NCBI GenBank assembly: GCA_021806235.1
Contig: JAJZXU010000022.1
Coordinates: 76,606 to 120,423 of the forward strand
From: Thermoplasmata archaeon
Lineage (GTDB): Archaea > Thermoplasmatota > Thermoplasmata > Thermoplasmatales > Thermoplasmataceae
Direction of reading: 5' to 3'
Length of the DNA stretch: 43,818 nucleotides
The stretch's first letter is position 1; each line of letters starts with the position of its first letter. This document shows positions 1 through 43,818 of this stretch, one piece after another. The notes beneath the pieces are model-generated. The model was not told where the DNA came from. It saw nothing but the letters and a program-made list of their open reading frames with translations, and ran no database searches. The translations under genes were made by a program, and so were the position numbers.

Positions 1-179
1 TCAAGGAAGTAAATGCTATAACCTGAACTTTTAAATACGACTAGTATAAAGGATATAATAAGTATAATAAATGTAAACAATGCAATTATTTTTTTACTCT
101 CCTTTCTGATTCCTATTGCAAGTGCGATAAATCCTGATAAACCTAATATTATTAATGAATAAAAATACTCGAAATTCAT
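1..179 (-). CDS. nuoN: NADH-quinone oxidoreductase subunit N, N-terminal part (cut by window edge)
   Basis: The frame opens with an ATG at 179 that overlaps the nuoM TGA (ATGA overlap) and stays open to base 1, giving 59 visible residues with two hydrophobic helices separated by a short basic turn. Position directly after nuoL and nuoM identifies it as the third antiporter-like membrane subunit of complex I, which forms part of the proton-pumping arm. The visible N-terminus alone is too short for firm family recognition, so the call rests mainly on operon order. Confidence 0.8.
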   Translation of the reverse strand, partial: MNFEYFYSLIILGLSGFIALAIGIRKESKKIIALFTFIILIISFILVVFKSSGYSIYFL

Positions 180-1672
180 ATTAAACCACCCATATGTGAG
201 GCATAAAGGCTCAATAGCCTAAAAATAAGCGTTGGATATATGCCGATAAATATTGAGGACATTAGCATCAAAAATAATATCAGAAACTCTGCCCTGTCAA
301 GATCCTTTAATTTCCCCAAGGATTCATTATAAAAGCCAAATAGTGAACGCTGTGCTGCCCATATAAAATATGCGGCTGTGACTATTAAGCCAAATACTAT
401 CAGTAATGTTAAAAGCCCTATACTCTGATATGATGCAATGGTAACCGAAAACTCACCAATAAATCCTGCCAGTGTTGGTAAACCCAGTGAGGCTAATAAT
501 GCCGCCAGAAAGAATGAGGATGCAACAGGGGTCCTGTGGTATAATCCTCCAAGGCCATAGACCTGTATCGTATGTGTCCTTTTGTATATGAAATACAGTG
601 ATGAGAATGCCAGAGATGTTACAAAGGCATGTGCTATTGTCTGGTACATTCCCCCGGATAGATCCAGGGTTCTTACATAACCTGTTGATAGAAGTGATGT
701 ACCGAATGCTATTGTAACAAATGCCATTTCACCTGCACTCGAATATGCTATCATTCTTTTAAGATTTTTCTGGAACATTGAGGTAAATGCAAAATAAACA
801 ACGCTAACTAACCCTAAGGCTATTAAAAAGTATGCCAGTGCCACTGGGAATAAACTGGCAACTGGGTATAATATACCTAAAAGGCCATAACCACCCATTG
901 ATAACAGGCCGCCGGATAATAATATGCTTCCTGAATATGGAGCTGTATAATGTGCATTTGGCAGCCATTCATGCAGCGGAAATGTCGGTAATTTTATTAG
1001 AAATGCCAGTAGAAATCCGAAGAATGAAAAATATAGGGCAGATTTCGGTAAGGGTGTAAGAAATGCTAAATTCATTAAATCCGAAATCTGGAATGTAAAT
1101 ATACCGTATTTTATGAAATAATATGTCGATAATGTAAATATAGACAGCAATAAAAATAATGAACCAACATGCGTATATATAAAGAATTTTATTGATATTT
1201 TATCCTTATTGTATGAACCGTATTTACCTATTACAAAGAACATGGGTACGAGTACAACCTCCCAGAATATGTAAAAGAATAGAAAATTCCTTACCATGAA
1301 TAGCCCCACCAAACCGAAACCAACCGATATTAACAACCCGAAAAAGGTGTCATCGTTTGATTTTTCACCAATTAACAGTGCAAATATTGTTACCATTAAT
1401 GCCATTATTACCAGTGCATCTGTAAATCCTGTCAAACCGGTTGAAAAATTTATCTGTATGGATATTCCCTTTGCCGTGAAACTTGATAATAGAATATTGG
1501 ATTTTGATATTATTCCACCGGTGTAGGTTGCAAATCTTAAAAATGAATATATTACAAATATTACTGTAAGAATAAACACTGAAATCAGTGAAAATTGCTT
1601 TGCATATTTACCCGTAAAGAAACTTAATATCGTAACTATCAAAAATGCCATAAGAAATCCAATTAATATCAT
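176..1672 (-). CDS. nuoM: NADH-quinone oxidoreductase subunit M (proton-pumping membrane subunit)
   Basis: This 498-residue polytopic protein has about 14 membrane helices and belongs to the Mrp-antiporter-like complex I subunits. The diagnostic region is visible: a conserved Lys/Pro stretch followed by HEWLPNAHYTAPYSGSILLSG in the middle of the protein, and a membrane-embedded Glu in FWEVVLVPMF near residue 140. It should form one of the proton channels of the membrane arm. The start ATG overlaps the nuoL stop codon (ATGA), so translation is probably coupled. Length is normal for the family. Confidence 0.96.
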   Translation of the reverse strand: MILIGFLMAFLIVTILSFFTGKYAKQFSLISVFILTVIFVIYSFLRFATYTGGIISKSNILLSSFTAKGISIQINFSTGLTGFTDALVIMALMVTIFALLIGEKSNDDTFFGLLISVGFGLVGLFMVRNFLFFYIFWEVVLVPMFFVIGKYGSYNKDKISIKFFIYTHVGSLFLLLSIFTLSTYYFIKYGIFTFQISDLMNLAFLTPLPKSALYFSFFGFLLAFLIKLPTFPLHEWLPNAHYTAPYSGSILLSGGLLSMGGYGLLGILYPVASLFPVALAYFLIALGLVSVVYFAFTSMFQKNLKRMIAYSSAGEMAFVTIAFGTSLLSTGYVRTLDLSGGMYQTIAHAFVTSLAFSSLYFIYKRTHTIQVYGLGGLYHRTPVASSFFLAALLASLGLPTLAGFIGEFSVTIASYQSIGLLTLLIVFGLIVTAAYFIWAAQRSLFGFYNESLGKLKDLDRAEFLILFLMLMSSIFIGIYPTLIFRLLSLYASHMGGLI

Positions 1673-3552
1673 TTTATAACCTCCAGTAATTCTATTATAA
1701 TAAATAGCACGGTCATTCCAATTATAAGGAAAGTAACATAGTATTCAATTGATCCTGTTTCGATTTTTCTGAGCAGTGTACCGAATTTGGAGAACTCCAT
1801 ACCACCTTCGTCAACAGCATTATCATATTTCCTGTCGTTAGAGCCTATTATGTATGATAACGGTAATATAATTCTCTCAGCCACATAATCTGTATATAAA
1901 GTATCAAGATAGAACTTATTCTTAACAACCCTATAAACAATGTTTTTATGTATATCTATTTTATTGTTTACAGTGTAATAATATATTACATATGCTATGC
2001 CTATTCCCGTAAATGAGAATATAACCGGTATTATATCTATAAATAATGGTGGAGTGTATGTATAAACTGATGGGTCGATAAATTTATAGAATGGTTTCTG
2101 TATCATTCCCAGGGTTAATGATAGAAATGCCAGGACTATCAGAGGCGTTAAATAGATTAATTTCGGATCTTTAGCCTTCTCTGCCAGTTCAGACCTTGGT
2201 TTACCTAAAAATACAAGGAAATACATTCTGAATACATACGCTGCAGTGAATATTTCACCGAAAATTAATAATAACCACGGTATAATATTGCCGGACATTG
2301 TGTAATATTCATAGGCACCTGATATTATCTGGCCCTTTGAGAAATATCCTGCTGTTGGCGGTATTGCAGCCAGTGTTATTGCGCCAATTAGCATTAAAAT
2401 GGCCGTAACAGGCATTTTTTTAAATAACCCACCCATGTCCTTTATATTTCTTAATTCTAACAGTGATAGTAATATCACAGCGGCAGCCATGAATAATAAT
2501 GCCTTAAAAACAGCGTGTACAACCAGATGGTACATTGCAAATGACACACCGGAATAGCCAATTATTCCAGCTATACCTATTGATGCCATCATATAACCCA
2601 GCTGGCTTATTGTTGAATACGCTAATATTCTTTTAATATCATTCATTACCAGGCCCAGAATACCGGCATATATTGCCGTGAAAGCCCCTATAAATGTTAC
2701 AACATATAGTGAATATGCCGATGCATATTCAAACAGGGGGAATAATCTTGCTACTAGATAAACTCCAGCTGTTACCATTGTAGCAGCATGGATTAATGCA
2801 GATACAGTTGTGGGTCCTTCCATTGCATCCGGTATCCATACGTGTAATGGAAATTGAGCAGATTTTGCAACAGCACCTCCAAATATCAGTAATGTTGCCA
2901 GAGCCAGTGTTGAAGGACCTATTGCAGTAGATATTGCATGTGCATTGTTTATCAGGTAAGGTATGCTAAGAGGGCTTGTAATTCCTTTTATGTTAACCAA
3001 CTTTGTGTATAAAACTCCCATACCGATTATAAATAATAAATCTCCTACCCTTGTTACTAAAAATGCCTTCTTTGCCGCAGAAGCTGCATTTGGCTTGAAG
3101 AACCAGAATCCTATCAGCAGATATGAACATAAACCAACTATTTCCCAGAAAAGGAAGAACAGTACAAGATTTGATGATATAACCAATCCCAGCATTGCGG
3201 TTATAAATAATGATGTTTCTGCAAAGTAAATATTCCTCCTTGGGTCATTTTTCATATAGAACATTGCAAATAGATTTATCATTAATGATATAAATGAAAC
3301 CATCATTGCCATTATTACTGTCAGATGATCAATGTATATACCGAAATCTATGTTATAAAACCAGGTATAATGCGAATAGATATATGCATGGTGTAACAGG
3401 TATAAATAACCATCTATGACTATTATCAATGATAATAATATCATTATTGAACTGAATATACCGGCATATCTTCTTTTATAGTGCCCTATTAAATATTCCA
3501 CAGGAAAGGCTATTAAAGGAAGTATGAAAATAAGATAATATATGCTTACCAT
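1669..3552 (-). CDS. nuoL: NADH-quinone oxidoreductase subunit L
   Basis: This 627-residue protein has roughly 16 membrane helices. It carries the NuoL core: FWEIVGLCSYLLIGFWF (channel Glu near residue 137), AQFPLHVWIPDAMEGPTTVS with SALIHAATMVTAGVYL after it, and a long C-terminal extension ending in a hydrophobic helix, as expected for the lateral amphipathic helix and anchor of NuoL. It is the distal proton-pumping subunit. Its ATG overlaps the 3' end of nuoK by 7 bases within the same operon. Confidence 0.96.
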   Translation of the reverse strand: MVSIYYLIFILPLIAFPVEYLIGHYKRRYAGIFSSIMILLSLIIVIDGYLYLLHHAYIYSHYTWFYNIDFGIYIDHLTVIMAMMVSFISLMINLFAMFYMKNDPRRNIYFAETSLFITAMLGLVISSNLVLFFLFWEIVGLCSYLLIGFWFFKPNAASAAKKAFLVTRVGDLLFIIGMGVLYTKLVNIKGITSPLSIPYLINNAHAISTAIGPSTLALATLLIFGGAVAKSAQFPLHVWIPDAMEGPTTVSALIHAATMVTAGVYLVARLFPLFEYASAYSLYVVTFIGAFTAIYAGILGLVMNDIKRILAYSTISQLGYMMASIGIAGIIGYSGVSFAMYHLVVHAVFKALLFMAAAVILLSLLELRNIKDMGGLFKKMPVTAILMLIGAITLAAIPPTAGYFSKGQIISGAYEYYTMSGNIIPWLLLIFGEIFTAAYVFRMYFLVFLGKPRSELAEKAKDPKLIYLTPLIVLAFLSLTLGMIQKPFYKFIDPSVYTYTPPLFIDIIPVIFSFTGIGIAYVIYYYTVNNKIDIHKNIVYRVVKNKFYLDTLYTDYVAERIILPLSYIIGSNDRKYDNAVDEGGMEFSKFGTLLRKIETGSIEYYVTFLIIGMTVLFIIIELLEVIK

Positions 3553-3845
3553 TTGATTTCCCCCAGCAAGGATATATTAATCTTACCATATTTCTTGTAA
3601 ACCACTGTAAATATTGCGATGCCAACTGCGGTTTCTATTACGCCTACAGCTATTATGAATAATGCAAACACAATTAAACTGGTTGAATAATACAGTGATG
3701 ATATGCCTATAACGTTTAATAATGCTGCATTTATAAGTATTTCAAGTGATATAATCATTCTCATGCCCACCTTTGAGGTAATTATTCCATATAAGCCGAT
3801 TGTAAATAATATAATTGATAGAAACATTACATCCACTATATTCAT
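3546..3845 (-). CDS. nuoK: NADH-quinone oxidoreductase subunit K
   Basis: This 99-residue protein has three membrane helices, the usual NuoK size. The second helix contains the conserved Glu in SLEILINAALLNVIG and the third contains AVGVIETAVGIAIF with its buried Glu; both belong to the E-channel of complex I. It starts with an ATGA overlap on the preceding nuoJ segment and ends overlapping nuoL. Confidence 0.95.
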   Translation of the reverse strand: MNIVDVMFLSIILFTIGLYGIITSKVGMRMIISLEILINAALLNVIGISSLYYSTSLIVFALFIIAVGVIETAVGIAIFTVVYKKYGKINISLLGEIKW

Positions 3846-4060
3846 TCTTCATCCCTCACTATAAACATTACCCCTATTATTGAGGCCACCAGAATAACAG
3901 ACAGTAACTCAAACGGTATTAGATATGAGGAAAATAATACCATTCCTATTTTTGATATATTCTGTGATTTCGGGATAAATGACCCTCTTATGTACAGAAT
4001 GTTTGCACCGAAAACTATTAAGAATAATATAACGGCTATTTTCTGAAATCTATTCTTCAT
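3842..4060 (-). CDS. nuoJ2: NADH-quinone oxidoreductase subunit J, C-terminal half (separate gene)
   Basis: This short protein of about 72 residues has two membrane helices and ends in LLSVILVASIIGVMFIVRDEE, the usual NuoJ C-terminal helix. NuoJ is one polypeptide in bacteria; here the two halves are separate reading frames. An ATG at 4066 is in frame, but a GGAGG motif at the end of the upstream half is properly spaced only for the ATG at 4060, which I chose. The gene overlaps the 3' end of the first half and ends with an ATGA overlap on nuoK. I infer that both halves assemble into one NuoJ-like unit. Confidence 0.88.
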   Translation of the reverse strand: MKNRFQKIAVILFLIVFGANILYIRGSFIPKSQNISKIGMVLFSSYLIPFELLSVILVASIIGVMFIVRDEE

Positions 4061-4301
4061 CTTCATTACCTCCGGTTAACATTAAAACAAATACTATCAG
4101 CACCACTATGGCACCTGTATATACCAGTATTTCTACACTACCAACAAAACTCGAACCGAGGAATATGAATATGGCTGAGAACACAAGAAGCAGTACAAAC
4201 AGATATATTGTAGAGTGAATTAAATTTCTAGTGCCTATTGCTGCCATCGCCATTATAATTGCCATAGCAGCAAAAATCATGAATATTGCTGTATAAATCA
4301 T
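4050..4301 (-). CDS. nuoJ1: NADH-quinone oxidoreductase subunit J, N-terminal half (separate gene)
   Basis: This 83-residue protein has three membrane helices and carries the conserved NuoJ segment LGSSFVGSVEILVYTGAIVV, including the Glu and the pi-bulge region TM3, then stops after an acidic tail. The second half of NuoJ follows in a different frame. Start overlaps the nuoI stop (ATGA). Split nuoJ genes are known from some archaea, so this is not a sequencing error by default: both halves have plausible ends and the second has its own Shine-Dalgarno motif. Confidence 0.9.
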   Translation of the reverse strand: MIYTAIFMIFAAMAIIMAMAAIGTRNLIHSTIYLFVLLLVFSAIFIFLGSSFVGSVEILVYTGAIVVLIVFVLMLTGGNEDEE

Positions 4302-4795
4302 TTAATCACATCCTGTTCCTGCTTTGTTAATTCTTCCGGTGAATATGTAAAACTATTTCTTGTTCTCGAGTTCTCAAATTCATGGGTAAGATATATTGCA
4401 TCCGTGGGGCATATTTCCTCACACTGCCTGCAGACAGTGCATGTTCCAAAGTTAACATCAGGATATATGTGCCTTTTATTCTGTAAATTTGTTCTTTCCC
4501 CATGTGCAGTTTCTATTGTTAGTTTTTCAGTATCCTCTCTTTTGAAATCCCACTTCTCCATTTTTATGCTATGGTTAGGGCATATCTGCTCGCATAATGT
4601 ACAGCCGATACACGCTTCAGGTGCTAAAAATATTCTGTACCTGAATCTTTCAGGTATTTCACCCTTCTCCTCCGGGTACTGTGTTGTAATTGGCTTTTTG
4701 AACATATATTTGCCTACAATGCCCATTGTTCTTAATGACCCGAGAATGGGTACCGGTTTTTTCGGTATTTCTATTTCCTTTACTGTTGCAACCAT
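4298..4795 (-). CDS. nuoI: NADH-quinone oxidoreductase subunit I (2x[4Fe-4S] ferredoxin-like)
   Basis: This 165-residue peripheral subunit carries two complete CxxCxxCxxxC clusters: Cys62/65/68/72 and Cys119/122/125/129. These hold clusters N6a and N6b, which pass electrons to the NuoB cluster. A strong GGTGAT ribosome-binding motif lies just before the ATG at 4795. Without NuoEFG in the operon, the electron donor must dock elsewhere, probably a ferredoxin or another soluble carrier (inference). Confidence 0.97.
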   Translation of the reverse strand: MVATVKEIEIPKKPVPILGSLRTMGIVGKYMFKKPITTQYPEEKGEIPERFRYRIFLAPEACIGCTLCEQICPNHSIKMEKWDFKREDTEKLTIETAHGERTNLQNKRHIYPDVNFGTCTVCRQCEEICPTDAIYLTHEFENSRTRNSFTYSPEELTKQEQDVIK

Positions 4796-4801
4796 TTTTT
4801 A

Positions 4802-5857
4802 TCACCTTATATACAATATGAAAAATCCAGCATAAACCAGATTTATTACCGATAACGGCAACAAATATTTCCATCCCAGATTTACAAACTTGTCTATTCT
4901 TATCCTCGGTAATGAAACCCAGATAAGAAATGCTATTAAAACCAGTATATCTGTTTTTATGAACAGGTATATAAATCCTAAATCCGTCGTTACAGGTCCG
5001 TTGGAACCGGCAAGATATAAAATAGATATGAAGAACGAACCAAGGTAAATCATTCCAAATAATCCTATGTAAAATAAACCAAATCTCATTCCTGAATATT
5101 CTGTTGTATAACCTGTAATTAATTCGCTATCACTCTCTGCTAGATCGTAGGGTGTATATGATGCCCTGGCTATCATTGAAATGAAGAATACGATTAAACC
5201 CACGGGTTCTATGATTCCATATGGTATTATCTGGTCTGTAACTATTGTTGAGAGATTAAATCCACCAACTATAGCATTTCCCGTTACAAATGACCTTGAT
5301 GAAATCATTACTATGGCTAAAGCACTTATTAACATTGGTACTTCAAATGAAACATCCTTTGCAACGGCACGCATTGTTCCTATTAATGCATAGTTGCTTC
5401 TTGTACTCATGCCACCTAAAATTTCACCTATTGGCAGTATTGACAGGATACCAAATAGCAGGATTAATGTAATTTTTGAATGTGTTATCGTCAGTGACCC
5501 AAAATATGTTAAATCACCGAATGGCAATATTATAAATGATACTAGTGTTGCTATCATAATTATCAGAGGGGCTATTTTATATGCCAGGTCATCCCTTCCC
5601 TCAGGCAATATCGATTCTTTTCCTATGAGCTTTAATGCATCAGCAATCAGCTGCAGCAGGCCAAATTTTCCTACCCTGTTTGGACCTATCCTTCTCTGTA
5701 TTCTCGCCATGTATTTCCTGAAAATATATATTAATGCTATAAAGGATATGCCAACAAACATAATTATGAAAAGAGTTTCAAGGAGATATCCTATAGCATA
5801 AGAAGCAGGATTTCCAAGGAAAGAAAACCATTCATGTATTCTAGTTAGTAAATTCAT
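4802..5857 (-). CDS. nuoH: NADH-quinone oxidoreductase subunit H
   Basis: This 351-residue protein has about eight membrane helices. Family signatures are visible: RIQRRIGPNRVGKFGLLQLI near residues 53-72, and the charged loop APYDLAE-type sequence (here YTPYDLAESDSELITGY) that lines the quinone entry. It joins the peripheral arm to the membrane arm and forms the quinone chamber. The ATG overlaps the nuoD TGA; nuoI follows after a few bases. Confidence 0.97.
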   Translation of the reverse strand: MNLLTRIHEWFSFLGNPASYAIGYLLETLFIIMFVGISFIALIYIFRKYMARIQRRIGPNRVGKFGLLQLIADALKLIGKESILPEGRDDLAYKIAPLIIMIATLVSFIILPFGDLTYFGSLTITHSKITLILLFGILSILPIGEILGGMSTRSNYALIGTMRAVAKDVSFEVPMLISALAIVMISSRSFVTGNAIVGGFNLSTIVTDQIIPYGIIEPVGLIVFFISMIARASYTPYDLAESDSELITGYTTEYSGMRFGLFYIGLFGMIYLGSFFISILYLAGSNGPVTTDLGFIYLFIKTDILVLIAFLIWVSLPRIRIDKFVNLGWKYLLPLSVINLVYAGFFILYIR

Positions 5858-6957
5858 CTGTCTATCTCACCTATTACAGTATCTACGGAACCTATTATAA
5901 CAATCAAATCGGCTATCATCATTCCCTTTGCCATAACAGGAACAACCGATATATTTTTAAATGCGGGGCTTCTTACGTGAACTCTCCATGGCTTAAATGT
6001 GCCGTTCCCACGCACATAAACACCAAATTCACCGTTCTCCGATTCTACCCTTGAAAATACCTCGCCATCACCCTTTAAACGTAGCATCATAGATTTCTTT
6101 GCCTTATTGTTAAAATATGGGCCATCCGGTATTTTGTCAATGGATTGTTCTATTATTCTTATTGACTGACGCATTTCTTCAACCTTTAATATAAATCTAC
6201 CCATATTGTCCTTTTTATGCGATATGGGAATATTGAAATTCACCTTATCATAAAATAGATACGGTGCATCCTTTCTTACATCATATGCTATTCCAGAACC
6301 CCTTAATAATGGGCCTGTAACACCATAATCCAGGGCAACATCGGGTTCTAAAATTCCAATACCATCATTTCTCTGCCAGAATATTTCACTGTGCATAAAC
6401 ATACCGTATATATCTTCAAGGTATGGCTTGAATTCTTTTAAAAATTCCCTTATATCATTTATTATCTGGTCATTGAAATCCTGATAAACACCGCCAATGC
6501 TCATATAATTAACTTCCTGTCTGCCTCCGGAAGCCTCAACAAATATTTTCTGGATTTTTTCCCTTTCAATAAAGCAATGGAAAAACGGTGTCAGCATTCC
6601 CATATCGAGACCAAAGGCTCCCAAACCTACAAGCCTCGCTGCAAGCCTGTTAAGTTCGGCCATAATCATTCTTATCCACTGTGCCCTTTCCGGTACCTCC
6701 ATATCCATTAGTTTTTCAACTGCAGTTAAATAACCTAACTCCATGTTCATTGCATCTATATAATCCATCCTGTCAAAATAAACCATATTATCTGCATAAT
6801 AATTTAACTCGCATATTTTCTCAGCATTCCTGTGCAAAAATCCTAGAGTTATTTCAACATCCTCTATTATTTCTTCCTGTAATTTAACCTTGAACTTCAA
6901 TATACCGTGAACTGCTGGATGTATAGGTCCAATATTCAATTCAGTATAGTGTGCCAT
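5854..6957 (-). CDS. nuoD: NADH-quinone oxidoreductase subunit D (49-kDa type)
   Basis: This protein of 367 residues is related to the large subunit of NiFe hydrogenases and builds the quinone-reduction site together with NuoB. It opens with the family N-terminus (NIGPIHPAVHGILKFKV), whose His is part of the quinone pocket. Two in-frame ATGs exist, at 6963 and 6957; the second is better because GAGGG lies at normal spacing and it forms a TAATG overlap with nuoC. Length is slightly short but usual for archaeal members. NuoC and NuoD are separate genes here. Confidence 0.96.
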   Translation of the reverse strand: MAHYTELNIGPIHPAVHGILKFKVKLQEEIIEDVEITLGFLHRNAEKICELNYYADNMVYFDRMDYIDAMNMELGYLTAVEKLMDMEVPERAQWIRMIMAELNRLAARLVGLGAFGLDMGMLTPFFHCFIEREKIQKIFVEASGGRQEVNYMSIGGVYQDFNDQIINDIREFLKEFKPYLEDIYGMFMHSEIFWQRNDGIGILEPDVALDYGVTGPLLRGSGIAYDVRKDAPYLFYDKVNFNIPISHKKDNMGRFILKVEEMRQSIRIIEQSIDKIPDGPYFNNKAKKSMMLRLKGDGEVFSRVESENGEFGVYVRGNGTFKPWRVHVRSPAFKNISVVPVMAKGMMIADLIVIIGSVDTVIGEIDR

Positions 6958-7412
6958 TACCATCCCTCATTTTCATTGTAACTTACGTGCTCCTTACCCT
7001 CTGAGTCCATATTTATGTACTGAACCTTCTTCAGGTCATAGCTCTTTCTTAATGGGTGACCTACCCATTCATCAGGCAAAACTATTCTCCTTAAGTTCTC
7101 ATGCCCCTCAAATATTATTCCCATCAGGTCATACTGTTCCCTCTCGTCTCCTTTTGCAGCCTTCCATAATTTTGTTAATGACGGTACCTTATCATCCGTG
7201 GTTAAAATCTTTACCTCTATGTATTCATGTGTATCGTAATTATGTATATGATATATAACCTCTAAATGATCCTGCATATCCACGCCGGTTATTGAAGATA
7301 GGTAATAGCCTTTGCTCTTATAATCTTCCATAAACTCTATTAAATCATTTTTATCGATGTTTATTATCTTTATTTTATTTTTATCCTCACTCTCTGAAAT
7401 AATTTTATACAT
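6957..7412 (-). CDS. nuoC: NADH-quinone oxidoreductase subunit C (30-kDa type)
   Basis: The protein is about 151 residues and carries the NuoC signature ERE-QYDLMGIIFEGHENLRR followed by LPDEWVGHPLRKSY. It packs against NuoD in the peripheral arm and carries no cofactor. The frame is open to an ATG at 7436 inside nuoB, but a GGTGAT motif sits six bases before the ATG at 7412, which also removes the overlap with nuoB, so I chose the latter. Confidence 0.95.
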   Translation of the reverse strand: MYKIISESEDKNKIKIINIDKNDLIEFMEDYKSKGYYLSSITGVDMQDHLEVIYHIHNYDTHEYIEVKILTTDDKVPSLTKLWKAAKGDEREQYDLMGIIFEGHENLRRIVLPDEWVGHPLRKSYDLKKVQYINMDSEGKEHVSYNENEGW

Positions 7413-7419
7413 AATATTA

Positions 7420-7884
7420 TCACCTGTCCGTTTCATGCTTTATTTTTTTCTGCAGTGTCATTATTCCATACGTCAATGCCTGCGGCGACGGTGGACATCC
7501 AGGAATATAAACATCTACAGGAACTACCTTATCAACACCCATAACTACGGAATAACCATCAACGTATGGTCCTCCCTGAATTACACACACACCCATTGCA
7601 ATTACATATTTCGGGTATGGCATTTCCTCATAAACCCTTTTTACCCTCGGTGCCATCCTTTTTGTCGTTGTTCCGGCCACTATCATTAAATCAGACTGTC
7701 TTGGAGAATTACGGAATATTTCACTTCCGAATCTGGCGATATCCAGATCTGCTGCCTGTGTGGCCATCATTTCTATTGCACAGCATGCTAATCCCATTGT
7801 TAATGGCCATAATGAGTTGGCACTTCCCCATTCAAGTGCTTTTTCAATAGTTGTTGTTTTTATCCCCAGATCTCCATTTTTCAT
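7420..7884 (-). CDS. nuoB: NADH-quinone oxidoreductase subunit B (N2 cluster subunit)
   Basis: This 154-residue subunit holds cluster N2, the last iron-sulfur cluster before quinone. All four ligands are present: Cys34 and Cys35 ([10 protein letters not shown]), Cys100 (AMGVC) and Cys130 (PGCPPSP). The ATG overlaps the TGA of the upstream IscB-like frame (TGATG), and a GGAGG motif inside the end of that frame supplies the ribosome-binding site. The inserted element has thus left nuoB with a usable, possibly coupled, start. Confidence 0.97.
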
Positions 7885-8519
7885 CAGGTCGCCTCCAAAG
7901 CTCTACACCTCTTTATGGATGAGAGGAATTGAAGATTAAATTTCAACCCCTTGCCATACCTTCTTAGCCTTACCTTTCTTACACTTACATCCATATTTTT
8001 TCCCTCTTTTTTAATAATTACACTTTTTCCAACGTTATGAATTCCCATTACGTTCCACTCCTCTTTCTGGAAGAGAACAGTATCCCCCGATTGCAATGAA
8101 TACCTCCTCTGTATAGAGGGTTTAAAGCCCTTCCTGTTCAACTGCAGGCAGCGGTTATTCCTTCTTCTCTGGGAAACCATAAACAGTGATACTCTCTTCT
8201 GTGCTGATCCACCGGCTATGACAAAAGCGTCGTTTGCATGTGTTTTCTCTATCCCAAGTGCAATGCGATTCATCTTTGTTATGGATCCGGGTGTTGTTGG
8301 CATTAGTGGTTGGTTTCGCATGTTTAAAACGGGAACTCTCAGGTCCCGTACAGTCATGCCTGACTGTAGGTCCACATCGGGATTGTTAGAAGAGGTTTTT
8401 AAACCCGACACACTGAGAGTTTTCTCTCTGTTTAATGCATGGTCACAGCTGCCACAGGCTTGTGGAGCACCCGTGGGTGTGTATGTATTTCTCTTTCCTA
8501 ACTTCTGCTTTTCTTTCAT
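7884..8519 (-). CDS. Internally deleted IscB-like protein (PLMP motif fused to RuvC-III and C-terminal domain)
   Basis: IscB is the OMEGA nuclease related to the Cas9 ancestor. This 211-codon open frame shows its two ends but not its middle. Residues about 61-78 contain the N-terminal PLMP motif ([13 protein letters not shown]). From residue 79 the frame continues directly with [20 protein letters not shown], the RuvC-III region with its HxxDA motif, then a basic Arg-rich stretch and the C-terminal domain ([11 protein letters not shown] and onward). The bridge helix, RuvC-I, HNH and RuvC-II, some 300 residues, are absent, so it cannot be an active nuclease. The junction is near 8283-8291. IscB proteins normally start shortly before PLMP, so Met55 (8357) may be the real start and the upstream codons may be RNA. 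It lies in the nuo operon on the same strand and ends in TGATG with nuoB. Confidence 0.72.
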
Positions 8520-8590
8520 ATTTTCAAAGCCCCCTAATCAGCTCTTGCGTTGCCCTCACGGGACAAGCCCACGCCTTTAGTCGTGGGTAG
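7900..8590 (-). mobile_element. IS200/IS605-superfamily (IscB-type) element remnant inserted between nuoA and nuoB
   Basis: One end is the hairpin 8568-8587 with loop ACTAAAGG, a form common at IS605-type ends; the other is probably the weaker hairpin at 7908-7926 (CCTCT/AGAGG). No transposase gene lies inside. The nuoA frame now ends inside the left hairpin (TAA at 8577-8579), so its last five residues come from the element. The exact boundaries are inferred from hairpins and gene ends, as this superfamily makes no target duplication. Confidence 0.65.
8355..8590 (-). ncRNA. Candidate omega-RNA-like structured region upstream of the IscB remnant
   Basis: In IscB loci the omega RNA is encoded just upstream of the protein and takes its guide from the flanking DNA at the element's left end. 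This stretch holds a tandem series of hairpins: 8568-8587 (CCCACG stem), 8468-8479 (CACCC/GGGTG), 8452-8465 (CCACA/TGTGG), 8415-8428 (GAGAG/CTCTC) and 8350-8367 (ACAGTCA/TGACTGT), the last covering the alternative ATG at 8357. The guide would be the 3' end of nuoA. It may simply be transposon end DNA; the reading frame is also open through it. Confidence 0.4.
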
Positions 8591-9026
8591 TTGACCTCAT
8601 CCACCTCATATATCCCATTTTAAATGCGTAATAAACCGCAAATAATGGCATTGCAATAAACACTATTGTTTCTATAAATGGGTATAACCCGAGTTTATAA
8701 AAGTCAAATGCCCATGGCAGCAATAATAACATATCAATATCAAACAGTATAAATAAGAATATTATGGCATAGTACTGTACTGTTATATTACCTTCCTCAT
8801 ATTCCTTTGCAACCTCACCGCTTTCAAATGGATGCAGATATGAATCGTCCTTTGCAGGGGGATTGTTTTCTATTGATAAGTTTTCCCTGATATCCTCAGG
8901 CCTGAAACTTATTTTATGTTTTTTATACCTGTTTGGTGAAATTGATGGCAGAACCTTGAAGACTAAGTACAATGCAAGGCTCAAAATTATTATCGATATG
9001 GCTATAGCAATGTAACCTATTAACAT
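8577..9026 (-). CDS. nuoA: NADH-quinone oxidoreductase subunit A
   Basis: This 149-residue protein has three membrane helices and the NuoA core: a long first helix, then the acidic loop with HPFESGE, followed by helices carrying FLFILFDIDMLLLLPWAF. It is the first gene of the operon. The normal end is probably YMRWMR; the last five residues (STTHD) and the stop are read from the left hairpin of the inserted IscB-type element, a harmless-looking change of the C-terminus. A TATA element lies 27 bases before the ATG. Confidence 0.95.
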   Translation of the reverse strand: MLIGYIAIAISIIILSLALYLVFKVLPSISPNRYKKHKISFRPEDIRENLSIENNPPAKDDSYLHPFESGEVAKEYEEGNITVQYYAIIFLFILFDIDMLLLLPWAFDFYKLGLYPFIETIVFIAMPLFAVYYAFKMGYMRWMRSTTHD

Positions 9027-9048
9027 TATCCTTATATTTTTAAACCGT

Positions 9049-9058
9049 ATATAATTAT
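9049..9058 (-). promoter_or_regulatory. TATA element of the nuo operon
   Basis: An AT-rich TATA-like box (TAATTATATA on the minus strand) is centred about 27 bases before the nuoA ATG. With archaeal spacing, transcription would start at or next to the ATG, giving a leaderless mRNA. A weaker AT-rich run nearer the gene (about 9033-9042) is too close to the start codon to serve. Confidence 0.5.
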
Positions 9059-9115
9059 ATCGTTGGGTAATAAAGTCAAAGATTTGCAGTCAATTACAAT
9101 AAATTAATTAATAGT

Positions 9116-9140
9116 TTTATATCAATTATATTGATATAAA
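9116..9140. repeat. Perfect 10-bp inverted repeat between gatE and the nuo promoter
   Basis: TTTATATCAA and TTGATATAAA flank a five-base centre (9126-9130). It lies after the gatE stop and about 60 bases upstream of the nuo TATA element. It could be a dimeric regulator site for the nuo operon or a hairpin at the gatE mRNA end; the sequence does not decide. No T-run that would make a typical terminator follows it on the minus strand. Confidence 0.5.
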
Positions 9141-9180
9141 GTGTAAATAAAATCTAATAATTGAAAGTTTAATGGAGTGT

Positions 9181-10974
9181 TTAATGAGTATTTTTTAACT
9201 TTTTATACATTTCAATAACTTTTTTAGCATTAAAAGTTGAATTCGTTTCTTTTTTAAATGAAGGTATAATATTTTTTTCATTTATAGAATTATTAATGAT
9301 CAATTTATTAATAATTTCTCTTATTTCTTTATCGTTTAATGATTTTAGTTCATCCATCTTTATAAGTTCATTTATATTAATTTTTTTAACGGTAAAAATT
9401 TCCAAAGCCTTTTCTATATTGCTTCTGCCCCAGCCATTATTTTTAGCAATATTTAATATTTTTATAAGATTTTCATTGCCTATTTTGGAATTATACTTTT
9501 TTTCTAATTCCGGAACTGTCTGTAATAATAATCTTGCTACTGTTTTCGGTTCATCATAAATTTTTATTACTTTAACAAATGTACTGTATAAACTGTTGTT
9601 TATTACTGCATCCGATTCAACCGTTGATAATTTATATTTATTATTTAGATTTAATTTTGCTTCTTCCATCGTCTCTGGAATCAGGTTATTTGCCTCATCC
9701 AGTAGACTTTTATTTATTTCAAATAATGGTATATCTGTTTCTGGGTACATTCTTTCCTTACCAGGTAGGGGCCTTAAATATTTTGTTTCTCCCTTTTCTG
9801 TTGCAGCCCTTGTTTCCGCTAAATCCATGTTTATGATTTTATTCAGTCTTAATCTTAAAAGGCCTGCTAATGCATCTATATTGTTTTTATATGTTAAAAC
9901 AATTATAATGCTATCATTATCCCCCCGGGATAATAATTTATAAATGCTGTTTAATTCATCATCGGATATGCCATAGCCGGGAAATTCATCTGAATGCATC
10001 ATTCCACCTATTCCCATATTCCTCGCAACATCCGCAAATTCCTTGCCGAGATGGTAATTGCCGTATTTCATTAAATGGTTTACGTTTGTTATCATTGCAG
10101 AAAATACTGATTTGCCTGTTTTTATGGCTTTTTTTATCATTGACGACTCTGTGTTTTTAAATAAATATGTTATATCGTTAAAATCTGATATTTCAGATCC
10201 TTTAATTTTTAAAATATCTGAAAGTTCCTTTAATGACTTTTGCCTTGTAACCTCATAGTCTATTGTATCCCTTATAAATGATAACCTTGAAACACCTTTT
10301 ATTTCAACCCTGCCGTAACCCATTGAGAAATTAACGTCCTGCCTTATTGAATCAACCTCTCCCCTGAATTTATCTGTTGACATCACCAAATAACCTATTG
10401 CCTTCGCTGTTTCCAGGGCATGTTCCTGATCTATTATATCGGGTTCTGTAGATATTTCTACCAGTGGTATTCCAAGTCTATCAAGGGAATACTCAGCTCT
10501 ATCTGTATCCTCCCTTATTTTTCTTGCAGCATCCTCCTCCAGTGTAACTGCTGAAATCCTTACATTGCCCTTTGAGGTTTTGATATAACCATCCATGCCT
10601 ATTATACCTGTTCTCTGGAAGCCCGAGGTATTTGAGCCATCTATAACTATTTTCCTCATAAATGATACATAATCAACAATTTTACAGTGCAGTGCCATTG
10701 ATAATACAACTGCCGTTTTTAATGCCTCATAATCAACATCATGTGGAGGCTCCTCATCCTTTTCTACCAGGCATGAATTATCACTGGAATAATATACAAA
10801 TGTTCTATCTCTTATCTGCTCATATTTTACCGCATTATCAATTTTACCAAGTTCACTCATTACCGGTGTCATTTTTCTTTCTATAATGAAATCCGTTTTT
10901 TCCCCTTCTGTACTGCATGAACAGAATAATTTATTGCCCTTTAATTGAAAGTGAATTTCCAGTCCTATTTTCAT
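9181..10974 (-). CDS. gatE: Glutamyl-tRNA(Gln) amidotransferase subunit E
   Basis: GatE binds Glu-charged tRNA(Gln), phosphorylates the glutamate and, with GatD, amidates it to Gln-tRNA(Gln); this route replaces glutaminyl-tRNA synthetase in archaea. The protein of 597 residues opens with KIGLEIHFQLKGNKLFCSCS, the B/E-family start, followed by VEKDEEPPHDVDYEAL and KEGETKYLRPLPG-type segments, and ends in a Yqey-like tail. An ATG at 10986 is in frame, but GGTGAT lies just before the ATG at 10974, which also gives the standard N-terminus. It follows gatD with almost no gap. Confidence 0.95.
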   Translation of the reverse strand: MKIGLEIHFQLKGNKLFCSCSTEGEKTDFIIERKMTPVMSELGKIDNAVKYEQIRDRTFVYYSSDNSCLVEKDEEPPHDVDYEALKTAVVLSMALHCKIVDYVSFMRKIVIDGSNTSGFQRTGIIGMDGYIKTSKGNVRISAVTLEEDAARKIREDTDRAEYSLDRLGIPLVEISTEPDIIDQEHALETAKAIGYLVMSTDKFRGEVDSIRQDVNFSMGYGRVEIKGVSRLSFIRDTIDYEVTRQKSLKELSDILKIKGSEISDFNDITYLFKNTESSMIKKAIKTGKSVFSAMITNVNHLMKYGNYHLGKEFADVARNMGIGGMMHSDEFPGYGISDDELNSIYKLLSRGDNDSIIIVLTYKNNIDALAGLLRLRLNKIINMDLAETRAATEKGETKYLRPLPGKERMYPETDIPLFEINKSLLDEANNLIPETMEEAKLNLNNKYKLSTVESDAVINNSLYSTFVKVIKIYDEPKTVARLLLQTVPELEKKYNSKIGNENLIKILNIAKNNGWGRSNIEKALEIFTVKKININELIKMDELKSLNDKEIREIINKLIINNSINEKNIIPSFKKETNSTFNAKKVIEMYKKLKNTH

Positions 10975-10979
10975 ATCTA

Positions 10980-12191
10980 TCACCATAATATTCTATTATT
11001 TATTTCTCCCCTTAAATTTGTTTTCATTAAATTTACAAAACTGTCATTATAATTTGCTAATAAATACATAGCTTTTACCATTGCAGTTTCGGCTAACATA
11101 TCATATAACGGTATAACATTTGCTTTTAATAATTCCCTGCCTGTGGAATAAACATTTAAATTTACACCACCATAAATACACTGGGATGTCATAAAAAAAT
11201 GAACGTCTTTTGATAATTTTTTTATTGTTTTTATAATGCTGTCAGAAACATGGCCCAGGCCAGTGCCCATAATTATTACAGCATCCTTATTGTAAACCGT
11301 ATTGTAAAAATCCTCTTCCTTTATCCCCGGATAAAAATATATAAGTGAAACATTGTCATTCAATTTATCGTTTAAAATGTTATTTTTACCGGTACTTTTA
11401 TACTCCGAATTAAAAATTATATTTTTATTATTATATACTGCTATTTCAGAATTATCTACTGTTTTAAATGCACTTCTTTCGCTTGTATGCATTTTCCTTA
11501 CCCTTACACCACGATGCAATGATATATTATTATCTGATATCCCTGAATGCATTGCCACACCGACTTCACCTATATCTGTTGAGGAAAAATGTATTGAACC
11601 TTCTATGTTTGTGAATGCATCACTGCTTGGTCTGTCAGAACTCCTCTGACTGCCTGTAAATATTATTGGATTTGTCTGTTCCTCAAACATAAATGATAAT
11701 GCCGATGCAGAATATTGCATTGTATCGGTTCCGTGGAATATTATGACACTGTTATTATTATCCAGTTTTTCCTTAGCTTTTCTTGCAAAATTGATCCATT
11801 TCTCTGGGTTAACATTTTCACTTAATATATTATCTATATTTTCATGTGATAGATGATAATCGTCTATATTGTTAACATAATTATATAAATATGAAATATC
11901 TTTAACAGGTTTTACTGCACCGGTTTCATAATCTATTGAACTGCCTATTGTCCCACCTGTTGTCAGGATACATACATTATTTTTGCCATGTTTTTCAATA
12001 CTTTTTATTTTTATGTCCTCACTTTTTTTACCATTACCATAAACATTCTTTATTTTTATATTTTCATTTCTTACTGTTATATTATAACCATTATCGAGCT
12101 TTACTGTCGTTTTTTCATCGTCTGAACTTATAAAAATACCCTTATAATTATTGTCTTTATAGTTAAATTCTATTTTTTGACCTGTTAACAT
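10980..12191 (-). CDS. gatD: Glutamyl-tRNA(Gln) amidotransferase subunit D (asparaginase-type)
   Basis: GatD releases ammonia from an amide donor for GatE. The 403-residue protein has a short N-terminal SH3-like barrel (about residues 1-75), then an L-asparaginase domain with the first catalytic Thr in ILTTGGTIGSSIDYETGAV, the second Thr-Asp pair in IIFHGTDTMQYSASALSFM, and the TGSQRSSDRPSSDA region. Order gatD-gatE with the two genes touching indicates one operon. A TATA element lies just upstream, inside the space before the acyl-CoA dehydrogenase end. Confidence 0.95.
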   Translation of the reverse strand: MLTGQKIEFNYKDNNYKGIFISSDDEKTTVKLDNGYNITVRNENIKIKNVYGNGKKSEDIKIKSIEKHGKNNVCILTTGGTIGSSIDYETGAVKPVKDISYLYNYVNNIDDYHLSHENIDNILSENVNPEKWINFARKAKEKLDNNNSVIIFHGTDTMQYSASALSFMFEEQTNPIIFTGSQRSSDRPSSDAFTNIEGSIHFSSTDIGEVGVAMHSGISDNNISLHRGVRVRKMHTSERSAFKTVDNSEIAVYNNKNIIFNSEYKSTGKNNILNDKLNDNVSLIYFYPGIKEEDFYNTVYNKDAVIIMGTGLGHVSDSIIKTIKKLSKDVHFFMTSQCIYGGVNLNVYSTGRELLKANVIPLYDMLAETAMVKAMYLLANYNDSFVNLMKTNLRGEINNRILW

Positions 12192-12210
12192 TACAGATTA
12201 ATTATTAAAA

Positions 12211-12220
12211 TGTATAAAAA
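12211..12220 (-). promoter_or_regulatory. TATA element of gatD-gatE
   Basis: TTTTTATACA on the minus strand is centred about 24 bases before the gatD ATG at 12191, the spacing expected for a leaderless archaeal transcript. It sits in the 31-base gap after the stop of the acyl-CoA dehydrogenase gene, so gatDE is probably transcribed separately from it. Confidence 0.45.
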
Positions 12221-12222
12221 CT

Positions 12223-13356
12223 TTATAAGTTTTTCATAATTTCCTTTGCGATAATTATTTTCTGAATTTCATTTGTTCCTTCGTATATCTGTGTAATTTT
12301 TGCATCCCTCATATGGCGTTCCGCATCGAAATCCGTTGTAAAACCGTATCCACCAAATAATTGCAGCGACCTTTCTGTTACGTATACTGCTGTATCAGAG
12401 GCAAACATTTTTGCAATTGATGATATTTCTATTGTATCTTCTTTTTTTTGCCATCTTTCCGCCGCATCCCTTATTAACAGTTCCGATGCCTTTATCCGGG
12501 ATTCCATTTCAGCTATCATAAACTGTATTCCCTCGAAATTTATAATTTTTTGATTAAATTGCTTCCTTGTGTTTATATAGTTCAATGCCTCATTAAATGC
12601 CGTCTTTGCTATTCCAAGGGCCTGTGCGGCTACACCAATCCTGCCTGCATCTAAGGTATCCATTATTACCTTAAACCCTTCATTATATTTTCCTACTATA
12701 TTCTCTTCTGGAACAAAAACATCATTAAAACTTAATTCAACCGTGCTTGAACCACGTATACCCATTTTATGTATATCCTTACTAATCTCTAAGCCCTTAG
12801 AATCAGCATCAACAACAAATGTTGTTATACCCTTATACTTTAATGATTTATCTGTTGAAACATCCATAACAAAGAATTTTGCTAATCTACCATTTGAAAT
12901 AAATGTTTTTGTTCCATTGATTTTATAACCATTATTATATTTCTCTGCATGTGCACTTATTGAAGCTGCATCACTTCCTGCATTTGGCTCAGTAATGGCC
13001 AGACCACCGACTGCACCTTTTGCTACTTCTGTTAGGTATTTTTGATTTAAATGTTCACTGCCGAACATCATTAATGGCTCGGCAAACAACGTTAATGCGC
13101 CATCCAGAACAAGAGCGGTGCTTGGGCATGCCTCAGATATTATTTCTATAGCATCTATAAGAAATGGAAAGCTTAATCCATTGCCACCATATTTTTCTGG
13201 TATATATGATGAAAATAGTCCCATATCACGCATGCCATTTATTATATCTTCAGGAACATACATCTTTTCATCTATTTCCCTGGCTCTGGGTTTTATCTTT
13301 GTTTCTGCAAATTCTCTCACATATTTTAGAATGTCTTTTTCAGTTTCATTAACCAT
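12223..13356 (-). CDS. Acyl-CoA dehydrogenase
   Basis: FAD-dependent enzyme that introduces the alpha-beta double bond in acyl-CoA thioesters. The 377-residue length is normal. Visible signatures are LAITEPNAGSDAAS (flavin loop, about residues 126-139), the helical C-domain with ARKQFNQ-type sequence, and QLFGGYGFTTDFDAERHMRD followed by QIYEGTNEIQKI; the catalytic Glu is the one in YEGTNEI. It stands alone here, divergent from the next gene, with no other beta-oxidation gene nearby. Substrate chain length or branching cannot be read from the sequence. Confidence 0.93.
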   Translation of the reverse strand: MVNETEKDILKYVREFAETKIKPRAREIDEKMYVPEDIINGMRDMGLFSSYIPEKYGGNGLSFPFLIDAIEIISEACPSTALVLDGALTLFAEPLMMFGSEHLNQKYLTEVAKGAVGGLAITEPNAGSDAASISAHAEKYNNGYKINGTKTFISNGRLAKFFVMDVSTDKSLKYKGITTFVVDADSKGLEISKDIHKMGIRGSSTVELSFNDVFVPEENIVGKYNEGFKVIMDTLDAGRIGVAAQALGIAKTAFNEALNYINTRKQFNQKIINFEGIQFMIAEMESRIKASELLIRDAAERWQKKEDTIEISSIAKMFASDTAVYVTERSLQLFGGYGFTTDFDAERHMRDAKITQIYEGTNEIQKIIIAKEIMKNL

Positions 13357-13584
13357 ATATGTATATTATTTATTATAATAATATTTTTATTATTGGAATA
13401 ATAATAATCTTGATTTTTATCAATTTGTTATAAATCCCCTACATTATTAATATTATTGAGTGGATTTTACAGTGATTTAAACACCAGAAATAATTTATTC
13501 AGTTAAAATATTAAAATTGGTTATTAAAGGTAAACACGGCGTAATACTGTCATTGAGTTAACTTTATCTCTTTTTAATTATTAC

Positions 13585-14115
13585 ATGATGATGTTTTTGA
13601 CATTTTCAATAAATATTAAGAATAAAAAAATATTGTTTATAGGATCCGGAAAACTCGCAGAACATAAAATAAAAAATGTAATAAACCATGAACCTTCGAT
13701 ACATGTTATCGGAATTGAGGCAACGGACTATATTCTAAATTTAAATAAAAGCAATATGATATCGTATTATAAAAAAGAATTTAATGAAGATGATATTAAA
13801 AATGATTATTTCATGGTTTTTGCTGCAACCAATAACAGAGAATTGAATAAAAATATATCAATACTGTGTAAAAATAAAAATATTCTATGTGATAATGTTA
13901 GTGACCATAATTATTCCGATGTAATAACACCGGTAAATATAAAAATAGATTACATTGATATATCAATAAATACAAATGGCGAGAATCCGGGATTAACAAA
14001 AGAATTAAAAGATTTATTGTTGGATGATATGGTTAATAATAATTGTAACTTCGAGGAAAAGATAAAAGAGATATATTATAAAAAAATAGGAGACCATGAA
14101 AACAATTGGAAATAA
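13585..14115 (+). CDS. Siroheme-synthase-type precorrin-2 dehydrogenase
   Basis: The 176-residue protein has a Rossmann domain with ILFIGSGKLAEHKIKN near residues 16-31, the variant of the NAD-binding GxGxxA motif seen in the N-terminal part of CysG and in Met8, then FAATNNRELNKNI and LCDNVSDHNYSDVITP and ISINTNGENPGLTKELK, all family landmarks. It should oxidise precorrin-2 to sirohydrochlorin for siroheme or the archaeal haem route. The Asp in NVSDHNYSD fits a chelatase/dehydrogenase Asp. Start: three ATGs in a row (13585-13593). It overlaps the next gene by 20 bases. Confidence 0.82.
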   Translation: MMMFLTFSINIKNKKILFIGSGKLAEHKIKNVINHEPSIHVIGIEATDYILNLNKSNMISYYKKEFNEDDIKNDYFMVFAATNNRELNKNISILCKNKNILCDNVSDHNYSDVITPVNIKIDYIDISINTNGENPGLTKELKDLLLDDMVNNNCNFEEKIKEIYYKKIGDHENNWK

Positions 14116-14731
14116 AAAAATATATGAAACCCCAGAGGAGGTAATAAATCCGGAACATACCATGTTAATTGACTGGGACCTGCAAAATGGACTTGTGAAA
14201 AACATTTTTAATAAAAACGAATTTGTAAAGAACGTAACAACTATAAACAATGCGGCAAGAAAAGCAGGCATCCCTGTAGTTTATACAAAAATTACGCCAT
14301 TGCCATTTAAGTACATGCCCTCTTCGAGTATATACTGGTATATGAAGAGATTTAATATCACTGATACCTCCAAAATGCCAGTTTTTATGGCTCCCGGATC
14401 TGAAGATGCTGAAATTTATAATGATTTTACTCCAGAAAAGGAAGATTATATACTCAATAAAAACACTGCAAGCGTATTTATGGGAACAAATTTTGACAAT
14501 ATGATGAAAGCGGCTGGAATTAAAACAGTTATATTTACAGGCATAGCTACGGAGATAGGCGTGGAATCAAGCGTAAGGGACTCAGTAAATCATGGATATT
14601 ATACAGTTGTTGCATCGGATTCATGCTCATCGTATGATAGGGGAAACCATGAGGCCGCATTGAAATCCATGTCGGCAGTTTCAATGGTCATGAAAACAGC
14701 CGATATAATAAATGTTTTAAAAAAATATTAG
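14096..14731 (+). CDS. Isochorismatase-fold (cysteine hydrolase-like) protein lacking the catalytic Cys
   Basis: The 211-residue protein has the isochorismatase fold: Asp26 in TMLIDWDLQNG, Lys122 in ILNKNTASVFMGT, and the cis-peptide region TGIATEIGVESSVRDSVNHG. The position that holds the Cys nucleophile in nicotinamidases is Gly155, so it is not expected to be an amidohydrolase of that kind; true isochorismatases such as PhzD also lack the Cys. No menaquinone or siderophore gene is visible around it, so the substrate is open. Translation is probably coupled to the upstream gene through the 20-base overlap. Confidence 0.85.
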   Translation: MKTIGNKKIYETPEEVINPEHTMLIDWDLQNGLVKNIFNKNEFVKNVTTINNAARKAGIPVVYTKITPLPFKYMPSSSIYWYMKRFNITDTSKMPVFMAPGSEDAEIYNDFTPEKEDYILNKNTASVFMGTNFDNMMKAAGIKTVIFTGIATEIGVESSVRDSVNHGYYTVVASDSCSSYDRGNHEAALKSMSAVSMVMKTADIINVLKKY

Positions 14732-14766
14732 GAAAATATTAATATTAGAATTTATTATATTTTAAA

Positions 14767-15102
14767 ATGGATGTTAGAAAATACATTAAACTAAAGAACG
14801 ATATTGAAACTGTTATAGGTATAATAATAGGTGTTATTTTTGGAGAAAAATTTATAACGGTTATAGCTCCTTATTTTATTAGATATGCATCATCCGGAAT
14901 TACAATATCATCAGGAGTATATGCACCTTTGATAGCTATAATAACTGGTGTAATATTATTCCTTGGAATAAGGTCATTGGCATACCTTCTATCATCTATG
15001 TTTCTAGGTACAGGTATAAGTATAGCGATATTTGAGTTTGCAGGAATAAGCGTATATGCAAGCCTTGTCGGTGTTTTCAATGTATTATTACTACTTCATT
15101 AG
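14767..15102 (+). CDS. Small membrane protein of unknown function
   Basis: A 111-residue protein with a charged N-terminus of about 16 residues and then three or four membrane helices rich in Gly, Ile and Ser. I recognise no family. It begins 36 bases after the isochorismatase-fold gene and could be in the same transcript. Codon use is like its neighbours, and the frame is uninterrupted, which supports a real gene. Confidence 0.65.
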   Translation: MDVRKYIKLKNDIETVIGIIIGVIFGEKFITVIAPYFIRYASSGITISSGVYAPLIAIITGVILFLGIRSLAYLLSSMFLGTGISIAIFEFAGISVYASLVGVFNVLLLLH

Positions 15103-15147
15103 GGTTTATGACAAAAATAATATACCATAATTAAACTATACTATGGA

Positions 15148-18100
15148 ATGATTTCATTAACATACAAGAAGATTAATAAAAAACTTATTAATTATTTAGA
15201 GGATTCTATAAAAAATGATTCCTACGATGAACTTATACAGTATATTCTAAAGGAAGAAAATAACATCAAAAGAGTATATGGTGATGAAATTGAAAGTATA
15301 TTTTTTAATTACCTTGAGGATAAAGACATCCCTGAAAAATTATATGACCTTATAAATGAAATAGATAATAAAAACAGGCTTGTACTGTTATACCAGATTA
15401 AACTGTATTACAGTAATAATGATATTGACAGATTTCTGGAATTAATAGAAAATAATAAGAAGCTGTTATCAGTAAAAGGTATAAGGGAAAAATTTGATAA
15501 TTTCCTTGATTCAAAACCCGTGTATGATAAACTGCTGTATCTGTCAAAAATGGATATTTATGATAATGCATATGTTGAAAAATACATAATAAATAATTAT
15601 AATTTTAATGATTTTAAAAATATTGTTGATAATTTTACCGGCAATAATGATTATGAAAACGCAGAAATTATTTTAAAAAAATGCATAGAATTAAAAAGGG
15701 ATATCAACTGTTATTATTTACTTGGAAGTATTTACATTAAAACTAACAATAAAAAGGCACTGAACGACACTGTAAATTATCTTTTAATAAATGACAGTAA
15801 AAAACCAAATGAAAAACTATCTAGATACCTGTATTTTGAGGGAAAGTACGGTATGGCAATAGAATACGCTGATAAATTAGACAGGGGAAATAAAATACTG
15901 GCAGATTCATATTATTACAATGGCAACTATGGCAGGGCTCTTGAAATTTATAAAAATGTTTATTATAATATTGATAAAGGTGTTATATACAAAATAATAG
16001 AAATAGAACACATAATAGGTGATTACGGGTCCTTAATAGTATATCTAAAATCCCTGGAAAAAATGGGTACACTGGATAGAAACTTTTGTCTGTATAAAAT
16101 AGAAGCTGAAATGAAACTTGATATGTATATTGATGCGGAAGATGATATAAATCTATATACAAAGAAATATGGCAATGATAAGGCTCTATTATATCTGAAA
16201 CTGGAATATTACAGGCACATAGAAAATGAGTCTATGGAATATAATATGGCAAACGAAATATTAAAAACCGGAGAAAAGGACATTAATGTTTTCAATACAA
16301 TAATTAATTACCAGTATAATAATGAAAATTATACCGAACTTGAAGAATTCATTGAGGAACACAGCATAAAGGATAATTTCATGGGAAAATATGTAGCCTC
16401 ATTAATATATAATAACAAAATGGAAAATGTAATAGAAGAGATAAGGAATAATACGAAATTGCTGAATAATGGCGAGGTAATTGACTCATTATTTAATGCA
16501 ATAAAATCGGATAAAAATATAAAACTTTTTGATTCAATAGACTATAAAAATACATTGCTTGAATTTGTAATTGATTATTTAAGGGGGAATAAAAATATAG
16601 ACTATTTAAAATATTTTGACGTTGTAGATAGGGGGAAATCTAAAATATGTGCATATATCATAGCAGTAAATGGCATAGATTTTAAAAATAATGTAAAGAA
16701 AAAATATGTGAAGGATATATTATCAAAGGGCAAATTCAGTAATATTAATTATATAATAAAAAGTATTTTTGATGCTTACAGTGGCAATATCAATGATGAT
16801 ACCAGGGATTTGAAATATTTCCTGTACCCTGTAACGGATGCTTTAATTAAGACCGGTAAATACGATACGGCAAAAAAGATGATTGAAAGCTTAATTTCAA
16901 AAAATCCAGATCCGTTTTATTATTATTACCGTGGTTTGATTGAATATCATAAAAATAATTATAGTGATTCTGAAAAATATGTAAATGAAGCAATTGAAAT
17001 ATTAAAAAATGCTGACTTCTTTTCTTTAAAATTAATACTGGCAATGAAGCAGAATAGCAGTATAAATAAATTGCTTGATGAGGCATTTAATTTAAATTTT
17101 TACTCTATTTTCGGGGATGCATATGAATTTATTTTATATAATAAAATTGATAGCACCATAACTGAGTATTTTTTCAATTTAAATATACATGATATAAATC
17201 TATATAGAATAAAAAGGAATTTGTTTGATGAATATAAATCAAAAGTAAAATATTCTGCATTAACCCTTGCTGGAGATTATAATGAAGATGATATGATAAA
17301 ACATTATAATATATTAAAAAATTCTGATGTAAAAATGGGAGCGAAATTTTTAAGGTTTTTTAAATTTAAAACCTATAAAACTGATGAAATTATAGCAAAT
17401 TATTATTATTCAATAAATGATTATTATAATTCATTTAAATATTATAATGATGCTTTTATAAGGAATAATGATGTTATAGATAATGTAAATTTTATTAAAA
17501 TCAGGAATGATAATGAAATATATAATAATGCCATAACTAAATTCATTGAGAACGGTGATTATTATAATACTGTTGTATTATATTTTATAAGAAAGGAGTA
17601 TAATAAAATAGAAAAAATTATAGATAAAATATATGATAATAAAAAAATTATGGAATTCCTTATAGAGAATGCGTGGAATAAAAATGATATAAGAAGTAAC
17701 ATAATAAAAATTTTCAACGAAAAAAATGACAGAATAACAGGCGAGTTAATAAGTAAAAAATTTGATGATGATGAGGATTATTATAATGAAATTCCAGTTT
17801 TAAAGAGATTACATGAATTATATAACGACGACCTGATGATCTTAGATAGGTTAATATCTGCATTAAGCAGGAACAATGAAAAAGAAGATGCTCTATCAAT
17901 ACTGTATAATAAATTCCATGAAACAAAGAATTTATTTCTGTTTAACAGGCTTGTTTCAATGTATTATAACTTCAGGGATTATAACTCCATAATGAAGCTA
18001 TATAATAGCAATTATATAGATAGATATAACATTAAATATTTCATTTTTTCCTCAATAAAATTATTCATGTATGAAAATTATAAGACGCTTAGCGAAAAAT

Positions 18101-18651
18101 ACAGGGACTTAATAGATAAAAATGTATTTAATGAAATAAATAATAAGCTGTCGTCTTCATATAAGTTTAAAAATTTATTATCATGGGTAAAAAAACTTTT
18201 TGAGTATGAATATAAGGAAGATAAAAAAATGAAATTTGAAGAGTACTATAAAATTGTTCCAGATTATATTTCAGAAAACCTGTATAAATTTATTGAAAAC
18301 ATGGAGCCATATACATTTATAAATAAGTATGTTTATAATGATATGTCAAGAGATATTATTAGAAAACTTTATGAAAATGGTTCAGTGGTTATAACAAAAA
18401 TAAAAATAAATAAAATATATAATATCGTTAAAGATGTTATAACAGCAAAGAACTTTTATATATTTATTGACCGATCATTGAGCAATGTGTATAATATAAA
18501 ATTCAATAGCAAATATGAATACATATTAGATAAAATAAACCGGAATAATATAAATCCAATGGAACTCGTTGCCAGATTTGATATAGGGCTTATAGATGCT
18601 TTAAACATAATTGATATTTTGAATAAGAGTGATAAAAATGTATTACAGTAG
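15148..18651 (+). CDS. Giant helical-repeat (TPR-like) protein, unknown function
   Basis: The 1167-residue protein is almost wholly alpha-helical and dominated by Asn, Lys, Asp, Ile and Tyr. TPR-like units recur, for example YYLLGSIYIKTNNKKALNDT (about residue 190), ILADSYYYNGNYGRALEIYK (about 249) and YYYRGLIEYHKNNYSDSEKY (about 590). No signal peptide or membrane helix is seen, so it is probably a cytoplasmic scaffold. The C-terminal part holds a non-repeat segment ending in PMELVARFDIGLIDALNIID, which looks like a small helix-turn-helix or SAM-like tail. It overlaps the next gene by a few codons. It is the largest gene here and its base composition is among the most AT-rich. Confidence 0.8.
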   Translation: MISLTYKKINKKLINYLEDSIKNDSYDELIQYILKEENNIKRVYGDEIESIFFNYLEDKDIPEKLYDLINEIDNKNRLVLLYQIKLYYSNNDIDRFLELIENNKKLLSVKGIREKFDNFLDSKPVYDKLLYLSKMDIYDNAYVEKYIINNYNFNDFKNIVDNFTGNNDYENAEIILKKCIELKRDINCYYLLGSIYIKTNNKKALNDTVNYLLINDSKKPNEKLSRYLYFEGKYGMAIEYADKLDRGNKILADSYYYNGNYGRALEIYKNVYYNIDKGVIYKIIEIEHIIGDYGSLIVYLKSLEKMGTLDRNFCLYKIEAEMKLDMYIDAEDDINLYTKKYGNDKALLYLKLEYYRHIENESMEYNMANEILKTGEKDINVFNTIINYQYNNENYTELEEFIEEHSIKDNFMGKYVASLIYNNKMENVIEEIRNNTKLLNNGEVIDSLFNAIKSDKNIKLFDSIDYKNTLLEFVIDYLRGNKNIDYLKYFDVVDRGKSKICAYIIAVNGIDFKNNVKKKYVKDILSKGKFSNINYIIKSIFDAYSGNINDDTRDLKYFLYPVTDALIKTGKYDTAKKMIESLISKNPDPFYYYYRGLIEYHKNNYSDSEKYVNEAIEILKNADFFSLKLILAMKQNSSINKLLDEAFNLNFYSIFGDAYEFILYNKIDSTITEYFFNLNIHDINLYRIKRNLFDEYKSKVKYSALTLAGDYNEDDMIKHYNILKNSDVKMGAKFLRFFKFKTYKTDEIIANYYYSINDYYNSFKYYNDAFIRNNDVIDNVNFIKIRNDNEIYNNAITKFIENGDYYNTVVLYFIRKEYNKIEKIIDKIYDNKKIMEFLIENAWNKNDIRSNIIKIFNEKNDRITGELISKKFDDDEDYYNEIPVLKRLHELYNDDLMILDRLISALSRNNEKEDALSILYNKFHETKNLFLFNRLVSMYYNFRDYNSIMKLYNSNYIDRYNIKYFIFSSIKLFMYENYKTLSEKYRDLIDKNVFNEINNKLSSSYKFKNLLSWVKKLFEYEYKEDKKMKFEEYYKIVPDYISENLYKFIENMEPYTFINKYVYNDMSRDIIRKLYENGSVVITKIKINKIYNIVKDVITAKNFYIFIDRSLSNVYNIKFNSKYEYILDKINRNNINPMELVARFDIGLIDALNIIDILNKSDKNVLQ

Positions 18652-19270
18652 AAACAATGAAACTAATGATATACTTATAGCAGTTTTAATCCTTACCATA
18701 TCATTTACATTAATGATAACAGGCGGGATAACAAGAATAACAGCATACAGTACAGAATTTATAGAACTTGCGGGACTCACAGGGTTTGCAGTAACAGTAA
18801 CAGCTTTTCTACTGCATGAAATGGCACATAGAACTGTTGCAAAGAAATTGGGTGCAGTGGCATTCTTTAAATTATGGCCTGCGGGTGTTTTAATAGCACT
18901 GATAACCTCTATGTTCGGATTTTTATTTGGTGCACCGGGGGCTGTTGAGTTTGCAGGTTTATATGATCAGGAGAGTGAGGGAAAAATAGCACTGGCAGGT
19001 CCGGCAACAAATATTGTCATTGGGGTAATATTTTACGTTTTATATCTACTGCTGTCATTACCATCAATGTACATAGTTGAATTTGTTTTATTTTACGTTG
19101 CATTGCTGAACCTGTGGTTTGCACTGTTTAATCTGTTGCCCATACCACCCCTTGATGGAAGTAAGGTATTTTACTGGAACAGTAAATTATATGCAGGCAT
19201 ATTCATACTTGTAATAGTTTTAAATTTTGTCGATGGGCTAATACCATCATTCCTTGGGATTCATTTATAA
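18638..19270 (+). CDS. Site-2-protease-like (M50) membrane metalloprotease
   Basis: The protein has about six membrane helices. Zinc ligands are visible as the HEMAH motif (His63, Glu64 and His67 counted from the in-frame GTG at 18629) and the distal Asp in NLLPIPPLDGSKVF. Such proteins cut other membrane proteins within the membrane. I chose the ATG at 18638 because GAGTGAT lies at good distance before it; the GTG at 18629 is the alternative. Both overlap the end of the TPR gene, so the two are probably co-translated. Substrate unknown. Confidence 0.88.
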   Translation: MYYSRNNETNDILIAVLILTISFTLMITGGITRITAYSTEFIELAGLTGFAVTVTAFLLHEMAHRTVAKKLGAVAFFKLWPAGVLIALITSMFGFLFGAPGAVEFAGLYDQESEGKIALAGPATNIVIGVIFYVLYLLLSLPSMYIVEFVLFYVALLNLWFALFNLLPIPPLDGSKVFYWNSKLYAGIFILVIVLNFVDGLIPSFLGIHL

Positions 19271-19300
19271 ACCATTTTAAGTAAAAACATTAAATAAAGG

Positions 19301-19310
19301 TTATATATAT
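19301..19310 (+). promoter_or_regulatory. TATA element upstream of the zinc-finger/EF-1 beta genes
   Basis: TTATATATAT is preceded by AAAGG and is centred about 26 bases before 19331. That would put the RNA start between the TTG at 19321 and the GTG at 19333, which bears on the start of the zinc-finger protein: a leaderless GTG start at 19333 is possible. Confidence 0.4.
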
Positions 19311-19320
19311 TATTTTAATA

Positions 19321-19509
19321 TTGAGTGAGGAAGTGATTAAAATTAACACCAAAGAAACTTGTACTTCATGTGGCATAGGGCTGGTTGAAGTTGGATATTC
19401 AATATTACTTTGCCCTAACTGTGGCGAAGAAATGATAGGTAGATGTAAGCAATGTAGAGAGCATTCTACACCATATGAGTGCCCGAAATGCGGGTATTTG
19501 GGACCGTGA
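19321..19509 (+). CDS. Small two-zinc-finger protein (HVO_2753-like)
   Basis: A 62-residue protein with four CxxC knuckles: CTSC, CPNC, CKQC and CPKC, enough for two zinc sites. Short proteins of this type precede the EF-1 beta gene in many archaea and are thought to bind RNA. The first in-frame start is TTG at 19321; GTG at 19333 would leave all cysteines intact and fits the promoter spacing better. Five bases separate the stop from the EF-1 beta start, so the two are co-transcribed. Confidence 0.88.
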
Positions 19510-19514
19510 TATTC

Positions 19515-19781
19515 ATGGGAGATGTAATGGTTTTATTAAGGGTATTGCCAGAATCAATTGATATTAATCTGGATGAATTAAAGGAGAATATATCAAAGAA
19601 ACTGGATGGTCTCTGCAAAATCAATGAGGTAAAACGGGAAGAGATTGGCTTTGGATTAAATGCATTAATGTTTTCGATAATAGTACCGGATGAAGAAGGA
19701 AAAATGGACAGGGTAGAAAATGCAATATCTTCCGTTGAACATGTAAGCCAGGTAGATACCAGAGATGTTACACTAATTTAA
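19515..19781 (+). CDS. ef1b: Translation elongation factor 1-beta (aEF-1B)
   Basis: The 88-residue protein is the nucleotide-exchange factor for EF-1 alpha. It starts with GDVMVLLRVLPESIDINLDE and contains GFGLNALMFSIIVPDEEGKM and the C-terminal strand with VSQVDTRDVTLI, a ferredoxin-like fold of normal archaeal length. The open frame extends upstream to 19479 inside the zinc-finger gene, but the ATG at 19515 gives the standard N-terminus and is preceded by GTGAT. Confidence 0.95.
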   Translation: MGDVMVLLRVLPESIDINLDELKENISKKLDGLCKINEVKREEIGFGLNALMFSIIVPDEEGKMDRVENAISSVEHVSQVDTRDVTLI

Positions 19782-19782
19782 A

Positions 19783-20862
19783 ATGTTATTTATTATTTTA
19801 TTGATCTTATTTACAGTAATTTTAATCCTTATCTCGATGGGACATATATTTATAGGATCACATAAATATGTAGATGATAACATAAAAAATGATTATTACC
19901 CAAAAACCCTAGTAATGCTGCCATGTAGGGGCATGGACTATTCATTGAGATCTAATTTAAATTCAATAAAAAATCAGAACTATAATAATTTTAGGTTAGT
20001 ATGTGTGGTTGATGATGAAAACGAAGGGGCATTAAAAGTCATAAAAGAGTTAAATGTGGAATATATAATAAGTGCTTATAAATGCGAAAAATGCAGTGGC
20101 AAGGTAAAGGCAATAAGTACTGCAATGGAAAAATTTAATGATTATGATGTTTATGTAATCGCAGATTCTGATATATATGTTAAAAATGACTGGCTTATAA
20201 ATCTAATAATGCCATTAAAAAATAATGATGCAGGATTATCAACAACATTTCCATATTTTGCCCCAAAAAATGGTTTCTGGTCTGAGGTCAAGGAAGTATG
20301 GGGATTTGTTGGCATGGGATTAATGGAATCAAAACTTACACGGTTTGGCTGGGGAGGATCCCTGGCATTTAAAAGAGAGATAATTGAGGATGATTTAAGT
20401 TTTTTTAGTGAACATATATCTGATGATACTGCACTGACAAAGATAGCAAAAAATAAAAACTTAAAAATATATTATACAAAAAATTCAATGCCGTATGTAA
20501 ACTCTCCGGAGAATTTTGTGGATTTCTTTGAATGGGCTAACAGACAAACAGCACTGTCAATATCTGCAGACAGAAGAATTTATTATTATGGTTTATCATT
20601 TTACGGGTCGTATTTATTTCTGTTCTTTTCCGCAATTTTAATGGGAATATTTTATAATTATCTATTCTTCTTATTTTTAATTCCAGCGGCACTATATGTA
20701 ATAAACATGTTAAAAAGATTGGTTAAAATAAAGTTTACAAATGTAATAGCTGCAATAATCCTGCCGGAGATATATATTATAAATCTATTAATAGCAAAAA
20801 GAATGAAAAATATAAAATGGCGTGGAAGAAAATATAACATAACTGATAAAAAATTACTATAA
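19783..20862 (+). CDS. Membrane glycosyltransferase, family 2 (ceramide-glucosyltransferase-like)
   Basis: The 359-residue protein has one N-terminal membrane helix, a GT-A domain and three or four C-terminal helices. Nucleotide-sugar and metal ligands are visible: VVDDENEGA, IADSDIYV (DxD at Asp128/Asp130), SDDTALTKIA (catalytic Asp region) and EWANRQ in place of the QxxRW motif. GKVKAIS is a family-2 donor-site segment. It should transfer a sugar from a nucleotide donor to a lipid at the inner face of the membrane. The stop of EF-1 beta is one base before its ATG. Confidence 0.85.
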   Translation: MLFIILLILFTVILILISMGHIFIGSHKYVDDNIKNDYYPKTLVMLPCRGMDYSLRSNLNSIKNQNYNNFRLVCVVDDENEGALKVIKELNVEYIISAYKCEKCSGKVKAISTAMEKFNDYDVYVIADSDIYVKNDWLINLIMPLKNNDAGLSTTFPYFAPKNGFWSEVKEVWGFVGMGLMESKLTRFGWGGSLAFKREIIEDDLSFFSEHISDDTALTKIAKNKNLKIYYTKNSMPYVNSPENFVDFFEWANRQTALSISADRRIYYYGLSFYGSYLFLFFSAILMGIFYNYLFFLFLIPAALYVINMLKRLVKIKFTNVIAAIILPEIYIINLLIAKRMKNIKWRGRKYNITDKKLL

Positions 20863-20893
20863 AAATTATTATAATACCTTGCTATATTATGCT

Positions 20894-22234
20894 ATGAAAA
20901 CACCGCAGTTATTCGGAACGAATGGCATAAGGGGAGTTCCAAATGATTATTTGACAACAGAATTTTCAATGGCAATAGGAAAGGCAATAGGAACATTTTT
21001 TAATGCAAGGAAAATAGCTATTGCAAGGGATACAAGAATAAGTGGCGATATGATACTGCTATCAGTTGCCTCTGCTGTTTTATCAACTGGAACCGATACT
21101 GTGTATTTAGATATATTGCCAACACCAGCATTACAGTATTATTGCAAAAACCATAAAATACCGGGAATAATGATAACAGCATCGCATAACCCACCACAGT
21201 ATAATGGCATTAAGGCGATAGATTCGGACGGTACTGAAATCGACGAGGAGAAAGAAGTAGAAATAGAGAATTTAATATTTTCAAAGAAGTTTAAAAACGT
21301 TCCATGGAATGAGATTGGGCAGTACTCATCCGACAATACCGTGATAGACGAATATATAAACGGCATTATGAATGCTGTAAACACCGGCAAAATAAAGGAG
21401 AAAAAATTCAGTGTTGCAATAGATGCGGGTAACGGTGCATCATATTTTACGAGTCCATTATTATTATCAAAATTTAACTGCCATGTAGTTTCATTAAATT
21501 CAAACCCCGACGGAAAATTCAGTTCAAGGGATTCTGAACCGAAACCCGAAAATCTAAGTGATCTGATTAATATTATGAAAACAAAAAAGTTTGATATAGG
21601 AATAGCCCATGATGGGGATGCTGATAGGTGTGTTTTTATAGATGAAAATGGCAATTTTATAGATGGCGATAAGAGTCTGGCATTAATTGTTAAATATTCA
21701 ATAAATAAAAATGATAATGTTGTTACCCCTGTAAGCAGTTCCGATGCATTAAAGGAGATCTGCAATGAAAAAAATGCAAATTTAATATTAACAAAGGTTG
21801 GTGCACCAATAGTTGCAAGAGCAATGATAAATAATAGGGCAATAATAGGTGGAGAGGAAAATGGCGGAATAGTTTATGGTAAGCACCAGTATTGCAGGGA
21901 TGGTGCCATGACCCTATCATTGATGTTAAATCTACTGGCAAATGAAAATAAAAAACTATCAGAATTACTGAAGGATATACCGGATTATAAAATGATAAAA
22001 TCATCGGTTGAACGGAAAAGGGAATGGAATGAAATATATAATGATTTAATAGAAAAATATAAAAATAAAAAAATGGATTTTACGGATGGCGTAAAAATAT
22101 ATGATGACAATGGGTGGACATTAATAAGGCCCTCAGGAACCGAGAAAATAATAAGGATATTTTCTGAATCAAAAAGCATGGATGATGCAGCAGAATATAA
22201 TAGGGGGTATTCAGATTACTTAAAAAGTTTATAA
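20894..22234 (+). CDS. Phosphoglucosamine mutase / phosphomannomutase family
   Basis: The protein (446 residues) interconverts hexose 6- and 1-phosphates. Motifs: QLFGTNGIRG at the start, catalytic phosphoserine loop in ITASHNPPQYNG, metal loop AHDGDADRC, sugar-binding GGEENGGIVYG and phosphate-binding RPSGTEKIIR. Whether glucosamine, mannose or glucose phosphate is used cannot be settled. The first in-frame start is a TTG at 20879, but the ATG at 20894 matches the family N-terminus. It supplies activated sugar for the adjacent glycosyltransferases (inference). It overlaps the convergent gene by six bases. Confidence 0.93.
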   Translation: MKTPQLFGTNGIRGVPNDYLTTEFSMAIGKAIGTFFNARKIAIARDTRISGDMILLSVASAVLSTGTDTVYLDILPTPALQYYCKNHKIPGIMITASHNPPQYNGIKAIDSDGTEIDEEKEVEIENLIFSKKFKNVPWNEIGQYSSDNTVIDEYINGIMNAVNTGKIKEKKFSVAIDAGNGASYFTSPLLLSKFNCHVVSLNSNPDGKFSSRDSEPKPENLSDLINIMKTKKFDIGIAHDGDADRCVFIDENGNFIDGDKSLALIVKYSINKNDNVVTPVSSSDALKEICNEKNANLILTKVGAPIVARAMINNRAIIGGEENGGIVYGKHQYCRDGAMTLSLMLNLLANENKKLSELLKDIPDYKMIKSSVERKREWNEIYNDLIEKYKNKKMDFTDGVKIYDDNGWTLIRPSGTEKIIRIFSESKSMDDAAEYNRGYSDYLKSL

Positions 22235-22834
22235 ACTTTTATACATTGCAAAAAATCTTGTTACTGCATTAATATTACCTGCAAAGCCGAACCATAATAG
22301 CAGTATATCTGTAGCGTATATTTTTACAGAGTATAAATCAAAATGAGACACAATAAATAACTGTACCAGTATGAATATTATTATTAAAACTAATCTATCT
22401 GCCCTTCCTGCTATACCGGAATAATTTCTTTTTAACCCAAGAGCCTGTGATTGGGTTCCCATATAACTTGTCATTAGAATTCCTATGATTGCAAATAAAC
22501 CAATGTAAACATTTCCATATACTGAAAAGGTCATGCCCATTATAATAAAGATATCCGAATACCGATCAAACACATGGTCCAGCAGGTCTCCCTTTTTTGA
22601 TGAAATGTTTTTTAATCTTGCTATCTTTCCATCCAGTGCATCGAATAATGCCGATAATATTACAAAAATAAATGCAAGGATTAGATAATAATGGCTGAAA
22701 TAATAAAATAATCCACTTAAACCTGCAAAAACTAATGATAATATGGAAACTGTATTTGGATTTGCCTTTACAAATATTTTTGATAATGGGACTAATATTT
22801 TATCTCCCTGGCTTCTATATGAATCAAGTACCAT
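22229..22834 (-). CDS. CDP-alcohol phosphatidyltransferase (archaetidylinositol-phosphate-synthase-like)
   Basis: The 201-residue membrane enzyme has the full family motif: Asp65, Asp68-Gly69, Ala72-Arg73, Gly82, Asp86 and Asp90, within FDALDGKIARL and GDLLDHVFDRYSD. About six membrane helices follow the motif pattern. It swaps CMP of a CDP-activated lipid for a polar alcohol, here most likely CDP-archaeol with inositol phosphate; the head group is inferred from archaeal relatives, not proven. It lies next to sugar-lipid genes. Confidence 0.9.
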   Translation of the reverse strand: MVLDSYRSQGDKILVPLSKIFVKANPNTVSILSLVFAGLSGLFYYFSHYYLILAFIFVILSALFDALDGKIARLKNISSKKGDLLDHVFDRYSDIFIIMGMTFSVYGNVYIGLFAIIGILMTSYMGTQSQALGLKRNYSGIAGRADRLVLIIIFILVQLFIVSHFDLYSVKIYATDILLLWFGFAGNINAVTRFFAMYKSL

Positions 22835-22868
22835 AATGGTTTATTATATCTATATTATTAAATTTATT

Positions 22869-24248
22869 TTATTTATTTTCCCTAATTAGTAGATAGGATG
22901 TTGAGAAATAACCGCTGGAATAATATAATAACCATATGCCCGTAAAAATAAAATTCTGTAGAAAATATATTATTGATCCGGTTAGAAATATAATACCAAA
23001 TAGTAATATTATGTATATAACTGAACTTATATTGTGTTTTTTGCCCTTTGGGGTTACCTTATATATACGCTTTGATTTAAATGCCCTGAAAGCCCATAAA
23101 AGCATAAAAGGAGACAGTGCAACTGTGTATGATGACGTACGTCCCAGACCTGTTAATGCCTCCTTATTGGTAAAATTCAATTTTTTCCCTATCAATATAA
23201 ATACATATGCATATAATGCAAGGAAAATGAACCATATTAAAAATAATATATTATTCAATATATCAAAGTGTATAAATGGTATAAAGGCTATGAGAAGCAT
23301 TGCCATGACAAATGTCAGTATTATAGGTATATACTGTAAAAGGAATGCAATTGCATCTATTTTTTTTATTATCGATAATTTTGATGAGGAAATTGACTTG
23401 AACCTTCTCGTAAGGACTTCAATAGAACCCATAGCCCATCTTGTTTGCTGTATATAAAACGCCCCGAATGTGTCCGGTACATCTATGTGAACACTTGCAT
23501 CCGAACTTACGATCTTTTTACCCGCCTTTAAAAGTTTTGCACCTATTTCAAGGTCATCCTGAATCATTTCTGGGTCCCATGCCCCAACGGCTTCCAGAGC
23601 ACTTTTTTTAAATACGGTTCCACAGCCTATTGGAAATACCTCCATATTGCCCTTATCCCTGCCCTGGACTATCGATTTATTTGTAAAATATGTTGAGATT
23701 ATAACTCCTCTGGTTAATGAGGTGTTGTTATGTGTATAACCTTCCCAGTTCATTGTAACCGCATCTGCTTTCCTGTTCAGTAACTGCATGTATGCAGACA
23801 GTAATGAATTTTTATCAAGCCTTGCATCCACATCCAGTGTAAGAATGAGATCACCACGTGATCGTTTATATCCTTCAAGCAGGGCTCCACTTTTATATCC
23901 TATTCTATTTTTCCCCCTTCTGAATAATAAAATGTCTGTATTTTCTGGTATAATAAGTTTTGATTTGATCTCATTGAAATAACTTTCACGGTCATCTGAA
24001 ATTATTATTATTTCAATTTTTGATTTGTCCCACTCTGCTTCCAGTACATTTTTTATTAAATCGTTTATTGTATCCACATTTTCCCCTTTTGTTGGGACAA
24101 GTACTGATAAATATGGAAAATCTTTAATTTCCACTTTATTATACTTAAATTTTGTACCCATATAATAATAAAGTAACTGGAAAAATAATATTATAATTGG
24201 TGGAATAAAAATTATTACAGGTATTATGAGATAATACAGGTTAATCAT
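22869..24248 (-). CDS. Membrane glycosyltransferase, family 2 (cellulose-synthase-like)
   Basis: The 459-residue protein has one N-terminal and about four C-terminal membrane helices around a GT-A domain. Motifs: SVLVPTKGEN, IIIISDDRES, LTLDVDARLD (DxD), IQDDLEIGAKL (catalytic Asp-Asp) and QQTRWAMGS, the QxxRW acceptor motif of processive family-2 enzymes. It may make or extend a glycan across the membrane. It stands in the same orientation as the CDP-alcohol transferase, 34 bases upstream. Confidence 0.87.
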   Translation of the reverse strand: MINLYYLIIPVIIFIPPIIILFFQLLYYYMGTKFKYNKVEIKDFPYLSVLVPTKGENVDTINDLIKNVLEAEWDKSKIEIIIISDDRESYFNEIKSKLIIPENTDILLFRRGKNRIGYKSGALLEGYKRSRGDLILTLDVDARLDKNSLLSAYMQLLNRKADAVTMNWEGYTHNNTSLTRGVIISTYFTNKSIVQGRDKGNMEVFPIGCGTVFKKSALEAVGAWDPEMIQDDLEIGAKLLKAGKKIVSSDASVHIDVPDTFGAFYIQQTRWAMGSIEVLTRRFKSISSSKLSIIKKIDAIAFLLQYIPIILTFVMAMLLIAFIPFIHFDILNNILFLIWFIFLALYAYVFILIGKKLNFTNKEALTGLGRTSSYTVALSPFMLLWAFRAFKSKRIYKVTPKGKKHNISSVIYIILLFGIIFLTGSIIYFLQNFIFTGIWLLYYSSGYFSTSYLLIRENK

Positions 24249-24727
24249 AGCATTTCAACCCTTTAAAGCCTATAGCAATTGTTTTTGCAAATCTTTTAAT
24301 TTTCATGTTAACACTGTTTATTTATATTCTGCAATTCCTCTATATACTGCATTACGTGCAGGGTTTTTATAATCATTTATTACCTTAAATATAATATTTC
24401 TGGATTTTAACGTTACTGTCATTGAAAAGTGTATAGATAATATCCTATTTAATTTTTCCAGTGATATCATGGCGGAAAAAGCCCGTTGGTTTTTTTTCTT
24501 ATTTTTTGTTTCCAGAGCAGTAAATATCAATATATTCGTAATAATTCATCGCTGTGCAAACTTACCACACACAGGACAAATTGTACAACATTCCCAGTAG
24601 GGTAAGAAGCTCGATTTCTCCAATCCATTCCACATATGTTAGTTGTATATACTCCCCGGCATGCGCCGTCTATTGCCGCCATAGGACAGACAGAAATTGA
24701 TTTGTACTTTAAGTATATTAAGGTTAT
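24249..24727. other. 479-base intergenic stretch with short open frames but no gene I can support
   Basis: A 70-codon minus-strand frame (24318-24530) and a 75-codon minus-strand frame (24527-24754) run here; neither resembles a known family. Another minus-strand frame around 24550-24640 reads WECCTICPVCGKFAQR, a zinc-knuckle-like fragment just before a stop. This suggests decayed coding DNA at the left border of the less AT-rich block. No RNA gene is visible. Confidence 0.4.
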
Positions 24728-26422
24728 ATGGATACGGACATTGCATTTCTTCACCCACCAAGTATCTATGATTTCAGGAAACGTGCACTTAAGGAAGGGC
24801 CAATTGGAGATGTAGTCCCATCCACACCATTATTCGAGATGTACCCTATTGGATTTGTAAGTATGCTTGGCTATGCACTGAAGCACGGGTACAGGGGTAG
24901 GATTTCAAACATTGCAGTACTGATGTTATCAAGCAATAAATTTGAAGTTGAGAAGTATATAAAAAATATTGATTCTGAGATATATGGCATTGATCTTCAC
25001 TGGCTTCCACATGTACAGGGTGCCTTTAACATAGCAAGAATTGTTAAGAAAATACATCCTGATAAAAAGGTTCTATTTGGTGGATTTACCTCATCATACT
25101 TTGCTGAGGACATAATGAAAAGCAATGAGGCCGTTGATTTCATACTGGCAGGGGACTTTATGGAGAAACAGCTTGTTACGCTTTTGGATACAGTTGAGGA
25201 AGGTAAAAGTCTGGAAATGGTTCCAAACCTGGTTTACAGGGATGGAAACAAAATCAGGAGAAATAAACCATTAAAAGATGATGATCCCGGTGATTCCGTA
25301 TTTATTGATTACAGAATTCTTATAAAGAATGCCATAAAATACCATGACATCCGTGGCCATCTTCCATATTATAACTGGATAAGGAATCCAGTGGCAGTAA
25401 CACTGATTCAGAGGGGGTGCCAGTATAACTGTGGCTTCTGTGGTGGATCAAACTTTGCCTACAGTAATAATTATTATCCTGTGTCACCGGTAAGAAGATC
25501 TCCAGAAATTATAGCAGATGAGATTGAAGCAGTAAAGGAAACAATAAGTTCACCGGTTTTCATTGCAGGTGATATAAATCAGACAGGTGAAAAGTACTAT
25601 ACTGCACTCTTCAGGGAAATCCGTTCAAGGAAACTTGACCTTCCCATTCTCACAGAGTATTTTGTGCCACCTGGAAGGGATTATTTCAGGGATTTTTCCC
25701 GGAATGTGGTTGATTTTTCCTGTGAAATATCGCCGGATTCCTCGATTCCTGGGATAAGAAATATAACCGGGAGATATTATTCCAATGATGCTCTGGAAAA
25801 ATCTATTTCGCTTGCCAGGGAATTTGGGTCAAAAAAGTTTGATATTTATTTCTCCATCGGGCTGCCATACCAGACAGTTGAAGATGTAATGAAGGATGGG
25901 GCATACTATGAGCACCTTTCCAGGGATTTTGGAAGCAAAGAGATGCCTGTATATGGATTTATATCACCGCTCACGCCATTTCTCGATCCCGGATCACTCT
26001 TCTACGAGATGAGGGGAAAATATGGATACACTATTAATGGAAGCAACATTATGGATTATTACAATATGCTTGATAGAGGTTCTTCATGGGAGGATTTTCT
26101 GAATTATTATACAAAATGGATGTCCAGAGATGATATTATTAAGGCAACTTACCTTGCAGGAATAAAAATGGTTGAAATTGGCAGCAGGCTTGGACATATT
26201 CAATATGAAGAAAAGAACAGAATTATAAACAACATCATGAACTATATGAATGGCAGCGAATATATATCACATGAGGATAAGAGCCGGCATCTGACATACC
26301 TTGTGAAGGAGATAGACTGGTCCAGGAAACATGGCCTTACATTCGATTCTTCCCTTGTCTTTATTTATTCTATTTTTGAGAGAGTAAAGGGTGAATTTAA
26401 TTATATTTTTAGGAAAAAATAG
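24728..26422 (+). CDS. B12-binding-domain radical SAM protein (resembles the Ta0216 family)
   Basis: The 564-residue protein has an N-terminal Rossmann-like B12-type domain (about residues 1-180, with DLHWLPHVQGA and VLFGGFTSSYFAEDI) and a radical SAM barrel with the [4Fe-4S] motif Cys231-x3-Cys235-x2-Cys238 (RGCQYNCGFCGG), followed by a C-terminal extension of about 130 residues. The full DxHxxG cobalamin motif is not evident. Reaction unknown; a family of this layout is known from Thermoplasma. Radical SAM proteins of this class alter unactivated carbons in lipids, for example cyclopentane ring formation, but nothing here shows that it does so. It is clearly less AT-rich than its neighbours. 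Confidence 0.85.
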   Translation: MDTDIAFLHPPSIYDFRKRALKEGPIGDVVPSTPLFEMYPIGFVSMLGYALKHGYRGRISNIAVLMLSSNKFEVEKYIKNIDSEIYGIDLHWLPHVQGAFNIARIVKKIHPDKKVLFGGFTSSYFAEDIMKSNEAVDFILAGDFMEKQLVTLLDTVEEGKSLEMVPNLVYRDGNKIRRNKPLKDDDPGDSVFIDYRILIKNAIKYHDIRGHLPYYNWIRNPVAVTLIQRGCQYNCGFCGGSNFAYSNNYYPVSPVRRSPEIIADEIEAVKETISSPVFIAGDINQTGEKYYTALFREIRSRKLDLPILTEYFVPPGRDYFRDFSRNVVDFSCEISPDSSIPGIRNITGRYYSNDALEKSISLAREFGSKKFDIYFSIGLPYQTVEDVMKDGAYYEHLSRDFGSKEMPVYGFISPLTPFLDPGSLFYEMRGKYGYTINGSNIMDYYNMLDRGSSWEDFLNYYTKWMSRDDIIKATYLAGIKMVEIGSRLGHIQYEEKNRIINNIMNYMNGSEYISHEDKSRHLTYLVKEIDWSRKHGLTFDSSLVFIYSIFERVKGEFNYIFRKK

Positions 26423-26449
26423 GATTGAAATATAAGCATAATTACCAGA

Positions 26450-27055
26450 TCATTTAACCCCGGAATAAATACGCTTTTCCATCATTGCTATAGTTGAGGA
26501 TATAGCTATCAGGAGTATGGCCAGAATAACCATGGCAAGGCCGGTAGCCTCAACATACCACGAAAGGGTGATCGTATATACCAGTACGCCGAACGCCCCA
26601 ATTGTTGTACCGGTGCCTGCAAATGCCACAATAATGTTTTTCAGGGTGTTCTGTTCCCTGACAAAGTAGATAAATACAAGTAATATCCCTGCAAGCAATG
26701 GCATAAGGAAAAAGGCAAATAGCAGATGACCGTTTGTAAACGCCTGGTCATATAGATATCCTGCCCCTCCAGCAGGCGGGGTACCCGGAGACCCGAAACC
26801 ATAATATGTTTCGTTGAATTCCATGGAATAACCCACTCCTATCATCACAGCCATAGTTGCCATCCATATATACATCTCCAGCGCCTGCAGTAATCTTTCA
26901 GGCTTCTTTAAAGAGAGGGCATAATAAAGGCCAGCTATAGAAATAAGGGCACCGGCCCCAATCAGACCGGTCTGGCTGTCATCAAGGGCAAGACCGTTCA
27001 TCCCCCCTGTTCCGGATACAAATAATGTAGGAATGGAATAGGTACCAAAGGCTGA
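26450..27055 (-). pseudogene. C-terminal part of a polytopic membrane protein split by a transposon remnant
   Basis: The longest ATG-started frame (26450-27001, 183 residues) has five or six membrane helices, but the frame stays open upstream through SAFGTYSIPTLFVSGTGG without a start, up to the TnpB-type remnant. It therefore looks like the severed second half of the gene at 27224-28063. A histidine in TNGHLLFAFFLMP and Gly/Pro-rich loop PGTPPAGGAG are notable. The ATG at 27001 could allow a shortened product. Family not recognised; a haem-binding membrane protein is one possibility. Confidence 0.6.
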
Positions 27056-27059
27056 TGTG

Positions 27060-27272
27060 ACATCCTCCCACGACTAAAGCCGTGGGCTTCCTGTTTCATC
27101 GACAGTGCCTCTTTCATGTATTCCAGAGGTCTTACTCCATCTCCCGCCACCATTTTTGGGTGGTTTATCAGGCTTCAAATCCCCACTGCCCGTGGGTACT
27201 CAAGTATGTAAGTACTTATTCATTTATATATGTTCGCTTTCATCCCACCCATAAATGGGGTGGGTTTTCTCG
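27060..27272 (-). mobile_element. Deleted TnpB-type IS200/IS605 element (MITE-like) splitting a membrane-protein gene
   Basis: About 210 bases with an end hairpin at each side: CCCACG/CGTGGG-type at 27067-27086 (right end by tnpB orientation) and CCCACCC/GGGTGGG at 27244-27264 (left end). Between them lie further stems: CCTCT/AGAGG (about 27109-27129), CCACC/GGTGG (27147-27163), CCCAC/GTGGG (27182-27196) and GTACT/AGTAC (27196-27216). No transposase is present. The membrane-protein frame is open right up to both sides, which marks this as an insertion. Confidence 0.72.
27074..27199 (-). pseudogene. TnpB C-terminal fragment (IS200/IS605 family)
   Basis: The minus-strand frame reads 41 residues beginning VPTGSGDLKP and ending TVDETGSPRL, then TAG inside the terminal hairpin. 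Such a low-complexity tail ending in a short SP-R/L motif over the right-end hairpin is typical of TnpB proteins. All catalytic parts are gone. In intact TnpB loci this 3' end also encodes the guide-RNA scaffold. Confidence 0.65.
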
Positions 27273-28063
27273 CTCACTGTGATAAAATAAAGATAACTCA
27301 TGGAAATGACTCCAAATACTGAAATCAAAAGGCTGACATTTACTATTCCTCTTTTCATGGCTGATAATTTTTCATAGCCAATGTAAATTGCAGCCAGGGC
27401 TACGATCACTCCCATTACTGCTGGCAGCATCTGATGCGAATGTGAAGTAAAAATATTGCCCAGGAAAGTATTCAATCCTCCCCATGCGATTACATAATTA
27501 TTGAACCATGGAACTGAGGCAAAGCCAAATAGAAAACCATATTCATAGATTACTCCCATTAGCGATGCAATTATGCCGGATACTGTGCCCACAAGAAGAA
27601 GGGCATATGCACCCCAGATTTTTCGAAATTTTTCCCTGTCATGGAATGGCATGAGAATAAGCGATACAAGAAATATAACTGCAAGAATGATCATCCATAC
27701 ATCCCTAATAGCCTGAAGGGCGTAGTCAATATTTGCAAAACGTGCCGGATAATAAAAGGCTATTCCTAAAGCACTGATGAGTAAAAATGGATATGTACCA
27801 ATATTTACAATTTTTCTTTCAAATGGCAGGAGATTCAGAAGTTCAGAAGAATATATAAACAGAAGAAAAACAAATGGTATCATTATCGTGTGGATATAAT
27901 TAACCATATCAGGGGTAAAATCCCCAAGTTTGAACCAGCTAACGCCTGGCAATAATGGACCTATTAAAAGAAACAGGGTAATATAAATAAAGACTGACAT
28001 GGAATTATACCGCGGGCTTAAAATAAAATTTTTACCAGCATAACCGTTAAAGACTCCATGCAT
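27224..28063 (-). pseudogene. N-terminal part of the split polytopic membrane protein
   Basis: A 279-codon frame with about seven membrane helices. The last 15 or so residues (about from SEKTHP on) are read from the left hairpin of the inserted element, so the true gene ran on into 26450-27055. Histidines in or near helices are seen in VNYIHTIMIP and TSHSHQMLPAV, which could be haem or metal ligands, but spacing does not let me name a family. The gene shares the less AT-rich composition of the radical SAM gene next to it. The shortened protein may or may not still work. Confidence 0.6.
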
Positions 28064-28244
28064 ATAAAGTTTATATAGATTTAATTATTAAATATTGTGA
28101 TTTTAACTATGGTAGAAATAAACCACCATGAATTGTAAAAAGGAAGGACACAGTGTAAAAACAGCTATTATAAACCTACTGACGGGAAGATATTATAATA
28201 CTCTGCCGGTAACATAAATAATACGCCATATTGGAATGAAAATA

Positions 28245-30092
28245 TTAAACCCTATTGAAGGATATTTTATATTTTGGTGGTATAAACAGTATATTTTTAA
28301 TTTTTGTTACCCTGTTATTATGTATTTTATATGTTGCATAACCGAGATTTGTATTATTATATGCTATTACTTTTATTGTAACATTCCCGGGTATATTTTC
28401 GCCCCTTACTGGATATAGATAAAATGTCTTTGTCTGGCCCGGTGATATTGAATTATTGCTGACATTAAATAGATAACCATTATAATTTGTTTCGTTTACC
28501 ATGGCACGGAAATAAAGATTTTTATCTGAACTACCACTATATGTTAAATTAACCGCTATATATTTTATACTGCCACCTTTAATCTCTGGTTTTATGGAAT
28601 TTATATTTACCTTATTGACATGGTAATAATTAATGCCCGAAAATATAACCACAATTATTACAATAAATATGAATGCTATATATGCAAACCTTTTCAATTT
28701 TTTATAGTTTATTTTTTTAATGCTTATAAGATCTTTACCATAGTTTATATCCTCTATAACCAGTAATGATAATACTGGCCAGTATATGAAATATCCCGGC
28801 AGTACACGGTAATTAAAGAAAAAGATTAAAACCGGAAATACAAATAGTTCATATTTTAATAAATCATAATATTTTATATAAATAATTATTGACATTATAA
28901 ATACCAGGGTGAATACAATGGTAAAGGCAGTATATGGAATGTAAATATAACCCATGAATGAAAGCTGCGATATGCCATAGCCTATGCCTATTAGACGGTT
29001 TAATTCGGGTGATAAAACATTAGTAATATATGTAACTGGACTTAAAATAATAAAATAACCGTTTATTATTAAAAAAACTGCAGATGCAATTAAAAGCCAC
29101 TGAATAGCCTTTTTTAATCCCCTTTCACGGTAAATCATATATATAATAAATGGAAAAATAAAAATGGGGAACTGCTTTGCGGATATGGATAAACCAAAAA
29201 ATATTCCGGATAAAAATGGATTTTTATAGAGAAAATAATATGAAATCATTAAAGATGAAACCCATAATATGCCTATTATGGCATCAACCGCAGAGTACAT
29301 ATACACAAAATTCATTATAATTGCCATTACCCCCAGCAATGCCAGTTTTTTATCCTGGAATTTTTTATACACTAAGATTAACGGTATAATAGATAATAAT
29401 CCTATCATGGCATTATCCAGCCTGCCTATAAAAAAATATGGTATGTATGCAATAAAAGCCAGTGCAGGATATCCCATAAATGTTATTACTGCGCCATATG
29501 TTGTTGGTGTTGTATAGTCAAGGTTAAAATTTTTATAAATGGAGAAAATATTTGCTGTTGTTGAATGTATATACGGATTTAAACCACCTAAAAATTGTTT
29601 TGCCGAGTATAGATCTATTAAATATTCATCATCTACTGAAAGGTTTATCAGTAAGGTTGTTATTATTATTCCTGCGGATAACGTTAAAATAAACAGCAAT
29701 ACTATTATCCCAATATTTTTTTGAGTGAAAAAATCTTTATCTAACAGTTTATAATTGTTTTTATCATAATAATGTTCCATCAGTAGTACTACTGCAATAA
29801 TAAAAATAATTATAATTATTTTAAGGTAAATATTTCTTAAAAGATTTACTATCAGTAAAACAGGCAATAAAAAAATTAGATACCTTAAAAGATGAATATA
29901 ATTTTCGTGAATCTTTATTTTAGCATTGATACTGGATAAAAATAGAAATATAAATGAAAATATTATGAAAAAAGATTCTAATAGTATTGCATATATATTA
30001 AAATAACCATAAAGACCCCATAGAATAAATGGTATAAGCATAGACATTGTCGAAATTTCATTTAATATTATCCGGTATTCTTTATCGTTCAT
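28245..30092 (-). CDS. GT-C-type membrane glycosyltransferase with a C-terminal beta domain
   Basis: The 615-residue protein has about 13 membrane helices. The first large outer loop contains VDDEYLIDLYSAKQFLGGLNPYIHST, matching the acidic residue plus GxNPY pattern of lipid-phosphate-sugar-dependent GT-C enzymes (GT39/GT87-like). After the last helix (about residue 490) a 120-residue tail with many Asn and Thr and alternating strands looks like an extracellular Ig-like domain with possible N-glycosylation sites. It would transfer sugar from a polyprenyl-phosphate donor at the outer face. GTGAT lies before the ATG. Confidence 0.72.
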   Translation of the reverse strand: MNDKEYRIILNEISTMSMLIPFILWGLYGYFNIYAILLESFFIIFSFIFLFLSSINAKIKIHENYIHLLRYLIFLLPVLLIVNLLRNIYLKIIIIIFIIAVVLLMEHYYDKNNYKLLDKDFFTQKNIGIIVLLFILTLSAGIIITTLLINLSVDDEYLIDLYSAKQFLGGLNPYIHSTTANIFSIYKNFNLDYTTPTTYGAVITFMGYPALAFIAYIPYFFIGRLDNAMIGLLSIIPLILVYKKFQDKKLALLGVMAIIMNFVYMYSAVDAIIGILWVSSLMISYYFLYKNPFLSGIFFGLSISAKQFPIFIFPFIIYMIYRERGLKKAIQWLLIASAVFLIINGYFIILSPVTYITNVLSPELNRLIGIGYGISQLSFMGYIYIPYTAFTIVFTLVFIMSIIIYIKYYDLLKYELFVFPVLIFFFNYRVLPGYFIYWPVLSLLVIEDINYGKDLISIKKINYKKLKRFAYIAFIFIVIIVVIFSGINYYHVNKVNINSIKPEIKGGSIKYIAVNLTYSGSSDKNLYFRAMVNETNYNGYLFNVSNNSISPGQTKTFYLYPVRGENIPGNVTIKVIAYNNTNLGYATYKIHNNRVTKIKNILFIPPKYKISFNRV

Positions 30093-30283
30093 TTATATCA
30101 CATAACCACGGCATGAGATTATAATAGCTGGGTTTTAATCTAACATCGTTATATTAATCTTTTTAATATATTTATTGTACATGACCATGACCATCCATGG
30201 TTATATAAATACGGAATGCAAGTTATTACCTTCAAACTATAATCCGGGAAACAATTTAATATTTTGTTGTATTATGTACAGTT

Positions 30284-31072
30284 ATGATACCCCGAGTTAT
30301 GTCTGTTGCCTCCACGGATTCTGGCGGTGGAGCAGGAACAATGGCGGATTTAAAGACATTTACTGCCTTAAAGGTTTTTGGTACAGCTGTTGTTGTGTCA
30401 TTAACCGCACAGAATAGCGTTTCTGTAAAATCAATATACGAACTACCATTAAAATTTATAGATGACCAGTTTGATGAAATTCTGGATGATATAGGTACAG
30501 ATGCCGCTAAAACAGGAATGCTATATTCATCCAGTATAATAAGTGAAGTTGCGGATAAATTTATTCAGTATGGTGTAAAAAACATTGTTATAGACCCTGT
30601 AATGATTTCAAAAACAAATGTGAGGCTATTAAAGGAGGATGCGATAGATACCATGGTAAATAAACTTATGAAAATAGCATGCCTGATAACACCAAATATA
30701 CCTGAAGCGGGGGTTATCTCAAAAAGTAAAATAAATAATTATAATGATATAAAAAATGCCGCTAAAATAATTTATAACAGTATTAATACAAAGGTTTTAA
30801 TTAAGGGTGGGCATTATAATTCATATTTTTCAGATGATATTCTGTATGATGGAAATGAGTTTTATGAATTTAAAAGGAAAAGAATAGATACAAAAAATAC
30901 ACATGGCACCGGTGATACACTGTCGTCTGCAATTGCATCCTATATGGCTAAGGGTATGCCGCTAAATGAAGCAATAGGGAATGCAAGGGAATATGTAGAG
31001 GGAGCTATTAAAAACTCATTTCCAATGGGTAAGGGCTATGGCCCTTTAAATCATTTCTGGGTGATAAAATGA
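30284..31072 (+). CDS. thiD: Hydroxymethylpyrimidine (phosphate) kinase
   Basis: The 262-residue ribokinase-fold enzyme phosphorylates HMP and HMP-P for thiamine synthesis. Visible: ASTDSGGGAGTMADLKTF at the start, VVVSLTAQNS, DPVMISKTNVRLL, TPNIPEA, and the catalytic HGTGDTLSSAIAS near the end. Usual family members have the same length; bacterial or archaeal ThiD-ThiN fusions are longer, so no ThiN domain here. I searched the 190 bases upstream for a TPP riboswitch and found no CTGAGA-type core. The stop overlaps the next ATG (ATGA). Confidence 0.92.
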   Translation: MIPRVMSVASTDSGGGAGTMADLKTFTALKVFGTAVVVSLTAQNSVSVKSIYELPLKFIDDQFDEILDDIGTDAAKTGMLYSSSIISEVADKFIQYGVKNIVIDPVMISKTNVRLLKEDAIDTMVNKLMKIACLITPNIPEAGVISKSKINNYNDIKNAAKIIYNSINTKVLIKGGHYNSYFSDDILYDGNEFYEFKRKRIDTKNTHGTGDTLSSAIASYMAKGMPLNEAIGNAREYVEGAIKNSFPMGKGYGPLNHFWVIK

Positions 31073-32097
31073 TAGGTAAAATATCAAGAGATTTTTTTGA
31101 GAAAAATATTATAAACAGGATAGGAAAGACTAGGGAAGAGGTTGTTGTTCCACCTAAAAATGGTGTTGATGTTGGAATAGTGAAGGTTGGGAATAAATAT
31201 ATGGTACTGACAACGGATCCGTTATATATTGATAAAACATTCGGATTAAAAAAGGCTGCATGGTTTGCATTCCATATACTGTTATCTGATATGTACACCT
31301 CTGGAATAAGGGCAGATTATATGAGCATAGATTTAAATCTACCATTAAATATAAAGGATGAGGAATTTAATGAGATCTGGGATGTTATAAATGAAGAGTC
31401 CTTAAAATATAACATAGAAATAGTAACAGGACATACGGCAAGGTATGCAAACACAGATTATCCAATGCTTGGCGGTGTTACACTGGTAGGTATCGGTGAT
31501 AATTATATAACAACTGAAAATGCAAAAATTAATGATAAAATAATAATGACAAAAACATGTGCCCTTGAAGCATCTGTTGTATTATCATATACCTTTCCCC
31601 AGTATGTTAAGGACAAACTGGGAACAGATACATTAAGTGATCTAAATAACATGTTTTACGATATGTCCTGCATACGTGAGGAGGAACTGTCAATAGATTA
31701 TGGCATAGATAAGATAACATCAATGCACGATGCAACAGAGGGTGGTTTATTAAACTCAATTTACGAGATAGGAATAGCATCTAATAATGGATTATTGGTA
31801 AATATGGAAAAAATAATAATAAATGATAATGTAAAAAAAATCTGTAAACTATTCAATATAAATCCATTGAGGTCTATAAGTGAGGGCACATTACTGATAA
31901 CGGTAAAAAATGAATATGCAGATGAATTCCTTAATATACTTAGAGAGAATAAAATAGAATCCGAAATAATAGGTGAAATAAAGGACAAATCATACGGAAT
32001 AAAAATAATGGAAAACGATAATTATTATGATATAAAGCCCGAAGATGACCAGTTCTGGTCCGCAATAATAAGTGGAACTAAGGATAATTTAAAATAG
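31069..32097 (+). CDS. AIR-synthase-fold protein (HypE/ThiL/SelD superfamily)
   Basis: The 342-residue protein has the PurM-like ATP-binding fold: GKISRDFFEKNII at the start, VGIVKVGNKYMVLTTDPLYI, TGHTARYANTDYPMLGG and SMHDATEGGLLNSIYEIG. These match HypE-like proteins, but the C-terminal HypE cysteine motif is absent and no hydrogenase genes are near. Pairing with thiD through an ATGA overlap suggests a thiamine-linked kinase role such as thiamine monophosphate kinase, an inference only. Confidence 0.75.
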   Translation: MIGKISRDFFEKNIINRIGKTREEVVVPPKNGVDVGIVKVGNKYMVLTTDPLYIDKTFGLKKAAWFAFHILLSDMYTSGIRADYMSIDLNLPLNIKDEEFNEIWDVINEESLKYNIEIVTGHTARYANTDYPMLGGVTLVGIGDNYITTENAKINDKIIMTKTCALEASVVLSYTFPQYVKDKLGTDTLSDLNNMFYDMSCIREEELSIDYGIDKITSMHDATEGGLLNSIYEIGIASNNGLLVNMEKIIINDNVKKICKLFNINPLRSISEGTLLITVKNEYADEFLNILRENKIESEIIGEIKDKSYGIKIMENDNYYDIKPEDDQFWSAIISGTKDNLK

Positions 32098-33255
32098 AAC
32101 ATCCCCAATATTCATGGCATTATATTTTAAATCCATATCAAGATCCTTCAACATATTTCCTGTCAGAATTGATGCAACAGTATCACTTTTGCCTATTATA
32201 TTGCTATCCCTTAATTTTTTTACTCCGGCTAAAGATGCAGCGGATGCCGGTTCACAGCCAATTCCAGACCCATCTATTATTCTCTTTGCTTCCATTATTT
32301 CCTTATCGGATACCTTCTCAACAATTCCCTTTGTAAATTCTATGGATCTTTTCGCCTTCTTAAAATTTACAGGGTTGCCTATTCTTATTGCCGATGCTAT
32401 TGTTTCTGCCTTAACAGGTACTATCTTATCCATTTTACCGTTTATATAATCATAAAACGGTGATGCACCTTCTGCCTGTATTGCTATTAATTTCGGAACC
32501 TTTTTTATTTTGTCCATGGATTTCAATTCCATCAGGGCTTTGCCAAACGCTGATGTATTACCCAGGTTTCCCGCAGGAAATGATATAAAATCCGGTTCCA
32601 GTTTTTCCATTATCTCAAATATTATTGTTTTCTGGCCTTCTATTCTCCATGGATTCAATGAATTTAAAACATAAAAATCATCTCTTTTTTTCAATGTTTC
32701 CCTGACATTTGCCATGGCTGTATCGAAATCCCCGTTTATATTAACTATATTGGCACCGTATGCTATTGCCTGAAATAATTTATTTTTTGATATCCTGCCT
32801 TCCGGTATAAGTACATAGCTATTGATACCGGCGAATGAACTGTAACTTGCCGCAGCAGCAGATGTATTACCGGTAGATGCACATAATGTTTTCTTAAAAC
32901 CCAATCTCATTGCCTCAGAAACTGCAACCGTCATACCCCGGTCTTTAAAAGAGCCGGTGGGGTTTTCTCCCTCGTGTTTTAAAAATATATTTTCTATTCC
33001 CGAGTAATCAGATATTTTAAAATTTTTATACAAATTTGTGTTTCCTTCCCTCTTTGTTACTATATATTTTTTGTCTATTCCCGGGTGTATTAAATTTTTA
33101 TATTTCCAGACGCCGTCATAATTGGATAACTCAAAATTGTCGAGATCATTCTGAATAATATCTAAAATATTACCGCATTTATCACATAAATAACTACTCC
33201 TATTTATATCATACTCGCTGTTACATACAGGGCATCTTAATATTGAATAAACCAT
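32089..33255 (-). CDS. thrC: Threonine synthase
   Basis: The 388-residue PLP enzyme converts O-phosphohomoserine to threonine. An N-terminal zinc ribbon holds Cys8, Cys11, Cys24 and Cys27; the PLP lysine is Lys104 in NPTGSFKDRGMT; ASTGNTSAAAASY and FPAGNLGNTSAFGKA are the phosphate and cofactor loops. Length fits archaeal members. It converges with the AIR-synthase-fold gene, with nine bases of 3' overlap, and has its own TATA element. Confidence 0.93.
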   Translation of the reverse strand: MVYSILRCPVCNSEYDINRSSYLCDKCGNILDIIQNDLDNFELSNYDGVWKYKNLIHPGIDKKYIVTKREGNTNLYKNFKISDYSGIENIFLKHEGENPTGSFKDRGMTVAVSEAMRLGFKKTLCASTGNTSAAAASYSSFAGINSYVLIPEGRISKNKLFQAIAYGANIVNINGDFDTAMANVRETLKKRDDFYVLNSLNPWRIEGQKTIIFEIMEKLEPDFISFPAGNLGNTSAFGKALMELKSMDKIKKVPKLIAIQAEGASPFYDYINGKMDKIVPVKAETIASAIRIGNPVNFKKAKRSIEFTKGIVEKVSDKEIMEAKRIIDGSGIGCEPASAASLAGVKKLRDSNIIGKSDTVASILTGNMLKDLDMDLKYNAMNIGDVLF

Positions 33256-33276
33256 TGAATGGTTAATGATAAATCC

Positions 33277-33284
33277 TATAAATT
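33277..33284 (-). promoter_or_regulatory. TATA element of thrC
   Basis: TTTATAGG on the minus strand is centred about 25 bases before the thrC ATG at 33255, consistent with a leaderless transcript. It lies in the gap just after the Sec61-beta gene. Confidence 0.4.
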
Positions 33285-33302
33285 TTTTGTTATTTTTGGT
33301 AA

Positions 33303-33470
33303 TCAGATTGGCCAGAAAACTTTAGCAAGTTCAACTATTACCGCCATTGCTATTCCCATGTAAATGATTAACTTTGGATCTATAGCAGGACCTTTTATTT
33401 CCTCCTCGTTGAAATACCTTATCAACCCTGCTCCCGACTGGAAGTTTTCATTGTTATTATCTTTAGCCAT
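33303..33470 (-). CDS. secG: Preprotein translocase Sec61-beta subunit
   Basis: This small gene encodes 55 residues. It begins MAKDNNNENF, continues with SGAGLIRYFNEEE, the hallmark of archaeal Sec61-beta, then KGPAIDPKLIIYMGIAMAVI and a single C-terminal membrane helix (about residues 33-52) ending FWPI. It is the small peripheral subunit of the SecYE translocation pore, anchored by its tail with the N-terminus in the cytoplasm. A TATA-like run lies at 33491-33500. Confidence 0.93.
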   Translation of the reverse strand: MAKDNNNENFQSGAGLIRYFNEEEIKGPAIDPKLIIYMGIAMAVIVELAKVFWPI

Positions 33471-33529
33471 ATGATGAATAATTTAAAACTATAATTTAAA
33501 TGTTGTTATTATACTGGAATATTTATAAA

Positions 33530-34123
33530 TTAAAATTTCAGTTTGTTATAATTTTTGTATAAATCTTCTATAAAATTATCCTCATTGCAATTTTGAATGA
33601 ATAACTTACATTCAGTGTTATATGTCCTTATTATAAAAAAATTGCATTTAAAGTCTATATTTTCATGAACGCTAAGGGTTATTCTGGCGTTTTTCTGTGA
33701 TATCTCTATTATATTATTTATATTTATAGTTAAAAATGGCATATCAGATAATATATGGGTTTCAAAAAGCTGGTAAAAATAAAGAGAATAACTATCCATA
33801 ACAATTTTTGCTTCTATATTTTTATTTTTTATAATTTTTTTTATCACATTATAATTATTGTTTTTTACAAGGGCATTAAAATTATTATCCATCCCATTTA
33901 TATCATTTAAACTATATTTTTTTACCTTTTTTATAAAAAGTGCTTCGGATAAATGATTATAATATGTAAATGGAAATATCGTAATTGATCCTATTATGAT
34001 GAATAATACAATGGTATAAAACATATAATAAAATGCGAAATCCTTATATCTATATGACATAAAATATGCTATAATTAAGGATGATGCAAAGCATGAAACG
34101 AAATAATAGGTATTTTTTATCAT
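33530..34123 (-). CDS. Membrane-anchored protein of unknown function
   Basis: A 197-residue protein with two N-terminal membrane helices (about residues 5-22 and 32-52) and a soluble domain of mixed helices and strands that faces the cytoplasm if both helices cross. The layout recalls small PH-like membrane proteins, but I see no conserved motif and do not assign a family. A TATA-like run (about 34136-34145) precedes the ATG. Base use matches the neighbours. Confidence 0.65.
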   Translation of the reverse strand: MIKNTYYFVSCFASSLIIAYFMSYRYKDFAFYYMFYTIVLFIIIGSITIFPFTYYNHLSEALFIKKVKKYSLNDINGMDNNFNALVKNNNYNVIKKIIKNKNIEAKIVMDSYSLYFYQLFETHILSDMPFLTININNIIEISQKNARITLSVHENIDFKCNFFIIRTYNTECKLFIQNCNEDNFIEDLYKNYNKLKF

Positions 34124-34247
34124 TGTATAATATAAATTTATATATTATACTAATATTTATTGCCTGCAGGCGGTATTATTTCTGTAAATAATAAAAAAAC
34201 ACAGTTAATTATAATAATTTAAATAATATTTTTCCATTAACTAAAAG

Positions 34248-35060
34248 GTGAAATTAAATAAAAATAGGATTTATAAAAATGCATGGATTATTGCTGTTTT
34301 AATCATAATATTAATTTTTATATCCCTTACATTATATTCCGGGGTTTTCCCACCGGCTTCCGTTGTTGAATCATACAGTATGGAGCATTCAAGCACATGG
34401 CAGTACGGGATGATCGATGAGGGCACAGTGGTATTTGTGAAAAAGGTAACGGCTATAAACGAAATAAAAACGTATGTAACCGGTAGTGAACATAACTACA
34501 CAAGTTATGGCGAATATGGAAATGTGATACTGTACCATGACTACGGAAACGGCAAAACTATTATTCACAGGGCAATGTTTTATCTATACTGGAATAATGC
34601 AATGCCAGAAATACGCGGATACCATAACCAGAAAGATATTACAGTTAATAAAAATTTCATATTAATGAAGGATGTTGGTTATGCACATAGAAATCTAATT
34701 GTAAATATTTCTGGCCTTAAAAACGAGTCGGGATTTATAACTGCTGGTGACCATAATCTAGCATGTCTGCCTAATTATGCACCGTATTATAATAAAACAT
34801 ATAATGCGTATTATGCATCTGATCAAGCTTTATTCCATATAAAACCAGTTAAATTATCCGATATAGTTGGTATAGCATATGGTTATATACCATGGTATGG
34901 ACTTATAAAACTTAATGTTATGAGAGCGGAGGGGAAATGGCCACTTGAATATGCAGATCATGTACCGGAATATTCCTATGCCGGCTTATTCATATCACTG
35001 GCTGCGATACTGACACTTATACTGTTTCCGTATAAAAAAATCTTTAAGAGGAATAAATAG
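34248..35060 (+). CDS. Signal peptidase I, archaeal type (S26B)
   Basis: The 270-residue protein has a membrane helix at about residues 12-31 and another near the C-terminus (about 243-262). Catalytic features: Ser44 in VVESYSMEHSST, His107 in IIHRAM (His replaces the bacterial Lys) and Asp168 in AGDHN. It removes signal peptides outside the membrane. The only plausible start is GTG at 34248. The domain between the His and Asp boxes is longer than in typical archaeal enzymes, which may be a local feature of this order. Confidence 0.88.
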   Translation: MKLNKNRIYKNAWIIAVLIIILIFISLTLYSGVFPPASVVESYSMEHSSTWQYGMIDEGTVVFVKKVTAINEIKTYVTGSEHNYTSYGEYGNVILYHDYGNGKTIIHRAMFYLYWNNAMPEIRGYHNQKDITVNKNFILMKDVGYAHRNLIVNISGLKNESGFITAGDHNLACLPNYAPYYNKTYNAYYASDQALFHIKPVKLSDIVGIAYGYIPWYGLIKLNVMRAEGKWPLEYADHVPEYSYAGLFISLAAILTLILFPYKKIFKRNK

Positions 35061-35067
35061 TTAAAAT

Positions 35068-36036
35068 TTAAAAGTTTTTTGAGACCACTTCGGGTTTACC
35101 GGCAACCTTTAAATATACTGGGTCAGAATTGAATTTCTTTGCTTCACTGTATATTTTTTCCATATTATTTTTTTCTACAGCAACAAATACATTTGTACCC
35201 CCTGTAACTATATATGCATTCCAGAACCCTTTTTTTAATTCCTTTAATCTGGAAATAAATTTATTCATATCATCTGTTATAATATTCACATTTACATCCC
35301 TTAGCATTGAATGATATTCCTCTGTATCCTCTTCAGCGAGTTCAAATATTCCCTTAATATTCCTGGAATTTGCAAGTTCATTTAATTTCTTTGATTTTAA
35401 TTCTGAATTTTTTACCCTATCATTATATCTACTGTGATTTATTATGTTTTCATGTATTACATCCGATGGTTTTCTTCCCTCTGAAAATTTACATCCAACT
35501 ATTATATAATCTCTGAAGTCCCCGGCATCCAGAATTTCATCTGTTAATGATTCTTTGCCATTTGCATGGTTTACGGTTAAACCACCATATAAACTTCTTC
35601 CAACACTTTCAGATATTTTCTGTAAATCGTTTTCAAATGTAAATATATTAATATTATATTCAAAAATAGATTCTATACATTCCCCTATTGCAGCTGCACC
35701 GGCATCCGAGCTCCCGCTTATAATATTTTTATTTTCAGATGTAAATGAAATTTCCCTGAATTCTGGATGCCGCATTAAAATTTGATTTCTGAATTTATCG
35801 ATAACGATAAATGGTGACCTTGAGGAGTTCACATCTATTTTTTTACCGTTAATAATTCCCGACCTTTCGTTAGATAAATACAGATCTGTTTTAACACAAA
35901 TATCATCATTTAAACCTGTATATGCTATACCAGCAGTTGTATGCCTTGGTATTCTATTTGTATTATTCGATACACCACCGAGTAATATTATTCCAATTGT
36001 CGGATATGCTTTTGCCTCAACATAATATTTTTCCAT
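35068..36036 (-). CDS. Mevalonate 3-kinase
   Basis: The 322-residue protein belongs to the diphosphomevalonate-decarboxylase family of GHMP kinases. It follows the Thermoplasma acidophilum mevalonate 3-kinase closely by recall: AYPTIGIILLGGVSN, IPRHTTAGIAYTGLND, SGSSDAGAAAIG (phosphate loop), GRSLYGGLTV, and NAYIVTGGTNVFVAVE near the end. It makes mevalonate 3-phosphate for isoprenoid lipids in the Thermoplasmatales-specific route. The alternative is the related bisphosphomevalonate decarboxylase of the same pathway; the close match at the N-terminus makes the kinase more likely. Confidence 0.85.
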   Translation of the reverse strand: MEKYYVEAKAYPTIGIILLGGVSNNTNRIPRHTTAGIAYTGLNDDICVKTDLYLSNERSGIINGKKIDVNSSRSPFIVIDKFRNQILMRHPEFREISFTSENKNIISGSSDAGAAAIGECIESIFEYNINIFTFENDLQKISESVGRSLYGGLTVNHANGKESLTDEILDAGDFRDYIIVGCKFSEGRKPSDVIHENIINHSRYNDRVKNSELKSKKLNELANSRNIKGIFELAEEDTEEYHSMLRDVNVNIITDDMNKFISRLKELKKGFWNAYIVTGGTNVFVAVEKNNMEKIYSEAKKFNSDPVYLKVAGKPEVVSKNF

Positions 36037-36219
36037 GTAACCATATCAATAATATATTAAAATTGTTTTTGTTATAAATTTATTGATATTTTTTATTTAA
36101 TCATTTATTAACATTAGCATAAAAAGAATTAAATAGACGTTTATTATAACATGTTATACTGTAGTAAATTTTGTGTATTGTGAACCCTTGTATGGATTCT
36201 TAAATATAAAGGTGTTTAT

Positions 36220-37467
36220 ATGAATGGTTTTAATCAATTAGATAACGGAAAAATAGGGTTTCAGCAGAAAAAGTTGTTTACATTATCTTCAATGGGATTG
36301 TTCCTTGATGGATATGATTTATCTATAATAACAATGGCTATACTTGTTATACCCACACAGCTGGGTTTTACAAAACTTGAATATATCCTTGTTGATATTT
36401 CATCTTTCGTGGGGATGCTAATTGGAGCCCCAATACTCGGAATATTATCCGATAAAATAGGAAGGAAAAAGATCTTTGGGCTGGATCTAATATTCTTTGT
36501 CGTATTTGCCATAACTGCTGGATTATCCGGGAATTTTATCCAGTTATTTTTATCCAGGTTACTGATGGGCATAGGCATAGGTGGAGATTACCCCATAAGC
36601 TCAACAATGATGTCTGAATTCTCACCAAGAAAATCCAGAGGAAAATTATTAATTTCAATGGTAGGAATGTACTGGCTTGGCGCCTTTGCTTCTTCCGTTG
36701 TAAATTATGTCTTTGTTATTTATCCATACTTCTGGAGATATACATTTATCGTGGGTGGATTAATAGCAATACCGGTAATATTATTAAGGTTCGAGGTACC
36801 CGAATCACCAAGGTGGATCGCATCGAAAGAGAAAGAGGAAAACGATTATGACAGATACAATAAAAAATCACCAAAATTCTATGTAATGTTAATATTTGTT
36901 TTGCTTGCATGGTTTATATTTGATATTGCTGCCTACGGCATTGGCTTTTATTATCCTGTAATTTTCAGCACTCTGGGCTTTAAGGATCAGTTCAGGCCAA
37001 TAGCAGAGATAAGCATGTTAATATCAATAGGTGGAATTTCAGGCTATTTAATAGCTTTGCCACTGGCTGATAGACTTGGTAGAAGATTTTTAATAATAGC
37101 AGGGTTTTTTATAATGTCGGTACTTTTAATTATAGGCTCGGTAATAAAAATAACTGGATTGTATACAGTTCCATTTTTCTTTTTGTTCGTTTTGTTCGAA
37201 CAGTGGGTTGGAGCTGTTACATTATTCTATCCAACAGAAATATTTGATACGGGTATAAGATCAAGCATACAGGGACTGGCAACATCGGTTTCAAGGGTGG
37301 GAGCAATCATGGGCATTATTTTATTCCCATTATTCCCAATATTTAGCTCACTGTCCATATTTGCGGCCTTTTCGATAATTGGGTTGTTTTTAGTTATTTT
37401 CCTGGCACCTGAAACGAAAAACAGATCCCTTGAAAAAAATGTGGAGAATTTTACCCTATCTAAATAA
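36220..37467 (+). CDS. MFS transporter (sugar/phosphate:proton-symporter-like)
   Basis: The 415-residue protein has 11-12 membrane helices and the MFS loop motif GILSDKIGRKKIFGLD between helices 2 and 3, DYPISSTMMSEFSPRKSRGK in the 4-5 region and FEVPESPRWI at the end of the first half. FLDGYDLSIIT and the second-half repeat LADRLGRRFL are as in the sugar and phosphate-symporter branch. Substrate not certain. GGTG precedes the ATG at good spacing. The upstream 180 bases hold AT-rich promoter-like DNA. Confidence 0.87.
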   Translation: MNGFNQLDNGKIGFQQKKLFTLSSMGLFLDGYDLSIITMAILVIPTQLGFTKLEYILVDISSFVGMLIGAPILGILSDKIGRKKIFGLDLIFFVVFAITAGLSGNFIQLFLSRLLMGIGIGGDYPISSTMMSEFSPRKSRGKLLISMVGMYWLGAFASSVVNYVFVIYPYFWRYTFIVGGLIAIPVILLRFEVPESPRWIASKEKEENDYDRYNKKSPKFYVMLIFVLLAWFIFDIAAYGIGFYYPVIFSTLGFKDQFRPIAEISMLISIGGISGYLIALPLADRLGRRFLIIAGFFIMSVLLIIGSVIKITGLYTVPFFFLFVLFEQWVGAVTLFYPTEIFDTGIRSSIQGLATSVSRVGAIMGIILFPLFPIFSSLSIFAAFSIIGLFLVIFLAPETKNRSLEKNVENFTLSK

Positions 37468-37534
37468 TTTTTAATTTACCTTTAAAAATTTTAATAAAAC
37501 TAAAAAATTATTTATAAGAAAAACATACACTGAC

Positions 37535-38392
37535 ATGGAATATAAAGTCTCAGATATAATGACAAAGAATCCTGTGAAATATACTGTTCCCAGTTCTATT
37601 GCAGAGGTCATAAAAGTTCTAATAAAAAATAATGTAACCGGTATACCCATAGTAGATAACCAGAATAAATATCAGGGTGTAATAACAAGAAGAGATATAT
37701 TTTATAATCCGGATGAGACACAGACAGCTTTAGTAATGAGAAAGGCAAAACCAATAAATGAGGGTGATAGTGTAGAAACTGCGGCGAATGAACTGGTAAA
37801 ACAGGGTAAAAGACATTTAATAGTAACTAATGACAGTAATGAGGTTACGGGCATATTAACCCCTCAAAACTTTCTTAATATAATCAGTGAAGAATATAAA
37901 AGTTTAAGGGTAAAGGATATAATTGAGTATAATTCTGTATGCATATGGAAAGATACACCGTTATCTGTGGCACTGGTAATGATGAAATTATCACAGGTTT
38001 TCTCATTTCCAGTTCTTGATGATGGCGGTAAATTTACGGGAATGATAACAGATAGAGATATATTCGATAAGGTAAAGATGTCGCATACATCGGTTTTATC
38101 AGAAGCGGGTATTGCGGATGATGAGGACCCATGGTCCTGGGAGGGCATAAGAAATGTTTTTACATACATAATAGAGAAGTCAAACATAAAAGTTCCAGAT
38201 ATAAGGGTAAAAGAACTGATGGTGCCAGACCCGAAGGTTATATACCTTGAATCAACAATAGAAGATGCAGTAAAATTAATGTCCCAGAAGAATTATAATC
38301 AGCTACCCATTCTATCAGGCCATGGGGAAATTTATGGCATGATCTATGATATAGAAATATTAAAAGTATTTAATGATAAACATGTACAGTGA
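37535..38392 (+). CDS. Protein with four CBS domains
   Basis: The 285-residue protein consists of two CBS pairs: about residues 3-55 and 65-118, then 130-185 and 225-283. Typical units are VSDIMTKNPVKYTV, GVITRRDIFYN, GMITDRDIFDK and VKELMVPDPKVIYL. There is no catalytic domain, so it probably senses adenine nucleotides or similar ligands. It overlaps the glycyl-tRNA synthetase gene, which suggests a shared transcript; whether it affects that enzyme is unknown. Confidence 0.9.
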   Translation: MEYKVSDIMTKNPVKYTVPSSIAEVIKVLIKNNVTGIPIVDNQNKYQGVITRRDIFYNPDETQTALVMRKAKPINEGDSVETAANELVKQGKRHLIVTNDSNEVTGILTPQNFLNIISEEYKSLRVKDIIEYNSVCIWKDTPLSVALVMMKLSQVFSFPVLDDGGKFTGMITDRDIFDKVKMSHTSVLSEAGIADDEDPWSWEGIRNVFTYIIEKSNIKVPDIRVKELMVPDPKVIYLESTIEDAVKLMSQKNYNQLPILSGHGEIYGMIYDIEILKVFNDKHVQ

Positions 38393-39800
38393 TATAATAG
38401 AAATTGCAAAAAGGAGGGGTATTTTCTGGCCCTCATTTTCCATATATGGTGGTTTTTCTGGCTTTTATGATTACGGTCCACTGGGTACACTATTAAAGGA
38501 TAATATAATAAAAATATGGAAGGAATCGTATTTAAGTGATGATACGGTATTTGTTGATACACCTAATCTAACACCCGAACCCGTATTTAAAGCTTCTGGC
38601 CATATAGCAAGGTTCTCTGATATGGCTGCAGAATGTAAAAACTGTAAGAGTAAATTTAAATTTGAAACCATTTTATTGTATAATAATGTAAATAAAATAC
38701 CTAAAAATATTGACGAGGCAGTTGAACTGACTAAAGAATTTAAACTGAAATGCCCTGTATGCGATTCACTGATTGATAATGTATATAACTTTAACCTGAT
38801 GTTCAAAACTGAGAATAATGATTTATATTTAAGGCCTGAAACGGCACAGGGAATATTTGTGAATTTTAAATTGCTGTATAACTATAATAGAAATAAATTG
38901 CCTTTAATAGGGGGGCAAATAGGTAAGGGTTTCAGAAATGAAATAGCACCCAGGCAGAGCCTGATAAGGTTGAAGGAGTTCAATCAGTGCGAAATTGAGG
39001 CGTTTTTCGACCCGGATAATCTATATTTTAAGGAACTGTATGAATATAAAAAAATAAATCTTAAGCCAAATAATGGTAATGAGTATTATATAACTGTAAA
39101 AGAGGCCGCAGAAAGAAATATAATAAGCAATAAAGCTTTTGCATATTTTGTACTGAAAACACAGTATATCCTTGAAAATATTGGTATGGATAATGAAAGA
39201 TTAAGATTCAGGCAACATAACCCGGATGAAAGGGCACATTACGCGGCCGATTCGTGGGATGCCGAGGCTTTAATTGATAATGATTGGTTTGAAATAGTTG
39301 GAATAGCAAATAGAACAAATTTTGATTTAAAAACCCATGATGAAAATTCAAATGAATCTATGAAAATAAAAATAGATAACAGGGAAATAATACCATATGT
39401 TATAGAGCCATCGTACGGTATAGACAGAATAATTTTAGCATTATTGTCCCAATCATATTACGAGAGGAGTAATAAATTCAAAGTTTTAAAATTAAATTAT
39501 AATATTGCACCCTACCATATTGCCGTATTTCCATTAATGAGAAAGGACGAATTAAAGGCCCAGGCATTAAAACTTTATAATGCAATGAAAAAAGTAGATA
39601 AATATGTTTATTACGACGAAACCGGATCAATAGGGAAAAGATATGCCAGACAGGACGAAATAGGTACACCGTATTGCATTACAGTAGATTATCAGACCAT
39701 GGAAGATAATACTGTAACAGTAAGGTACAGGGATACAATGGAACAGAGAAGAATGGAAATAGATGAAATATTATCAAAAAATGGCTTTGAAAATCCCTAA
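38382..39800 (+). CDS. glyS: Glycyl-tRNA synthetase (class II, archaeal/eukaryotic homodimer type)
   Basis: The enzyme of about 472 residues charges tRNA(Gly). Class II motifs are visible: GGFSGFYDYGPLGTLLKDNI at the start, LRPETAQGIFVNFK, GKGFRNEIAPRQSLIRLKEF (motif 2) and EPSYGIDRIILALL (motif 3). A zinc-like insertion has CKNC and CPVC. A typical anticodon-binding domain (IAPYHIAVFPL to the end) closes it. The ATG at 38373 is in frame; the ATG at 38382 gives the normal short N-terminus. Both overlap the CBS gene. Confidence 0.96.
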   Translation: MYSDIIEIAKRRGIFWPSFSIYGGFSGFYDYGPLGTLLKDNIIKIWKESYLSDDTVFVDTPNLTPEPVFKASGHIARFSDMAAECKNCKSKFKFETILLYNNVNKIPKNIDEAVELTKEFKLKCPVCDSLIDNVYNFNLMFKTENNDLYLRPETAQGIFVNFKLLYNYNRNKLPLIGGQIGKGFRNEIAPRQSLIRLKEFNQCEIEAFFDPDNLYFKELYEYKKINLKPNNGNEYYITVKEAAERNIISNKAFAYFVLKTQYILENIGMDNERLRFRQHNPDERAHYAADSWDAEALIDNDWFEIVGIANRTNFDLKTHDENSNESMKIKIDNREIIPYVIEPSYGIDRIILALLSQSYYERSNKFKVLKLNYNIAPYHIAVFPLMRKDELKAQALKLYNAMKKVDKYVYYDETGSIGKRYARQDEIGTPYCITVDYQTMEDNTVTVRYRDTMEQRRMEIDEILSKNGFENP

Positions 39801-40013
39801 TCATATTTTTATATAAAATTAATAATAACAAAAAATTTACATGAAGTTCCAGATTTTATAACCATGAATAATTTACAGGGAAAAATAATCTCTACCGCAT
39901 CAGGAATTATATCTGCAGAAAAATTTTCAAAAAGGAGAGGGTAGGGGCACAGTTGCCGGCATTATAACTGTAAAACGGTTGATGCAGTATTAAAGAAATT
40001 TATAATTAAAATA

Positions 40014-41870
40014 CTAATCCGCTGACGTTTCATCCCCGGAATCATCAAATGAGCCTGGTTTTTCAACGGTGCCGAGTTTTAGCAGTATTTCTCTTTCAGT
40101 TATAGTGCCTATAGCCTTACCGGTTCCATCAACTATTGCCAGTATATTGACATTGTTTTCCTTTAAAACACGCACCGCATCGGTTACATCAGTATCCTTA
40201 TTTACACTTACGGCCTTTTCAATATGCATCTGGTTAATTTTACCGTTATCTATTGCTTCCCTTGGCAATAATAATATATCTATTATATATAACGTACCTA
40301 TAGGCTTTAAATTGCTGTCAACAACAACAGCGTATGGCAGATTTTTTGATAATAGTTTTTCCATAACGGATTTTAACGTATCATTTATGTTTACAATTAT
40401 ATCCGATCCAGGAATTCTTGCATCCATAACTGTAGCATTTAAAAGATTCTCAGCAACTATTTTCCCCTCCTTGCTTATATCAAGTTCTTCAGGTGCTTTT
40501 GTTGTAATTCCTTTGACCTCAGATAAAATAAAACCTATAACTATCCATGTTAAAAATATTGTTGTATAATAAGGAACCGTCGAATATGCAGAATATATTA
40601 GAACTATGGTACTTATAATAGCACCCGTTACAGCCAGTATGAATTCCCTGTAATCGAATAAATAACCCCATAACGTTTTATTTGCCCTTGATACAAGGCG
40701 CTTTCCTCTTCTTATTCCAATTCTTAACAGTGAGAAATTTGCACTGACGTGTATGAATAAACCACCCAGAGCTGCTATTGTACCCAGAAATATGAAGGCT
40801 ATTTCGAGTGATATGTAATGCAGGATCAGTAGTGGCAATAATACTATTATTAAACTTACAATCGATGTTGCTATTATGGGATTGTCGCCAATTTTTTTTG
40901 CAAAGAAGGATGGAAATGTCCTGTCATAACCCATTCTGAAAAACGTTCTTGATGCCGCAGAACCAAATGATAAAACTGCAAGTATGCCATCATTTATTGT
41001 TGCTATGGCAGCAGCATAATAGAAATATATACTGAAACGGCCAAAATCAGTTTTTATTATCCCTATTACAGGTAATTTATCTGCTACAGGTAATATCAAA
41101 TTATTCTGCAGTAAAATATTTGATATTGCATATATCATCATTGTTGCAAGTGCGCCACCAACAATTATTACAGTTATTACACTTTTCCCGACAACCTTCT
41201 TTGGATTTGTAATTTCTCCGGAAACAGGGGCTATTGAACCATAACCTGTGGGTATGCCCATTGCAAATAATATTCCGAGGAACAGGGCACCTGTTGATAT
41301 TGGGTATACCGTCGGGTTGGGTATATAGGCAGCACCCTTTGTCATAATAAATGATGTTACAATTATGGCAACCATAAAAGCTATTTCAATTGCCACAGCG
41401 TATAAAGCGTATTTTGATGATAATCTTATTCCTATCAATAAGAAAGAAATAGAGGGAACAATAATAATCAAAAATGCATAGTATGTTGTTATGCCAAATG
41501 AGGCGAGGATAGTTGTAATTACAAACATTGCCCCTACCAGATAGGCTAAACCGAACAGTATTGAATAAAAAATATACATCCAGCCTGTATCAAAACCTAT
41601 TCTTGCTGATAGGGCCTGGAAAGCATATGTATAATATCCGCCTGAAGATGAAAATCTTTTTGATAGTTGCGTTACGGATAACCCATTAATTAAAACCAGC
41701 AATGTCCCTATAATCATTACAATAGGTGCATCATATCCTGCCAGTGTTATAGCGAATGCACCGTATGTAAATATACTGAGCAAGGGTGACATGCCACCAA
41801 ATGAGAGAAAAAAAACGTCTTTGAATGTCAAATGTCTTGCCAGTTCACCGTGATTATTTGATTCTGCCAT
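40014..41870 (-). CDS. APC-family amino-acid permease with a C-terminal CBS pair
   Basis: The 618-residue protein has an N-terminal permease of about 12 helices (residues about 15-455) with the APC signatures SFGGMSPLLSIFTYG and SSGGYYTYAFQALS, and a C-terminal pair of CBS domains (about residues 478-600) with YAVVVDSNLKPIGTLYI and LAIVDGTGKAIGTITEREIL. The tail likely gates transport in response to a nucleotide or second messenger (inference). Substrate not readable. The window's other permease lacks the tail. Confidence 0.9.
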   Translation of the reverse strand: MAESNNHGELARHLTFKDVFFLSFGGMSPLLSIFTYGAFAITLAGYDAPIVMIIGTLLVLINGLSVTQLSKRFSSSGGYYTYAFQALSARIGFDTGWMYIFYSILFGLAYLVGAMFVITTILASFGITTYYAFLIIIVPSISFLLIGIRLSSKYALYAVAIEIAFMVAIIVTSFIMTKGAAYIPNPTVYPISTGALFLGILFAMGIPTGYGSIAPVSGEITNPKKVVGKSVITVIIVGGALATMMIYAISNILLQNNLILPVADKLPVIGIIKTDFGRFSIYFYYAAAIATINDGILAVLSFGSAASRTFFRMGYDRTFPSFFAKKIGDNPIIATSIVSLIIVLLPLLILHYISLEIAFIFLGTIAALGGLFIHVSANFSLLRIGIRRGKRLVSRANKTLWGYLFDYREFILAVTGAIISTIVLIYSAYSTVPYYTTIFLTWIVIGFILSEVKGITTKAPEELDISKEGKIVAENLLNATVMDARIPGSDIIVNINDTLKSVMEKLLSKNLPYAVVVDSNLKPIGTLYIIDILLLPREAIDNGKINQMHIEKAVSVNKDTDVTDAVRVLKENNVNILAIVDGTGKAIGTITEREILLKLGTVEKPGSFDDSGDETSAD

Positions 41871-41904
41871 CTACCCAATAATATTTAATTGGTATAAATA
41901 TTTA

Positions 41905-42035
41905 CTGTGATATCCTTTCACGACTTTAGTCGTGGATTTCATGTTTCAGCGGCTGGAGTTGCCATTGCTGGTAGAGCTACGGTCTTCACAGATGTAAATT
42001 CGGTAGTACCCTATTTACTTTCTTAAAGAGGTTTT
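41905..42035 (-). mobile_element. Decayed TnpB-type IS200/IS605 3' end
   Basis: The hairpin at 41918-41933 (CACGACTTTAGTCGTG) matches the right-end hairpin of the element at 27.07 kb, and bases around it (GAAACA, then GAA, CCACG, AGTCGTG, AGGAT on the minus strand) are nearly the same in both. The minus-strand frame just before the hairpin reads SVKTVALPAMATPAAET followed by a stop, a TnpB-tail-like segment with decay. The other end is not clear. It lies between the two permease genes; the rest of 41871-42220 is AT-rich promoter DNA. Confidence 0.62.
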
Positions 42036-42190
42036 TTTTCACTGTGCTAAATTTTTACTACTATATCTTACTGTATTAAGATTGTTTTTATATTAAAAAC
42101 ATAGTGCTATAAGTGATTTTATTATAAATTTATATGTAATATAGTATTTATAAGAATATTATTAAAAAGATTTTTAAATAGTATAAAAAC

Positions 42191-42200
42191 ATTTATATAT
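42191..42200 (+). promoter_or_regulatory. TATA element of the second permease gene
   Basis: ATTTATATAT is centred about 26 bases before the ATG at 42221, the spacing for a leaderless archaeal mRNA. This supports 42221 over the in-frame ATG at 42242 as the start. Confidence 0.5.
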
Positions 42201-42220
42201 ATTAAATATATGTATACATT

Positions 42221-43669
42221 ATGATTAGAAAAGTAAATAAAATGGGATTAATGAAAGGGTCTGTAGGGTTTTGGCCACTAGTAGGTCAAACTGTTGCATT
42301 TACCGCTCCACTTGCCTCAGTGGTTACATCACTTACTGGAGCTGCATTTTATGCTAAAGGGGCTTTGCCACTTGCAATACTTATAGCCGTTATTAGCGGG
42401 CTTATATGGGTTAATACACCATATCAATATTCCAGTAAAATTGCAAGTGCAGGAGGTTTTTATACATTTACCAGAAAAGCTATTGGACCAAAATATGGAC
42501 TTTTTGATGGACTTATATATTTAATGTTCGAATATGCAATACTGGCTAATACAACGCTTTTCTTTTCGGGTGTTTTAGTACCTGCTATTTTTTCAGATTT
42601 CTTCGGGATAACGGTATCTAAATATCTCTGGATACCAATTTTAATAATATTTGTGCTAATTTTTACTATTTTGCCATATATTGGAATAAAGCCATCTGTA
42701 AAATATGCCCTGGTTGGTGCAGTGCTTGAAATAGCTATACTTAGTATTTTAAGTGTGGCTATAATAGTTATTTCCGGTCCAAAAAATACCGGTGCAGTTT
42801 TCTTACCTGCGCTGTCCGGAGGTATTACTCCTCTTTTTGAGGGAATAGTACTTGGAACATTTCTTATGACCGGTGCTTCGGGAGCGGTATATATAGGTGA
42901 GGAGGCTAAAGTCCCGAGGAAAAATATTAAAAAGGCAATGGCTGTCAGTTTTGTTATTACGGGAGGAATATTTTTACTTACTGCATATGCATTAACAATT
43001 GGCTGGGGCCCAACCAAAATGGGAGGCTTTGCCTCAAATCTTGTGCCGGGATTGATATTATCAGACAAATTCCTTGGATTGCCATTTCTTATAACAGTTA
43101 TAGTTTTACTTTTCAATAGTATCTTTGTATCTATGGTGTCTCCACTTAATGTTCTTGGAAGGATGTCCTATTCATTTTCAAGGGACGGTGTAATGCCACC
43201 GTGGTTTGTAAAAATACATCCAAAATACAGGACGCCGTCAAATGCAATAGCGTTTATGGGCATTACAAGTATAATAGCCAGTGTAGCAGCAGGTCTCGTA
43301 CTTGGACCATATTATGGTTTCCTGTTTCTTATAACAATAGCTAGTATAGCTCTGTTTGCCGGTCATATCATGAGTGACTTTGCATTACCGTTCCTGTTCA
43401 AGAAGCTGGATGAATTAAAGATGAGTTTTCATTTAGTTCTGCCAATAATTTCCCTTGTTGTACTGGTATTTGGTGTTTACTATAGTGTTTATCCACCGAG
43501 TTTTCCATATTTCCAGGCATCCATAACTACTTTAGTTCTTCTTGTGCTGATAGGTTTATTTGTTACCTATTTTTCAATAAAAAATAGTACAAAAATCGAT
43601 GATATAGGACTTATAGAGGCCCCACTACCAAAGGAAAGCACAAAAAAACCAGAGAATGAAAATATGTGA
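42221..43669 (+). CDS. APC-family amino-acid permease
   Basis: The 482-residue protein has about 12 membrane helices. Family features: LVGQTVAFTAPLASVVTSLT in the first helix, SAGGFYTFTRKAIGPKYGL, GASGAVYIGEEAKVPRKNI at helix 6 and FSRDGVMPPWFVKIHPKYRTP in the loop before helix 9. It has a short charged tail with many Lys and Glu and no CBS domains. It is divergent from the other permease; the space between holds a TnpB-type relic. Confidence 0.9.
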   Translation: MIRKVNKMGLMKGSVGFWPLVGQTVAFTAPLASVVTSLTGAAFYAKGALPLAILIAVISGLIWVNTPYQYSSKIASAGGFYTFTRKAIGPKYGLFDGLIYLMFEYAILANTTLFFSGVLVPAIFSDFFGITVSKYLWIPILIIFVLIFTILPYIGIKPSVKYALVGAVLEIAILSILSVAIIVISGPKNTGAVFLPALSGGITPLFEGIVLGTFLMTGASGAVYIGEEAKVPRKNIKKAMAVSFVITGGIFLLTAYALTIGWGPTKMGGFASNLVPGLILSDKFLGLPFLITVIVLLFNSIFVSMVSPLNVLGRMSYSFSRDGVMPPWFVKIHPKYRTPSNAIAFMGITSIIASVAAGLVLGPYYGFLFLITIASIALFAGHIMSDFALPFLFKKLDELKMSFHLVLPIISLVVLVFGVYYSVYPPSFPYFQASITTLVLLVLIGLFVTYFSIKNSTKIDDIGLIEAPLPKESTKKPENENM

Positions 43670-43707
43670 AATTTTAATTTTTTTATTTTATTGGCTTTGG
43701 GACAATA

Positions 43708-43818
43708 TTATTCGGGGTGTTCACTCAGAACTTTTTCGTCGTCCTCTGTTAACCTTATTTCCCTGACGTGGAGCGTGAGGGAATATTTTCCAAGAAAATC
43801 AAGTACCGGTGAAACATC
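43708..43818 (-). CDS. C-terminal end of an unknown gene (cut by window edge)
   Basis: The minus-strand frame is open from the right edge to a TAA at 43708-43710 and gives 36 residues ending RLTEDDEKVLSEHPE. The stretch is less AT-rich than the intergenic DNA and has an acidic tail usual for soluble proteins. It converges with the permease gene, 39 bases away. No family can be named from this piece. Confidence 0.5.
   Translation of the reverse strand, partial: DVSPVLDFLGKYSLTLHVREIRLTEDDEKVLSEHPE

What the first reader, a model, noticed from the sequence alone, without database searches (positions are those of the whole stretch)
8340..8590. Tandem hairpins before the IscB remnant: possible omega RNA with a nuoA-derived guide
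Five hairpins follow one another from 8587 down to 8350 on the minus strand, where an IscB omega RNA would be. Because this RNA's guide comes from the DNA next to the left end, the guide here would be the nuoA 3' end. It would be made with every nuo transcript. One hairpin covers the alternative ATG at 8357, so RNA folding might also affect translation.
Basis: partly seen in the sequence, partly recalled or inferred. Interest (0 to 1): 0.6.

Follow-up and report, generated by a model that had tools for sequence, protein, structure and literature searches.

The report
HEARO omega RNA beside deleted IscB
The hairpins are a genuine guide RNA of the HEARO/IscB type, carried by a small mobile element that landed exactly at the start codon of nuoB in an archaeal respiratory-chain operon; its guide copies the end of nuoA, its own IscB protein has lost the cutting domains, and a complete IscB elsewhere in the genome could use it.

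Summary
The observation and the main interpretation hold. Window 8595-8366 (minus) matches Rfam HEARO RF02033, the IscB omega RNA family, over the whole model at 107.8 bits (gathering score 83). Twenty-one copies show strong covariation. The RNA is the left end of a 711-bp element (8595-7885) between nuoA and nuoB. Relatives without it read ...ATATGAGGTGGATGAR|ATGA, where ATGA is the overlapping nuoA stop and nuoB start. Guide plus ATGA is intact in eight relatives and broken by an element here and in one sister genome. So the guide is the nuoA 3' end, aimed at the empty allele. The protein keeps only PLMP, RuvC-III and the C-terminal region; RuvC-I, RuvC-II and HNH are deleted. A full-length IscB with intact motifs lies elsewhere in the genome. 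All eleven assessable right ends in this genome abut an ATGA or GTGA that starts a gene, with an element-encoded GGAG/GGGG about 7 nt upstream. This is a new, internally deleted member of a known kind. Use of the RNA in trans, and any role of the mini-IscB or the AUG hairpin, are inferred, not shown.

The parts
8366..8595 (-). HEARO / omega RNA scaffold; 8595 is also the left end of the element
   Evidence: Rfam RF02033, model 1-211, 107.8 bits, gathering 83; copies share this left boundary; covariation
8596..8615 (-). Predicted guide (20 nt shown; real length unknown) GGATATATGAGGTGGATGAG = 3' end of nuoA
   Evidence: Flanks the element's left end; same sequence followed by ATGA at empty sites of relatives
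8577..9026 (-). nuoA; last codons STTHD and the TAA stop are supplied by the element
   Evidence: NF005022 231 bits; in relatives the nuoA TGA overlaps the nuoB ATG
8530..8534 (-). GGGGG, possible ribosome site for ATG 8519; pairs with 8383-8379 in the omega RNA
7884..8519 (-). 211-aa open frame running from inside the omega RNA through the mini-IscB
   Evidence: no codon periodicity in the omega part
8349..8368 (-). Hairpin over the alternative ATG at 8357
   Evidence: MFE of 51 nt, 8-bp stem, loop GGCA
7884..8357 (-). Mini-IscB (157 aa): PLMP motif, RuvC-III (HANDAF), C-terminal TAM-interacting region; RuvC-I, bridge helix, RuvC-II and HNH absent
   Evidence: NF040563 only 19.8-26.4 bits against cut-off 175
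8286..8294 (-). Internal deletion junction (ACACC|CGGATCC), shared with copy C28 (L001)
7885..7934 (-). Right end of the element
   Evidence: alignment of copies and right-end profile
7892..7896 (-). GGAGG, element-encoded Shine-Dalgarno-like site 7 nt before nuoB ATG
7881..7884 (-). ATGA: target-adjacent motif and nuoB start codon
7420..7884 (-). nuoB
   Evidence: TIGR01957 232 bits

Best explanation
Window 8595-7885 is a non-autonomous HEARO/IscB mobile element inserted in an archaeal nuo operon exactly between nuoA and the ATGA start of nuoB. Its omega RNA scaffold is intact. Read-through from the nuo promoter would make an RNA whose 5' guide is the nuoA 3' end. That RNA, loaded into a full-length IscB from another copy in the genome, would recognise alleles lacking the element (guide followed by ATGA) and not the filled allele (guide followed by GTCA), favouring retention of the element. 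The element's own protein has lost the nuclease core by an in-frame deletion. The element gives nuoA a new stop and nuoB a new ribosome site, so the operon can keep working. Shown: RNA family, boundaries, empty site, adjacent motif, deletion, an intact IscB elsewhere in the genome. Inferred: transcription, loading, cutting, operon function.
For: HEARO match 1-211; ten HEARO copies in this genome and none in six of the ten genus members searched; empty nuoA/nuoB sites in relatives; guide plus ATGA at 0-1 mismatch in eight relatives, and only the disrupted form plus one 3-mismatch site in this genome; empty sites for nine more of this genome's insertion sites, no target duplication and no loss; ATGA or GTGA as gene start at every assessable right end in this genome; full-length IscB L006 over the NCBIfam cut-off (379.7 bits against 175) with GIDPG, IEIAKFD, HNH and HANDAF motifs and PDB IscB matches near 1e-40; published IsrB TAM NTGA, active on ATGA (PMC9581776); covariation.
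Against: No RNA or cleavage data. The window protein cannot cut. Use of one copy's omega RNA by another copy's IscB is not demonstrated. The transposase that moves these elements was not identified: Y1 transposases occur in the genome, but their elements end in AGGATGTCAC rather than TAGTTGAC.
Confidence: 0.72

Rival explanations
1. The element is a decaying relic: its omega RNA still looks right because the insertion is young, but nothing uses it.
For: Nuclease core deleted in cis; other copies are further reduced (L008 frame broken; L009, L010 and L046 omega-RNA-only).
Against: 107.8 bits, third highest of the ten copies in this genome; most Rfam pairs kept; the core mini-IscB of L003 and L001 changes mostly at third codon positions (13, 9, 32; dN/dS 0.18), with the caveat of gene conversion.
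Confidence: 0.22
2. The mini-IscB and its omega RNA act together as a nuclease-less, RNA-guided DNA-binding or regulatory factor.
For: Deletion is in frame and the same in two copies; purifying signal on the remaining protein; a beta-rich C-terminal region (about residues 87-130) is predicted with fair confidence.
Against: Overall model is poor (pLDDT 52); the RuvC core and bridge helix are missing; the guide's only near-perfect target would be its own empty site; the tree does not make L003 and L001 sisters and recombination occurs among copies.
Confidence: 0.08
3. The hairpins are a nuo mRNA leader controlling nuoB or the ORF at ATG 8357, unrelated to IscB.
For: Location inside the operon; hairpin over ATG 8357; the GGGGG before ATG 8519 is paired in the RNA.
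Against: The same RNA lies in nine other places in this genome, before unrelated genes, and is absent from the nuo operon of most relatives.
Confidence: 0.02

Closest known systems
HEARO RNA / IscB omega RNA (Rfam RF02033)
   Same: Full model match, left-end position, guide taken from the 5' flank, IscB-type reading frame downstream
   Different: The adjacent IscB is deleted for RuvC-I, bridge helix, RuvC-II and HNH
IscB RNA-guided endonuclease (NCBIfam NF040563; OgeuIscB, TbaIscB structures)
   Same: PLMP motif, RuvC-III HANDAF and C-terminal region are about 80% identical to the full-length L006 copy
   Different: 157 aa against 418 aa; no nuclease core; far below the family cut-off
IsrB (DtIsrB)
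   Same: HNH-less IscB relative with TAM NTGA, which includes ATGA (PMC9581776)
   Different: IsrB keeps its RuvC nuclease and nicks DNA; the mini-IscB lacks RuvC-I and RuvC-II
Non-autonomous deletion derivatives of IS200/IS605-type elements
   Same: Ends kept, inside deleted, several sizes, no target duplication
   Different: These keep a full omega RNA, so they may still be served by a nuclease in trans

Membership tests
HEARO / IscB omega RNA | Covariance model match above curated threshold | tested here: met
   107.8 bits against 83, model 1-211
HEARO / IscB omega RNA | Lies at the element's left end, upstream of an IscB-type ORF on the same strand | tested here: met
HEARO / IscB omega RNA | Guide from the flank; target at the empty site followed by a TAM | tested here: met
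   Empty sites read guide|ATGA; that ATGA works as TAM for this IscB is not tested
HEARO / IscB omega RNA | Expressed and bound by an IscB | not testable with these tools
   No RNA or protein data
IscB nuclease (window protein) | RuvC-I D, RuvC-II E, HNH and RuvC-III H/D | tested here: not met
   Only RuvC-III present; NF040563 26.4 bits at most against 175
IscB nuclease (copy L006, same genome) | Family cut-off and catalytic motifs | tested here: met
   379.7 bits; GIDPG, IEIAKFD, HNH, HANDAF; PDB IscB matches
IsrB | Complete split RuvC without HNH | tested here: not met
   RuvC-I and RuvC-II deleted
IS200/IS605-type element | Precise insertion next to a short motif, without target duplication | tested here: met
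IS200/IS605-type element | Mobilised by a Y1 TnpA | tested here: inconclusive
   Y1 genes present in the genome; similar hairpin but different terminal sequence

The most novel reading that the evidence does not exclude
A 157-aa nuclease-less IscB (PLMP, RuvC-III, C-terminal domain), kept by purifying selection and moving with its own intact omega RNA, works as an RNA-guided DNA-binding or competitor protein at operon start codons.
Probability: 0.08. Interest if true: 0.75.

Novelty: new member of a known kind. Interest (0 to 1): 0.45.

Why it matters
It gives a natural test of whether an IscB can serve the omega RNAs of nuclease-dead relatives in trans, with guide, adjacent motif and empty target all readable from genomes. 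It also shows how such elements can live at the start codons of essential operon genes: every assessable copy in this genome sits directly before ATGA or GTGA and carries a ribosome-site-like sequence at its right end, while the upstream operon supplies transcription through the guide, which lies outside the element.

Tried and rejected
Folding energy of the single sequence: not decisive. Dual coding of the omega RNA: the frame in phase with IscB is open in nearly all copies but shows no codon periodicity (26, 25, 22 changes), so selection for a peptide is not supported. Y1 elements of the same genome as the mobiliser: hairpins alike, ends differ, left open. Translational coupling as a strict need: L009, L010 and L046 have no open frame to the right end, so the GGAGG alone may suffice. 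Sisterhood of the two mini-IscB copies: not supported by the C-terminal tree; the common deletion rests on the identical junction. Another genome with the same deletion: one candidate in G042 (L192) proved to be a full-length IscB. Structure model of the mini-IscB: mean pLDDT 52, so no fold search was made. Weinberg 2009 and Kapitonov 2015 are not held; that HEARO elements sit before ATGA or GTGA is, as far as I recall, already stated in Weinberg 2009 and could not be checked.

Full report
WHAT WAS CLAIMED. Tandem hairpins at 8587-8350 (minus) before an IscB remnant, possibly an omega RNA whose guide would be the nuoA 3' end.

THE RNA. An Rfam scan of the whole window gave one match: HEARO RF02033 at 8595-8366, minus, model positions 1-211, 107.8 bits against a gathering score of 83. 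HEARO is the RNA now called IscB omega RNA (PMC9755519). The named hairpins are its helices. In an alignment of 21 copies from this genome and relatives, 28 of 64 pairs have changes on both sides, against 13.9 in column shuffles and at most 15 when partners are slid. Folding energy of the exact RNA is not remarkable on its own (z = -0.66). One more hairpin, past the Rfam end, covers the ATG at 8357.

THE ELEMENT. The genome holds ten HEARO copies. Aligning them gives the left end GTCAACTACCC... at 8595 and the right end ...GGAGGCGACCTG at 7885, 711 bp here. The last codons of nuoA, STTHD and TAA, come from the element.

THE EMPTY SITE. nuoA was found in all ten genus members. Relatives read nuoA straight into nuoB as ATATGAGGTGGATGAR|ATGAAAA or a close variant, with the nuoA TGA overlapping the nuoB ATG. 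A search for guide plus ATGA found it at 0-1 mismatch in eight relatives; this genome and G005 hold only the form broken by an element (...GAG then GTCA), plus one site with 3 mismatches close to the motif. So the guide is the nuoA 3' end and its target is the allele without the element. The filled allele lacks ATGA after the guide and should be spared.

OTHER SITES. Ten further right ends in this genome also abut a start codon: rad50-like, recJ-like, leuS-like, NAD-kinase-like, glycosyltransferase-like, thiolase-like and others (names by eye from the sequence, not tested). Nine of these have an empty counterpart in G005, G004 or G009 reading flank|ATGA (in G004 leuS the start is shifted), with nothing gained or lost. 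L009 uses GTGA and its relative's gene starts differently, so its empty site is not clean. L017 is left out because its downstream frame is only 3 codons. Each right end carries GGAG or GGGG about 7 nt before the start codon. In this window ATGA occurs 602 times on both strands; 19 are predicted gene starts and 32 lie outside predicted genes, so landing on starts is not explained by the motif alone; selection against gene disruption explains part of it. The same layout recurs in other archaeal loci: the IscB stop overlaps an ATGA gene start (L088, L092, L043, L063, L067, L177), or a GTGA gene start follows about 60 nt on with GGGAG before it (L094, L095). Since the guide lies outside the element, its transcription must begin in flanking DNA, and a landing inside an operon supplies that; this is inference.

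THE PROTEIN. The frame from ATG 8357 encodes 157 aa: NQPLMPTTP joined to [27 protein letters not shown] and the C-terminal region. Against full-length L006 the deletion removes RuvC-I, the arginine-rich region, RuvC-II and HNH. NF040563 scores 19.8-26.4 bits against a cut-off of 175. L001 shares the exact junction (87% amino-acid identity). No other genome of the family showed it. L003 (the window copy) and L001 differ at 13, 9 and 32 first, second and third positions in the core, dN/dS 0.18 (binomial p about 8e-5). That would mean selection after the deletion, but L003, L001 and the near full-length L041 are not well resolved and copies recombine, so I treat it as a hint. The structure model is poor apart from a beta region near residues 87-130.

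A NUCLEASE IN TRANS. L006 (418 aa from the equivalent ATG) scores 379.7 bits for IscB, has GIDPG, IEIAKFD, the HNH motif and HANDAF, and matches solved IscBs. Two further copies (L002, L004) run off contig ends with GIDPG intact; their right halves appear to be L018 and L019, judged from matching empty-site flanks. IsrB, a relative, uses TAM NTGA and acts on ATGA (PMC9581776).

MECHANISM, WITH STATUS. Shown: RNA family, ends, deletion, empty target, motif, a complete IscB in the genome. Inferred: nuo read-through makes the guide RNA; IscB from another copy takes it; empty alleles are cut, as reported for TnpB elements (PMC11870625, abstract); nuoB is translated from the element's GGAGG.

VERDICT. 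The element is a new, internally deleted member of the HEARO/IscB kind.

Noticed in passing
L046 (G005) and L008 (this genome), recJ-like site: Both sister genomes carry an element at the same start codon, but L046 has an L010-type interior (98% over 65 nt) and an outer right end closest to L008 (91%): a mosaic that suggests gene conversion between copies.
   Followed up: partly
G005 contigs C22 and C4 (L048, L075), nuoA/nuoB junction: The sister genome has a different, L010-type element at exactly the same ATGA (94-97% to L010, about 83% to the window copy) although nuoA and nuoB are 95-98% identical.
   Followed up: partly
L009, L010, L046: 425-452 bp derivatives with omega RNA and right end but no IscB frame: guide-RNA-only mobile units.
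   Followed up: partly
8366-8519, and other copies: The frame in phase with IscB stays open through the omega RNA in nearly all copies, from an ATG with GGGGG before it, yet without codon periodicity.
   Followed up: partly
L041 (G005:C37), hisS-like start: Near full-length IscB with GIGPG in place of GIDPG and small in-frame deletions: probably RuvC-dead with HNH kept.
   Followed up: no
G000 contigs C26, C27, C2, C10 (L002, L004, L018, L019): Contigs end inside near-identical element copies, so two likely full-length IscB copies are missing from the assembly.
   Followed up: partly
L079-L086: Y1 transposase loci in this genome, five of them with the hairpin AAGCCCACGGCTTTAGTCGTGGG or a close variant, like the HEARO left-end hairpin but with a different terminus.
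   Followed up: partly
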